Positions 1-64,000 of a DNA stretch of 64,000 bases are shown here, one piece after another. Where the stretch lies: positions 3,038,001 to 3,102,000 of the forward strand of contig NC_092403.1 in assembly GCF_009017415.1 (NCBI RefSeq). The letters run 5' to 3'. The notes beneath the pieces are model-generated. The model had not been told where the DNA came from, did not search any database, and saw only the letters and a list, made by a program, of their open reading frames with translations. This DNA comes from Aspergillus flavus (lineage: Eukaryota > Ascomycota > Eurotiomycetes > Eurotiales > Aspergillaceae). The translations under genes and the position numbers were made by a program. Position 1 is the first letter of the stretch; each line of letters begins with the position of its first letter.

Positions 1-367
1 GAGATCATAATTGGTTTGCTTTGGGTCCTTGTGTGGTTCCAATTTGTTCTCGATCTGAGTGAGTTGTGTCGTCACAATGAGCTTTTCGCCTTTGGGGATG
101 GTCACTTTCGTGGTGTTCAGGGTAACGCTGCACTCCATGCATGGGGAGCAGGACGTCAACCTGACGACCCGAGCCGTCCTTAACCCGCAGCTCCGGCTGA
201 TGGATAGTGATGTCGACATGAGCGACATTTGTATTTCCCAAAAGCTTGAACGGGACATCTGCCTGGACACACACTGGTGGTATCTTGGCAAGCTGCGTAT
301 TGAGCGCGTTCTGGGAAGCAGCGGCGATCAAATCCCAGCCATTGCTAGTAGTTTCGTTTTGAGACAT
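1..367 (-). pseudogene. P47-like (TULIP family) protein, N-terminal fragment, frameshifted
   Basis: The reading begins with ATG at 367 (MSQNETTSNGWDLI...) and leaves the window at base 1. The opening NGWD followed by a helix and the later IxDGSG and VLLPM stretches resemble the P47/OrfX proteins of the TULIP superfamily, which are lipid-binding-like folds. Around 135-165 the good coding frame jumps by one base: upstream the frame reads VDVLLPM, downstream another frame reads MECSVTLN and stays clean and hydrophilic to the edge. No intron of sensible length fits there, so this is either a pseudogene or an indel error. In bacteria the family lies beside neurotoxin genes, but nothing here indicates a toxin. 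Family call is from motif memory only. Confidence 0.45.
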
Positions 368-521
368 TGCGGGGTGGGCTGTCAACACATCACGCCACAT
401 CCGTGAGTGCAACCCTGTCTTATAAAAAGCACCAATGGGTCGAACTTCGCCCCATTCTTCTCCATTGCATATCCCTCACTTCTCCACAACTTCTGCCCCC
501 TGTCGTGAGAAAGGTCCGAAG

Positions 522-774
522 ATGTCCACCACTCGTTACAAGGACCCTATCCCTGATGGTGTCTGCGTCTTCACCACCCTCGACAAAGCCGCGCAAATCC
601 AAAAGGCGAACCCGCATGCCATTTTCTATCCCGAGAATAACGGTCACTACGCCAAGGATCCTGATGGGACTGTCGTCGCCGTGGCATCGGATGAAATGTG
701 CGAGGAGAAGAAACGCCGAGTTGGAAGCGAAGATTGCCGCGGGCGAGAAGTTGACGGATGAATATACAGTTTGA
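522..774 (+). pseudogene. Small unknown protein, one-base frameshift
   Basis: A short reading starts with ATG at 522 (MSTTRYKDPIPDGVCVFT), preceded by a plausible TATA-like stretch at 419-424, and runs about 60 codons. Near 709, inside an AAGAAA run, it loses register; one extra A would explain it. The next frame then continues with a charged helix (NAELEAKIAAGEKL) to TGA at 772-774. Together the two frames give roughly 83 codons without other stops. It diverges from the P47-like fragment across a shared 154-bp promoter. I do not recognise the family. Either a decayed gene or an assembly indel in a homopolymer. Confidence 0.4.
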
Positions 775-1018
775 GCGGGCATGGATTTTGGTAACCCTAG
801 TGACAGGGATTACGTCCCTGCTTATGGGGCTGTGGGATGTAACCAGACGTGGTGTGATGAGGTGAAAATTATATCCCGAATCAATTTCATTGTCAAATTA
901 TAACTCGACTGTATGGCTATTGAAGTCGCATATGTCTCTTTGGACACAAGTCAATATATCACTCATACTTCTTGAGTATCAGGAAGAAAGTAAGAGAAAA
1001 TCCAAATCTTGCCCTAGC

Positions 1019-1404
1019 TATGCAGCCACCACTCACTTTAACATCCCTCTCCCGGAGGGTGCTACCGTTCTGGACACTGAGAACGACCTCCGAGAATTCA
1101 CTGCCTCCCACCCAAATCTCGATCTCGAGATAGCGAAGGAGGCTATACTATCAACGAGCCTAATAGTCGGATATTGGCTTACGTCAAGGATGATATAAGT
1201 AGAGGAATGGATAAACGAATGGAGTCCTTGGAGCTTTTCAAAAATCTATTACCCAAGAAAGGCATGTTGGGAGATGATGTATCTAAGGTCTTGAAAACAG
1301 CCCGCCCATGCTCCAATCCGATCTGTGCTTACCCTAGTGTTCCAGGCAAGTACCAGCATTACACTAAGTGCTGTGTCTGCTCCCATGGCCATCTCTGTGT
1401 CTAG
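1019..1404 (+). pseudogene. Fragment of an unknown cysteine-rich protein, frameshifted
   Basis: Two overlapping frames look coding. The first covers about 1019-1145 (HFNIPLPEGATVLD...); the second covers about 1145-1404 (ILAYVKDD...MESLELFKNLL) and ends in a cysteine/histidine cluster (CSNPIC ... CCVCSHGHLC) that could bind zinc. They join by a one-base shift near 1145, with no intron of workable length. No convincing ATG opens the first part. The beginning loosely echoes the preceding small protein (a proline/glycine turn followed by a charged helix), so it may be a decayed relative. Function unknown. Confidence 0.3.
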
Positions 1405-1783
1405 TCGGTGAGTCAGTGATAAAGAGAGCAGGCTTCGGCCGGAACATTTTTATCGTTATTTATGACCCCCATAGGGGACTTCAAGCTCAAATCTACATCT
1501 AGGTTAACTTTGTGAATAGGCACCTGCCATCCCACCTTAACTGAAAGAATATACTTCCGTCCTTAGTATTCCAGCACCTGTTTAGCCCCGTCAATAGGAT
1601 TCGGCTAAGTAATTGGAGACCCGGATACCGTTCCCGAACGCTAGGCTATGGATATAGCCGAAAGTATACGGGCAAGTAAATCGACACCCAATTTATCCGA
1701 TAGATAAATGAGCCAATGTATAGACAACATTAGACACCTCCTCATTACTTCTACAGTCCAATATCAAATACAGACAAATTAAA
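1405..1783. other. Intergenic: promoter of first dehydrogenase
   Basis: No gene seen. The right part is the promoter of the gene at 1784 and carries two AGCCGA elements (see 1601-1664) and an inverted repeat TTATC-CGATA-GATAA at about 1692-1706. Confidence 0.5.
1601..1664. promoter_or_regulatory. Two AGCCGA elements upstream of the first dehydrogenase
   Basis: TTAGCCGA lies on the minus strand at 1601-1608 (continuing AATCC) and TATAGCCGAAAG on the plus strand at 1653-1664, 120-180 bp before the ATG at 1784. They match the core of the stronger elements at 8481, 11812 and 13271 but lack the GATGG tail, so they are weaker members of the set. Confidence 0.35.
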
Positions 1784-2659
1784 ATGACACTCCCAACACC
1801 ACAACACTACCACATCTTCGGCCAGGGCATATCCCAAAGTCTCTCCCCTACAATCCACAATGCCGCCTTCGCGCACTACGGCCTCCCACACCGATACGAC
1901 ATACAAGAATGCAACAGTCTCCAAGACGTCAAGTCCCTAATCGATGACCTGACCTTTGGCGGTTCTAGCGTGACGATGCCCCATAAACTCAGCGCCGGGG
2001 TGTTCTGTGCTCATGTGTCTGATTCCGCTACTCGGCTGGGAGCGATTAATACTCTTATTGCTCGGTCGATTGAGTCTGGAGATGGAACTTTGACACGGGA
2101 GATCCATGGTGATAACACGGATTGGTCGGGTCTTTATTCCCTGATCAAGGAGCATGCCTCTGGGGAAGGAAAGCAAGTTGGACTTGTGATTGGAGCTGGA
2201 GGCGCAGCTAGGGCAGGTGTTTATGCGATGGCTCAGGCTGGGATTGAGCGAATTTATGTTGGTAATCGGACGTTGGCGAAGGCGGAGCAAATTGCGAGAG
2301 ATTTTGAGGATTTGTGCCGCGTTATACCGGTTCAGTTTCCATCGGCGCTGCCAGAGGCTCCGGATGTGATTATTGGGACTGTTCCCGGGGAGGCTATGCC
2401 GCAGGAGGCATTCAAGGGTTTGTTTAGGAATGAGAAGGGTCTGTGTATTGAGATGGCGTATAAGCCACGAGTGACGAATTTGTTGGCCGTGGCGAGGGAA
2501 AACCCCGGATGGACTACGGCAGATGGGGTGGAGGTACTTCTTCGACAGGGCTTTGAGCAGTTTCGGTTGTGGACAGGGTTGGATGCACCGGAGGCAGTTA
2601 TGAGGAAGGCTATTGAGGCTGCTACGGAAGGCAAGGTTGGAGGGACATCGTCATTGTAA
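1784..2659 (+). CDS. Shikimate dehydrogenase-like protein, AROM/QutR-type
   Basis: A 291-residue, intronless shikimate/quinate dehydrogenase, an NAD(P)-dependent oxidoreductase of the AroE fold. The substrate loop SxLSP is at about residues 19-22, followed by HNAA; the catalytic lysine is K68 in TMPHK and the catalytic aspartate is D113 in NTDW. The nucleotide loop GAGGAARA and the NRT turn follow, and the C-terminus has the EQFxLWTG helix. The N-terminal pattern (IFGQ, LSP, HNAA, GLP) is much closer to the dehydrogenase domain of the QutR-like gene at 8591 than to the other two free-standing dehydrogenases here, suggesting origin from an AROM/QutR-type domain. All core catalytic residues are present, so it is probably active; the substrate (shikimate, quinate or an analogue) is not clear. 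Confidence 0.85.
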   Translation: MTLPTPQHYHIFGQGISQSLSPTIHNAAFAHYGLPHRYDIQECNSLQDVKSLIDDLTFGGSSVTMPHKLSAGVFCAHVSDSATRLGAINTLIARSIESGDGTLTREIHGDNTDWSGLYSLIKEHASGEGKQVGLVIGAGGAARAGVYAMAQAGIERIYVGNRTLAKAEQIARDFEDLCRVIPVQFPSALPEAPDVIIGTVPGEAMPQEAFKGLFRNEKGLCIEMAYKPRVTNLLAVARENPGWTTADGVEVLLRQGFEQFRLWTGLDAPEAVMRKAIEAATEGKVGGTSSL

Positions 2660-3008
2660 TATAAAACGCAAGCCTACAGTAAATAGAACATCACTAGGAA
2701 TGCGTTGATTTAACTTTCATACGATGTACAACGATGTCGACTTAGACCGAGTAATATGGAATGTATTTCTACTGGGCATCCTATCAATCATCTACCATGC
2801 GAAGTGTAGGATGTAGCCGTTGTATAGAATGCATGCCAGATCATATACGCGATCTATATCTTAACTGTACTTTCTTGCAAGACAATAAATATACTGAATG
2901 AGTTACAGGTAAAGTTGACCGAGTAGATACTAGTGACTAAATGATATGGATAATTATTCAAGTCTAAAGCCCTCGAATCACTAACATGTCTAACAACACA
3001 ACGTACAT
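2660..3008. other. Intergenic between convergent genes
   Basis: 349 bp, AT-rich, 3' ends of two convergent genes. GGATAA at about 2948 is only a half of the published QUTA/QA-1F consensus. Nothing else seen. Confidence 0.4.
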
Positions 3009-3752
3009 TTACCAAGCAACATCCTTTCCATCCATCCAGTCCTTGGCCTGGAAATAAAGCAAATCATGCTTCTGTCCATTGATCGTGGACCCTTCCCTAC
3101 GATGACCCGGCAAATCCAAAAGCACCTTAACCCCCATAGTCTCCTCCTGCATATACGCCAAATACCTATATCCAGGCGGATACTTCTTCAACCTCTCCTC
3201 ATCTAGAACAGGAACACGTCCCGGATTCACAGGAATCAACTTATCCTTCTCATACCAATGCCTAACAAACCGAGCCCGCCACTGACCCCGCAAATCAGGA
3301 TACGCCGGATCCGTCATCTTCTCCCAGAAAAAGATAAACCGACAATCACTCTCCGCATCAGCGTCGCATGTCCCGCCAGATACACAGCTGACGTCGCTGA
3401 ACCGCTGCGTGATGGTTGCTTTCATCTTTGTGACGGCACGTGTGGCATCGGGGTCGATATCGGTTGTGCTGCCGTGGATGCGGTGCATGATGAACGCTCC
3501 CTTGTCCATGCCGGCTTGGGAGGCTTCGATGAATTTTTTATGGTGGGTGAGTCCCGTCCAGGTTGTGTAGATGTGGGCTTCTGGGTGGAAGATTGAGAGG
3601 AGGTTTTCCCATTCGCAGGCGTCGCGGTAGCAGGGCCATCCTTCTGCTAGTTCGCGGAGCATGTAGCGTTCTAGGGCTAGTTGGGGGGGCCCGTTGTTGC
3701 GGATGGCGTGTTGTGGCCGTGTGCCGGCGGGGAGAGAATGGAGGTCGGGCAT
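3009..3752 (-). CDS. SnoaL-like (NTF2-fold) protein
   Basis: 247 residues, no intron. After about 30 residues come the long helix [14 protein letters not shown], then [20 protein letters not shown], a pattern of the SnoaL/NTF2-like fold whose members include polyketide cyclases, dehydratases and small-molecule isomerases, and also non-enzymatic binders. The middle part (FIMHRIHG ... [10 protein letters not shown]) and [10 protein letters not shown] give the expected strands; the last 60 residues are an extension that wraps around the fold in related fungal proteins. It shares a 286-bp divergent promoter with the dehydrogenase at 4039, which implies co-regulation. It is not part of the classical quinate cluster, and its reaction cannot be deduced from sequence. 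Confidence 0.7.
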
Positions 3753-3908
3753 TTTGAAGATGGATAGGTATGTGTAAGAGGAGATGAAGTTCTCTGGAAT
3801 TCAAGGGAATAGAGAATCAGTGCAGAGAGAGAATGTTAAGTAATTCCAGGTGCGGAACTATAGTTCCCACTATGCATGACTGCCTGGTTGACGGCTAAAT
3901 CCTCCCCG

Positions 3909-3917
3909 CATCGGCTG
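3909..3917 (-). promoter_or_regulatory. AGCCGATGC element in divergent promoter
   Basis: AGCCGATGC on the minus strand, between the SnoaL gene (start 3752) and the dehydrogenase (start 4039). It shares AGCCGATG with the elements at 8481, 11812 and 13271. GGATAATCATTGCC at about 3985 is a partial match to the QUTA/QA-1F box. Confidence 0.4.
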
Positions 3918-4038
3918 TATACACAACCGATCTCTTGTGCATAAGAAGATATGGTAGCTTCTACTACACCTCACATTTACCTACACGGATAATCATTGCC
4001 TCTATCGATTCAGCATACCTTCGTTTACGTATTTCACT

Positions 4039-4947
4039 ATGCCCTCAGAAACAGATCCCCGTGCCTATGCTTACCTTGTCGGTGTCGGAGTGACCCACTC
4101 CATCGCTCCACCCATGCACAACTACATTGCAAAAGCACTGGGCCACGACTGGACATTCATCGCGAAAGAATGCCCAACAGTTGAAGATGCCGTTGAACTG
4201 TTTCGACGATCTGACTTCGCCGGCGGCGTGGTGACCATGCCTTACAAGCGCACTATCATGGACCACCTCGACGGTCTGGACGAATACGCTATTCGACTTG
4301 GGGCATGCAACAACGTATACCGGACATCTGACGGAAAATTAAGAGGCACCAATACCGACTGGCGCGGGATTAAGGGATGTTTGCTGGGAGCGAGCGCAGA
4401 AGGCAGAGGAAAGCCGGCTGTGCTTATCGGGGCTGGAGGAGCTGCACGGGCGGCGATATTTACTCTACACGATCAATTGGAATGTCGACAGATCCATCTC
4501 GTTAATAGGGATCGCGATGAAGTCAAGGTCCTCTTGGAAGAAGTGAAACAGGTGTATGGTGACGGCTTGGAGATCATTTATGTGGAGCGCGTCGAGCAGG
4601 TAGCGGGTCTCCCCTCGCCGTATTATATTGTGGGCACTGTTCCGGACGCTGAGCCTAGCACCCCCGACGAGGTGGAAGTTCATCAGATTATTGGGTCATT
4701 TTTGTCGACCCCTCAAGAGAAAGGCGTTCTACTCGACATGTGTTTTAAGCCACGAAAGACGCGGATCCTGCAAGCTGGACAGGCGAACGGCTGGAAGACC
4801 GTTGAGGGAACCGAGATTATCGGCCACCAGATTCATGAGCAATACCGACTGTGGTGCGGCGAGGAAGAAAGTAGCCAAATTCCTGTGACTGACGCATGGG
4901 CAGTGCTTCGCAAGGCAGCAGAGGAAAGTCCTGCAATCAACTTTTAA
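4039..4947 (+). CDS. Quinate/shikimate dehydrogenase-like protein
   Basis: 302 residues, no intron. AroE fold with HSIAPPMHN at about 20-28, K70 in TMPYK as catalytic lysine, NTDW with the catalytic aspartate, GAGGAARAA as nucleotide loop, LVNRD after it, and IVGTVPD and the IHEQYRLW helix near the end. The second serine of the AroE SxS substrate pair is alanine here (S21-I-A23), as in the QutB-like protein at 12090. IVGTVPD, the EMCF/DMCF-type strand and NGW-GTE also match that protein better than the one at 1784, so this looks like a second quinate-dehydrogenase-lineage paralogue. It stands 218 bp before the dehydroshikimate dehydratase, same strand. Confidence 0.85.
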   Translation: MPSETDPRAYAYLVGVGVTHSIAPPMHNYIAKALGHDWTFIAKECPTVEDAVELFRRSDFAGGVVTMPYKRTIMDHLDGLDEYAIRLGACNNVYRTSDGKLRGTNTDWRGIKGCLLGASAEGRGKPAVLIGAGGAARAAIFTLHDQLECRQIHLVNRDRDEVKVLLEEVKQVYGDGLEIIYVERVEQVAGLPSPYYIVGTVPDAEPSTPDEVEVHQIIGSFLSTPQEKGVLLDMCFKPRKTRILQAGQANGWKTVEGTEIIGHQIHEQYRLWCGEEESSQIPVTDAWAVLRKAAEESPAINF

Positions 4948-5165
4948 TTAGGGAGATTTTCTGTATCGATTATGCATTTGTAGATAAACGATCGGACATT
5001 TTCCGATTCTTCAGTTCGGTTAAGAATAGTGCCGTTACCAAGAAGTATATGTACAGGACCGGTGCCTCATATCAATGTACGTTTTGTTGGGTTCTCATTT
5101 ATAATTTCGACCTAATTATCTTTCTCCGTATTTACACTTGTCCCTGCCACAACTCGAACGCCAAA

Positions 5166-6170
5166 ATGCCTTGTGCGCCAGCAATCGCATCTATGTCCCT
5201 GGGAAGAGCCTGGGTGCATTCCCTCCCCGAAAAGCTCTCTCAGGCAGCCAAAGCAGGATTCAAAGGTGTCGAAATATTCTACGAAGATTTGGAATACCTC
5301 GCTAAAGAAAAAGGACCCGTGAATGACTCAACATTGTTTGCTGCCGCTCAAGAAGCGAGAGCAATCTGCGACCACTACGGCCTCGAAGTGATTGGAATGC
5401 AGCCATTCTTGTTCTATGAAGGTCTCACCGATCGGGCTCAGCATCGGGAAAAGATCGAGCGCCTTAAGTTGTGGTTCGCAATCGTCAAGATCCTCGGCAC
5501 CGATATCATCCAAATACCCTCGAACTTTCAATCCGAAGGGATATCGGGTGATCTGGATTTGATTGTTTCCGACATGATCGAAGTTGCGGACATGGGACTG
5601 AAAGAGGAACCTGTTGTCCGGTTTGCATACGAGAATCTTGCCTGGGGTACTTTCATTTCAACGTGGGAGGATTTGTGGGAGGTGGTTCGCCGCGTGGACC
5701 GGCCTAATTTCGGGTGTTGTCTGGACACCTTCACCATCGCTGGACGGGTATGGGCGGACCCTGCCAGCGCCTCTGGTAAGACACCAGGTGCAGACGCCGC
5801 ATTGGCTGCATCATTACAGAGCCTTGTTCGGACGGTCGATGTGAACAAGGTGTTCTACGTGCAGGTCGTCGACGCAGAAAGAATGCAGCAACCGTTGATC
5901 GAGGGTCATCCATTTTATGTCGAAGGACAGCCAGCACGCATGAGCTGGAGTCGCAATGCCAGACTGTTCCTCTATGAGCAAGAGCGCGGTGGCTATCTGC
6001 CAGTAGTACAGGTGGCTGAAGCCTTCCTAAAACGTCTTGGCTTTGAGGGGTGGGTGTCAATGGAGTTGTTTTCGAGGTCGATGGCGGATCCAGACCCGAC
6101 AGTGCCAGAGACACATGCACAACGGGGCATCAATGCCTGGAGGAAGCTGGCGGAGGAATTGGATCTCTAA
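5166..6170 (+). CDS. qutC: 3-dehydroshikimate dehydratase (QutC-like)
   Basis: 334 residues from the ATG at 5166 (MPCAPAIASMSLGRAW); the frame is open further upstream but only into the promoter. It is a sugar-phosphate isomerase/epimerase-type TIM barrel. Visible barrel signatures are GFKGVEIFYEDL, the strand QIPSNF, RFAYENLAWG (metal-binding glutamate), NFGCCLDTFTIAG (metal-binding aspartate), FYVQVVDAE and GWVSMELFSR with a late metal-site glutamate. This is the fungal QutC/Qa-4 pattern, near its usual length of about 350. The enzyme turns 3-dehydroshikimate into protocatechuate, the exit of the quinate pathway. Its neighbours (dehydrogenases, dehydroquinase, QutA/QutR-like regulators) support the call. 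Confidence 0.85.
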   Translation: MPCAPAIASMSLGRAWVHSLPEKLSQAAKAGFKGVEIFYEDLEYLAKEKGPVNDSTLFAAAQEARAICDHYGLEVIGMQPFLFYEGLTDRAQHREKIERLKLWFAIVKILGTDIIQIPSNFQSEGISGDLDLIVSDMIEVADMGLKEEPVVRFAYENLAWGTFISTWEDLWEVVRRVDRPNFGCCLDTFTIAGRVWADPASASGKTPGADAALAASLQSLVRTVDVNKVFYVQVVDAERMQQPLIEGHPFYVEGQPARMSWSRNARLFLYEQERGGYLPVVQVAEAFLKRLGFEGWVSMELFSRSMADPDPTVPETHAQRGINAWRKLAEELDL

Positions 6171-6249
6171 GTCGGCTCGCTGTGTATCTATCGAGTAGAC
6201 GGTATTTCCTGGTTACATTCGTATAATTATTAAAGATTACAGATCAGTA

Positions 6250-8368
6250 TCAACCGTGAGCTGGTTGTTGCAACTCGGCAACAAAGTCTGTTACCAGGTC
6301 TCCTGCATGGAAGCCCAGGTTATGTGCAAACGTAGGTTCGTGGCTGTAGAGTGTTAGAATACACGGTTACTGGGGGTGTCTTGGATAGAGCATACCTCAT
6401 CGGCGTAATGGAAGCAACCATTTCTTCAAATAGTGCGTCAAAGTTGGCTGTTTCATCCAATAGATGTGGCGTTTGTTGATGACTTGAAGATATTGGGGTA
6501 GGGATGGTAGGTGCTACTGTCAATTCAGGCGTGTTAGAAAGGCCTGAGGCCAAGTAGGTCGGGGCATCACGCATGCTGGTAGGATTGATGATGGGTGCAG
6601 TTGCAGCAATATGGGCCATGTTAACAGGTATCCCAGGGGTGTAGGTATTATTCAAGGCTTGGATCGCAGGAAGAAGATTATCCAAGTCGTCTACATTCCA
6701 GCCCGGTCGCAAGTTACTTGTATTCGACCTGTCTAGTCTCGTGGGACTGGCCAACTTCAGTTTGCCCGTAAGCTGACCGAGACGCTTTTGCAACATATCC
6801 TCTTCACCACAGCCGCTAATCAAAATGCTCGTGCGTAAACATCGTTGTGCCTGGAAAAAGAACCAATACAGAAGGGGAGAAGATTTCGTTTTTCCTGTGA
6901 TCTCAATGTATTGATCCAGCAGATCCAGACACGATCGCAAGGCATGGAGTGCCATGGTGGTAATGGCCGCATCGCCGACGTTGCATTTGCTAACGAAGCA
7001 CAACGTAACAAAGGCTGATGTCAGGTGCAAATTCAGCAATGGAGGGTTGAGTGAGTGACGCGGGGGATATGGGTAGCGTGTGGAAAGAACCGATTGCCAG
7101 TCTCTTAATTTAGAAACAATCTGTTGTATGCCCTCCTGTCCCGGTGGACAGTGCAACACTTGGGTCAATAACTGCATGAGCTGATGGACCAGGTTAAACA
7201 TGCTCAGGGCTCGCAATGGCCCCTTCGGAGCAGGTCTTTGACTCGGGACTTGATCACTAGAGGCTGTCCATGTCTCCCATTCCTCCAGGTCGTCCTCGGC
7301 GATTGGTTTATGTTCACTCTGTTCTTCCAAAGAAAGACACGGAGTCTTTTCGAGAAGTGCAGAAACCATATTGTCAAGAAACACACAACCTTGGAAAACG
7401 TGTTTGTATCTCGGTTTTCTGGCAGTCTCAGGGAGGGTCGCGACAATTCTCATAGCCTGGCCAACGAGCACCCAGGCTTGGGTTAGGTCTCCACGTCCAA
7501 TATTCAGGAGAGCTACAATTAGTAGGGCCTGAACGTGACTCAAATGTAGATTGTTAAAATCTAGCATCAGGCGCAGGCGTATGGAGGTTTCTAGATGTTT
7601 CGGCTCTAGACAAGCCTCCCCACTGGCATTTTCTCGCATCGTTTGCACGTATGCAATAATAGCCCATAGAACTAACGGACAGCCTGTGTCACGATCCTTT
7701 GTGGAAGGGTCACTGTGCATGGTCCTCAGGATGTCCCGCCGGTCAAGGATAGGGAACCAACATTGGATGTAAACAAAATAGAAGTCCACCAGCTCAGCGA
7801 CGTCGTCTGGGAATGACACACTGAGGATGTCATTGGATGAAGTTATATGTAATGGAGGCGGAGGAGCAGGGATGGACTCCATATCAGTATTCGAGACATT
7901 CACTGGGGTCTGGGTCGTCCGCTCAGGACTATGTGTGTCGCATGACTCCCATTGGTGGTCATCATCGCCATCGCCAAGAGCTTCGTATATCTCCTCTTGC
8001 GAAACTGGTGCTAACAGGCGACTGACACCTTTGGCGACTTTGGAATTGCGCCATATCGATGTGTATTTCTCGGACCATTCGGTGGCGAAAAAGCCACTGT
8101 GATGTCGAGGGTTACGAAGGAAGCCTTGAACCAGGCTTTCGCTGTCAGGTATTTGCTGGAACACAATTCCCAGTATAGTTTCAAGGGCCTTCACGTAGCC
8201 AGTTTGCAATCCACGCCGTCGACCGTTATCCTGGTATGTACATCGCCGGCCGGCCTGGCGGCAGATGGCACACTCTGGTTGCTCCCCGTCGCATTTGGAT
8301 TTGCGGCGACGACACTGGTCGCATGCACGACTAATCCGCTGGCGCTTGTTGGGGTGTGATCTTGGCAT
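6250..8368 (-). CDS. qutA: QutA-like Zn2Cys6 transcription activator
   Basis: Two exons: 8368-6396 and 6343-6250, joined over a 52-bp intron (GTATGC..ACAG); 688 residues. Without splicing the reading would end in a different tail; the spliced end reads HEPTFAHNLGFHAGDL, fitting the activator family. The zinc cluster CDQCRRRKSKCDG...C-x2-C-x6-C is at about 16-43, followed by a basic linker and a fungal_trans-type middle region (for example FYFVYIQCWFPILDR). QutA/Qa-1F proteins activate the quinate-use genes and are held by QutR. Divergent arrangement with the QutR-like gene across 222 bp is strong support. Because this cluster is unusual it could be a paralogue serving a related pathway. Confidence 0.8.
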
Positions 8369-8480
8369 ATCTTTGAGTATGCCAAACAGAGACCGTCAGC
8401 ACGGTATGCTCGCTAGCTGAGGTCGTCGTCGTCGTATAACCAAACACGGAGGATACGGACGTGGGCACGTGATCGGATAT

Positions 8481-8496
8481 GGAATTAGCCGATGGC
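8481..8496 (+). promoter_or_regulatory. Shared 16-bp element GGAATTAGCCGATGGC
   Basis: Lies in the 222-bp divergent promoter of the QutA-like and QutR-like genes. It is identical in 15 of 16 bases to the element at 13271-13286. It contains CGG on the reverse strand (GCCATCGGCTAA), the half-site typical of Zn2Cys6 proteins. Confidence 0.55.
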
Positions 8497-8590
8497 GAAT
8501 CCGAAACTCAAAGATCAAGAAGATCCAAACGATCTCGTTGTGTATGGGTTCAGGATGTGATTTTTGATTTTTTGAATACGTACACTGAGG

Positions 8591-10891
8591 ATGAGCTTCC
8601 AAGTGCCCAGTAGCCATGTACAGCACCGTGGACTACCATCGTCTTCTCGGCGATATAGCTCGGACGCTAGCCTGGTGCTGGTTGGGTTTCCTGGGGCGGG
8701 CAAGAAAACCCTAGGCATCATGGCCGCTGTGGCGTTGCGTCGACGGCTTGTTGACTTTGTCGCTGTTTTTCAGCAAAGGCACGGCATGCACCCTCAAGCT
8801 TATATTGTCTCACATGGCTCGGAACGATATCGCAAACTCGAGCTAGAAGTGACCGAGGAGATATTAACAGAGCATCGAAAAGGATGCGTGATTGTTGGAC
8901 TCGGCTGGCTGGCAAGCAGACAACAGCAGGTACTGTTGGAAGAGTTCGCCTCTTGTCATCCAGTTCTCTACATCCGACGCGACCGAAGGGATCTACAGCA
9001 GCTTATCGCGACTAGCCAGGACAAGTTTGAGCGCATGTGGGACGCTGGAAATTCGTTCTTTGAATCGTGTTCCAACCTGGAATTCTACAACGTTACAGAA
9101 GGTTCGACTGACGAGGCTCGCTCCGCACTACCTGCGTATTTAAAGTTGAAAGAGACGGAAAGGACGTTCGTAAGGTTCCTGCATCGCATCTGGGGCCGTG
9201 AACACCTGACTCGTTATTCGGCAGATCCATTATCTGCGTCGTATACGTATGCTTTGCAGGTACCAATGGCTTGCCTAGAGGGACCACTCGAAAGTTACGA
9301 GGAACTCGAGAATGGGGCGGATGCAATAAACTTGAAAGTTGAGCTTTCTGAATTCCACGGCAGAAGGCCATCCGAGTCAATGGCAAGGGCGGTAGCCATG
9401 CTTAGGAGGCACTCGCGGGCCCTGGTGATCGTAGATATCATTCCGTCCTCGGTACCGGATATATTGAGCTATCGCAAGCTCCTAGGGATGGCCTTACGGA
9501 CCATACCAGATGCTATCACTTGCTCCATGGCGCATGGAGATGACCTGGCGCAGGAGGTAGCTGCAGCCAAGGGTTACATTAAGGCTATAGCAACGTATCA
9601 TCAAGAATATTCTCTGGCGAGGAATGAGACACGTCCAGAGCTTTTTACCTTCCGCCAGAAAGCACAAAGTATTGGTTTCGACGCAATCCATATAACCGGC
9701 GAATCAACAGCACCCGGAGACAGTCTTCACGGTATATCCTTTCCGCACACTCTCGCCAAAGACTCTCTCATACCTACCATCGCATACGACACGGGACTCT
9801 TTGGACGCACTTCTGTGTGCTTAAATCCAATCTTGTCACCGGTAGTGCTCGAAAGCATGAAGCCGACAGGTGTTACCTTGCGGGAAGCAGAGATGGCCGT
9901 GTCAGCATGCTTTCTTCGTCGCAGGAAAAGATTCGGCATTTTTGGGCAACAATTATCGCACACTCTGTCACCTGCGATGCACAATGCTGCATACGCCGCA
10001 TGTGGATTACCATATACGTATGGCATAGCAGAGAGAGAAAGGCTATCTGACATTCGCGAAATCTTAGATGACGAGAGCTATGGAGGCGTGGCGGTGTCAC
10101 TTCCCTACAAAACTGAAGTTCTGCCCTACCTGGACGAGATAAGCCCAGAAGCTCTTGACATCAACGCGGTAAATACGGTGGTACTGCATCAGGAGTGCCA
10201 ACCGAATGGAGTACGCAAAACTATTCGCAAGGGCTACAACACTGACTATCTTGGGATCAAGGATTGCATCTATAAACACCTTTCCCCAGCAAATGCTATC
10301 CGTGACGGATCAACTGCGCTGATAATCGGTGCAGGAGGCATGGCCCATGCTGCGATATACGCATGTTACCAGCTTGGTGTAAGGCGGATATGTGTCTATA
10401 ATCGAACCCTTTCCAATGCCCGACGACTTGTCGACTACTATCGCGAATGGGTGAAATCAAAGGATAAGGCCCCTTTAGAGCTCACCATACTCTCATCAGC
10501 GGATGATCCGTGGCCGGCTCACCTTCGCCAACCCACAGTTATTGTGTCGTGTATTCCCGGGCAGAAGTGTGACATCGAGTCATCGAGTGCTTTGAACATT
10601 CCTGACCACTGGTTACAAAGCAGAACTGGCGGGGTCTTTGTTGAGGTAAGGCCTTTGTACAATCACGCGAAGACCTTCTACTAACAGCTATAGGTCGCCT
10701 ACGATCCCTTAGAAACGCGCCTCATAAGATCGATGAGACAACATGTATCACGAGGCTGGATCATTGTTGATGGCCTGTCGGTCTTAGTCGAGCAGGGTAT
10801 TGCGCAGTATGAGCTCTTTACAACACGACCGGCTCCAGTGCATGTCATGAGACGTGCCATTCAGCAGTCTATTTTAGAGAGGACTGTTTGA
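8591..10891 (+). CDS. qutR: QutR-like repressor, three AROM-type domains
   Basis: Two exons, 8591-10645 and 10694-10891, over a 48-bp intron (GTAAGG..TATAG); 750 residues. Domain order matches the C-terminal three domains of AROM: a shikimate-kinase-like P-loop (GFPGAGKKT at 32-40), a type I dehydroquinase-like middle (LVIVDIIPS ... FTFRQKAQSIGFDAIHI), and a shikimate-dehydrogenase-like end (HTLSPAMHNAA, SLPYK, NTDYLG, GAGGMAHAA). The second exon supplies the C-terminal helix. QutR/Qa-1S proteins have this build and repress by binding QutA. At 750 residues it is shorter than the roughly 900 I recall for the family, mostly at the N-terminus. Its dehydrogenase part still has the lysine and aspartate expected at the active site. 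Confidence 0.85.
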
Positions 10892-11237
10892 TCTTTTACG
10901 TAGATTGTACTAGTGTCTTAGCTCGGTTTATCCATGATTATCACGCAAGGTTCGCAATAACGGGCACGAGTGTCTTCATAACATCGCCTTTACTAGATAG
11001 ATAATCTACCAATAATCCTATAACTAGCAGTTTATGCAAGCAGAATGAAGTCAGTGCCTTCTAGCTACTCTTAATAAGTCTCGCCTCCTCCAATAAGCAA
11101 CCGGATTCGTATCCAGCTACCCGTGTCAAGCACTATATATACAAGGCAACATCAATTTACTCACAACCCCAAACACAACCTTCGATCTATACTAAACTGT
11201 ACAGACATAAATTCCCCTACTCTCCATAACCCTCCAA
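10892..11237. other. Intergenic between convergent genes
   Basis: 346 bp, 3' ends of the QutR-like and dehydroquinase genes. AT-rich; no further signal recognised. Confidence 0.4.
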
Positions 11238-11690
11238 TCACTTCCTCTCCTCCAAACCGACCAAATTCTCCAACGCATGCTTCACCGCAACCTGATACCC
11301 AAAAGTCCCCAACCCAATGATAACCGCCGCCGCCTTATCCGATAAATAGCTATGATGTCTGAACGATTCCCTAGCATGCACATTGGTAATATGCACTTCA
11401 ATAAATGGAAGCCCAACACCAAGCAATGCATCCCGCAACGCAACACTGGTGTGCGTAAAGGCACCCGGATTGATGACGACCGCCTGAGATTTCCCTCTTG
11501 CTTCATGGATTCGGTCAATCAACACGCCCTCGTGGTTGGATTGTAGACATTCTACTTCTGCGCCGTAGCTGGCTGCTAGTTCTTTGGCGACTGTTTCGAC
11601 GTCGTTGAGGGTTGTTGTTCCGTAGAGGTGGGGTTCGCGGGTGCCCAAGAGGTTGAGGTTTGGACCGTTTAGGAGGAGGATTGAGGGCAT
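11238..11690 (-). CDS. qutE: Catabolic 3-dehydroquinate dehydratase, type II
   Basis: 150 residues, the usual length for a type II dehydroquinase. Textbook motifs: [21 protein letters not shown] at the N-terminus (with the catalytic tyrosine and arginine on the flexible loop), [46 protein letters not shown] with the catalytic histidine region, and [15 protein letters not shown]. It dehydrates 3-dehydroquinate to 3-dehydroshikimate in quinate catabolism, as QutE/Qa-2 do, separate from the AROM complex. Its promoter (11691-11830) contains the cluster element at 11812. No intron and no sign of decay. Confidence 0.95.
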
Positions 11691-12089
11691 TTTGAATTTT
11701 GAAAGGGATGTTTGGGGTTGGGTTTGGAGTATGGAGATGGGTGTAGAGAGTTGGGTGTATTATAGATTGTTTGGTGTCGGATGAACGGTTGTGCACTAAA
11801 CCGTCGGGTATGGATTGAGCCGATGGGAGTATAGGAGTCCCAATTACGATGCTATTAGGACTTCTAGTACCCAGAACTGTATCTTGATTAGTGCATCGGT
11901 CAAGCACGAACAGAGATGTAGGTGTATGATGGCGCCCAAAAGTTGTACATTGGTGGAGGCTTTGTTCGTTCTCCTATTTCGCTTTGAAGATCCATTGTGT
12001 GTAGTATTGAGAATTGTAGATCATAGTATACCCTGGTATGATTTTAGGAAATATTCTCTCGAAGAAACTAATAAAGCTCAACATTTTAC
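11691..12089. other. Intergenic: dehydroquinase promoter and dehydrogenase 3' end
   Basis: 399 bp. The dehydroquinase promoter includes the element at 11812-11827. The rest is the downstream flank of the minus-strand dehydrogenase. No other gene seen. Confidence 0.4.
11812..11827 (+). promoter_or_regulatory. Shared element GGATTGAGCCGATGGG
   Basis: About 120 bp upstream of the dehydroquinase start at 11690. It matches the 16-bp element at 8481 in 13 of 16 positions, with AGCCGATGG intact. Confidence 0.5.
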
Positions 12090-13112
12090 TCAGTTCCTCC
12101 GCATCAGGGCATCTCTGATCTTAGCGCGTATTGTAGATAGCGTAGATTCTTTTTCAAACACCTCACCCTTCTCTGTCCAGAGAATATGCTGGGCAACTCC
12201 CTGCCAGATCATCGCCTCTGTTCCAGAAATGACTCGCCAGCCATTTCTCTCCGCGAACTGATAAAATGAAGTCTGCACGCGAGGATGATAACACATTTCC
12301 AGCACGACCCCCTGGCTCTTCTGCATCCCTCCTGCATCACATCCCATGAGAGTATCCACAATCCTCTTTGCGAGAATCTCCGCCTCTGTCTCAGGATCCC
12401 GGTCAGGAACGGTACCAACCACCAAGTAAGGTCTGGAGAGCTCTGCTGCGGATTCTACCGTATCCACGAACTGAAGCTTCGCCTTGAAGTCTGGTACTCG
12501 CCTGAATGACTCAATGATATCATCTATCTCCTCCTTTAACCTGTTCACAAGGTATATCGTCTTGACGCCCAAAAAAAAATGGAGAGCGTAGACCGCAGAG
12601 CGACATGCACCCCCGCCCCCAATGATCAGACCAGGTTGACTGGAACCAAAAGCAAGGTCCTTGGCGTCAACGTTTTGCAGAAATGATTCTTTTACGCCGA
12701 TGCAGTCCGTGTTAGTTCCGATCAGGCGCGAGCGACCGTTATCACCTCGCCGGATAAACACGGTGTTAATGGCGCCGATAGATCGTGCCTCGTCCGTTAC
12801 CGCGTCCACCATGTCCATAGAACGGACTTTCAGGGGCATTGTCACGGCCGTTCCGAGAGAGTCTGGTTTTACGAGAAGCTCTAGGAGCTTTTCGCTGTTG
12901 TCCGTTTCAATCGCTTCGTATGTGCATGCCGCTCCTGCCAAGGAGAATAGGGTGTTGTGTAGGAGAGGTGCCAGGGAGTTCCTGAGTGGGGATCCCAAGA
13001 GGTATGTTTTAAGCGTCTGTGTATCCTTCTGGGAGACTGGAGAGAAGAACGATGTGCCATATTTGTAGGAATCCCTCAGGAGGGCTTCGGTGTCGAGAGT
13101 ATGTTCGCTCAT
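12090..13112 (-). CDS. qutB: Quinate dehydrogenase (QutB-like)
   Basis: 340 residues from the ATG at 13112 (MSEHTLDTEALL); the frame continues upstream but with no ATG. The N-terminal SYKYGTSFFSPV segment before the fold is characteristic of fungal quinate dehydrogenases. Then come NSLAPLLHNTLF, catalytic lysine K95 in TMPLK, NTDC with the catalytic aspartate, GGGGACRSAVYAL as nucleotide loop, VNRLKEE, VGTVPDRDP and the QHILW helix. The enzyme oxidises quinate to 3-dehydroquinate with NAD, the first step of the pathway. It is convergent in function with the dehydroquinase next door, same strand. Promoter element at 13271. A short A-tract (12571-12578) sits in the frame without breaking it. 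Confidence 0.85.
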   Translation of the reverse strand: MSEHTLDTEALLRDSYKYGTSFFSPVSQKDTQTLKTYLLGSPLRNSLAPLLHNTLFSLAGAACTYEAIETDNSEKLLELLVKPDSLGTAVTMPLKVRSMDMVDAVTDEARSIGAINTVFIRRGDNGRSRLIGTNTDCIGVKESFLQNVDAKDLAFGSSQPGLIIGGGGACRSAVYALHFFLGVKTIYLVNRLKEEIDDIIESFRRVPDFKAKLQFVDTVESAAELSRPYLVVGTVPDRDPETEAEILAKRIVDTLMGCDAGGMQKSQGVVLEMCYHPRVQTSFYQFAERNGWRVISGTEAMIWQGVAQHILWTEKGEVFEKESTLSTIRAKIRDALMRRN

Positions 13113-14083
13113 GCTTGCCGCTGTTGAGGTTTTAGGGTTCTCGGCCAAAATTAAATTGTTCAACGAGTGGGCAAGTGTGTAGAATCACAGTGTATATTTG
13201 CATTTCTAACAGGGACTCATGAGCAATAAAAGGGATATTTTGGGTATTCCGTGCGTATTTGGTCGCCAAAGGACTTAGCCGATGGCAGGCATCCCCTCCG
13301 CAGAGTATTTGGTTGGTTGGCTGACTTCCACTGCTGAGACTATGTCCCTTAGATCCTCGCCGCACAATACAACACGCTCGAGTGAGATAGGAAGAGCCTT
13401 CAGGCAGATAGTGGACTTTCGCCGCATTTCAATTTCCATCCCCACCTCGGCTCTATATTCGATTCTAGTTAGAAGGTAAAAAGGTTAGAACTACATAGCT
13501 TGTGAACTGAATTCAATAGTAATCTTATTTACGACGTTCAGACGAGAATTAGGGCTCAGCCTAGGTCTAGTAACCTGCGGCTCGGAAGACGCTTTGCCCG
13601 GGAAGCCATAGTTCGTGGCGCAGACAAGAGTTCAGAACTTCCGCCTTCCGAAGGGTTGTGGTCTCTGCATTAGTATGTAGTATGCTCCCTAACCTCCGTG
13701 GGTTCCGGAATACCGAGACCCCAGGTAAGGGCGAGATTGTCAGCCTGATTCCTAGGCTGATTACTAGGAGTCAGGAAGTAGTTTCTACTGCTAGAAAGTC
13801 TACAGTCCACTATTAGTCTATAATATATACAATTTTCAATTTCAATATTGTTAGTAGTAACCTCCTTAGCTTCTGAAAGTTAGTAATTGATAAAAGATTT
13901 CTTTCTACATTACATATCCAGTTTTTAGTTATTGTTATTGTATAATTTCTGCCCGGCAGGCTGGACTGTATACCTACCTCCTTGATTGAGTATGTACACT
14001 GGCAGGTCAAGGTTTCACTTATTGGAGAGTCGTTATATATTGAGACTAAAAGCATTAAGAGCTGGCGACAGTAGAATGATAAT
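13113..14083. other. Intergenic: QutB-like promoter, then AT-rich relic DNA
   Basis: The first 200 bp are the quinate dehydrogenase promoter with the element at 13271. From about 13800 to 14080 the sequence is strongly AT-rich with no open frame, resembling DNA decayed by repeat-induced mutation. I see no gene and no intact transposon. Confidence 0.4.
13271..13286 (+). promoter_or_regulatory. Shared 16-bp element GGACTTAGCCGATGGC
   Basis: About 160 bp upstream of the QutB-like start at 13112. It differs from the element in the QutA/QutR divergent promoter (8481-8496) at one base only. Confidence 0.55.
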
Positions 14084-15964
14084 TTACCCGCCCACAGCAT
14101 GTGCTGTTTCATTGTTAAACACATGCGTGCCGGCCGGAACAGCATAGATGGTATAGTCACTGTCCACACGGACAAACCTAGCCCGCCGCGATGCGTTTAC
14201 TTTCCCGACAGATGGTAAACGCACCTCTGCCTCAGCATTTGCGGGGACATTTACCGTGAGATGAAAGTTACCTTCTGCAGTCCTTTGCCACTCACAACGA
14301 GCCTCTCCCTGGAGCATCTGATAAGTCCCACTAGCGCTCGTCAGATCCCCGACCAGCTTAGGCTGGAAGATTAGCCGATTCTCCCAGGTGGAGCTGAGAG
14401 TAGTTAGAGCAACGGGCTGAATCCCTACTACTCCAGCGTGGAACCATTCGTCAATCTGCGCGAGAATCATGTGGTTCTTAGAGTCGCTGTGGTCCCATTG
14501 CTCGCCAATGGTCGTAAACCCATTAGGATTAGCCACCGTGGGAGCCACGAAATAGCCATAGCTTGGCCGGTCATTCTGCTGAAGTGCATCCCAAAGAACG
14601 TCGTCACGACCCCCAGCTGACAACGCTCTTACAATTGGACCCAGGCCAATCTGGCCGCCACTTAGATGTGGGCCTACTCCGTCTCTTGAGGGGTAGTCGT
14701 ATGTCAGCTCGACGAGCGCATTGAGGACCTGTTGGCGATGTTTTTCGGGGACAAGCCCGGAGTCTAAAGCCAATTCCTGCGCAGTTTGGGTGGCGTTGCT
14801 GGTGTCATTATTGCCAGCATCGGTGTATCGATGATTGCTGTCATTCCAGAAGGCAGTGTTGAAGGCGTTGCGGATGTCGTGAGAAAGGTCGGCGTAACGG
14901 TGAGCGTCGGCTTGGTGTCCAGTAAGGTTGGCGATGCGGGCCATGGCTTTGATGGTAAGATAGTAGCCCCAGGTGCCGGTGATGCGGCCCGAGGTCTGCG
15001 AGCTATCCTCCACCCAGTCAGCTAGGGCCGCGTCGACAATGTGTCCTCGAGCTTTCTCCCGCTAGATGTAGTCAACAAAATCGACTAATCGGTCATAATA
15101 GGTTGCCATGACTGTTGTGTCACCGTACAAGTCATACAGGAGTGAGGGAACGAGGACAATGGCATTACCCCAGTTAATCTCGTCTCCAAAACGGCCACTA
15201 TACCCTCAATCGTAGACGGGTGTCTTCAGGGCAACGTTTCCGGCCATCGACGTGTTTGCGATGGACTGGCCTTCCACCAGGTGATGCGCGGTAGTGCGCA
15301 AGAAAGCCGGAAATTGGAAGTTGCGCGCCAGGGCCCCGAACGGCTGAGTGTAATCTGCCGGGTAAGAGAGCTTCTCTCGTCCGGGGCAGTCAGTGAAGAC
15401 GGACATGATGTTGCTGGCCATTGAATGCCACGCCATCTTGTGGATCCGGTTGAGACGAGCGCTAGAGGAGGTAAAGCTGCTCGCAGCTGGAACGTCCGCT
15501 TGAACACGGAGACCTGTGATTAGGTTCCGGCTAGGTTTGTAGCCGCGAGGCAAACCTGTGACTTGCACCCACTGCATACCGAAGTAGTTGAACTTCGGGT
15601 GCCATGTCTCACCACCAGGCCGGCCGGCAGTGGTATACGTATTGAACAAATCGGTGCCGGGGTCTCCCGGACCCAGTGACGCCTGGTCAACCGTGCCGTT
15701 TGCAGCAAGTGACTCGGCGGGAGCCACCTTGACTGTCGTACCAGCTGGTAGTTCGGGGAGGTTGACTAGGGGGAAACCGACAATATTCTGGTCGAAGTCG
15801 AAGACCCAAGTCCCAGGGGCAGGCTCGCCGACTGATACCGGCGTGAGCCGCTCCTGGATCTTGACAGGCTCAGCTGCACGAGCGACCAGCCGAGTAGCAA
15901 GGTTAGGTGGAGGGAGCTTAGAATCTATAATTAGAGTGTGTTTCGGGTCAGGTTCAGATCCCAA
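14084..15964 (-). pseudogene. Alpha-L-rhamnosidase (GH78) pseudogene
   Basis: One long frame on the minus strand, about 627 codons, reads as a glycoside hydrolase family 78 protein: a beta-sandwich part (VFDFDQNIVGFPLVNL, FNYFGMQWVQVTG), start of the (alpha/alpha)6 barrel (NRIHKMAWHSMASN, DCPGREKLSY), then GGQIGLGPIVRAL, TTIGEQWDHSDSKNHM, EWFHAGVVGIQP and a C-terminal sandwich. Two in-frame stops break it: TGA at 15206-15208 and TAG at 15062-15064, both explained by C-to-T changes (CGA to TGA, CAG to TAG). Family proteins continue further at the N-terminus, but upstream of 15964 the DNA turns AT-rich and closed. Enzymes of this family release rhamnose from plant glycosides; this copy should be dead. 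Confidence 0.8.
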
Positions 15965-16730
15965 ATCTAGGACCTGTCACGGTGCGATCCTAGATCGCTG
16001 TTCTCTGGTTATGCTGTCTAAGTGTAAGAGATATCGCCAGGGCCCGATATTCCATAAGGTCAAAAGGTCAAATTATTCTGAATCAACGATTTAGAATGCC
16101 CTTGGTCAGACCTATATAGCTTCCCGCCGTTACACTAAGCTACTTTAAATAATATATTAAAGCGAGATATTTCTATTATTTTCTGATTTATTTTTTTGTC
16201 TAATCTGAATTCTATAAAAGATATATAGGATTAGATAAAGAAGTAGATTTGGGAGTAAATTTCTGATGAAATAGAACTATTATATAATCGCCTGAGGTAG
16301 ATAGTTATTTAGGCCTGGGAGGCGGTCCCGGAATCATTTCTTCAGATTTAATAGAAAATATATAGGCTAGGTGTCAGGCAGTCATTTAGGCAGAAGGTGG
16401 CCATATAATCTACTAGATTTAGAGCTTTTAATTCAGTGCTTTTTGTTAATTATTTAATATAGGACGGAGTATTTTTATAAAAGTTCTATGACTCTTCTAG
16501 TTCTGCTTTTGGGACTAGAGATTAGTCCTAACTCCTGTCTACTGCGGGAAGTCCCAGGTCCTATAGTAGAAGTCCTGTGGGACATGTCAATGTCTAAACC
16601 CGATACCGTGTTCCGGCTCCCCACGCGGGAAAATCTCCATTATCTGATGGATATATTCAGATTCGTCGCTACCGCTGAATCCCCAGATATTGCCCCAGCC
16701 CAATTGTCCAGCGACCTGACTAATGTTAAC
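15965..16730. other. AT-rich degenerate DNA
   Basis: Mostly TA-rich sequence (especially 16140-16480) with no reading frame I trust. It probably includes the mutated N-terminal part of the rhamnosidase gene. Confidence 0.4.
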
Positions 16731-16979
16731 TCAATCTGAATCAGGTAAACATGCATTGCAACCTACATCGTCCATTGACCAATTTGTGTAATACATATGA
16801 TAATCGCGCGACCAGGTATCGATATAACCACAATACCTTAGACCTGCGTCACACCTAGACGGAAAAGTACCCGCCTCGCCTCCATCCGGGTAAAACCAAC
16901 AGAAGGCGCCATCAGCCACGATAATCCCCCACTTTCCCAAAGTACAGGACCAGCCCTCATCCGCTGATCTGGCCTTCAT
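16731..16979 (-). CDS. Possible small cysteine-rich protein or gene relic
   Basis: A clean 82-codon reading from ATG at 16979 to the stop at 16731. The same frame is open about 20 codons further upstream (PTKKPCPPDPKTI...) to a possible splice acceptor at 17030 (TCATAG). The peptide is rich in tryptophan, tyrosine and cysteine (about six Cys: SC, FC, RC, YC, GC, AC), like fungal secreted small proteins, but I find no exon with a signal peptide before it; the upstream DNA looks like a pyrimidine-rich promoter. It could be the last exon of a secreted protein or a remnant. No family recognised. Confidence 0.3.
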   Translation of the reverse strand: MKARSADEGWSCTLGKWGIIVADGAFCWFYPDGGEAGTFPSRCDAGLRYCGYIDTWSRDYHMYYTNWSMDDVGCNACLPDSD

Positions 16980-17967
16980 GTTGCTGAAATGAATTGTTTT
17001 GGGATCCGGCGGACAGGGTTTCTTCGTTGGCTATGATTGAAGTAAGATTTGAAAACAAGTATAGAAGGATGAAAGAAGTATGGAAGGATGAAGAAATAGA
17101 AGTCAGCTTCACTGAGAGTATATAGTGGTTTTATAATGGATTTATGAGAGATTTTGACTAAGGTGGCGTCTGCTTATTCTTTCCAGTTACTTGATTTAAT
17201 CCCGCGATGAGGGTCTGTGGCTGGCTGAGTCTGACTGTAAGCGAATATCAACCGTGATACCGAGGTCTTTAGTCCTTTTGATCGGCGATCTTTTGCTACT
17301 AAAGCGAAATACTGCATAGGCGAGCTAGAGCAAAATAGTGGGGACGGTTGAGAGCGATCTTCCACATACTTACTCCGATGTCGATGTAGTAGAACTACAC
17401 AGACTAGCCACTCACACTAGATTAAGGAAATTCAGACAGAGATCAATGCAGATTGGTGAGAATCTATCTTAGTTGATTTTCAATATAGATACTATTACTT
17501 GAACATACAGTTGCAAAATAAGTATTTACTATTCAAATTCACTCACTTCCAATTACTGATAACTCACCCATCTATGCTTGAGAATTTCAGGATGGGAATC
17601 TAGTTCGTTGCTAGTTTAACGACGTCACGTTTTGAGATCAGCTACATAAAGAACAGCTGACGCGGCCCAGAGGACAGCTAACGCAGAAGAAGTGGGGCTA
17701 TTGTTTGGCTAAAGAAGGAGAGGTCTGATGGACTGGGCAATGTGTGTACGCGGGTGGATCGCCGGGCTATAGCGAGCTGAATCCTAGTTCCACTGTCCAG
17801 TTAGATGTGGGACGAACCGCAATATAAAAGTCGGAATACAACACTATAGTATCAGCCAGCCACAAAGCGTGTGGGGCATAAAACGAACTATGGAAGTATA
17901 CAAGATAAGCGAGCCCAGCGCCTGCATAGAGCAACACATGAGATCGACGCCAAAACAAGAAAAAATG

Positions 17968-17998
<31 letters not shown>

Positions 17999-19225
17999 CA
18001 AAAAAGAGAGAGAGAGGGGGGGGGGAAGAAGACTAATCTTGATGCAGGGCCATGCCTTAGAGGGCAGAGTGCAGGTCTGTCTGCGTTGCTTCAATGTGCG
18101 GTCATATCTGTCAATATGGCAAGCTGGAAGTTTTTATGGTGGTACATGCCGATCAGTGGCAGTTTCCCTCTCTTTATTAGACAGGCAGATTAGAAGTGTA
18201 GACTCATGCACATGGCTGGACAGAATCTATTGGCTATGACGCTACACTGGAATCCACCTTATGGTTAGGGGAATTTCTCGCCCATGTAGAAAACCCCAGC
18301 ATTGTTCACCATCAAACCCGGAAATCTACTCATTGTGTTCAGTCTAATGACTCTGCATGATTTCGAACCACGCCCCTGAGCTTATCCCCACGAAATATGA
18401 CTACCAGGAAGTGCCAGACCTTTCAGTACAGCTTAAAGTGGTAGAGTTCGCCGTAATTTTGCTCTCCAAAAAGATATCAAGAAAACAAATCACAAGATTC
18501 AATCAATTTGGGGTCAGAAGCTACTCAGTGAGCTAGTTGGTACTAGTTGGAACTCTATGACGGTGATACACGTAGTTTGCTGCTCGTGGGGAAAGCTTTG
18601 ATCTACGTATTGCTCTTTCATTTTGAATAGGAACTGCTAGAAAGAGAGTGTTATGGACCTTACTACTTCTATTTTCGGTATATTCTGATCGCTTTAACTT
18701 CTTGTGACATCAAGGTATCTTCTAAAACTAAAAATGTAGGCGTTGCTATACCTGAAGCCTACGATATCTGTCTCTCGTACTCTGGCAAGGAAAAGGTTTG
18801 ACAATTTAGCTATATAAGCTGACCCCTCTCGATATTTCCCTATGTTCTGCAAAAGGACCTTCGGACCGCTGACGCATGCAGATTGAAGATATAGCTGAGA
18901 AAGTAGTAGGGTTCCAACGGACCGATATGCTAGGAGCCGATTGGCCATCACAACGGGTTGATACAGCGGGCCTGTGAACAAGCTCATTAGTAGGCACAAT
19001 GAAGCCCCCATTCATCTTGTTGATTGTTTAGCATGGTGTGGTTTGTCATGGATGAATGGATTGATATATAGGGCTTTAGGAGCGACCAATAAGGGGGAGA
19101 CTGATATTATAATTTGCAAACTCCCGGTTCATCTTACCTCACCCCGAATCTACCTTCTTACCAACGTCTGACGACTAAGTGTTCCATACTATACGAAAAG
19201 AGACAATCTCAAACGAAAGTCAACA
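16980..19225. other. Gene-poor stretch
   Basis: No gene I can support. Short open frames overlap one another on both strands and lack any motif. Contains the A29 tract at 17968-17996 followed by GA/G repeats, and AT-rich parts around 17460-17560. Confidence 0.4.
17968..18018 (+). repeat. Poly-A tract with (GA)n and G10 tail
   Basis: Twenty-nine A, then GACAAAAAAGAGAGAGAGAG and about ten G. A low-complexity purine run; lengths of such runs are often wrong in assemblies. Confidence 0.8.
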
Positions 19226-20808
19226 ATGGACGTCTCTTCGGACTTACCAGGCCCTGGTCAGTTGACCTTATCAATGTTGGCACTCTTCATGGGGATGTTT
19301 ACTGCGAATCTCGACACCACGATCTAGGTCACAGCTATTCCACGCATCACGGATGATTTCCACAGTCTTGGTGACATCGGATGGTATGGATCGTCGGCCT
19401 TCCTCACATTTGCCGCCTTCTAAACCACCTGGGGAAAGGTGTTTAAGTATTTTCACTTGAAATGGTCCTACTTACTCTCACTTTTTATCTTTGAACTGGG
19501 AAGTCTCATTTGCGCCGTTGCACCTAATAGTGCCACCTTGATCACCGGACATGCAATTGCAGGCATTGGTACTGCTGGTCTTTGCACTGGCATATTTGTG
19601 ATAATTGGCTATTTAGTCAAGCTAGAGCGCTAGCGAGCTTTCATGGGTGTCATGGGGTATCTTATGCTCTTGCTTCGTTTATCGGCCCGCTTCTAGGAGG
19701 TGCATTCAACGAAAGAATCAGCTGGCGCTGGTGCTTCCACATAAATCTCCCAATCGGTGGAGTTGCTGCTTTGATTATAAGTCTATTCTTTTGGACACTT
19801 AACGCTGCCAAACCCATGGCTGCACCGCTGAGGGAAAGGATTATCCAGCTAGACCCCACTGGTTGCGCATTGATCATGGGTGGAGTTGTTTGTTATCTGT
19901 TAGCCCTAAAATGGGGTGGTTTGCAGAAATCCTGGTCGAATAGCAGTGTTATCGGCACGTTGATAGGGTTTTTTCTCCTATTTGCCGCCTTTGGAATCAA
20001 TGAGTGGTGCTTTGGAGAATATGCCTCCATCGTGCCTCGGTTGTTAAAGAAACGGAGAATTCTTGTAAACTCAACCGTGGTTTTCTTCAATTTGAGTGGA
20101 TTTTTCGTTCTTATCTACTATCTACCCATTTACTTTCGGTCTATTAAGGGTACTTCGCCCATTACCTCCGGTGTCTACAACCTCCCCCTCCTTATTGGTG
20201 GAATATTTTCCATGATTGCGGGCACTCTGCTCACGGCTACACAGCAGTTTGTACCATTCATGGTGGTCAGTGCAGCTCTCAGCGCCGTGGGTGGAGGACT
20301 GATATACACTTTGGATCAGAACACATCAACTGGCAAATGGGTTGGTTACCAGATCATCGCCGGCTCGTCCACTGGATTCATTTCTCAAATCCCGATCATG
20401 GCCAATACCGCCTGCGTTGAGATGCAAGATATGAGCACTGTCTCTGCGATGACGTTATTCTTCCAGCTGATTGGCGGTTCATTCTCAGTCTCAGCAGCGC
20501 AATCTGTCTTTGGAAATGTGCTCTTCAATCGCATTCAAAACACCGTTCCTGGTCTGTCGCCGGAAGCGGTAATCGGCGCAGTTGCCGCTAATCTTCGAAC
20601 CAGCTTTTCTGCAGAGCAACTTCCCGGTGTGCTGACGGCGTATATGGACGGCCTGAAAGGGACATTTGCTGTGGCTACGGTTCTGTTGGCAATGAGCGCT
20701 CCTTTAGTGTTATTGCCGAAGTGGGAAAGGTTGAGGCCGGAAGCGCCTCAGTCGATAGACTTGGAGGTGGCGGTTGAGAAGTCGCCAATTGAGTCTGAGT
20801 CAAAATAG
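19226..20808 (+). pseudogene. MFS multidrug transporter (14-TM type) pseudogene
   Basis: Begins at ATG 19226 and ends at 20808. It reads as a DHA2-type efflux carrier: [21 protein letters not shown], then IAGIGTAG, and after a frame change SFIGPLLGG, SWRWCFHINLPIGG and about eight further hydrophobic helices. It is broken by in-frame stops after LDTTI (about 19322), after FAAF (about 19421) and after KLER (about 19631), and by a one-base shift near 19650-19680, so only the last 380 codons are open. At least one stop (TAA for CAA) is a C-to-T change. It is not a quinate permease: QutD belongs to the sugar-porter type, with different motifs. Confidence 0.85.
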
Positions 20809-21450
20809 TTAGATTTGGCGTCTGTTTCTGTTATGCGTTTGTACCTGTTTTGAATATGTTGCGCGGGCTGTTTTACGAATTCTTAATTGCGGAATATTAT
20901 CATTTTGGTTCAATACCGGTGCTAGGATTGAGAACATATAATCCACGGAAAAACTGGAGGCTGGCGGAAGTACGTCTTAGGTGGCCGTATATAATAGTAG
21001 AGCATAATCGAGATATTCCAACAGATATATTAGCCCAGACCTATGGTGTTATAAATATCTAGCGATCTATCAAAAGTTCACAATATATCCGACTAGTTAA
21101 GGAACAGCAGTAGTAGTAGGGGACAGTAGCAGTGATTGTGGTAGAGGTATAGATATCTAGAGACTAGGCCCTAAGCATAGGGGTAATACCTAAACTTAGG
21201 GCTCAGCGTGCCTGGAGATAGAATTAGTCCTTGCTTTACTTTTAAGAAGTATTATCTTCGGAAGCGGACTGGTCGATAATGTGGATATTTCAACCATTGT
21301 AATTGGTCGATGATGCAGTGGGCCTAGATAAATCGATCTAATTGGCTCTATAATCGTGCATTGCGTAAAAACCAATCGGTTGACCGCCGTGCATCATCAA
21401 TTTATCGATTTATCCTTCCAGGATCATCAGCAGAGGTAATAAATAGCAAA
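20809..21450. other. AT-rich intergenic DNA
   Basis: No gene seen. TA-rich, with a CTAGGCCCTAAGCATAGG-type stretch near 21164 that may belong to an old repeat, and the promoter of the acetyltransferase at 21451. Confidence 0.35.
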
Positions 21451-22131
21451 ATGTCAATTGAAATCCTGACTACTGCCTCCGACGATGGCGATGTCCTGGC
21501 TGACATTTTCTTTGCCGCTTTTAACACCGACTTTGACCGTCGCATTCTCCCTCCCACCCCTGACGTCCGGGACTGGCTCGCCGCTAAATTCAACCGCGTC
21601 AGTAAAGCGCAATATGTGAGTCCCGCGGGCTCAATTCTCATTAAGGCGGTTGATACAACTACCGGTGATATTGTTGGATTCGCACAGTGGAAACTTCCTC
21701 CCATTGAGTTATCCACGCCCGGGGAAAATGTAGACAAGGAAAAACAGGTGACGTGGCCGAAGAGTGGTGACACTGCACTGTGCGAGAAGCATTTCAAGGC
21801 TATAGATGAAAAAGAGGAGGAGTTTATGGGGCCAACACCTCATTTCTGTATGTTCCTTATCTCCGTATCTTTGTTATAGGAATGCTAAACCAGGATAACA
21901 ACAGCATTGGAGATGCTCGCAACTCACCCCAAGTTTGGTGGAACGGGAATAGGCAGTCAGCTTTTAGGCTGGGGACTAGAGCAGGCTGATGACGAGCGTA
22001 CACCTACATTCTTAACAGCGACCGTGGCTGGCAAGCCCTTGTACGAAAAGAAGGGATTCCAGGTTGTGGGGTCAAATGAGATCACGGAGGGATTCGTCCA
22101 GATTTACATGGTTAGACCGGCGAAGGCCTAA
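21451..22131 (+). CDS. GNAT-family N-acetyltransferase
   Basis: Two exons, 21451-21847 and 21905-22131, with a 57-bp intron (GTATGT..ACAG); 207 residues. The first exon gives the N-terminal helix and the strands SILIKAVDTTTGDIVGFAQWKL; the second begins LEMLATHPKFGGTGIGSQLLGWGL, in which GGTGIGS is the acetyl-CoA loop (motif A), and ends with LYEKKGFQVVGS (motif B). Members transfer acetyl groups from acetyl-CoA to amines of small molecules or proteins; the substrate is not predictable. An alternative acceptor in the same intron (TTATAG) would break the frame. Confidence 0.8.
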
Positions 22132-22770
22132 ACTTGCGTGTATCAATATATATATCATCATGTACCATACTGTGCTGACATGGAGACAAGGATATGTGAC
22201 AGAACTCAGGTATAGCGCTACTACAACGTATATCACTACTGGATAAACAGGTAATTGTGTGGCGGGTTGGTATAGATATGCAAATATATGCCAATACTGG
22301 AACTATCTTCAACCAAATAAATACACAACGCCATTCAGGGACACGGAGTCATGCTATATGAGTAGAAATATCAATGCACAGTGTTAATAAGGCAGGCGAG
22401 CCGTATATATCGTTGGGAATGAGGTGTACAAGGCACGACTTTAGTGCCATGTGGTTGTTGTAGTCGAGTGAGATTGAGAGATAGTATGGTAACTATGAAC
22501 AAACTTTTAGATCAACTTGGAATCATACACACGCCCAAGAATATAAATGTTTAATACCCGGACCCCGAACGCACTGTAAATAAAGCCCTGCAGCTAGGCG
22601 ATCATCTCAAGGTCTCATGGAGTCCGAAATAGGTGTCCAAGAAGAGTCCCGTCAGAAAGCAAGCCTTGTATCAGCAGCAGGTGTTCATTTAGAGCATACC
22701 CAAAATAGCATAAATCCGTTTTGGTAGATAAAGGTAAGAAAACCTGAAACTAACAAGATATTCTAAAACA
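22132..22770. other. Intergenic
   Basis: 639 bp between convergent genes, AT-rich, no feature recognised. Confidence 0.35.
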
Positions 22771-23799
22771 TCAATTCGCCTGCTCCAACTTCAGATAAGA
22801 CCTTGCCGCGTCGACGATAGAGTCTTCCAAAGGACGATATCTCAACCCCAACACATTCTCCGACTTGGATGCATCAATGCCATAGACATCTCCCATACCG
22901 GATCGTGGTTTACCCAAAGGAACACGATCTCTCACTTCCGCCACCTTATCTCGAAGGATATCGGCTATTCGCTGATAGCTGTATCTACCTTGAGCAACCA
23001 AGAACCGCTGTCCTCCAGCCTCGGGAACCTCGAAGGCCTTTAGATGTGCGTCAGCAACATCACGCACATCCGCCCACGCCCACACCAAAGTGGGTGGCAC
23101 AGCGTGGCTTGGCTTTGACATGGGCGACATGAGACGGTATACATCCATGGACGAAGTATTTAGGTTGACCAAGCTTGTTGTAGCATTCTTGACCGGACCA
23201 AACACGTACGGCGGGCAGATAGTGACCAGGTCAAATGACGGGTTCTCTGTGGCCATGAAATCCCACGCTGCATGCTCCGCCATCGTCTTCCCTGCGCAGT
23301 AGGATACCACGTCAGGGGTGCTTTCACTTAGGGCCTCCGCATAGGTCATTGGATTCCAGTCTGCCTCGGTGTATATGTGACCCGGCCGGTCTCCCTTTGA
23401 CGCATCAAGTATATCGCCAAAAGAAGACGTATGGACGACTCGGCGAACTTGGTGACCGTTTCTCTTAATAGAGTCCAGGAGATTGATAGTTCCTTCGATG
23501 GCAGGTTGCAGCAGATCTCGTTCTTTGTCTTCGACTTCTGTTTGGAAGGGCGCCGCGGTGTGGATCACACCAGTGACCCCTTCAACGGCCTCATCGAAGG
23601 CTTTGGCAGCAACGACATCGGAGACAATAACAAAGCTCAACTTGTCCTTGTACTCCTGGAAGGCATAACGGACCCTGTTTGCCGTCCGTTCGGATCGAAC
23701 TGTGCCGCGGACATTGTAGCCCGCACGCAGGAATGATTCGACGATGTGAGTGGCGATGAAGCCTGATGCACCTGTGATCAAGACAGTTTCGCTGGCCAT
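22771..23799 (-). CDS. NAD(P)-dependent epimerase/reductase (dihydroflavonol-reductase-like)
   Basis: 342 residues, no intron. Extended short-chain dehydrogenase: VLITGASGFIATHIVESFL at the N-terminus (GxxGxxA nucleotide loop), RGTVRS for NADP(H) preference, DV then GVIHTAAPF, VVHTSSF with the catalytic serine, and YCAGKTMAE as the YxxxK pair, then TICPPYVFGP. This is the pattern of fungal Gre2/dihydroflavonol-4-reductase-like ketone reductases, which reduce aldehydes and ketones in the cytosol. Complete and apparently functional; substrate unknown. It is divergent from no close gene. Confidence 0.85.
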   Translation of the reverse strand: MASETVLITGASGFIATHIVESFLRAGYNVRGTVRSERTANRVRYAFQEYKDKLSFVIVSDVVAAKAFDEAVEGVTGVIHTAAPFQTEVEDKERDLLQPAIEGTINLLDSIKRNGHQVRRVVHTSSFGDILDASKGDRPGHIYTEADWNPMTYAEALSESTPDVVSYCAGKTMAEHAAWDFMATENPSFDLVTICPPYVFGPVKNATTSLVNLNTSSMDVYRLMSPMSKPSHAVPPTLVWAWADVRDVADAHLKAFEVPEAGGQRFLVAQGRYSYQRIADILRDKVAEVRDRVPLGKPRSGMGDVYGIDASKSENVLGLRYRPLEDSIVDAARSYLKLEQAN

Positions 23800-24538
23800 G
23801 GTTCCGCGGTAGGAATCTGAGAATCACGGTGGGGATGTTGTTGCTGCCACTGTAGTATCATTTACGAATTGAAGTTTCAACTCCACTTTCTTGTCGCTTC
23901 CACCTGTTTATATAAATCTTCAGAGCTTCACGGATAAAACTAGATATCCTCTTGTGTTACTGGTGTGACATCATGTTCTTGCGCAATTACCAAGGTATTC
24001 TTGGAATCCCTTTTGTGTGTTTCCTAGATCGAGCCTCCATTTTGGTCATTCAGCTCCGTTGCTTGTTTTTGGTGAGCGCCAAGACAGAGTAACAAGATGC
24101 ATGATTACACAACAAGATACTGATTCTTACCCATGGTTGAAAAAACGGGTATTACGCAAAGCTTAATAGCCATGATAACGATCTAGATGATCCTTATACA
24201 TGTTTTAGTTGAGGTTTCGTGAAAGCGCTGGCGGGTTCAATTGGATGTAACGAGACGAAGTTGCACGATTCAGGCTCTTGGGAAGGGTTGCCGGCTTCAC
24301 AGTCGAGTTTCGCATAAATTATAATGTATGAAAGTGCTTCCTCTATCCAATTTGAGCGTGGCTTGTGCTCTTTATTTAGTTGCAAAATTTCAGAAAAATG
24401 AGTTGCGAATCTCATCACAGGACCTTAGAACAATCTGTAACTTTTTCCATACAATAGTCCAGTCATTCTCGTGGTCATTAATGGGTATCAATTGGTAACA
24501 CATGTCCAAATAGGCAACCGCTTCAACATGATAATTCT
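23800..24538. other. Intergenic
   Basis: 739 bp holding the promoter of the reductase and the 3' flank of the next gene. No further feature recognised. Confidence 0.35.
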
Positions 24539-25640
24539 CTACGCAGCCCATGCGTCATTCAGTACCTTCTGCCCCAACGCCAGCGTTTTGGACGGTTCCT
24601 CTCCCAGCCATTCCGGCTCTAAGCGATCGATGTTGGCTTCGATCTCCCACGCACGACCACCTTCCACGTACATGGATGTGCCATTCAGAGAGTCGTTAGC
24701 TAACACACCAGCAGAGACGAGAGCTACCTCCTGAGGCGTGCTCACGGGCAAGCCTTCCTTCGTCCAGCGGTCCTGCACTGTCTTTGTAAGGGTAGTGCGG
24801 GTCTCCGTCATCCAGGGGCAGATGGTATTGATGCGGAGATTATGTTTGTATGGTGATGGGAAATAAGGGCGGAGAGAGCGCATGAGGCCTTGCACACCGT
24901 GCTTGGAGGCTTGGTAGATGGATACACCAGGTGTCTCTTTGAAGCCAGCGGCACAGGAGAACAACAGAATGGATCGATCAACTCCTGGTCCTCGGTTATG
25001 GCGGAGGTAGACGCTAGCAATGCGGGTGACATAGAGGGAACCGATGAGGTTGACGTCAATATCCTTCGTGGAAGGAGGCTGGTGGAAGCTCAGCACTCTA
25101 ACTTTCCAATGAGTATGTCTAGGCCAGGACTTACCTGTTGCACCGACTCCAAATTCAACTTTTGGTCAAACCAATTGTTGCCCGCTTCCATGCTACCTGC
25201 TGTGACTACTACATGATCAATGCGCTTGTAGGTCTTGAATACACGGTCAAAGAGGGAGGCTACGGCCTGGTAATCGGTGATGTCCGTGGTGTAAAAGGAG
25301 GCTCGGGGCGGCTTTGGTGGAAGGGCAGGGTCCCAGTAGACAGGCCATTTGTCCCGGCATTTCTTGCTTAGGGCCTCTCCTCGGGCAGTATCGATGTCTC
25401 CAATGCAGACGTAAGCGCCGTTTTGGCAACAGAGCTCTACAAGGCTAGCTCCAATACCATTGGCGCCACCTATCGCAAAGTGGGTTAGGACTGGCACCTA
25501 GTGGGGTTCAAAGAGGGCCACCTACCCACAATCAAGACAACCTTTTCATCAAAAGCCTCCTTAAAGTTGGCATTGGGAAAGAATTGGGTTAGGGCTGCGG
25601 CAGAGTTGGAGGATGGGACGGGCTCTGAAGGGGCAATCAT
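24539..25640 (-). CDS. Short-chain dehydrogenase/reductase
   Basis: Three exons: 25640-25526, 25469-25135 and 25078-24539, with two 56-bp introns (GTAGGT..ATAG and GTAAGT..CCAG); 329 residues. After a 40-residue lead comes VVLIVGGANGIGASLVEL, whose GGANGIG is split by the first intron; then DID for NAD binding, DITDY, HVVVTAGS and, in exon 3, SILLFSCAAG and YQASKHGVQGL (YxxxK). This is a classical SDR, cytosolic, NAD-preferring by the aspartate after the second strand. The nearest kin are 15-hydroxyprostaglandin-dehydrogenase-like fungal SDRs. Reading only one exon would give an N-terminally truncated protein. Confidence 0.85.
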
Positions 25641-26555
25641 TATGTAGAACTGGTATACAGGATAGCTTTTAGAAAAGAAATAGGTAACCTAAGGTTAGGA
25701 GTGACGGAGAAAATATTAAAGATTGAGAAGGTATAAGTACCGAATTTCCGGGGACACTAGGGCGCCTTTTATGCTGGGCAAGCAGACACTTGCGTCCTTA
25801 TGATAATGCCCCTCGTCCACACATATCCAGGTATCTCAAGGCCAATCAGGGTCACTGGGCTATACTAGGGCAATCAAAGCGATGTTCTCGATCCCTGGGT
25901 CCTGGTGGAGTTTGCATCGGACGAGTAGATGGTGCCCTGAATCTGGTGCAGTGACATTGTTGGACGGACGATCGAAAGCACTCCACCGTCCTCGTCCTTC
26001 CCCGCCTGCCAGTATCGCTCTCACCCACTGTGGATCAGTGGATCGGCACAATGCGGGGATAAGCGAGAGAGCGATATCAAGGGATAGTTGTGAAGTGAGG
26101 GTTGGGTGGATGCTTGATTGTCGAATTGAATTGCAATAGAGGCAAAAGATAAAGAAACGGAAGGATAATTTTCTTTTGGTGGGAAGAGTTAGGGTGTGGT
26201 ATCATCAGATTCTCGCAACCTGAGGCCATGACTTGTTGGGGTTTGCCTAGATCACTGGACCATCGGGAACCCCATCCAAACCATTTCGTGTTCTATACAC
26301 CATCATATCACGACTCATCGCCATACTTTCCAAACATTATTAACCTTTCTGTCTTGTGCTTCCGTCAACTTCTCAGGCCACCAACAAGACAAGACCGGAC
26401 AAGACCTGAACAGAAAGCCATCCCCCTCAATGGAATAGCGGACCGGCGAACTCAATGCAACCATTCTTTTCTGTTCCCGGTGCAGGCCACTAGTGTCTGT
26501 GCCAAAGTAGCTATCCAGGGGTTTTAAATTGCCTGGACAAATTTGCCAATCATAT
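25641..26555. other. Intergenic
   Basis: No gene seen. Overlapping short open frames without motifs. Confidence 0.35.
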
Positions 26556-27160
26556 TCAGAATTGACATTTACCATCCTTCCAACCGTCAGCGACGGGGTT
26601 GACGTCTGATCCACCAAAGCCACCAACACGAATCGCTGCAGCCTTTCCGTCATCCGCGGACCCGCTAATTCCCTCGGTAACCATAATCGGCGAAGGATCA
26701 ACCTCCGAATTCCGCGTTGTTTGCCTATAGCATTGCTTCCCTGGGTCTCTAACAGAAATTGGCAGCCAGTCAGGCAAGTACCAGTTGGGGCTGAGCCATA
26801 CAGGTCGGCACGCTGACGTTCCCCCTCTGCGCGATGATCAATATGGCTAACAGGTTAAAGTATGGTGGCCTGAACAATCACAGACTGAAAAGTTCCGTCT
26901 ACTCTCTCACTCCCGCACAAGAGAAATAATGTTAACACCACCGGGAGAAACCTTGCCTTTAACTTCCACCATGGATGGCCCACTGCAGTGACGCGACAAT
27001 TTCTTGCGCGAGACATGCATGATGATGAGGATGATGCAAGCGGCATTATCCTCAGAAATCAGCTCTGGAGTGCCCTGTCCCTCCGCATAAGTTGCTATGA
27101 TAGACTGTGCCGAGACTGGTGCGCCGAGACTTTTGGCTGAGCCAGCAATTCCGGCAGGAG
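26556..27160 (-). other. Coding-like segments of unknown gene, possibly decayed
   Basis: Two minus-strand pieces look protein-coding. One, about 27160-26910, begins after a TAG stop or acceptor (PPAGIAGSAKSLGAP...) and runs to a stop after SLVRE. The other, about 26777-26556, contains EVDPSPIMVTEGISGS and GKAAAIRVGGFGGSD. They may be exons of one gene or relics. I could not find a start codon or a consistent splice between them, and I do not recognise a family. Confidence 0.2.
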
Positions 27161-28414
27161 GCTAGGGGCCTTGTCCTGAAACTATTCCAGTGCCTCAGCC
27201 GTGTGTAAAGGTAGACAAATTATTACGGAGCAGGGTGCTCCGCTATAGTTATGTATCTCTGCACACCGTCGCACCCAGCAATTGGAGAAGCAAAAGTCGA
27301 GATATTGTAGACACCCCATTCGAGCAAAGAGTCGACCTGCCGATCGTCCCGATGGATTTCAATCAACCCTTCGATTGCCCACACATCGCTCGTGGTTCTC
27401 CACCGGGTCCACTTCTATACGACCCCACGATTACCTTGAAGCGACATTGTCTCAACCAGAGAGTTCCTTAAGCAATCTATCTTTGTCCAAGAGGACGGTA
27501 CAGTTTTCTAGGCGCTTGAAGTCTCATTGCTGAATTAATGTCCCTGGCTTATGTCCTTGATACGAGGCATTCCGAGTAGGTTTGAAGCGTGCCTATACTC
27601 GGGATCCAATTGCCTGCTGCCGCTCTGCCACACCAAACGGATCGCGGAAATGACACCATGCACCAATCAGCATCCTCGTGTCTTCTAGTGCACTACTTGG
27701 TGCCAATGTACTGATTATCCCCGGTTTCTATACTTGGTTCGGTAACTTGTACGGGATGGGTTTGGCCAAGGCAGCCAGCCTTTGCATATGAGGGCGAGTG
27801 GCCTGATACGTCTTCACGGCTCCGAATCTCAGCCCGTCCGTGTCCTCCTTTCGCTTTGCCCTTGGATGAGCAGTCTTTTTTAGGCCTCCTAAGCTCGGAC
27901 CCTCTGTCGAGTCTATTCGTTCTAGGTTACTAGAGCTATTCGAGAAAGTAATATCTGTCGTTATAGGTACGATAGACCAGAACCTACTATGGCGTTAACC
28001 GAGACTATTATTGATCAGTGTGAACTTACACTACGTAATTATAAATTGTTGTATATGATTTTCCATGGCTACCTATGGACGAAGAGGATAAGGAGTACAT
28101 ATAAGAAGAAGAAAACTAAAGGAAAAGGAAATGTTAACTTGGGTAGAATAAACGCATGATAGTCGGATCCCAGCAACCCCTGAAAGTAAATGAGCTATAG
28201 TATTTATTCATAGCCAACCAGCATCACTAATAGTGCTATGGAGTATGCCGTGTCTCTTATAAAACTTTTACTATAATCTGAAATGCGGTAGGATGTAGCC
28301 TATTATTGTATGAATTCAACAGTAGTGCGGTTAATCAGAACCTGGCATCTTGACTAGAATACGGTAATTCTAAGGACCGGTTCAATGGCGTAGTACTCTT
28401 GAAATGATATAGTA
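27161..28414. other. Gene-poor stretch
   Basis: No gene I can support; short motif-less open frames only, followed by AT-rich DNA from about 27940. Confidence 0.35.
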
Positions 28415-29116
28415 TCAATGGGTAGTAACCTGGTCCTCATCATAATCGTCTCCAAGACGCGGCTTATAACGATTTCCTTTTTCACGTCGTTCCCTTTGTC
28501 TAGTCTTTGCTTGGGTCTTGTTTGGGCCCTTATTCTGACCTGAAGACTGCTCGCAATCTTCGAGATCTCCAATATCACGATGTGTAACGTTAATAATCAG
28601 TTGCCAGTGCTGAGAAAATCCGTCCTCATATTTGAACATAGCCAGCCTTCGGGCCAGTTCCTCAACAAACGCAACACTCCGATGACGACCCTCTTCGCAG
28701 CATATTGTCACAGCTATATCAATGCCTGCACCTTCTAAGGCGACCTCCTCGCTTGAAGGAGCATTTGAATCCGAGTGCTTATCGGCTCCCTCAGGTCCTT
28801 GTTTAGTTTCACCCTGCTCAGTTGAATACAATAGTTGGTCACATCCTTCTTTGACTACAAGCAAAATCTCCCGTTGGACCTTTACCAGGAATGCCTCGAC
28901 ATTATCATTTTGGAGGAACTCCTTCTGAAGTCGCCGAGATAGGCCGGTTGCTTTGAGTCGAAGATGACGTGGTGGATTTGGCAAATGTCGAATATTGTAA
29001 GCCAAGGTTTTATGATATTGGGCCTCCCTATGCTGTTGCACCACTGGCCCATTGGCGTGGCCATATGAAAAGAGTGAAATCCGGACTGTTCTTGCGCATA
29101 CCGATGGAGAAGCCAT
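28415..29116 (-). CDS. Stand-alone RapZ C-terminal-domain-like protein
   Basis: 233 residues from ATG 29116 (MASPSVCARTVRISLFSYGHANGP). The order of motifs follows the C-terminal domain of bacterial RapZ: a first strand with SFxYGH-like sequence, YNIRHLPNPPR, the TGLS turn, a long helical part, and CCEEGRHRSVAFVEELARRL, in which GRHRSV is the hallmark loop. The N-terminal P-loop kinase domain of RapZ is absent. In bacteria this domain binds RNA or the metabolite glucosamine-6-phosphate; fungal single-domain relatives have no role that I know. After the domain comes a charged tail (SGQNKGPNKTQAKTR...) that could bind nucleic acid. Two inserted acidic/serine stretches lie between helix and last strand. 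Confidence 0.7.
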   Translation of the reverse strand: MASPSVCARTVRISLFSYGHANGPVVQQHREAQYHKTLAYNIRHLPNPPRHLRLKATGLSRRLQKEFLQNDNVEAFLVKVQREILLVVKEGCDQLLYSTEQGETKQGPEGADKHSDSNAPSSEEVALEGAGIDIAVTICCEEGRHRSVAFVEELARRLAMFKYEDGFSQHWQLIINVTHRDIGDLEDCEQSSGQNKGPNKTQAKTRQRERREKGNRYKPRLGDDYDEDQVTTH

Positions 29117-29698
29117 AGTCAAGCTTCCACCCGATGTCTTTAGCAAGGATCACGAGCTCGGCCTCAAAGCAGAGTTATATACTGGTAATCTTATTAGCAT
29201 ATATGAAGCTTTACGATAGCTGATCGCTCTTGCTTCTTAGACCTTGGCTGACGAAGTGCACGGAACATACACGTACATAGTAGGTGACTGAGAGCACTGA
29301 CGGTGAATTCGCAAGGAGAGGGAGAAGTTCTTGGGGTGATTGGCCGAGACTCACTGGTGGCATCGGGCGGTCTTATGGATCTACTTGAAACAAGATACTG
29401 GAAACACTCTTATCACGAGTTTAAAACGTTTGCAAAGGTCAATAGGTTCAGCCGTGAAAGTCGAGGGAGCGACTTGGTTGATTTGAGCCCTAACGCAGCC
29501 CAACCGAATGACAGTAAGTGCGGGGCTTTCTTTCCCCACTATTTCCAGGGTCAAGAGATGATATGATATATTGTGATTTCTCCCCACAATGACCTTAGTT
29601 ACTAAATACAAAAAACTATGCGCACCCCATATATTGAGAACTCAAAGACATGTCAGTCTCATATTCTGCCTCTATAGCTAAATATATATATATCGCTC
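29117..29698. other. Intergenic: divergent promoter region
   Basis: 582 bp between the RapZ-C-like and HET genes. A TATATATATAT run at about 29682 lies just before the HET start. No gene seen. Confidence 0.4.
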
Positions 29699-31813
29699 AT
29701 GATGGCAAACGAACGGCAGCCAACCCTGTGCTCAAGATGTCAGACCATAAGCCTGGACGACCTCTTCCAAGAAGTAACCAATGACTATGGACTCGTTGAG
29801 CCAGATCCAAGTCTCGTCCTTCACCGGACTCCAGAGTGGTCGACATGTCCTCTTTGCAACTTCTTCCTGGACATGGTCCCACCCGAAGAACGGGATACTT
29901 GCTCAGAAATATGGATATATCGTGCCCGGCAAAGTAGTAGAAACGGCTCGAGAAACAGCACGTCACTTAGTGAACCAGACAAAGCCCTAAGAACGGCTCT
30001 ATTAGTTCAAACGCATCGTGACAGGCCGACAATTAGCGAACTACCCTTTGTGAACTATAGCAAAGCGCCAGAAACGCCAGTCCTCATCAACCATGAAAGG
30101 GTCAGATACAGAACGCTGAGGAAATGGTACAACATGATTCAGAAAATTCCAAGAGAAGAAAGTGACGTGCTGCCCGTCTCAGTAATCGACTGCCACAAGC
30201 GAGAAATTGTCCCAGTGTGTGGTCCTTGCGACTATGTGGCTCTCAGTTACGTCTGGGGTCAGACAGCAGCGCAAGAGGCTCCCAAAGGCGACTCTCTGCC
30301 TCATCACCTTCCACGTATAGTCGAGGATGCCATGACTGTGGTAAGAGAGCTCGGCCTGCAGTATCTCTGGGTGGACAGGTACTGTTTAGATCAGAGCAAA
30401 AAGGCCGAGTTCCAAGCACAGCTCAACCAGATGGCCGACATTTATCGCCACGCACTTATAACTATTATCGGAGCAGCTGGCTCAGACGGGGACTACGGAC
30501 TACCCGGCGTCAGCTCCCGACATCGAATCAAGCAGCCTCGCATCAAAATTGGCGACTACACGCTTTGGTCTTCTATGACTGACCCGCGAAAACTAGTTCG
30601 AGAAAGCGCATGGATGACTCGCGCCTGGACATACCAAGAAGGGGTCTTTTCTTGGAACTGGATCGCATTCACCGATGAGCAAGTCTTCTTCCAGCGCTCG
30701 AACACAGAGCAGACAAACCTGGAACGCTGGTGGAAGACGTCCTGCGAGATGTTCCCTGACGGTGGGCTAGGAGCCGACGCAAATTGTCCGTTGCTGAACA
30801 TGTACGACAAGGTATGGCAGAACGAGGGGGCTATTCACCAGCTTCTTGCACAATACACAGCTCGGAAGTTGACCTATCAGTCCGACGCGATTAACGGAAC
30901 ATTGGGGTTGTTGAAGCGTTGCGGAAATGGGCCGTATCGAATGAACCACTACTTTGGCATTCCGATTCTAGGACCGTTGGTCATCCATCGCAAGGCCATG
31001 GGTCGTGATCCCAGTCGGAGGTGGCCGCTGATGGAAGCTTTCCTGGTGAATTTATGCTGGAAGACGAAGGGGCCTGGGCCGCGCAGAGCTGAGTTCCCTA
31101 GTTGGTCATGGGCTGGCTGGCAAGCTGTCTATGAGGGCTCTGCTCAACCACTGGCTCATATTGGGCTCACTGGGAGAAGCTTGACTAAGGTGAAGCTGTC
31201 GGTGAAAATGAAGCAGGTCTTGGTAGACTGGGAGGCCATGTGTAACATGATTCACTGGGACCTTTACGGGGATTTAAAATCCCTACCGCCCGAGTTGTAT
31301 ATCCAGGCACCGACAGTTCCACTGACTGTCTGCCAAGGGTTAAAAGAAAGCGAGGATAATTTTGCTGGTCATGCTGCGCATCTTGCACCTATGTCCTGGT
31401 GTGCTGTGTTGAACGACAATGAATACCAGATTTTGATTGAGATCGATCTGGTCGACGAAGAAGTTGCATCGACGCTCCAGACGAAGGACTCTCTGCTGTT
31501 GAAAGGAATCATTCTCCGACATTTGGACCCTCATGCAGCCCTGGAATATAACTACTACGATAACCAGGTCTGGGCGTTTGCTCTGGTCGTGCTAGAAGAT
31601 AAAGGCGGGACAAGGAGGGTTGGAAGCCTGGAGCTGCGGCCAGACAATTACTTGGTCCGTTGGAAATACAGTGTCGACCATTCAAGTGCGAAAAGTGGAA
31701 AGTGCTGGGTGCGCGGTCTCCTAAAGGAGTACGTAGATTGTGATGAATGCAGGAGCAAGGCATTAAAGAAGCTTGTAAGTGGACAAAAGGACGAGCTGAT
31801 CAAGCTGTCATAA
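29699..31813 (+). CDS. HET-domain (heterokaryon incompatibility) protein
   Basis: 704 residues, no intron; two adjacent ATGs open it (29699 and 29702). The N-terminus has a cysteine pair (LCSRC) and CPLC, common in these proteins. The HET domain spans about 180-330: VALSYVWG, LPHHLPRIVEDAM, LGLQYLWVDRYCLDQ, QMADIYRHALITIIGAAG, then the downstream block RESAWMTRAWTYQEGVFSW. The remaining 350 residues have PSWSWAGW, a typical segment after HET domains, and no other fold I recognise. HET proteins trigger cell death when unlike mycelia fuse and are likened to innate-immunity effectors. No decay visible. Confidence 0.9.
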   Translation: MMANERQPTLCSRCQTISLDDLFQEVTNDYGLVEPDPSLVLHRTPEWSTCPLCNFFLDMVPPEERDTCSEIWIYRARQSSRNGSRNSTSLSEPDKALRTALLVQTHRDRPTISELPFVNYSKAPETPVLINHERVRYRTLRKWYNMIQKIPREESDVLPVSVIDCHKREIVPVCGPCDYVALSYVWGQTAAQEAPKGDSLPHHLPRIVEDAMTVVRELGLQYLWVDRYCLDQSKKAEFQAQLNQMADIYRHALITIIGAAGSDGDYGLPGVSSRHRIKQPRIKIGDYTLWSSMTDPRKLVRESAWMTRAWTYQEGVFSWNWIAFTDEQVFFQRSNTEQTNLERWWKTSCEMFPDGGLGADANCPLLNMYDKVWQNEGAIHQLLAQYTARKLTYQSDAINGTLGLLKRCGNGPYRMNHYFGIPILGPLVIHRKAMGRDPSRRWPLMEAFLVNLCWKTKGPGPRRAEFPSWSWAGWQAVYEGSAQPLAHIGLTGRSLTKVKLSVKMKQVLVDWEAMCNMIHWDLYGDLKSLPPELYIQAPTVPLTVCQGLKESEDNFAGHAAHLAPMSWCAVLNDNEYQILIEIDLVDEEVASTLQTKDSLLLKGIILRHLDPHAALEYNYYDNQVWAFALVVLEDKGGTRRVGSLELRPDNYLVRWKYSVDHSSAKSGKCWVRGLLKEYVDCDECRSKALKKLVSGQKDELIKLS

Positions 31814-31864
31814 GCCTAGAGGGCGTCGGCCGACGTTGAGATTCCTCCGAGCTCGGGAGCTTCT

Positions 31865-31905
31865 TCGGGCCCGAACACTAGCATTTTAGTGCGTCTCGGG
31901 CCCGA
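31865..31905. promoter_or_regulatory. Twin CGG-N2-CCG palindromes flanking a hairpin
   Basis: TCGGGCCCGA occurs at 31865-31874 and 31896-31905; each is a perfect palindrome of the CGG-N2-CCG form bound by Zn2Cys6 dimers. Between them CACTA (31876-31880) and TAGTG (31887-31891) form a small stem with a 6-base loop. The pair lies just upstream of CATATAAG (31922) and about 150-190 bp before the monooxygenase ATG at 32053. Confidence 0.5.
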
Positions 31906-32052
31906 GCCTCTCTTCATCCAAACATATAAGATGAAAAAGCCCCATCGTGGAATGCAATCCAAAACACAAGACAATCGAAAACTTCATCATTCAGACAGAC
32001 TGAATTCCTCATTTCACTCGAAATATAACTGAACTCAGTTTTGTTCAATATC

Positions 32053-33663
32053 ATGCAGGCTACTTCAGTTCACCAACCCGTCATCATCGTCGGGGCCAGC
32101 CTGGTCGGGCTTTCGGCCGCTCTGTGTCTATCCAAGCACAGGGTACCCACCATCGTCCTAGAGAAACATGCAGCCATCTCGAAGCACCCACGTGCTATCG
32201 GCTTTACATCGCGGACCTTGGAAATCTATCGCTGGCTTGGCATCGCCGACCAAATTCCGGAAGTCCCCAAAGACTTCAATCTGATGAGAGCGAGAGTCGA
32301 GAGCATGACAGGCAAATGGTTTGAAAGCACCTCCTGGTCAGACACGGGTAACTCCAACAAAAGGTCAAGCCAGGAGGTACCTGCTCCGAAGAAACAATAC
32401 TCGCCGTCCCGCGGAGCGGCCTTGCCCCAGGATCAATTGGAAGCCATCCTCCAAGTGACAGCGATCGACAGAGGTGTGGACATCCGGCGCCAACATTGGG
32501 TAAAAAACGTGATGCAAAATCAGGCAAGTGTTATTGTCACAGTGGTTGATCCGCAGGGCAAGGAGATTCAAATCGAAGGTTCGTATCTCATCGCCGCAGA
32601 CGGCAGTCGCAGCACAATTCGTGAGCTACTTCAGATCCCACGGAACGGGCGTGGCCATATGCAGACCATGCGCAGCGTACTGTTCCGCGCGCCCCTGGAG
32701 GAGTACATGCAGGGAGTGCACCAATTCAACATCGATCAACCGGATCTCAAAGCGTTTATGACGACCTATAATGATGGTCGGTGGGTATTGATGTTCCACG
32801 ATGACGTGGAGCGCGATGAGCCCACCCTTCGCTCGGCAATCAACCAAGCCATCGGCAGATCGGACTTATCGGTTGACATTATTACGACCGGTCGCTGGGA
32901 CTTAGCAGCTCTTGTCGCAGACATATTCCAGTCGGGGCGTGTTTTTCTCGCTGGTGATGCGGCACACACGCTGCCACCGAACCGAGGAGGATATGGAGCA
33001 AACACGGGAATCCACGATGTTGATAACCTCGCCTGGAAGCTAGCGGCCGTTCTATCGGGCAAGTCATCCCCTGAACTCTTAGACACGTACGATGTGGAAC
33101 GGCGTCCCGTGGCCCTCCTTCGCCATGATCAGATCTTTGCCCGAGCCGACTACAAAGTCCATTTGGACAAGGCTACGCCCGCCGGTAAAAAGCTCGATGA
33201 TGATGCGATGGAATTTGGACAACTGTATCTATCAAATGGCTTTATAGGGGTCGACAATAACCTCCCACGAGCATTGAAGCCAGACGAATGGGCAGGGCAG
33301 CCGGGTACTCATGTGCCACATTTCTGGGTCATTCAAGATGGCACCCCTTTTTCAATCTTAGACCGGGTGGGCGAGGATTCATGGACACTGCTCTCTGAGT
33401 CGGCAGAATGGGGGAACGTTGTGGCTCAGGTGAATCTCGGATCCACGGTCACGTTAAAACATGTTTGTATCGGAAGAGATGTTCAGTTTGCTGACGAAGG
33501 GAGCTTCCAAGAGACTCTGGGAGTGTCTGCCACTGGCGCATCGCTCCTGCGACCGGATGGATATATTGCCTGGAGGACAAAGGAGATGCCAGCAAATCCT
33601 GCGAAATGCCTGGATGATGTTGTAACTCAAGTCGCTTTTCGGGTGAATAGCCGTCAGAACTGA
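32053..33663 (+). CDS. FAD-dependent monooxygenase (phenol hydroxylase/TfdB type)
   Basis: 536 residues from ATG 32053 (MQATSVHQPVIIVGAS). Group A flavin hydroxylase: dinucleotide loop VGASLVGLSAAL (usually GAGPVG, here GASLVG), LEKHAAISKHPRAIGFTSRTLEIYRWLG, the FAD-contact strand YLIAADGSRSTIRELL (DG motif), and GDAAHTLPPNRGGYGANTGIHDVDNLAWKLA (GD motif and helix). The C-terminal thioredoxin-like end is short. Such enzymes hydroxylate aromatic rings with NAD(P)H and O2. The following gene, convergent, is a Zn2Cys6 regulator, and the promoter has two CGG-N2-CCG palindromes, so local control is plausible. Confidence 0.85.
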   Translation: MQATSVHQPVIIVGASLVGLSAALCLSKHRVPTIVLEKHAAISKHPRAIGFTSRTLEIYRWLGIADQIPEVPKDFNLMRARVESMTGKWFESTSWSDTGNSNKRSSQEVPAPKKQYSPSRGAALPQDQLEAILQVTAIDRGVDIRRQHWVKNVMQNQASVIVTVVDPQGKEIQIEGSYLIAADGSRSTIRELLQIPRNGRGHMQTMRSVLFRAPLEEYMQGVHQFNIDQPDLKAFMTTYNDGRWVLMFHDDVERDEPTLRSAINQAIGRSDLSVDIITTGRWDLAALVADIFQSGRVFLAGDAAHTLPPNRGGYGANTGIHDVDNLAWKLAAVLSGKSSPELLDTYDVERRPVALLRHDQIFARADYKVHLDKATPAGKKLDDDAMEFGQLYLSNGFIGVDNNLPRALKPDEWAGQPGTHVPHFWVIQDGTPFSILDRVGEDSWTLLSESAEWGNVVAQVNLGSTVTLKHVCIGRDVQFADEGSFQETLGVSATGASLLRPDGYIAWRTKEMPANPAKCLDDVVTQVAFRVNSRQN

Positions 33664-33974
33664 GTCATGAATCACGGGGAACTTTCCGTTGGCTTCGGCG
33701 TTGGGAGGCTGTCGGTTATGACTAGGATATCTGTACTTAATATACAATCAATAAATAGGAAAACCTCATCATATTAATTCTGTTTTGTTATCAAGGCGCT
33801 TCCTTTGGTATTCGTAACTCAAAGGAACTGAAGCCCAAAACATGGGCTTTACGAGGAAAAGGTTACACGTTTGACGCTGAATACCGCAAGTTCCATTAGG
33901 TCATGTCCACTTCTGGTCCAATATCCATTTCCACAGAGCTCGTCTTTGGCTTACCCTGATCAAGTCGAGTCTTA
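33664..33974. other. Intergenic between convergent genes
   Basis: 311 bp. Shared 3' region of the monooxygenase and the regulator; nothing else seen. Confidence 0.4.
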
Positions 33975-36242
33975 TCACTTCCTTAACGTATTCTCAATCC
34001 AGTCTGTATCCATATCAATATCGATCTGGTGTAGAACCTCTTCCCACAGCCCTGGGTCGTCGTTGATGTCAAAGTTAAACGTAATATCTCGCATCGTTGG
34101 TAGATCTTGTTCCAGTGGCCACGGCGACACCGCTGGAGGTTGCTCTTCAACCACGTTCGTGGATGGTGTTGGCTGTTGCGTACTATCTGGAGTGACAGGA
34201 GCCTCGAGGACAGCATCCTCTCCTCTCGTACGGTTCGGACCAATGGCGGACTGCAGCTCGAGTAGCAGCGAATGACGCGAGCCGAGATACGTATTTCCAC
34301 GGTCTGCCATGCCGCGAAGCAGACTCAGTGCCGTCTCCATCGCTCGGGCATTCGTTTCGCTATGCGGGAATGCGGCATTAACCATCACCAACAGGAGGGC
34401 AGCAGAGAAGATATACTCCCCGTCGAGATAGCCATATGTAGCTTTTAGGCAGTCCGCATCATCAGTTTTTAGTAATCTCGAAAAGCGAATCAACGTCTAC
34501 TCACCGACCAAATTATGTTTCGCAGCGGCATCCATGATAACTGTGGTAGCCCGTGCTGCCGTTATACAGCTGTCGATTACAGCTACTGTATTCTGAGACA
34601 GTCCGTCCTTCCAGTCTTCGGTAGCAGAACCTCGGGCTTCGGCATCTAATCGCCGCTGAATGACGTAGAAGACTAGTGGTCGAGCTGTCATGTTCACGCA
34701 CGAGTAAAAATGTAAGAAGATCGACACCAACTCGCGGTTAATATGAGTATCCAAGGCTGAAAAGTCGATGCGCAGCCGGTCGGGTATTCGCCGCAACCAC
34801 TCAGACAAATCGTTCGTGATACTCTGGACGGACGCTAATAAGTTGGAGCCGGATCGAGGTTTCTTACGATAGATTTCTAGTGTCAAAGTCAGTCTGACAA
34901 TCCCTTACTGGGACAAGGTGATTTCCCACCTTCCCCGATTCTGCCTAAGATCCTTGACAGTTGGGTATAATATGTAAGCACAACTGATGGCCATGGGACA
35001 GCCGGGGAAGCTTCGGCTGGAATCGGCCATTTAATTCCGATGTCTTCATCTTGTATAGTAATCGGATTTCCCGATTTCACTGATAATAATCGATCCAGAC
35101 TGTACACAGACCACCAGGCTCGGCGCCGACGGTTTCGGTCATCTTCACTGATCGCAGGGTCCGAAACCTCCTGATGGAGACCCAGCGAGATCGCCATGCG
35201 GAGAGCAAGACCTATCTGTTAACCACGTTAGCAGCGTCGATATTGTGTGAAAAGGGTTTGCTAGACGCACATAGAGGAAGGCAGCATCTCGTCTGTTGAG
35301 ATTCTGCATATAATACGCCACATAGCAGAGGACCTCCACGAAGAATATGGAACCTTCTTCATGGATGTCCGGTAAAAAGCGCAAACCATGTTTGAAATAC
35401 TTGAATCCCGGTGGGCCATCATCTCCAGACCATTGGTTCACCGAGTACATGAGCCCAAAGGCTATGACGAGCAAAACTTGGCAGTAAACTAGGCATGCTT
35501 CTCGGTTGGAGAAGTCAGGCGGTTGGTTGTAGACAACCTGCAGTCGTTCCTCAAAGTCCTGCGGGTGAATGAGAGAAAATATCGTTCCAATATAGGCGTA
35601 CTGGACCCAGAACAACCGTTTGGCGAATTCAAAGGGCGGCAGTTGAGGAAGTGCTCGTGCCACCGACCGACGGAGTGATGAAGGATCGTCATATAGAGGA
35701 CGGACATCCCACGCAAGATTAGTCGACGTTGGATGCAACCGTTTCGCTAAATGGGTGGCTGACGATGCACCGACAAATTCTACTGGATGTTAGCCAAGAC
35801 CATGACAGAGCATCTATAATTGAGGGCCACGCACGGTGTTCCCCCGACCGATTCAGGAATAGATGATCGGTGCCCTGATACCACCAGTCATCACGGTCAA
35901 AAGGTACTTCGGTACTGGTGTACGGTGTGGATTGAGTAGGACTAGTAGTAGTGAACAATGAAGACTGTCGGCTGTCCTGTGAACGGGATACATTGTTCTG
36001 GGTCTGTGCCTGGGCTTGAAGTTGAGTCCGCGCTTGAGATTGGAGTTGACGATAGTAACTTGATATCCAAGTCAGTCAGCTGCCCTGGTAATTTGTCAAG
36101 TCATGTGCAGTACCTTTCGGGAATGGAAACGCGCTTCTCAGCTTCGGAGTAGACACACACTTGGCCGGCGTCCTCGCATGCAGCACATGTATACGGTGGA
36201 TTGCCAGCACATCGGGTCTTTCTGTTGCGACATCGATTACAC
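33975..36242 (-). CDS. Zn2Cys6 transcription factor with fungal_trans domain, 5' end unresolved
   Basis: Six exons read cleanly: 36242-36114, 36058-35835, 35779-35271, 35215-34930, 34876-34505, 34441-33975, with introns of 53-63 bp and matching phases; about 660 residues. Exon one holds the zinc cluster CNRCRNRKTRCAG...C-x2-C-x6-C; exon two is a glutamine-rich linker; exon three has LFWVQYAYIGTIFSLIHPQDF and exon four RRRRAWWSVYSLDRLLSVKSG, hallmarks of the fungal_trans domain; the end is acidic (FDINDDPGLWEE). The sequence before the zinc cluster begins at an acceptor (CACAG at 36243-36247); a short exon around 36305 with ATG is possible but its donor (GTAGCG) is poor. Likely the local regulator of the monooxygenase. 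Confidence 0.85.
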
Positions 36243-37203
36243 CTGTGGCCAACCGTTAGTCACCGTGACCTTACAACAACGTATCCACCCGTCACCTACG
36301 CTACGATGGACCGTCTCGCATTGGAGCGGTCCTCCGAACGAGATTGTAACCCACTTCGGTTTTTTCCTTGCGCCATCTGTCAGGCAAACAAACATATCGC
36401 ACCGATTATAGGTGCTGCGTCCAAGTTCTGCACCCAATTTCAATCGTGGTGCTGATCCCCGCACACGCTGTCCTTGGAGGCCGGTGGTCTTCTTGCCCGC
36501 GGGATAGATGTTGATGGCGTGGGTCCGCGATGAACGAACGCACGGACATGCAAGCTATTCTCCCCACAGATTCCGATTGGACTTTGACAGTTCATCGACC
36601 TTTTGTCATCTCATGCAGAAGAGAATCATTTCCCACTAGCAGCGACTGGAACAGCAGACGGTTTGGTGTGTACGGTCGCGTGCCATGATAAGACTGGCAA
36701 AGTGAGCGGATCGGATACGAACCGGTTGTGGGACCCAAAGAGTTAAGCCCCTGGCCCTTGACTAATTATCGCTGTTATCTGAATCACTATCAGTTCTCAA
36801 CTTTTGTCCCCCTCTCTCCTTTCCCCACATTTAAGCGTTGGATGGTCCCGTCAACGCAGCACATCGGCCCGATGGGCACACCATTCATGCAATGCATACT
36901 TTGGGCAAATAGTGAGGTGGGAGCGATTAGTCAAACACTAGAGAGCTGACAGACTTGATTCAAAGAACGAAAATAACAATATGTCGGTGGATATTGGGGA
37001 CCGTCCGAGTGAACCAAAATGCCACCTGCCAATTTCCGGCTATTTTTCTTCGTTCGGGTTCCCTCTCGGAATATTGCGGCCCAAGAAAGGGGACAATTTG
37101 GCAACGGTTGGGCTTTGTACTCGCAAATTCGAAAGCCAACAAACCTCGGCCGCTTCTACAGGATCTTTAGGAAGATGTGCAGTGCTTTCGCCAGGGATCG
37201 GCA
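36243..37203. other. Divergent upstream region of regulator and P450
   Basis: Holds the unresolved first exon of the regulator (near 36290-36310) and the promoter of the P450. No other gene seen. Confidence 0.35.
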
Positions 37204-38588
37204 ATGGTTGTGTGTGTGATTACGGTCTTAATCTTGGGGTTTTTGGCCTTTGTGCGTGCGCTCTGCAACTACACCCGCTTAAGCACAGTTCCAGGTCCTC
37301 TGTTCACTGGCCTATCTGACTTGTGGAGAACATACGCTCGCAGTACAAGCGACTATGGCTGTAGTCTAGCCGGTCTTCATATGAAATATGGCAAGGTCGT
37401 CCGTTTAGGGCCTCGTTCTATCAGCGTTTCCGATCCTACGGCCATCTTCCCGGTCTATAATGGTCGGCCTAGTGAAAGAGTAACGTTTTATGACACATCG
37501 CCGTCGTATCTATGTACTGATTGATTTCGTAGCCAATATTTGAACATGGCGATCGGATCGTATTCACCCAAGGCTCGTTCACGAAGTCGACCGATATTGA
37601 AAGTAGTCTAATGAGCAAGGTGGATCGACGGAGGTCTCTGGAATCAGCGATGCGATATGAAGGCATCATTGATCAGGCAGCCAACAATTTGATCACTTCT
37701 TTGAGACAACGCCCTCTAGTACGCCTAACGACCTTGCTTCAGGGCTTTGCCACTGAGTTCATTAATCGTCTGGTCTTGGAAGAATCGGCCACGCAAGTCA
37801 TGCCTTTCAGCGCTCAGGGGGCGAGCTGTCACTGGTATAACCGCACAGGCAAATGGTTAAAGTTACCAATGATCGAATATGCGCTGCTACGAAGCCCAGC
37901 TGCTAGGTTGAAAAGGCGTCGCGGCATTTCATTTGTCCCCAGAAAAGTTCAGGGAGGGATCAACGGCAGTCAATCATCTAGGGCTATGAATGATGGTGGA
38001 ATTAGCTACAACATCAGCTTCCCCAGAAGTTACAGCAATGCGGACGGCGCATATGCCTGTATTGCTATGGCGTTTGTATCAACATTCTCCTCCCTGCTAA
38101 AACACGAAAACGTTATGACGAGACTCCGATCTGAGATAGACACAGCATTCAGCAAGGGCTTACTCTCCGACCCTCCTCGGTGGCAGGAACTGGGTAAACT
38201 CCGTTACCTTGATGCTGTTATCAAAGAATCAATGCGCCAACTGCCTAGCTTGGGCTACAACCGTGAGGTCGTAACACCCCCCGAAGGTGCTATCGTTGCG
38301 GGGTACTACATTCCGCCCGGAACCATGATGGAACTTCATTCAGAGGCCTTACGAGATGATCCTGGTATTTATGGGGAGGACGTTCACACTTATCGGCCGG
38401 CACGATGGCTCACTGCTGACCCGCGACAACGGTGGGCCATGAACCAGAACTTACAACAGCTTAGCACCAGCATCAACGATTGCCCAAAGGTTCGGGTCAC
38501 TTGGCTGGAGTTGAAAAAGATCGTTGTCTTAATACTCCTAAAGTTCAACGTGGGTTTGTTCTCCGTTACGAATAGTGCTTTTGACTGA
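37204..38588 (+). pseudogene. Cytochrome P450 with destroyed heme-binding loop
   Basis: Two exons, 37204-37479 and 37533-38588 (53-bp intron GTAACG..CGTAG), 443 codons without a stop. N-terminal membrane helix MVVCVITVLILGFLAFV, proline hinge STVPGPL, PIFEHGDRIVF, helix K ESMR (ExxR), PARWL. The heme loop, normally FxxGxRxCxG, is here LSTSINDCPK: only the cysteine survives, while the phenylalanine, both glycines and the arginine are lost. The oxygen-binding helix I (AGxDT) cannot be recognised either. The protein is about 60 residues shorter than usual. Either a recently dead gene still open by chance or a non-enzymatic relative; I favour the former. Confidence 0.65.
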
Positions 38589-39308
38589 CTCAGATGATAG
38601 CTGCAGCTCGTACGTCCTGGAGAAGGACCAATTCCCAGTGAAAGGTCTGATCAGGGCTCGCCACCATCGATGGCATACTGTACCCCGCGAAATCACTGAG
38701 TCGTGTAATCACTACGTAGTAACATAGCTTAAGATAGATACCCTTTTGTTTGAGTGAAAGTAAATACTTGATAGAGATATATAAAAATAGTGCATGCTAC
38801 GCTTCGCTCCGCTACGCAATGAGATATGAGAAGAATTCCTAGTACACAATTTATCTTGAGGCATGACCGAAAAGGACGCCACCTGGACGTAAAGAGTGTC
38901 TCTAGAACTACTTCATACAATGTAGGCGATGTACAAAACCAACGCAAAGGATGACAACTCGATGATGCACGCGTCGGGGTCTTCGGGCCGACACTTCCGC
39001 CGCCGTTCATCGTCGGCCCGACACGTGACCACGGGGAAGGACGCAATCGGCAGGAATGCGAAGCAAGACGGTGGATGTGGGCTCGCGACAACCAGTCGGA
39101 GAACAGAGCGACCAAAATGAGGGAGGGTTCCATGGTGTGTCCCGCTGTCGTTATCATCGTCCCGCACCAGGACTGCGGATAAATCATAAAGGTATATTAA
39201 ACCCGGGGAATACCCACCTCGTCAGCAGTATTGCGTCTCTTCTTGTCCTCCTCCCCCTCCGTATATCCTTCTCTCTCGATCCGGTCAATCTACTAGCACG
39301 CAAGCAAC
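38589..39308. other. Intergenic: 5-oxoprolinase promoter
   Basis: No gene recognised. The end has a pyrimidine-rich stretch (39235-39290) directly before the start codon, as in many highly expressed fungal genes. Confidence 0.4.
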
Positions 39309-42300
39309 ATGGCCGGAGACGGGAAAATAACCATCTCAATCGATCGGGGAGGCACCTTCACTGACGTACATGCCATCGTACCCGGGAAACCTGACATCAT
39401 CCTCAAGTTACTCTCCGTCGACCCCGCCCACTATCAAGATGCTCCCACCGAGGGTGTGCGCCAGATTCTCGAGCTCGTCACAGGTGAACCCCACCCCAGA
39501 GGGCAACCGCTGAAGCTGGATCGGATTGGGTCTCTGCGCATGGGAACAACGGTGGCTACAAATGCGCTGCTGGAGAGGAAAGGGGCCCGGTCAGTCCTAC
39601 TCACGACCAAGGGCTTCCGCGATCTACTCAAGATTGGTGATCAGTCACGGCCAAACATTTTTGATCTGTCGATGGCCCGCCCAGGAGTGCTGCCGGAAGG
39701 CGTGGTTGAGGTCAATGAACGTATTGTCCCGTGCCATCCATCGGCAGATAAGGATTGCTTCTCCGGAGCTCGCATCGTGGAGGGTGTGACCGGGGAAAAG
39801 TTCCGTGTCGTGCAGGAATTAAACCTCGAGGAGGTTCGCTCGGAACTCCAGCGGTATAAGGAGCAGGGCTACCAATCCCTGTCGGTCGCGCTGGTCCACT
39901 CCTTCGCATACCCAGAGCATGAACGTCAGATTGGCGAGCTGGCCGAGAGCATGGGCTTCTCCGTGACATTGTCCTCCAAGCTACAGCCGATGATCAAAAT
40001 CGTCCCACGAGGCATGTCTGCCGCGGCTGATGCCTATCTCACACCCGTCATCAAGACATATATTGACTCGATTTCCTCCAGCTTCGAAGGCGGCTTGGAG
40101 CGTCAGCGCGAGTGCCGCTTCGAGTTCATGCAATCGGATGGTGGACTGGTCGATTTTCGCCGATTCAGCGGGCTGAAGGCGATCTTGTCCGGTCCTGCAG
40201 CCGGCGTGGTCGGGTTCGCCGCCACGAGCTGGGATCCCACCGAGAAGACACCCGTGATCGGCTTCGACATGGGCGGTACATCAACGGATGTGTCTCGTTT
40301 TGACGGTCATCTCGAGCATGTTTTCGGATCCAAAGTTGCCGGTGTGCTCATTCAATCCCCGCAACTCGATATCAATACTGTCGCGGCAGGTGGCGGCTCT
40401 ATCCTGTCATATCGTAACGGATTGTTCTATGTCGGACCGGAATCGGCATCCGCCCACCCCGGCCCTGCTTGTTACCGCAAAGGAGGACCATTGACAGTCA
40501 CAGATGCTAACCTATTCCTGGGCCGCTTACTACCTGAGTACTTCCCACACATCTTCGGTCCCAACGAGGACCAGCCTCTTGATCTCGAAGTGACCACCAA
40601 GCTTTTCAATGAGTTGACCCAGAAGATTAATGCGGAGAGAAAAGAGAAGGGGCAGCCGGAGTACGCTCCGGAAGAAGTTGCTCTGGGATTCTTGAAGGTG
40701 GCCGATGAGTCGATGGCTCGCCCTATTCGCAACCTGACTCAAGCCCGTGGCTTTGAAACCGCATCGCACCATTTGGCCTGTTTTGGAGGCGCCGGTGGTC
40801 AACATGCATGCTCGGTTGCGGCATCACTGGGCATCTCACGCATTATCATCCATAAATACTCGTCTGTCCTCTCCGCGTACGGGTTGGCGCTGGCCGAGGT
40901 GGTCAAGGAATCTCAGGAGCCGGTCTCCGCTGACTTTGAGACATCTCAGTCAAGCCTCGAGAAGCGCTTCAATGACATGACAGACAGCGCTACAGCAGAG
41001 ATGAGCACCCAAGGATTCTCAGCGGATCAAGTGCGGCACGAGCTGTACCTCAATATGCGCTATGAGGGCTCCGATACCAGTTTAATGATCTTGAAACCTG
41101 AAGATGATTCGGGCTTCCTGGAACAGTTCAAGACCCGGCATCGCAGAGAATTCAACTTCAATTCTGACCGAGCGGTCCTAGTGGACGACATTCGTGTGCG
41201 TACGATCGCTTCATCGAATGTGCGCACTGAGAAGAGTCCTCTGGTCCAGTTGCGGGAGGCCAGCTTGCAAGATGTGAGCGGAACTCCGGACAATACAACG
41301 AAAGCGTACTTTGACGGATACTCCAGCCGCATTGACACGCCAGTCTATCTTCTGGACAAGCTCCAGAAAAATGCTCGCGTCCATGGTCCTGCCGTCATCA
41401 TCGACAAGACCCAGACTATCGTGGTAGCTCCAAATTCCATAGCCAAGATCCTGGATACTTGCATCGTCATTGATCTAAAGGAGGAGCAGACTACCGTCAA
41501 TGGCGTTCCTTCAGAGCTCTCATCCGAAATTGACCCTATTAGACTGAGTATCTTCGGTCATCGTTTCATGTCCATCGCTGAACAGATGGGTCGCACCCTG
41601 CAGAAGACATCCGTCTCAACCAACATCAAAGAGCGCCTGGACTTTTCCTGCGCTCTGTTCTCTCCAGATGGCGGGCTTGTGGCCAATGCTCCCCACGTTC
41701 CTGTTCATCTCGGTTCCATGCAATTTGCCGTTCGCTACCAACACCAGAAATGGTTGGGTAATCTGAGGGACGGTGACGTCTTGGTCGCCAACCACCCCAG
41801 TTGCGGTGGAACTCACCTTCCTGACATCACAGTAAGCCAATCCCAATGCACTCCAACATCACTAGCAACCCTAACCAAACGATACAGGTGATCACGCCTG
41901 TGTTTGATAAGCCAGGTGGCAGTGAAATAATGTTTTATGTCGCCTCTCGTGGCCACCACGCAGATATCGGCGGCATCCTGCCAGGGTCGATGCCACCAAA
42001 ATCCACCGAGCTGTGGCAGGAGGGTGCAGCCATTGAAGGAGAGAAAATCGTGAGCAATGGCGTCTTTGAGGAGGAGCGTATAATCGACCTCCTAGTGAAC
42101 AAGCCAGCAGAACACCCCGGATGCTCGGGCTCGCGGTGCATTAGCGACAATCTATCGGACTTGAAGGCACAGATCGCGGCTAACACACGCGGTATCGCCC
42201 TGATTCAGTCCTTGTTCGCCGAGTACGGCGTCGAAACCGTCCAGAAGTACATGTACGCGATCCAAGCCACGGCCGAGACAGCCGTGCGCAACCTCCTGAA

Positions 42301-43207
42301 GGATCTCTACAAGCGCTTTAACGGCGAGCCCCTGGAAGCCGTCGATTACATGGATGACGGTACTCCCATTAGACTGAAGGTCACGATCAATGAGTCGGAC
42401 GGATCTGCCGTCTTCGACTTCTCCGGCACCGGGCCCGAAGTGTACGGAGGCTGGAACGCTCCCATCGCCATCACCCATTCGGCCATTATCTACTGCTTAA
42501 GAGCCATGATCGCCTCAGACGTGCCTCTCAACCAGGGCTGTCTGGCGCCTATCGACATCCAAGTCCCGTCACACAGCATCCTCTCGCCGACCAAGACGGC
42601 AGCCGTCGTGGGCGGTAACGTCGTGACATCGCAAAGAATCACCGATGTCGTCCTGAAGGCCTTCCGCGCCTGCGCCGCCTCCCAAGGATGCTGCAACAAT
42701 CTGACTTTTGGCACCAACTCCAAGGTAGACCCAGACACCGGCGCAACCATCCCTGGCTTCGGCTACTACGAGACCATCGCCGGAGGCAGCGGCGCAGGAC
42801 CAACCTGGAAGGGCGAGTCCGGCATCCACGTCCACATGACCAACACGCGGATTACTGACCCTGAGATCCTCGAGAAGCGGTATCCCACTCTGCTGCGCCA
42901 GTTCACCCTCCGATCCGGCTCGGGCGGAAAGGGACTCCACCCCGGTGGTGACGGCGTCATCCGAGACATTGAGTTCCTGGCGCCTATGGAATGCTCGATT
43001 CTATCGGAACGGCGAGTCCATCGTCCTTATGGTCTGGAGGGAGGAGAAGACGCCCAGTCCGGTCTCAATCTGTGGATCTCCAAGGATGAGGAGACGGGTG
43101 AGGAACGCATCGTGAATATCGGTGGTAAGAATACGGTTTCGATGAAGACGCATGATCGTATCGTGATCAATACTGCTGGTGGGGGTGGTTGGGGTGCTGC
43201 GCAGTAG
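39309..43207 (+). CDS. 5-oxoprolinase (ATP-hydrolysing)
   Basis: Two exons, 39309-41831 and 41888-43207, over a 56-bp intron (GTAAGC..TACAG); 1280 residues, the expected size. The first half is HyuA-like, an actin-fold ATPase with [38 protein letters not shown] and [11 protein letters not shown]; the second half is HyuB-like with [79 protein letters not shown] and a glycine-rich end. It opens 5-oxoproline to glutamate using ATP, in the glutathione cycle, in the cytosol. The intron lies just before the HHADIGG motif. Housekeeping gene, no link to the neighbours evident. Confidence 0.95.
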
Positions 43208-43641
43208 GGTATTCTACATGGGAGTCTATGCTTGTATTACTTAATGGTGTTCTATATCTGATGATTGTACGGAATTGTTTATGACTGATAATACACGCTT
43301 CGTGATTAAAATGTGCTCATGGGAGTTACCAATGGATGTAAAATTTGGAAGTATCTCAATTGATTTAGGCTATCCACAATTGATAAATACTACCCTTGCT
43401 CCTCCATATATCGCTTCAACTGCGAAAACGTCCGGAATGCTTTCAGACTCAGAAGAATACATTTGCAGGATCTCGATATCAACCACCAGGGTTAATGATC
43501 TAAATTGATATCGGAGAAGCAAACCAAAATGATAACATTCATTGCGCGACAAAACGCTCCATATATGAGACATGATACCCGAAACATGTTCTATCATAAA
43601 TCATACCGAAAATCTTCTATAACTCGTGATCTATCATGAAT
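43208..43641. other. Intergenic between convergent genes
   Basis: 434 bp, AT-rich; short motif-less open frames only. Confidence 0.4.
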
Positions 43642-45841
43642 CTACCGTGTGTCCTCTATCACAATGCGCCCTTCAAGACGCGGGGAGATACCCGGAGTCC
43701 AAGTCGGGGTAAAACCAGCATCGTCGGTGCCGTTCAACGTGGTCGGCTGAAATCCAGCTTTCTGCATCCATTTGCGCACGACGCGTCGGGCTAGTCGAAG
43801 TCGACGCTCTTCCTCTGCGGCGGACTGTGCGGGCAGGGTCACATAGTTCGTGGTAGGTTGCGGAGAAGTCAAAATTTCTGGATCCGAGTCAGAATCTGAA
43901 TCCATGTCCTCATGGCTCTGGGCCTCTTTCTCCGGACTCTCTTCCGTGTCAATCTCCGTGAAGCGGCCGTATTGATAGTACTGTTTGCTCCGTTGGAGGG
44001 TCGGTCGCTGGGGCCGTACCGGAGCCTTCTCGGTTACCGGGGAGGTTTGGCCAGATGCTGGCTTCAACCAGCCATTGCAATGGAGGTTCTGGTGCACGGT
44101 GTCCCAGTGACGTGCCAAGCTCTTACTCCAGCGCTGCCACCTGCCCATCACCTTCAAACTCAGAAAATACTGACGAAGGAGGGTGCTGACCAAGATTCCG
44201 CTTTCCTCGTCGACAACCTCCTCTACCTCGCCGCCAGCAGACTGCACCAGCAACGACGCGAAGCCGTCCTTTCCGCGGCCCATGTATCCTCGTGTGGCAA
44301 GGGAGTACGTCCGGTCGTACTCGATCGGGTGCCCTCCGATCTTCGCCCAGTTGATGCGCGAGCCGGGCGGAGCGGATGCATTATAACTGAACGTAATATT
44401 TGACACCTGTGGAAACCGACCCTCCAGGGCGGGCAATTGGCTTACACCGTTCTCGAGGGCATCCATCAGAGCTCGCCCTTGAGCCCGGAGCAAGACAATC
44501 GGATCTTCGAAAGGAAAACAGTTCAAGATATCTTTCAGTCGTAAAATGCCCGGCGGATAAATTTGGTCCCCGCGGATGGTACCACCAGCCATCATGGCAC
44601 AATCAGCCGCATAGTAGAATCGCATAAGGTCGCACACAAAGTTCCCTAAGTTTGACTCTCTCTGGCGGACGGTGGAGAACCGGGCGTCCAGCGGCCGAAC
44701 CGTGTAGCCAATGGGTTTCTCCAACTTGGATTTCAGGCTGGATGTCAGCTTGGCCACCAGTGCCACAGTTGCTGGGTCTTCCGGAATTGATCGGACTATA
44801 TCGCGCCGGATAATGTTAAAATCCCATCCTGGTCCATCCGCTTTGCGCCACGCTTCGATATAGCTAAGCTGTTTAAAATCCGTACCGGAGCGCAGAACTT
44901 GAATCCCGTTGACGATAGCATGTGCGTAGTAGTGATCGTGGCCTCCCAGAATGATATCAATGAAGCCCGGTGGAAGTCTCTCCGCCAATTTGTAGTCGTT
45001 CGGTTCGCGTTGGTGGGTGACCGCGACAATGATGTCGGCGCCTTGTTCACGAAGACGAGGGACGAGGTCGAGGGCGGTTTGGGCAGCGGATTTGTAAATC
45101 AAGTCTGGGGGAAGGGAATTGATTGTTCCTAGCCTGAAGTACGTGAGGACCGAAGGTAGCATATATAAAAGTTTGCGACAACCTACCACTCTCTCTCCCC
45201 CAGACCAATCACGCCCACTTTTAAACCGTTCGATGATGTCAACATCCGGGTCCGCTCACAGTTCGCAATTGGCACATCCTCTCCTAAGGCTGGATCGAGG
45301 ATATTGGCCAACAGCCAGGGGAACTGGCACTGGCTACGCAGGTGACGCAGCTGCGCAACACCGAAATCGAGGTCATGGTTCTATCACCCATACACGTCAG
45401 ACCTTCATTGCCCTTATCGTATTTTGCGTAGGGCACTCTCCCCGTACACGAGCCAACATACCCCTACACATGCGACATCTGTGCCCGCTTTATTCAGAAA
45501 AGGGACCATATGGCGCCCCTTGGTGACCGTGCTTTCGAGGCTTGGGTTGAAGGCATCTCCGGAGAAGAAGGTGAGAACGTCCGGTTGTCCGGCGAATCGG
45601 GGATCGGAACGATAATGATTGATTACGGATTGGAATCGAGAAACACCACCGACTGGCTCCGCAGACCCTGGTCTTGACTCCGAGTATTGGTTAGTGAGCT
45701 GTCGTGCTGGATGCCCAAGGGGAAGGGGTTGACATACTCCACGTGGTAAACATCATTGTAATGGATGAGACGAAGATCGGGGGTTCCGGTTCGTTCGGAA
45801 GAATGGGTGATGGTGAGTCCGTCGGTTTCCACAGCGGACAT
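43642..45841 (-). CDS. Metallophosphatase of the 5'-nucleotidase family
   Basis: Four exons: 45841-45738, 45672-45462, 45380-45187, 45133-43642; 666 residues. Metal-site motifs are assembled only after splicing: LIHYNDVYHVE in exon one, FFSGDAFNPSLES in exon two, GNHDLDFG across the second intron, and VTHQREPN, GGHDHYYAH in exon four. Then comes the 5'-nucleotidase C-terminal domain (RESNLGNFVCDLMRF, AMMAGGTIRGD, LATRGYMGRGKDGF). It probably removes phosphate from nucleotides or related monoesters. No signal peptide, so likely intracellular. The last 150 residues are an acidic, low-complexity tail (MDSDSDSDPE) with a basic helix. The second and first introns use TCAAG and ATAG acceptors; 81 bp is the longest intron here. 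Confidence 0.85.
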
Positions 45842-46163
45842 TCTGTCTAGGAGTAATACGGCGACCGAGTATAATCAAGAAGGATGAAAGACAAGAGGAA
45901 GCAGAAGCAGGAGGAGGGGTTGGAATCACTTGACACCAGCGGTGACAGCGGACACCCCAGGCATGCAGGCACCCGGGCCACCTGTGGATCCCCCGTGTGG
46001 TCCGAGCCAATCAGCCACCAAAGATTACCTACGGCATCTCCACCTGGGCAGTATTCATTAATGTGTACATCTTTCCCTAGGTCCTTTATCTTACTGCGTA
46101 CATTTCTGAATCTTTGGAATTAGATATCCTATAGCATATTGCACGACACAAATAGCGGCAAGA
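45842..46163. other. Intergenic
   Basis: 322 bp upstream of the phosphatase and downstream of the EF-hand gene. No feature recognised. Confidence 0.4.
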
Positions 46164-46692
46164 TCAGTGAAGCCATGCCACTCTCCTCCAGACGTCACCG
46201 CTTATTCCAGATTCATACAGCCGTCCATATACTCTGTCAAGAGCTATGAGTGAGGTAACTTATAAGAATACCTCCCGGGGGCTGGGACTTACCGTCAAAA
46301 GAAAGCTGGCCGTCGTGATCTCTATCTAACTTTTGGAAGGAACTTTGAATTGTTTGATCACTGAGGTCATCACCGAAAACCTCCCTTGCCATGCTTCGGT
46401 ATTCGTCTGCATTCATCGTCCCTAATACAAATCTATTAGGTCTCTGAAAGGATTCTTACGGCTCCGCTCACCGTTGATGTCCTTGTCCTACCAGAGAAAT
46501 GCATCAGCGGTTTCATATATAGGTATTTGGGAACGTCCACAGGGTGCTGCATACATAATCTTCAAATGTTCTGATGAATATGTCAACCATGTCAACGTTT
46601 GGGCTGTTCTGTTATAACTTAAGCTTGGATATACAAAGGGCACAGAGGAAGTGGGTTACCTTGTATTTCTCAACCAGGCTATTTCTATCCAT
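46164..46692 (-). CDS. Small two-EF-hand calcium-binding protein
   Basis: Five tiny exons: 46692-46660 (33 bases), 46608-46555 (54), 46487-46472 (16), 46421-46293 (129), 46243-46164 (80); phases agree and the product is 103 residues. The first EF-hand loop is DKDINGTMNADE, created only when exon 3 joins exon 4, with all six calcium ligands; the second is DRDHDGQLSFDA, whose position 12 is alanine instead of glutamate, so binding may be weak. Helices around them (IFIRTFEDY, EYRSMAREVFG, IQSSFQKL) fit a single EF-hand pair, as in calmodulin-like half-molecules. Too fragmented to show as a long reading frame. Confidence 0.75.
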
Positions 46693-47429
46693 TGTAACGT
46701 TGCTAGATGGTGATGTATAGTTGAAAGTGTTGCAAATATCAAACAGTAGGATGAATGACTGCAAGCTCAAAGGGCATACCAGGCATGAATATGAACTATT
46801 ATATAAGTGCTTTGCTATGAAAGACTTCCTATCTTAAATCATGGTCTATGTAAGATCACTAGCAAGCGAATAATGACGTCTTACATTGTTATGGGCGTCA
46901 TTGCAGGTGGCAAATGTAACATCTGAAGCTTCCGATGATGTCGTACGAATATTTAGGAGATACAGGATATCAATAGCCCAATATCCATGCTCCGAACCCA
47001 GCTATCATGGTAAGGTTGACGATATGGGCGCCGAACCCATATACAGCACCTCTGTATAATGTTAGGCATACAATCTATTCTTGGGCATCCGCGTTGCTTG
47101 TCTGAATAGAGGGTTTTGCAATTCTGGCTCTGGACTGTATAGACGATAACTAATGCAGGTAATCCTCTGCCCCTTGACCTGGTGGTTGTATATTGATAAC
47201 TAAGCTATTAAATATAAGTGCGACAGCACAGACATACTCACACCAGGAAAGCCTTGTACCGCTACTTAAATAAATGCAATTACGCACTATAATCTTCTTC
47301 ATTGAAACGGGAAGATGGTATAGAGACACATGACTTGAGTAAAGAGGCTGGTCTATATTGAGGAGGACCATGCCAAGGAGTCGGAAAACAGCATATTGTA
47401 TACACAAGACAAGGACCTTGTCATTGAGC
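46693..47429. other. Intergenic
   Basis: 737 bp, AT-rich. No gene recognised. Confidence 0.35.
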
Positions 47430-47846
47430 CTACAGATCGTCTCTGTAAGGAGTCTGATTAACATCAACGCACTGTAAAATCGCGTTGTCCAACTTCACCC
47501 ATGCTCCGCGATCCAAGAATGCCCAGGTTGTCTGCGAGTGCATGATAACGTTCACGTTTGGCTGCTGTAAAATACGGCATGCTGTCCCTTGTTCGAACTT
47601 CACGAGTGATGCACTTGTCGCGTAGACTTCACCGTCTTCACCAACAAGGTCAGATTTACCCCAGAGATCCTGAATGAAGTGCTTTAAATTGTCAGGCGCG
47701 ATAGTCGCATTGGCGTTAGCGCCTGTCCAGTCATTGGCGAGCTGCACGATTACATCTTCGTTTAGGGCGTGGGCAGGGGACAGCAGGGAGGAGAGAGCAG
47801 GGGCGGCGACGCTGAGGAGAACAAGAAGAGGCGTGGAAGTCTTCAT
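47430..47846 (-). CDS. Small secreted protein
   Basis: 138 residues, no intron. MKTSTPLLVLLSVAAPALSSLLSPAHA is a clear signal peptide, so the mature protein is about 110 residues. It has only two cysteines (TACRIL and ILQCVDVN), likely one disulfide, two NxT/NxS-type glycosylation sites (NATIAP) and a central LKHFIQDLWGKS helix. No enzyme motif. Possibly an effector-like or wall-associated protein; family not recognised. Confidence 0.65.
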   Translation of the reverse strand: MKTSTPLLVLLSVAAPALSSLLSPAHALNEDVIVQLANDWTGANANATIAPDNLKHFIQDLWGKSDLVGEDGEVYATSASLVKFEQGTACRILQQPNVNVIMHSQTTWAFLDRGAWVKLDNAILQCVDVNQTPYRDDL

Positions 47847-48812
47847 CTTTAGTTGGAGATAGTGGTTGGAAGACGGTCGGGGGTTGAGAATTCATGATCT
47901 CGCAATTTTCTATGTCACTTTTTTTATAGTCCTGGGGTCCGCCATCATAGAACGATTTGACATGCTCTCCAGTGCCGACTTATGACATAAACCACTTCGG
48001 AATGAACTACAACTTTACTGCAACTGGAAATGGCTTGGAGGGTGAAGGTCAAAATTCGGCAATTAGGTTTCGAAACCATTTCTTTCCGTGGTTAAGGATC
48101 CAAACCATACTACTTGAAAAAGGTTACACGTCTATATGATTTAATGCTTTCCGCTAACAATCACGTATGGCTTCGGACTCGAATTGTGTAGATGCTGGGG
48201 CAATTGAGGATGGTTTCTCTTCATGAAACTGGTGTTTCAAACAAATGCATTCTTTGGAGTGTATATGGGCGCCAGTCATATTGAACTGTCCTTTGTAGTT
48301 CGTGCTCGCTGCAGAATCCGGGGGAGTGTCACGTTTAGTAACATGGCGACTTCAGCTATCCCCCCAGCGCCGAAAAATTGATCTCTAACTGTCAATTACC
48401 TTTCTGTTTTCTTGGGTGTACGCTCTTTATCAAGAGGGAGGCTATATTAGATACTGTTCTACTCAAGATTACTTGGAAAACGGCAACATGTAATCAGTTG
48501 CTTTTCTGTTGACACTGCCTAGAACTCTTGTACCCTATATACATCTTTGAGATAGTCACAGCGAACTAAATTGGAGATATATCCGACTCCTGAGTCAAAG
48601 AGGCTATCCTCCACGGTTGGCTCGACTTCGTTACGCATTTCCCACAGTGTGTATCCCTAAATCGGGTAAGCAGCTTGATTCAAGTCCATCCAGGAGGCTC
48701 CCTTGAGCTTCCATATATATTCAACAGAATTCCAACACCATTGCCGAGCTTCTACCCCATCATAAAAACATAAAGCACAGCAAGAAGCAGACAATCCACC
48801 AGACAAACTACA
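47847..48812. other. Intergenic
   Basis: 966 bp. The first part is the promoter of the secreted protein. No other gene recognised. Confidence 0.35.
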
Positions 48813-50255
48813 TTACAGCTCCTCAACAACCGCCAACCGACTTCGCACTGGCACATTATCCGTTCTCGACCCCGGCTCTGGGAATCCCGACACTTTAACG
48901 CCCTTTCCAAAGAGCAAACAGTGTGTCGATCCGCCGAAATGAAACATCCCCATCTCATCCCCCTTCACCACCCTCTGCCCCTCCTTAACCGTAACCTCAC
49001 AGCTCGACACTTCTGACATACCCACCTCGACGACTGCCATGAGACCAATAGCCGGGTTATCCGCCTGAATATAAATAACTGCCCTCGCCGCCACAGCCGA
49101 CAGGTATCCCTGTGAGTACCGCGGCGCTTTCGGCCAGGCCCCATATATCTCCATGGAAGCAAACAATGGCTCGGAGAAATAAGTCCCATTGAACTTGGCC
49201 ACCTTGACTATGGTTCCTGTGACGGGGGCATGCCATCGGTGGTAGCTCAGGGAACTGAGATAGGCTTGATAGATTGTTCCACCGACGAAATGCTCACTTA
49301 GTTCGTCTTTACCGAGCATATCCTCGACCGAGTATGGTTGACCTTTCACCCAGAATCGATCTCGTCGTTTGACATTCTGGGCTATTGCGAATGGTAGTGA
49401 TTCACATACGTTTGCGATCACCGAGTCATTGTGAGGCTCGGCGACTGGGCGTCGCTCTGATCGGAACGCTCGTGTGAAGAACCCATCCCAGGATGTGAAG
49501 TTGTAATGTTTCTCGCTCGGATCGCAGACGAAGAGCTCATCGAATGCGTATGATGACCCGTCCACATTCGCAACAGCAGTGAGCTGTTTAATAGCTGCTG
49601 GACTGAACCATCCTGTGGTCGAATTATTAAGAACCTCCGCTGATGCGGGGGACTGGAGATAATCCTTCCAGACATCCAAGACGCGTTTCAGGATGGCATT
49701 GACCGCAGGGTCGAGGAAGAACCCATGGCCGTGAAACGTCCCCATTGGCCAGTCTAGCAGCGCATGCATGGGTAGTCCGACCAGTCCGACCTGGTTCTCG
49801 TGTTCGCTCCATGGCGGCGCGATGGTGAGTAGATGGTTCATGATACTTAGCATGTCCGTGTAGCTGCGCACCACGGGCTGGCCGCTGGGATCAGTGAAGT
49901 TCGCTGGTATATCGTCGTACATTCCATTGGCGAGGAGATAGATCCGCGAGTCGCCCTCTATCAAGTCCTTCAGATCTTGGACAGCGGGGTGGAGTGGTTT
50001 GGGATTCGCTATTGTGTCTCTGGCTATCTTTTTGGTCCATTCTTGTTGGATGCGGTAGTCTTTCGGGAGCCAGAGACCTGGTCTGGGATATCACTTAGAT
50101 GTTTGGTGTACATCACACGATCAGAAGTGGTGTGCTTAGACATACCTCTGTGCCCGATGGAGACGTGGGATCTCAGATCCGCCCACAGCATCCCTAACAC
50201 ATAATAGGAGCAGCAGGGTTCGAAGAATTGCAGACCACGTCCATTTATATGTCAT
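48813..50255 (-). CDS. Secreted phosphatidylserine-decarboxylase-like enzyme
   Basis: Two exons, 50255-50146 and 50082-48813 (63-bp intron GTATGT..CCCAG); 459 residues. The first exon encodes a signal peptide or anchor (WSAILRTLLLLLCV). The catalytic part has WDGFFTRAFRSERRP, SYHRWHAPVTGTI, EVGMSEVSSCEV and FGGSTHCLLF, the last being the PSD self-cleavage site with Ser about 422 as the pyruvoyl precursor. The family includes phosphatidylserine decarboxylases and a soluble fungal branch acting on free amino acids such as tryptophan (PsiD type). The N-terminal PSD-like lead (LVGLPMHALLDWPMGT) is typical of that soluble branch. Substrate not predictable; the exported form is unusual. Confidence 0.8.
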
Positions 50256-50919
50256 CTTGCCAACGTATATATGTGCACAGGAAAGAAATTTGGTCTACAA
50301 TCTATAGTACCCCTCAAGCCAGCAATGGCCCTGTTCTTAGCGCCTTTATATAGTTGCAGGAATTGTACTCCGCTCAACCAGTGACTTTCAAGCTGTGGGT
50401 CTTTCGCCTCTAGGCGTTATAGAAACAGGTTACCATGTTCAACTATATTCTGCGATTACGGATAGCTTGCCAGAAAATCCATTGCGGAGAAGACCGGGAT
50501 GTGTGGATAATGACCGCTAGGGAATTAGTTCGTTGTTTTGCCGCTGTAACTCTGCATAATAGGACCAGATGCAGTGGCCCAGTTCTGTTCCTGGTAAACC
50601 CTGCCGAAGATTACTCTTTGCTTGCTTGAACTAGCTAGTGGGACTGGACTTATCTCGTCTTTACTAGTAGCTGACTTTCAGGAGAGGAAATATTAACCGA
50701 CCTATGGCTGGGGTTTTGACGATTGGTTATCACACCCGGTGTGCAGGAATGGCCTCGATCTTTCTCTTAGTAGTTTTCCTTACGTTCATTTTCGACCATG
50801 TTGAGTACTTCCACGTTGATTTTTATTATGTTAAATTCTGTATACTTTAAAGTAGAAGCTAGAAGATGGTCTGGTCTAATTCTAAATTACAGACTCATTT
50901 CTGTAGCGTGCGTATGCCT
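50256..50919. other. Intergenic
   Basis: 664 bp: promoter of the decarboxylase-like gene and 3' flank of the transporter. No other gene recognised. Confidence 0.35.
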
Positions 50920-53287
50920 CTATTCCTCCCGGTCGCTGTCCGCCTCCCTTTCGATCTGATTCATTTTCTCGTCCACCTTGTTGTACTTGGAAAAGAGCAC
51001 GTAGACAAGAATAGCCGCTAGAAACATCATGCCACTGAGGCAAGCAAACTGCACTAAGATCTGTGGTTTCTTGGAGGTGGGTGAAATCGCCAACCCCAGC
51101 AGTGAGCCCAGAGCGCAGAGGAGCAGATTGACCGAAGCAACCAGACTCTTCATGGACCGGGGAGCCTTTGTATAGGCATATTCCATGCTACTGAGGAAGG
51201 CGGTAATCTCAGACAGCGCTGTCAAGACGTAAATGGGGAGAATAGATAGGAAATTTACCTACGTATGTAAGGGATTGACTCGATCCATCAGATGGACTTG
51301 TACTTACCGAGTAAGGGGGTGAGTTATAGGCAACTGATTGAGTGTCAGTGGGCATTTTCAAGGGTGGATAAGGTCAATACACATACGTGATTGCAGGCCG
51401 GCGGCCACTGCAATGGCTCCCGACATGATCACGAAGCCAAAAGTGATGCGCGAAATGGGCCGGAATGGTATGTTAACCCGACGCAATGAAGGGTAGATTA
51501 CTCGCTCACTATATTGACGTCAGTGGACATTGACGGGTATTATCGCGCCGAAGAGACTACTAACAACAGAGGTAGCAAAATGAGGATACTGAGAGGGTTA
51601 ATGCTTCCTGCCACTGGTAACCAGTCAATTTCAGTCCGCGTTAGAAGTACCATGCAGCTTACAGAAGTCGTTCGGGAGTCCCATTGTATTCATGAGCCCG
51701 GCCAAACTGATGAGATTTCCCACTGTGTTGCCATAGCATAACCAGAAGATAGGGCTAGGAAGCTATTAGCGTCCTTCTCCAAGGGGTCTACAGTACCCAC
51801 AAGAGCGAGCTATTGGCTTGTTAGTCAAACGTATTGAGTCACTAGGTTCACGGGGTCTACTCACATAACTCGACATGCCATCAAAGCCACCTTGATCTCG
51901 TCCACAAACTGATCGTCCCAGGGTAGATCTATTCGTTCCCCTTGCTGCCTCAAATAGGATGGCTTGGCATGGTCCATTGTCCTGTTTTTCTTGAAGCCAA
52001 TCCAGAGTGCGTGGGCAGCACGAATAGCAATTGAGCCCTGCGGTGGCCGGATGACTAGTTCTTGTGAGCAATGGCACCAGTCAGTCATTAAACAGCGTCT
52101 CTCACTATATTTGTTCCGACAGAATATCAACACCACAGTAGCACATCCGTAGATGCACAGCGGTATTAAAAATGTCGCCCAGAACCCAACCTTACGTTCC
52201 ACCCACTGATGAAGTTAGTGCACCAAATCAAAAGAATGAGTGGGATGTACATACCGGCGCAATGAGACCCGCGCAAGAGCCGATGTTAATGAGCCTGCAA
52301 TATCTTAACGCCTGCTTCCGCTTGTTCTCCAAGCAACATACCAATAATAGCGACTGTAGATGGTTTGAACAGTGACATCCGGGTCTAAAATCACACGACG
52401 GTTGTCGGCTGTGATCTTGACCACGGGCTTCTTGCCCGTGTACTGGTCGGCCACGAGAGGCCCGACATTGCTTTTGATTCCACCCGCACTACTCGTGTTA
52501 TCTATTGTTGACCGCGCGTGTGGTGTATTTGACGTACCCCAATCCAATAATTATCAAGGCAACCAATAGTCCAGGCCATCCGGCTCCATTCTCCAAGGAC
52601 ACGGGCAAAGAGGTGAGGAAGAGAATTAAAGTGCCGATTGTCGCCGTGCTAATGCAGTTCTTGTTAATATTCTCTAAAACATGCTGATTCACGACGGGGA
52701 CAACTTGTCTAGAACTCACATGCTTCCAAGAAGGATAGTTTTCACACGACCCAGATAACAATCTGCTATGACAGCTCCTAAGATCGGCATCAGAAAACAC
52801 CAACATTGAAAGAAGTACCCGATGGCCGTAGCAGTTGCTTGTCCCTAGTGATAACCACAAAGTCCGTCAAAAAGGAAAGTCGATACCCAAATGGACATGG
52901 ACACCATTCCTCGACATACCTTGCCAAGGGCACCGGGAAGACGGTCATCGTGTAGAGGGTTCTGAACGTAATTCTCTGTCAAAATCGGTTAGCACTCGAA
53001 CCTTTTGGCGGCGATGCGCACTGACGCAGTGGTCCTGTTATGGAGCGAAAGGTGAATCTCTCGGCCGCTTCGGCAATTACTACCATGAATATCGTGTAGG
53101 GGATCTTGTCAGCGATTCGAGGAAGCGTTTCCAGCTCTTCACGAGTAGGGCCGACCTGTTCATTAGTAGAGGGCGCTTTTTCATTGTCGCCTGGGGTTCT
53201 GGGACATTATTAGCTCATTGAAGTTGGGAAACGGCAAGACGCATTGGAATCAACAGACATTATTTGCTCTTCGGTGGGCTCCTTCAT
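50920..53287 (-). CDS. POT-family peptide transporter, 15 exons
   Basis: Exons, all minus: 53287-53233, 53190-53026, 52975-52920, 52844-52720, 52648-52538, 52488-52342, 52294-52255, 52205-52106, 52060-51865, 51809-51801, 51754-51663, 51613-51565, 51508-51387, 51333-51308, 51258-50920. They total 1632 bases, 543 residues, with all phases agreeing. Family motifs: EAAERF (the ExxER proton-coupling motif) in exon 2, GAGGIKSNV across exons 5 and 6, YYWLINIGS across 6 and 7, PIFWLCYG after the 9-base exon 10, and EYAYTKAP near the end. PTR2-like carriers import di- and tripeptides with protons at the plasma membrane. The canonical YYG after ERF is FRS here. Exon 1 rests on a weak donor (GTTTCC) and may be wrong. 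Confidence 0.85.
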
Positions 53288-53970
53288 CTTTGCCCCCAAT
53301 ACTGGAGTTGTTGGAGAGTCGAATGCAACACGTTTGGTGGAGGGTGAGTCAGGCAACACTTGCTGCTGCTTTTACTCCTCGAGTAGCACCTGACATCAAT
53401 TCCGGTTGACTCTTAGGGCTGTATGTTGGGGAAAAAAAAGAAAAGAAAACAGCAAAAGAAAAAAAGACAAGAGAACAAAGACAAAGAGGAAAAAAAAAAT
53501 CTCAAAAGCAACCATTAATAATCAGCAGATTGTCCGAGGAAACTTCATTATTTCTGGTAGGGTGACCAGGGTGTACCCTAAAGGGCGTATCAAACAAAGA
53601 GCCGGAATACAACTCCTCCACTGGCTTCGGCTCTATATAGACATATTGAAATCATTGGTTGACAGGCTTAACCCCATCATTCAAGCAGGGGATACATTTG
53701 ATCAATAACAGAGAGGGTTGGTCCTTTTGGAACAACTTCACGATGTTGTTCAAGGGTCTATAGAAAGAGGAGACGACATCCATAGAGTAGAAACTCGTCG
53801 CATCCAATCAAGTCATACGAAGGTAGTAGAGCACGATATATGGTGCATAAGTTGCGCCAGACCCGTTGTCCTTGGATTGGTATATATTTGAATCAGAGTG
53901 TGATCCCTCACTCGAACACTTCCCTTCTCTTCACTTCACCTTCCAGGGTAACAACAGTCCCACACCGAGC
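53288..53970. other. Intergenic with A-rich tract
   Basis: Divergent promoters. 53430-53505 is almost pure A/G on the plus strand (an A-rich, low-complexity run). TATATATTT at about 53881 and a pyrimidine-rich 5' leader precede the next gene. Confidence 0.45.
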
Positions 53971-55566
53971 ATGGAGACCAAACATCCGCGACCGCGACCG
54001 CCCATGGAGGACATTGTGAGTCCGACCCTTGAGGATCTCATCCATCTAGCATTGCGACGAATGCGGTACCTGGTGGCCCCGGACCTGGACAACAACCACC
54101 CTCCACCCCTCTTGTTCCCCCTGGCCGAAAGTATGCGCGGGAATCCCTTCACCGTCGATGATTGGGACACGTACGGAGATCTCGAGTCCGAGTATGGTCG
54201 ATTAACATATTTGATTTCTGTTTACCCTGAGCGGGGTGCACCCTTCGCCTGTGAGGAGGTGTTGCTCGATCTCCTGCAGCGGCCGAGCTTGCTGACGGAG
54301 TGGCCCAACTTTCTGCCTACACTGATAGCTCATGCACAAGCAACCGTGCATGGTGTGGTCCAGAGGATGGTCAGCAGCTCATCCAACCGGACACGATCCG
54401 CAAAGTCCGACTACGTTGCTATACCCGTGGATTACAAGGCGACCTCGTCAGCACGCACCATCGCGTTGCAGCTCTGGAAACGCTCTCTAGGTGAGATGGC
54501 GTCGCAGCTGGGGAGAGGGCATTTTGACGGAGCATTGGCGTTTTTACAAATCCATGCCTTTCTCAAGGACCCAATCTATGGACTGTCGCGGCCGTTCTCG
54601 CTGCAGCAGTTCTTTTTCAGTCACCTGTTGGGGAAATGCATGGCAGCCACTAGGGTACACATCCTGCATGCTAAAGATCTAGAACGGTTGGCCGCGCAAG
54701 CCGCTCAAGAGGCCTCGTATCTGGCCAACCCGTTGCTGCAGCGGCTCACTCTCGTCCACTTCAACGCACACCATCAACTTCCCTACGTGAATGTACCCTT
54801 GGGCCGATTGGCTCGAGCGGAATTTTCAGTGCCAATGCATGTCCTCGAAGTCGTGGAGGAGATGCTCGGGGCGGTTGCCATGAGCGATGGCCAGGCCTGC
54901 CCCCTGGTCCCGATCCTGGTCGCCACATATCCGCGTTACGCCCATGACGACCAATGGCTGATCCCTATCATAGACGGCAATCACCGTGCCACCGCGACAC
55001 TCTTGCTCCGATTTCTAGCGACACTGACACTGCCCGTCGACCGTCAGGCCATGTTAGAAGGCCTGCGAGGCTACTGCACAGCCCATCACCTCGGTCGGAA
55101 ATGGCAAATCGATCTCTGCGACGTAGTGACGGAGCTTCACTCCCCGACCAATCGAAAAATGTATGACCAGATAACGAGCCAAGCGGCGCTCGTACGAAAA
55201 TTTGCTTGGGTCAGGTACATCCCTGCACTCGTCGTGCAGGAGGATGACTTCTACACAATCTGCAAACAGCGATCTGCAGGCAAGCATAAGCCGGTCTTGT
55301 TACATCCGTATCACCAGGCTCTCTTTAATGACGACGACATACCTATCGCATTACCGCAAAAGGCAGGACAGACACATGGACGACCCGAACCATTCAGACT
55401 TATGTCGCTGACTCCATTTGGGGGCGAACATTCCGGCGGCGTCGATGTCGATGTCGCTCTAATCTGTCAGGCTAAAGTGCGACCAAGCATGAATGGCCTC
55501 GCCCAAGAACCTCAACCACATGAGAAAGTGCAGCAGCACCGCGCATGGTCTTGTGTCGTGTCTTGA
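53971..55566 (+). CDS. Large protein of unknown function with DGNHR motif
   Basis: 531 residues from the first ATG (53971), no intron. Mostly helical and rich in leucine and histidine. The one recognisable element is IPIIDGNHRATATLLL at about residue 331-346, where DGNHR at 335 resembles the conserved core of ParB/Srx-like and related nucleotide-binding folds; this is a loose resemblance, and the rest does not follow those families. A possible cytosine- and histidine-rich middle (LTLVHFNAHHQLPYV) precedes it. It lies 655 bp before, and in the same direction as, a class V aminotransferase, so the two may share a pathway. Confidence 0.6.
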   Translation: METKHPRPRPPMEDIVSPTLEDLIHLALRRMRYLVAPDLDNNHPPPLLFPLAESMRGNPFTVDDWDTYGDLESEYGRLTYLISVYPERGAPFACEEVLLDLLQRPSLLTEWPNFLPTLIAHAQATVHGVVQRMVSSSSNRTRSAKSDYVAIPVDYKATSSARTIALQLWKRSLGEMASQLGRGHFDGALAFLQIHAFLKDPIYGLSRPFSLQQFFFSHLLGKCMAATRVHILHAKDLERLAAQAAQEASYLANPLLQRLTLVHFNAHHQLPYVNVPLGRLARAEFSVPMHVLEVVEEMLGAVAMSDGQACPLVPILVATYPRYAHDDQWLIPIIDGNHRATATLLLRFLATLTLPVDRQAMLEGLRGYCTAHHLGRKWQIDLCDVVTELHSPTNRKMYDQITSQAALVRKFAWVRYIPALVVQEDDFYTICKQRSAGKHKPVLLHPYHQALFNDDDIPIALPQKAGQTHGRPEPFRLMSLTPFGGEHSGGVDVDVALICQAKVRPSMNGLAQEPQPHEKVQQHRAWSCVVS

Positions 55567-56221
55567 CTTTCGAGAATCAAATCATGTCAGATAGCCCGCT
55601 TCCCCAACTAGGCAATAGAGCCTGTGTTCTAAAGATATCTAGTCTTCCCCGCAGCTTACTCGCATTCCGGACGGGCCCTGATCATGGCTGAACGCTTATC
55701 TGGATGCATTATTGCCCAGGGGCAGATTCTCCTCAGACCCCGCAACTTGACTTGTTTAGGCTCCGTTTCACCCCCGGAGGGCTTTGGCTGCAGGCTGCAG
55801 GAATAATCTGCAGTGAAACCATTAATACTCTTGGCTACGCATGACTCCGACTTGGCAACAGGGTCTGCAGTCCCGGTCTTGACAATCGAGAAATGAGACC
55901 GGCGAATAGGGTCTCTAATCCTTGTTCCGAACATTGTCCCTTCTTGGGCTACGCTTGGCGGAGAATTTCGCAGACACGGGGATTCCAATCCTCTGTAAGA
56001 TGCATACGACTCCGTTGCGTTCGTCATTTGAATTTCTCACCATGGCACTTGTGGTTCAATTGATCGAAATCCGCGGTCAAAAAGGTCAACTGACTCAAGT
56101 CCTTGATCGCCATTCCAACTTGTTCACAACACTTACTCCTTCTAAAAAAAAGTAATCGTCGTTGTTCCGGAGACTGTTATCCTTGCATCTTCGCTCCTAC
56201 ATTATACCTAATTAGGAAGCC
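55567..56221. other. Intergenic: aminotransferase promoter
   Basis: 655 bp. No other gene recognised. Confidence 0.4.
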
Positions 56222-57505
56222 ATGACAGCCTTAGACGACCTGGACCTCTTACCGGAAGACTTTCCGCAGCCGAGTCCGTTTATGTCAGAATGGCCTCTTC
56301 GGCGAGACGTGGTCCATATGGATCATGGCTCTTCAGGGGCCTGCCCGACGAAGGTGCTCGAGCACCAAAATGCGTTGCGATGGGAACTGGATCGTGGATC
56401 CCCCGAATTTTTCCTCTCTCGCTGGTCGCCTCGCCACCGCGCTGCGAAGGAGGCTCTAGCGCGCTTCGTGCATGCCGACTACGACGAGCTACTGCTGACC
56501 CCTGGTTCGACCCTGGGTCTCAACATCGTCACACAAAGCCAGCAGTTCCAGCCAGGCGACGAGCTACTGACGACCAATCATGCATACAGCTCGGTGACCA
56601 TGCTCCTCCGACATGTTGCAAACCGGGATGGCGCCAAAGTGGTCATCGCGCAGGTTCCATTCCCCGTTGCATCTGAGGAGGAGATTGTCCAAAGTATCCT
56701 GGCGTGTGTGACAGAACGAACCCGGTTCGCCATCATTGATCATATTGTCAGCCGCTCCGGCTTGGTGTTCCCCATCAAGCGCATTGTCCAGGAGCTAGCG
56801 GACCGTGGGGTCGACACCCTCGTCGACGGTGCCCACGGCCCGGGGCAGGTGCCAGTGGATCTCCATGACATCGGGGCAGCGTACTACACCACCAGCTGCC
56901 ACAAATGGATGTGTGCTCCGCGCGGGGTGGGATTCCTGTACGCGCGTCGCGACCGGATCCGCCGTCTCAAGCCCCTGATTATTGCTCGCTCTGGCCACTG
57001 GCGGGACTCGGACGGGGCCGCCTACAGTTGGTTGGAGCATACCTTTGAGTGGAACGGCTGTCACGACCCATCTGGCGTGCATAGCATGCCAAAGATTATC
57101 GAGTTTCTTGAAACCGCGCTGCCGGGCGGTCATGCTGCCATGGTCAAGCGAAACCATGAGCTTGCTGTTGACGCGCGCCGGAAAGTGCTGGGGATACTTG
57201 GCATTGGCCTTCCTTGCCCAGATGATATGATTGCCAATATGGTGGTGTTCCCCCTTCCAGAATCGGTGTTACCAGAGACTCAGGGCATTCTCCCTCTGTG
57301 CAAGACGCTTTGGGAGGATGATCGTGCAGAGATCCAGTGTTACCACTGGCCGGCCTACCCGAAACGGATCTTCCGATTTAGTGTTCAGCTGCACAACAGC
57401 ATGGAGCAGTATGTCTGGCTGGCGGGGAAGATCAAGGCCGCACTAGATGAGGAGACTAGAATAGCCCAAGCACATGCTGCAGACGTCAATGGTCTTGGTA
57501 CATAG
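56222..57505 (+). CDS. Class V aminotransferase (isopenicillin-N-epimerase-like)
   Basis: 427 residues, no intron. PLP enzyme of the cysteine-desulfurase/epimerase group: VHMDHGSSGACPTKVLEHQ at the N-terminus, LTPGSTLGLNIV, NHAYSSV, the aspartate loop TLVDGAHGPGQVPVDLHD, and the cofactor lysine K228 in TTSCHKWMCAPRGVGFLY. The C-terminal domain includes RIFRFSVQLHNSMEQY. Related fungal enzymes epimerise, cleave C-S bonds or cyclise amino-acid derivatives in secondary pathways, so a specialised role is plausible. Substrate unknown. No sign of decay. Confidence 0.85.
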   Translation: MTALDDLDLLPEDFPQPSPFMSEWPLRRDVVHMDHGSSGACPTKVLEHQNALRWELDRGSPEFFLSRWSPRHRAAKEALARFVHADYDELLLTPGSTLGLNIVTQSQQFQPGDELLTTNHAYSSVTMLLRHVANRDGAKVVIAQVPFPVASEEEIVQSILACVTERTRFAIIDHIVSRSGLVFPIKRIVQELADRGVDTLVDGAHGPGQVPVDLHDIGAAYYTTSCHKWMCAPRGVGFLYARRDRIRRLKPLIIARSGHWRDSDGAAYSWLEHTFEWNGCHDPSGVHSMPKIIEFLETALPGGHAAMVKRNHELAVDARRKVLGILGIGLPCPDDMIANMVVFPLPESVLPETQGILPLCKTLWEDDRAEIQCYHWPAYPKRIFRFSVQLHNSMEQYVWLAGKIKAALDEETRIAQAHAADVNGLGT

Positions 57506-58052
57506 AATCGAGTACGCTCCGATGATAGCACAGTGACTCACCTCATGAATTGACTTGAGATTAAAAACGCCACGACCAACGCTAGAGTTTTCATTTTCTT
57601 TGTTGTCTCGGGCACATGACCGTACCAACCCTTCTCCTTCCTCCCCCGTATAAATAAATCAACACTTCCAACCCCGCCTCCCAATATTGTGTAGTATTAT
57701 TACCTCCCAGTCACGGGGCTAAATATAACCCTACTAACAGTACGTATGTATCTTAAAAAAGGCTGAGGTTACATGAAGCACCAAATCCCCTCATTACTCT
57801 ACTACCTCCCAATTCTGCAGATGATCATCGAGTTCTCATTGGAAAGATAAAATAAAAATAAGAATAACCCCTGCACAAGGTAGTTAGTAAAATATATGCA
57901 ATATCAAATGTCTAACCAAACCAATCTCAGCCTCACGCAGAATCCACCACCCCTCTCCAACCCCAAAAATTGCCAAAAGTACAAAAAAGCCGTTACTATA
58001 CTTTTTCACAACACACTCATTCCTCCTCCTTTCATTGGAGAATTATCAGAGG

Positions 58053-58104
<52 letters not shown>

Positions 58105-58119
58105 AGAGAGAGAGAAAAG
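57506..58119. other. Intergenic with poly-A tract
   Basis: No gene. The end holds A49 and (GA)n directly before the acetyltransferase start. Confidence 0.4.
58053..58116 (+). repeat. A49 tract with (GA)n tail
   Basis: Forty-nine A (58053-58101), then about eight GA repeats, ending four bases before the ATG at 58120. Such a purine tract may be a nucleosome-free promoter element or 5' leader; the exact length is doubtful in assemblies. Confidence 0.85.
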
Positions 58120-58578
58120 ATGTCTCCGCATGTCAAACCCCGACTCGCGACTTCCTCCGATAAACTCACGATTGAAACCCTGGTCAACGAAGCTTACACC
58201 CCCTACATTGAACGGATCGGCCGAAGGCCTGGCCCCATGCTTGATGATTATGGGGCACTGATCGATGCCGGGCGAGTGCATGTGGTGGAGAAGGATGGGG
58301 TGGTAAGTGCAATTTTGGTGCTGATTCCCGAGGAGGGGACGATGCTACTGGATAATGTGGCTGTTGCGCCGGCAGCGCAGGGGTTAGGGCTGGGAAAATA
58401 TTTGATGGGATTCGCTGAGGAGAAGGCTAGAGAGAGTGGCTTCAAACGCATCAGGTTGTATACGAATGAGATGATGGTGGAGAATGTGGGAATTTATGAG
58501 AGGTTGGGGTATGTGGAGACTCATCGGGGGTTGGAGAATGGGCTGAGGAGAGTTTATATGGTGAAGGTGTTAGGTTGA
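58120..58578 (+). CDS. GNAT-family N-acetyltransferase
   Basis: 152 residues from the ATG right after the purine tract (MSPHVKPRLATSSDK); a longer reading through the poly-A is an artefact. A complete GNAT fold: helix LTIETLVNEAYTPYIERIG, RVHVVEKDGVVSAILVLIP, VAPAAQGLGLGKYLM (acetyl-CoA loop Q-G-L-G-L-G) and IYERLGYVE at the end. The YTPYIERIGRRPGPMLDDY segment is typical of small bacterial-like GNATs that modify small molecules. Cytosolic. Confidence 0.85.
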   Translation: MSPHVKPRLATSSDKLTIETLVNEAYTPYIERIGRRPGPMLDDYGALIDAGRVHVVEKDGVVSAILVLIPEEGTMLLDNVAVAPAAQGLGLGKYLMGFAEEKARESGFKRIRLYTNEMMVENVGIYERLGYVETHRGLENGLRRVYMVKVLG

Positions 58579-58643
58579 TTGATTGGAAAGAGCTTGACTT
58601 GTCATCGTGTATGTATCTGGCTAACAGGAGGAATCTTTACTGA

Positions 58644-59800
58644 TCAGGTTTTGATGGCGAATTGTTTCAGGTACAGGTAGTCTTCCATATTGTCCTCGAC
58701 ATTCTGGTGAATGAGCATGGCAGCCTCGGCCCCAAACTTCTCGGTCCATTCGGCAATATCATCTTCAAGGGTTGTAACTCGCTATGCCACTTCAGTTAGT
58801 GATCGTATGATACGAGGCGTTAGCGATAAATTGACTCACCGGAGGCTGGGGATTGAGTGAAGTACTCTTCAGTGCTGCATCATGGAACGGGATCCAGTTC
58901 TGGAAGATATCACGAGCTCGCTGTTGATCTTTTTCTGCTCCCCAGTGCAAGGACCGAGGGTCGTAAGGGATCCCAACAGAACAGCAGTACTCTTCAACGA
59001 TCCCCTCGGGATCCGCCAAGAGATCATCGGCATCAACAATGCAGATATCGTTCCCGGTTCCGGGACCAATGATCTGAACCTGCACAAGATAGTCAAACAG
59101 AATACGTAGCTCCGCGTAGCCCGCATCGGTCGCTTTGAACCCGTTCCACCCGGTGATGTGGGACTTCGGTGGGATAGAGCATTGGTAGAGACTGGGGATA
59201 CTCTGTCGAGGGTTCCGGATTAAGAAGGTGTAATGGAAGCCGGAAAGAATATCGGGGGGGAAGACAGTTGGGTTAGGAATAGCAGTATGATTTTGCAAGG
59301 AATCCATTCTGTTAATGGCCCTCTGCTCGTAATGTAAAGAGGGTGCGATACGAGGATCGGCACCAGGGAGTGGCATCAGGCACTTGGCCATGTCCTTGAC
59401 AAAGACTCTTTTGCCCTAGGCGCAATTGTTATCACCTTGACACTCCTCTCGCTTCTTGTAGTCAGGGTCACCTACGTTTTGCTTGCTGTCATTGACAAGG
59501 CCCAAAGCAACACGGTAAGTGTAGTCTTGGAAGCCATTCTCTGCCCGTAACTTCTCAACGTTCTCATATCTTTCACTCAATTTCTCCGGACCCCAGTGAT
59601 ATGCATCGGAAAAGGGCTCATGGACACAGGCAATATCGTTGTCTCGAGTCAGGAAGGCCTGAGAGTGTTAGTTATTTGAATTGGGCGGGTGTTGTCCGGT
59701 TGGGGTAACAGTTAATTTATACCCTTTCAAATGCGGTAGAAATAGCTCGGGGGTGAGTAACAAGGAAGATGGGCTTTGAAGATGAACTTATTCCCACCAT
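58644..59800 (-). CDS. Sulfotransferase-like P-loop protein
   Basis: Four exons: 59800-59723, 59658-59476, 59415-58840, 58781-58644; 324 residues. It opens KPIFLVTHPRAISTAFERAFL, the usual start of fungal sulfotransferase-like proteins in which a P-loop-like PR-(S/T)-x-S motif binds the phosphate donor. Later come HEPFSDAYHWGPE, VFVKDMAKCL, FLIRNPRQSIPSLYQC (the donor-binding R and S), and WNGFKATDAGYAELRILFDY. The C-terminal helix is completed by exon 4. The sulfate acceptor is unknown. It is divergent from the 2-oxoglutarate oxygenase at 60816, though about 1 kb away. Confidence 0.8.
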
Positions 59801-60815
59801 TTTGGAATTTAGGTCCGCTGTCAATGCAAGAAACAGAATGCAAACAACCTGTTCGGCTCGCTTTGATTGAACGCTGATGTCGACATAGTCTGCCCCTTTG
59901 GCGTAGGTTAAACTTTCCTTTATACTTAGTCCCTAGGGAGGCCAGCTGCCACAGCACACATGTCAGCTTGCGGGGAACAGACCTCTGATGCACCATAATC
60001 AGGCGTACCGAGATAGAATACCACAACTGTGATACCTAGGGGTAAAGGTGAATGCATGCGGGCAGGTAAGGCTGATAGTATCCCCGCGCATATTTGCCCT
60101 GATTCAACCGGATACACAAATTAGGTACGGCGCAAGTCCGACTGGCTACTCGAGAAAACGAGGAAGGTGCCCTGGAGAGTATCACAAATCCTGCTAGAAG
60201 ACTACCTTCCATGTAGCGTTCAGTCACGGTGCATAATGCAAGGATGCAAAACTAGGTCACTGCTTGCAGATACGAGATATGCCTTTCGAGCGACAAGGGG
60301 TTGCCTATGTTCCTTTCTGTAAGCCGGTTTCTAGGCCAGTGTCAGCGCAATGCCCTGAAGAAGTAATTGCTGCGTGAACTCACCGTAGTCTTACTAGAGG
60401 GTCTAACAAATATGTCGACCATGGGCTGTTACCAAAAAAAAAGTACACAAATTCCACGCTTACGACGCTGATACCCGGATAAAATATTGCTTCTTTGGGG
60501 TTCTTGCAGGTGCTGCATGTCTGTTAAGTCGTACACTGTCTTGTTCCGCTAAACCTTGGGCTTCGGTAAAATTGCACCGTATCCTGACAGTCAACCACAA
60601 GGCTGTGGAGTAGTAGCAGAGAGCCTGATACACTACCAATCGGTGTATCCGACGGGGATTATTCCCCGCATGCATGTGTCAGAGGAGTCTCTGTGCGAGT
60701 GTGCTTAATATCTTATGCCCTTTGTCTGAAGCTGATGCAATCCAAACTCTCACTGTTTTACCTAGAATCTTGCTACAACCGTCTCTCATCCCCAGGTGCT
60801 CGGTGATCTCTCACC
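59801..60815. other. Intergenic: divergent promoter region
   Basis: About 1 kb with only short motif-less frames. No gene supported. Confidence 0.4.
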
Positions 60816-61869
60816 ATGGATAAAACCGATATTGCTCATCTAGAGGTCTTGAGCTTTGCGAAGCTTGCGAGCAAAGACCAGACCGAGTTGAACAGGCTTC
60901 TCGAGGCTTGTCGCAAACAAGGCTTCTTCTACCTGGATCTTGCTGGTTCCAATGTGTCTCATGGGCTCCATCAGCGACTGAAAGCCCTCTCTTTGATGAA
61001 AGATTGGTTTGACCGTCCCAATGAGGAGAAGATGAAGCTTCACAAGGATTCAGTGACCAATGGGTTGGTATTCTGACTCTTCCCTTTCTATAAAAGCTGA
61101 CTTGATTCAGATACAAGCCTCCTGGTACATTGAGCGGTGTTGTCAAGCATATGAAGGACGGATTTGAGAACATCAAGGTGAGTCGCAGACTATACGATCA
61201 ATGGCCAATGGTCTCACCATCTAGTAGCTACCACGGGACAACTTCTTGGGAACTGGCGACTCTCTTCCTGAGGTATTCAAGAATGACAAAGAGGTTTTTC
61301 GCGACGATCTGGAAATATCCCACGGCGTCACATTGACTATTTTGTCGTGTCTGTCTGATCTGCTCCAGCCACCTGTGCGACTCGAGGATTATCATCAGGA
61401 AAATATGTCCTCGCAGTCCACCATGATGTACTTCCGCTACGCCAAGCAGTGCGCAGACAAGTCCAGCGGTGTCGGTCACAACATGCACACCGACCTTGGG
61501 ACTCTGACTCTCCTTTACTGCGAGCAATGGGGTCTCCAGGTCTATGCGCAGGCCACCAACAGCTGGAAATACGTCCAACCGCGACCAGGGCTGTATGTCG
61601 TGAATGTCGGGGATGCGTTGCGATTCTTATCGGGAAATGATTTGTTGAGTGCACTGCACCGCGTTGTGCCGGTTCCAGGCCATGAGAGTGAGTATCGCTA
61701 CTCGACCGCCTACTTCCTCCGTCCAGGAAACGAAACCGAATTCCGTACGAGCGAGAACACTGTAGTCTCCGCCCTGAACTGGCATGACCAGAAATACAAC
61801 GTGTTCAAAGCAGCGCATGTGGAGCAGGAAAAGAACACCATTCTTACCGGTGGCATCGGTGCCTTTTAG
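60816..61869 (+). CDS. 2-oxoglutarate/Fe(II) oxygenase (isopenicillin-N-synthase-like)
   Basis: Three exons: 60816-61063, 61111-61177, 61228-61869; 318 residues. The intron before exon 3 must end at the second TAG of CTAGTAG, otherwise a stop codon enters. N-terminal DIOX_N-like part (LLEACRKQGFFYLDL, RPNEEKMKLH); catalytic core with iron ligands H192 and D194 (HNMHTDLGTLTLLY), H249 (LLSALHRVV) and co-substrate-binding R262-Y-S (RYSTAYFLRP). All four active-site residues are present, so it should be active. Fungal members hydroxylate, desaturate or cyclise specialised metabolites and amino acids. Substrate unknown. Confidence 0.9.
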
Positions 61870-62421
61870 AGGGAGACCTCCGTTGGTGTTGTGATAGGCT
61901 GCTTAGCTATAGATCAGTGCCATTGCTGCCGTAAGACCTAAAAGGTTAGCGAGAATTTCCACAATCAGATTGACAGAGAAGCAAATGTTCCAACTGTTTA
62001 TAAGAGGAGAATCAGGTTTGGCTGGAGTGAGTCTGCAGATTCAATGATCTCCGCTTTACAGAAACGACCTTTAAGAAATGCTGTTCACTAGTACATCACA
62101 TCAAAGGCCGCCAGCCGAGGTTACCGAGGTGGAGTGGTATTAACATTGTTGTACATTCCCAGAGTTGAGTAGATGTGCTCAGATGGGTTAAAGAACCCGA
62201 TCTCCCAAAGTCATAGTATACTAGTATTTTCATGCAATCATTAAACGCTCCAGTTCGCTATGATCCCAAAAACGCCTCGCCGAAGAACTGAGAAGAGAAA
62301 AGAGGGAAAAGGGAAAGGGGAAAGGGGAAAGGGGGAAACCAAAAGGGGAAGAGTCCGCTAGATGTGCCTGATACAAATGAGAAGAAAGGTATTCTGCGCC
62401 TGGTCTAATCGTCTACGCCCG
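61870..62421. other. Intergenic with purine tract
   Basis: 552 bp between convergent genes. GGGAAAA/GGGGAAA purine repeats at about 62290-62352 may form an unusual DNA structure. No gene. Confidence 0.45.
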
Positions 62422-63999
62422 TTAAACTCGTCGTTCGGTCACCGTCCAGCGCCGCTTGACATGGGGCTCCTTCGAAGGCCTACTCCCCCATAGACCTCGT
62501 TGAGAGAGCGTCCTCTGTGGCAGCTGTGGCGTCCAATCTGACGACTCTTCCGACTTCTTGCCGGAGTGGTGGTCATTGTTGCTAGTCCCATTGGACCCCG
62601 ACCAGGGATCACCGAAGTTGGGGATGATATCGTCCGCCGTGTCCCCTGCCGAGATCGAGTTAGAGCCCCACAGACCGCTGGGACCGCGAGGAGCGGTGGA
62701 AGGTCGTGAAAATGTCCACGAACCGGTGCCCGGTCCAGACACAGCAGAAGGACCGATCACGAACCCGCCTTGTGGTAAAGACGGGCGGGTCGAGAATCGA
62801 GGACGGTATGCGGACGATGGAGAACTTAAACTACTGGGCGACGAAAGGACGGATGTCGACAGGTTCGTGACCGGCCGTAAATGATCGGTCGACGCCACCA
62901 GCTGTAGCTTGTAATCGCGTAACTCGACCTGATCGTTTCCGGGACGATACGGCGCTACAGGTCCGCCGATCGTGTCTGCTTTCTCGGTGACAGCCACCCG
63001 GTCCTTCGGGACTGCCAGCGTGAGGGACGCCGTATTGATGTCCACAAGCGCAGGCTCGCCGGTGATGGCTCCGATGAGTGCATTGCAGCCTGCCCCATGA
63101 GTGACGATTACCAAGATCGTGTCGGTGGGCTCGTCCTCGTCGTCCGGGATCTTCGACTCCTCTGCGCTCTCGGACACGGATAGTTGCGAATGACGCCGAC
63201 GCCGACCGGAGGGAAGGGATGCATCGTGCTCCTGATACCAGCGGACCATCCGCTCCAGTCCGGTATGAAAGCGCGTGTGCATCGTACTCCATTCTTCGCC
63301 GTACTCACCCCCATTTCCCCAATTCGGCGGGTCTCGCATGCTATCCCACGGATAGTCGATTCTCACACAAGCATCCCGAGCGTGCGTGACATAACCGGTG
63401 GGGATCGGATCGGACGGCGAGATGGCATAGCTCGGCGTCGGGGGCATGTACGCCCCATCGGGGATGGGCGGGAGGTTGGTGTTGATTTTGCTGAGCAACC
63501 TCCGGGTGCGTGGGGTGTCTGCGGACCGCAGGGTGTCACAACTGCCGGCCCGATTTCTCTGTCCCTCCCGACGCTCGTTTGACGTGTACACGGAATAGAC
63601 CTTGCGATCCTCCTCTTCAATAGGGGGAGACAGGGGTTTGTTGCCAAGGCTGCCCCAGCCACCCGGGAAAAAGCCCGTGGCAGGTTTAGTATCGGCTTCC
63701 GGTACGATGCTGTCGCGTCGTAATAGTTCGGCCTTGGCGGCAGCGATCAGCCTCTCTGACTTAGGGGGCGGGGTAATTTCCTCGAAATAGTCTGGACATA
63801 GCCATTCGCCGAGAAAGGCGTCAACACGTAGAAGAGATCGCTGATCACCGGGAGCTGCAGGGGCACTGGTGATTGCGCCAGTGGTCGGCTCCTGTGCTGG
63901 AGACATGACGGGGGCGGACAGGAACCCATTCGGCTGACTCCAACCCGGGCCTGGGCCTGTGCTATCGGGATAGTGCTGGCTTATCCCGGAACCGACAGC
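62422..63999 (-). CDS. Histidine-phosphatase (phosphoglycerate mutase) family protein, N-terminally cut by window edge
   Basis: At least 525 residues; the same frame is open from ATG 63906 back to the window edge at 63999, so the true start, and the RHGE phosphoacceptor motif, lie beyond the window. The visible part contains IDYPWDSMRDPP, then a helix TGLERMVRWYQEHDASL, an insertion rich in S and E, and ILVIVTHGAGCNALIGAITG, the second catalytic histidine block of the fold. Around it are long low-complexity, proline- and serine-rich segments (SSPSSLSSPSSAYRPR) and a basic C-terminus. Fungal relatives are large cytoplasmic proteins of unclear substrate. Confidence 0.65.
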   Translation of the reverse strand, partial: AVGSGISQHYPDSTGPGPGWSQPNGFLSAPVMSPAQEPTTGAITSAPAAPGDQRSLLRVDAFLGEWLCPDYFEEITPPPKSERLIAAAKAELLRRDSIVPEADTKPATGFFPGGWGSLGNKPLSPPIEEEDRKVYSVYTSNERREGQRNRAGSCDTLRSADTPRTRRLLSKINTNLPPIPDGAYMPPTPSYAISPSDPIPTGYVTHARDACVRIDYPWDSMRDPPNWGNGGEYGEEWSTMHTRFHTGLERMVRWYQEHDASLPSGRRRRHSQLSVSESAEESKIPDDEDEPTDTILVIVTHGAGCNALIGAITGEPALVDINTASLTLAVPKDRVAVTEKADTIGGPVAPYRPGNDQVELRDYKLQLVASTDHLRPVTNLSTSVLSSPSSLSSPSSAYRPRFSTRPSLPQGGFVIGPSAVSGPGTGSWTFSRPSTAPRGPSGLWGSNSISAGDTADDIIPNFGDPWSGSNGTSNNDHHSGKKSEESSDWTPQLPQRTLSQRGLWGSRPSKEPHVKRRWTVTERRV

Positions 64000-64000
64000 G

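Follow-up and report, generated by a model that had tools for sequence, protein, structure and literature searches.

A second quinate-type gene cluster in Aspergillus flavus as the probable target set of a fourth AROM-derived regulatory module

Eight open genes at one locus of Aspergillus flavus appear, on balance, to form a second catabolic cluster, under its own regulation, for plant acids of the shikimate type, and with it the probable target set of the fourth AROM-derived regulatory module of Aspergilli (Table 1). Positions refer to the window, the whole 64,000-nucleotide stretch of contig NC_092403.1 that was analysed. By Pfam, a dehydrogenase, a type II dehydroquinase, DSD, an activator and a repressor all lie together at 1784–13112, in agreement with an earlier note that had placed dehydrogenase-family genes at 1784, 4039 and 12090, a fourth such domain in the QutR-like gene (here Shikimate_dh_N within the plus-strand ORF 8591–10684, the REP4 gene) and DSD, type II dehydroquinase, QutA-like, QutR-like and SnoaL-fold genes alongside. 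Genome-wide there are eight matches to Shikimate_dh_N and two type II dehydroquinases; four of the former and one of the latter fall inside these 11 kb, which marks a real cluster rather than a chance grouping. The SDH3 ORF spans 12090–13163 on the minus strand with its first ATG at 13112, and REP4 extends beyond its plain ORF through one intron (10646–10693) to 10891, giving a protein of 750 amino acids. Neither a quinate permease nor qutG was found by Pfam among the eight cluster genes; the missing permease sits uneasily with a catabolic role, and the likeness of SDH3 to QutB would suit quinate as a substrate.

Table 1. Genes and candidate regulator sites of the locus (positions in the window)
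Feature	Positions	Strand	Basis
SDH1, shikimate dehydrogenase family (Shikimate_dh_N)	1784..2659	+	Pfam, identities, alignment, tree
SnoaL_4 protein, AGDC1/PPP2 homologue	3009..3752	-	Pfam; solved-structure matches; residues in best 120 of 535 homologues
SDH2, separate dehydrogenase subfamily (Shikimate_dh_N)	4039..4947	+	Pfam; best 120 of 1061 homologues; residues; tree
DSD, 3-dehydroshikimate dehydratase type, TIM barrel	5166..6170	+	Pfam; genome search
TF4, Zn2Cys6 activator, QutA-like (Zn_clus + Fungal_trans)	6320..8368	-	Pfam; blastp
REP4, AROM-derived repressor, QutR-like (SKI + DHquinase_I + Shikimate_dh_N)	8591..10891	+	Pfam; splice/protein; homologues
Type II dehydroquinase (DHquinase_II)	11238..11690	-	Pfam 201.5 bits; genome search
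SDH3, QutB lineage (Shikimate_dh_N)	12090..13112	-	Pfam; blastp; tree
Candidate regulator site AGCCGATG, between SnoaL gene and SDH2	3909..3916	-	suggestive
Candidate regulator site AGCCGATG, TF4–REP4 intergenic region	8487..8494	+	suggestive
Candidate regulator site AGCCGATG, upstream of dehydroquinase	11818..11825	+	suggestive
Candidate regulator site AGCCGATG, upstream of SDH3	13277..13284	+	suggestive

First, the same genome holds a canonical QUT cluster elsewhere, so that the locus described here is a second one. The earlier note had proposed looking for such a cluster with a permease and had reserved the simpler view, a local quinate cluster with duplicated genes, for a genome in which it was absent; the cluster is present, on another contig (C6), with genes of both the quinate permease and qutG types and with its own regulators, and its DSD shares 58% identity with that of the present locus in a genome search. 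The note's claim that a qut or qa cluster contains a single quinate dehydrogenase and lacks a SnoaL gene matches the gene lists in the available portion of PMC12610400, in whose QUT list nothing corresponds to SDH1, SDH2 or the SnoaL gene. That mismatch also tells against a redundant quinate cluster, which would use the same substrate as QUT, with the extra dehydrogenases broadening its range and the decarboxylase homologue incidental. Such redundancy would accord with the pairing of SDH3 with QutB and with a dehydroquinase and DSD that perform QUT steps, but the activator and repressor of the locus are just 33% (TF4) and 34% (REP4) identical by blastp to the QutA and QutR of this genome. Nor is the A. 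niger DSD paralogue NRRL3_07603 induced by quinate: the accessible text of PMC12610400 gives 0.6–1.5 TPM on fructose, quinate and protocatechuate and in a qutX mutant. We regard redundancy as possible though doubtful.

Second, the dehydrogenases are, as judged from alignment and tree, old and separate lineages. SDH1, SDH2, SDH3 and QutB share 29–37% identity among themselves by blastp, SDH3 and QutB standing at 37%. In a tree of 25 selected rows (8 own sequences, of which QutR and TanX-like were entered without their last exon, 10 of 120 SDH2 matches and 7 of 120 repressor matches), SDH3 pairs with QutB with support of 93/86, under the tree's starred level; SDH1 falls on the AROM/repressor side, and SDH2 forms its own subfamily. 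These identities and separate positions rule out a recent duplication of a single quinate dehydrogenase and in this respect support the earlier interpretation. The catalytic Lys and Asp are kept in all four aligned proteins. The carboxylate-binding Ser-Ser-Tyr set is complete in SDH1 and QutB; its second Ser is Ala in SDH3, and in SDH2 the second Ser is Ala and the Tyr is Phe. SDH1, which carries an NRT motif and whose closest solved relatives are AROM proteins, is proposed to be a shikimate dehydrogenase, and SDH3 a quinate-type dehydrogenase. An NR motif occurs in all three and in QutB, and the cofactor rule of PMC4892741 does not separate them. Given the position of SDH3 beside QutB and the ordinary shikimate dehydrogenase residues of SDH1, SDH2 alone, and SDH3 to a lesser degree, stands out as a candidate for a different substrate, and the earlier suggestion that the extra dehydrogenases act on other substrates needs narrowing accordingly. 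The label 'quinate dehydrogenase' on many SDH2-type proteins may be wrong.

Third, the SnoaL_4 protein is, from its sequence, a homologue of the AGDC1/PPP2 gallate/protocatechuate non-oxidative decarboxylases, and we propose that it is a protocatechuate (or gallate) decarboxylase. Two solved structures match it strongly, 7jmr (E 8.8e-48) and 6w54 (E 3.5e-40); both are decarboxylases, which rules out a polyketide cyclase, and one further hit (E 0.008) is read as chance. The protein keeps the catalytic dyad H86-D40, the tryptophan clamp (W35, W61) and the substrate residues R39, T60, Y150 and Q192, and has Val at Y146, as does PPP2. Ile takes the place of E88, the K+ ligand that AGDC1 requires, and among the best 120 of 535 homologues this position is Cys in 64, Ile in 26, Val in 26, Ala in 4 and Glu in none; the V148 position is His here and in all 120. 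The missing E88 and the His leave activity and substrate uncertain, and the locus suggests that the AGDC1 family has a branch lacking the K+ ligand essential to AGDC1 itself. A. sojae turns protocatechuate into catechol by decarboxylation, according to the available part of a review (PMC12388069), and the A. flavus genome has a catechol-type dioxygenase N-domain at three loci.

These residues also bear on a gallate branch, in which gallate would arise from 3-dehydroshikimate through oxidation by SDH2 and would then be converted to pyrogallol by the SnoaL-fold enzyme. Plant SDHs form gallate from 3-dehydroshikimate, and those of group III, including VvSDH3, have Asn for Thr407 (PMC4892741); so do 119 of 121 sequences comprising SDH2 and the best 120 of its 1061 homologues, and the pocket His could stand in for the lost hydrogen bond to gallate. 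However, the link to Thr407-Asn is hypothetical by the plant paper's own account (PMC4892741), SDH2 has lost carboxylate-binding residues as well, and the Val at Y146 is that of PPP2, which is poor on gallate. We consider this branch improbable.

Fourth, genes of the locus are linked in other fungi. For the three pairs among the SnoaL-type decarboxylase, SDH2 and REP4 (118, 120 and 120 values listed for the three genes, two decarboxylase rows having no contig), 7, 6 and 10 contigs were common, counting contigs of equal size as the same, against 0 to 0.05 in shifted controls. Sharing on multi-megabase contigs is linkage only; like gene content, domains, paralogue placement and conserved residues, it can be read directly from the sequences.

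Fifth, TF4/REP4 is, by layout and description, probably the counterpart of a regulator pair in A. niger. That species has four AROM-derived activator–repressor modules, the fourth of which, the divergent pair NRRL3_07604/07605 with a repressor lacking a detectable dehydroquinase domain, is called of unknown function in the available portions of PMC10512348 and PMC12610400; NRRL3_07603 is its neighbour by gene number (PMC12610400, same portion). At the A. flavus locus, the Zn2Cys6 gene adjoins, in divergent arrangement, a repressor bearing the last three AROM domains, and the REP4 dehydroquinase domain is weak (51 bits by Pfam, versus 132 in QutR). All 120 listed homologues (the best 120 of 210) are closer to REP4 than to QutR, TanX-like, GaaX-like or AROM, and those named A. 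tubingensis, A. welwitschiae and A. brasiliensis match REP4 best. Likely counterparts of TanR/TanX and GaaR/GaaX are also present in this genome. Among the 120 repressor homologues listed, eight appear joined to DSD, but a true fusion is doubted: the first residues of DSD are kept at six of the eight joints, five of these with its Met, so that neighbouring genes were probably merged in gene models; the joints P0291 and P0318 are without those residues. Open-access literature, including the accessible parts of PMC10512348 and PMC12610400, reports no function or target genes for NRRL3_07604/07605, and the locus would supply concrete candidate target enzymes and candidate inducers for a module of unlisted role in A. 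niger.

The promoter regions offer a suggestive regulator site, AGCCGATG. Its full form was not found upstream of SDH1, nor any form upstream of DSD. In a control with random sets from mixed coding and non-coding DNA, some background loci overlapping, some 8-mer reached 4/6 in 6 of 400 sets. The site was not found at the loci of the three catechol-type N-domain genes (L027–L029, L037, L044–L047) and has one match in L034, among other dioxygenase loci; the N. crassa qa binding consensus has 0 matches in the window or the C6 stretch.

The cluster looks catabolic, and the earlier proposal of a diverged or specialised shikimate-derived pathway fits the QUT cluster elsewhere and the separate dehydrogenase lineages. 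In the mechanism we propose, whose every substrate, inducer, promoter site and decarboxylation is a prediction, a shikimate-type inducer would bind REP4, acting as an enzyme-like sensor, and REP4 would release TF4 to switch the cluster on, perhaps via AGCCGATG-type sites. SDH1 would convert shikimate to 3-dehydroshikimate. SDH3 would oxidise quinate, or a related compound, and the resulting 3-dehydroquinate would be turned into 3-dehydroshikimate by the type II dehydroquinase; DSD would then yield protocatechuate and the SnoaL-fold enzyme catechol, whose ring dioxygenases encoded elsewhere would open, while SDH2 would take a further related substrate. A biosynthetic cluster for a shikimate-derived secondary metabolite is very unlikely: several oxidoreductases do adjoin a Zn2Cys6 regulator, and the end of the contig is some 200 kb away, but Pfam found no synthase, P450 or transferase among the eight genes, and the three characterised AROM-derived modules all control catabolism.

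More tentatively, and with a minority of our confidence, the catabolic reading may be extended: the fourth AROM-derived switch would run a non-quinate route in a cluster linked across distant ascomycetes, SDH2 would found a fungal subfamily, and the AGDC1 branch would be K+-independent. The SDH2 substrate would then lack the usual carboxylate anchoring, being a shikimate derivative, or 3-dehydroshikimate on the way to gallate, and the K+-independent SnoaL-fold enzymes would be those in which E88 is replaced by Ile, Val, Cys or Ala and the pocket carries the His. Open-access literature on the use of shikimic acid as carbon source, on degradative clusters and on pea pathogenicity proteins with quinate/shikimate offered nothing direct, and no paper came up on the dehydrogenase residues.

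Compared with known systems, the locus shares with the QUT/qa clusters of A. nidulans, N. crassa and A. niger a quinate-type dehydrogenase, type II dehydroquinase, DSD, a Zn2Cys6 activator and an AROM-derived repressor, but lacks permease, qutG and qutH and has three dehydrogenase lineages, an AGDC1-type homologue and its own regulators. With AGDC1/PPP2 the SnoaL_4 protein has in common fold family, dyad and substrate residues, and differs in Ile for E88 and His for V148. TanR/TanX and GaaR/GaaX likewise pair a Zn2Cys6 activator with an adjoining AROM-derived repressor; in A. niger, as far as the available part of PMC12610400 describes them, their enzyme genes are unlinked to the regulators, whereas at the TF4/REP4 locus they are linked. 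NRRL3_07604/07605, by description, resembles the locus in its divergent activator and repressor, an adjoining DSD paralogue and a dehydroquinase domain that is weak or undetected.

Elsewhere in the 37.7 Mb, eight-contig genome, where Shikimate_dh_N matches number eight and type II dehydroquinases two, the earlier note had proposed a check for a canonical qut cluster with a permease; one is present on contig C6. Its regulators and enzymes comprise a QutR-like repressor, a QutA-like activator, the other dehydroquinase, a QutB-like dehydrogenase and a 3-dehydroshikimate dehydratase (DSD), accompanied by a sugar-transporter-family permease, a Gfo/Idh/MocA oxidoreductase and an inositol-monophosphatase-family gene that we take to be qutG. 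Provided that this last assignment holds, the set agrees with the A. nidulans list in the available part of PMC12610400, where the Gfo/Idh/MocA family is reported for the qutH orthologue. The eight open genes of the window at 1784-13112 are therefore a second cluster. On the 3.25 Mb contig C8, of which the window spans 3038001-3102000, this cluster sits some 200 kb short of the contig end. Two more AROM-like repressor genes each have Zn2Cys6-type genes nearby, and by pairing, orientation and domains these pairs appear to resemble TanX/TanR and GaaX/GaaR.

Coordinates of the cluster genes, related loci and neighbouring features
Feature	Location	Strand	Remarks
SDH1	window 1784-2659	+	shikimate/quinate-dehydrogenase family
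SnoaL_4 gene	window 3009-3752	-	decarboxylase homologue
SDH2	window 4039-4947	+	shikimate/quinate-dehydrogenase family
DSD	window 5166-6170	+	
TF4	window 6320-8368	-	QutA-like activator
REP4	window 8591-10891	+	QutR-like repressor; single intron 10646-10693; product 750 aa
Type II dehydroquinase	window 11238-11690	-	
SDH3	window 12090-13112	-	shikimate/quinate-dehydrogenase family
Canonical QUT cluster	C6, ~1046-1064 kb		
Repressor/Zn2Cys6 pairs	C8:1.75 Mb; C3:2.54 Mb		
MFS transporter gene (Pfam) and ORF reading like a fungal transcription factor	L022 2712-3773 and 4865-6445 (C8:3030.7-3034.4 kb)		5-9 kb before SDH1
Alpha-L-rhamnosidase-like relic	window 14084-15964	-	ORFs 14084-15013 (the one covered by the Pfam scan) and 15206-15964, no open frame between; adjoins AT-rich stretch
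Two long overlapping ORFs	window 39309-43207	+	by reading only, like pieces of one hydantoinase/oxoprolinase-type protein
Extra DSD-like gene	C8:3186509-3187465 (L041)		42% identical to cluster DSD; ~85 kb past window
Extra DSD-like gene	C5:727596-728615 (L042)		38% identical to cluster DSD

The content and placement of these genes, together with the residues that they retain, fit together as one catabolic pathway controlled by an AROM-derived switch of its own; the substrates, inducer, decarboxylation and promoter site are predicted. SDH1 would convert shikimate to 3-dehydroshikimate, SDH3 and the dehydroquinase would bring quinate or a relative to the same compound, DSD would turn this into protocatechuate and the SnoaL-fold enzyme would take protocatechuate to catechol, with SDH2 acting on some further substrate.

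A maximum-likelihood tree of 25 rows places SDH3 beside QutB, the dehydrogenase of the C6 cluster (support 93/86; 37% identity), puts SDH2 in a clade with its own homologues (100/99), and groups SDH1 with AROM and the repressors, branching within this group being unresolved. SDH2 is 35% identical to SDH3 and 34% to QutB; SDH1 is 35% identical to AROM, 33% to REP4 and 29-31% to SDH2, SDH3 and QutB. By alignment, all four dehydrogenases keep the catalytic pair Lys and Asp, and likewise the Asn and Gln of the substrate site. The shikimate carboxylate is bound by two Ser and one Tyr (available parts of PMC4892741 and, for the two Ser, PMC2789096); this set is complete in SDH1 and QutB, and the second Ser is Ala in SDH3. 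In SDH2, the second Ser is Ala and the Tyr is Phe (each change is seen in 110 of the 121 rows aligned, namely SDH2 and the best 120 of 1061 homologues), and the Thr following the substrate Asn is Asn (119 of the same 121). Because these positions are altered, SDH2 is the best candidate among the dehydrogenases for a different substrate, as judged from sequence. Its product matches AFLA_013104 of A. flavus NRRL3357 exactly, save one stretch where that model appears mis-spliced.

The SnoaL protein matches the solved structures of PPP2 (7jmr, E 8.8e-48) and AGDC1 (6w54, E 3.5e-40), cofactor-independent enzymes that decarboxylate protocatechuate and gallate (PMC7862292, in part). Its His-Asp dyad and tryptophan clamp are intact, the substrate residues R39, T60, Y150 and Q192 are kept, and the Y146 position is occupied by Val, as in PPP2. 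Replacements at two positions count against a simple transfer of function. E88 is a K+ ligand in AGDC1, and its E88A mutant is dead (same source, in part); the position is Ile here and Glu in none of the best 120 of 535 homologues (Cys 64, Ile 26, Val 26, Ala 4), and the V148 position is His in all 120. The gene is the sole match of its kind in a genome-wide frame-by-frame search, which can miss intron-broken genes. N-domains of catechol-type dioxygenases occur at three loci elsewhere in the genome. A. sojae presumably belongs to the same section as A. flavus. A. sojae is reported to turn protocatechuate into catechol by decarboxylation (review PMC12388069, in part). Three SnoaL-fold homologues (P0003, P0005 and P0116) are labelled 'catabolic 3-dehydroquinase' at source, perhaps a name taken from the adjoining gene.

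The Zn2Cys6 activator TF4 and the AROM-derived repressor REP4 are divergently oriented across 222 bases. The motif AGCCGATG occurs in four of the six intergenic stretches of the cluster, and its core AGCCGA in five, being missing before DSD. Elsewhere, AGCCGATG occurs 5 times in 163 kb of other fetched loci, and some 8-mer reached four of six in 6 of 400 random sets of six segments; these counts are suggestive, short of proof, of a candidate regulator site.

Linkage in other fungi was approximated by homologues on contigs of identical size, among the best 120 of 535 (SnoaL protein), 1061 (SDH2) and 210 (REP4). Shared contigs number 7 for the decarboxylase homologue with SDH2, 6 for it with REP4 and 10 for SDH2 with REP4 (shifted controls, 0 to 0.05), and the small ones of 11.4, 22.3, 24.4, 31.4, 40.8 and 48.9 kb point to close linkage. 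One contig, from A. sclerotioniger, is common to all three; other named holders include A. wentii, A. indologenus, A. saccharolyticus, A. multicolor, A. filifer, Capronia epimyces, Exophiala bonariae, Lophium mytilinum and Coniosporium tulheliwenetii, although matches just 56-70% identical in some species may be paralogues. The repressor model continues into DSD in 8 of the best 120 of 210 REP4 homologues, all from Aspergillus (P0273, P0291, P0293, P0301, P0309, P0311, P0318 and P0334), so the two are adjacent there; six are probably merged neighbouring genes and two are less clear.

REP4, 98% identical to a protein of A. flavus strain AF70, is 34% identical to QutR of the same genome, and TF4 33% to its QutA. 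For all 120 listed homologues (best 120 of 210), REP4 is a better match than this genome's QutR, TanX-like, GaaX-like or AROM proteins; they include proteins from A. tubingensis, A. welwitschiae and A. brasiliensis, close relatives of A. niger. The dehydroquinase domain of REP4 is weak (51 bits versus 132 in QutR), and the AROM Lys of this region, presumably the Schiff-base Lys, aligns with His in REP4, Arg in QutR and the TanX-like protein, and Lys in the GaaX-like protein.

Beyond a likely identity for the SnoaL gene and a canonical cluster elsewhere, the gain over the first reading is a tie to the fourth A. niger module, of unassigned function. The available part of PMC10512348 describes NRRL3_07604/07605 as a divergent pair of unknown function, its repressor lacking a detected dehydroquinase domain; expression of the DSD paralogue NRRL3_07603 lies between 0.6 and 1.5 TPM across the four conditions shown (PMC12610400, in part). 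The window cluster and this module, as so described, are alike in the order DSD-activator-repressor and in the weak or undetected repressor dehydroquinase domain, and this comparison of layout and description points to TF4/REP4 as probable orthologues of NRRL3_07604/07605.
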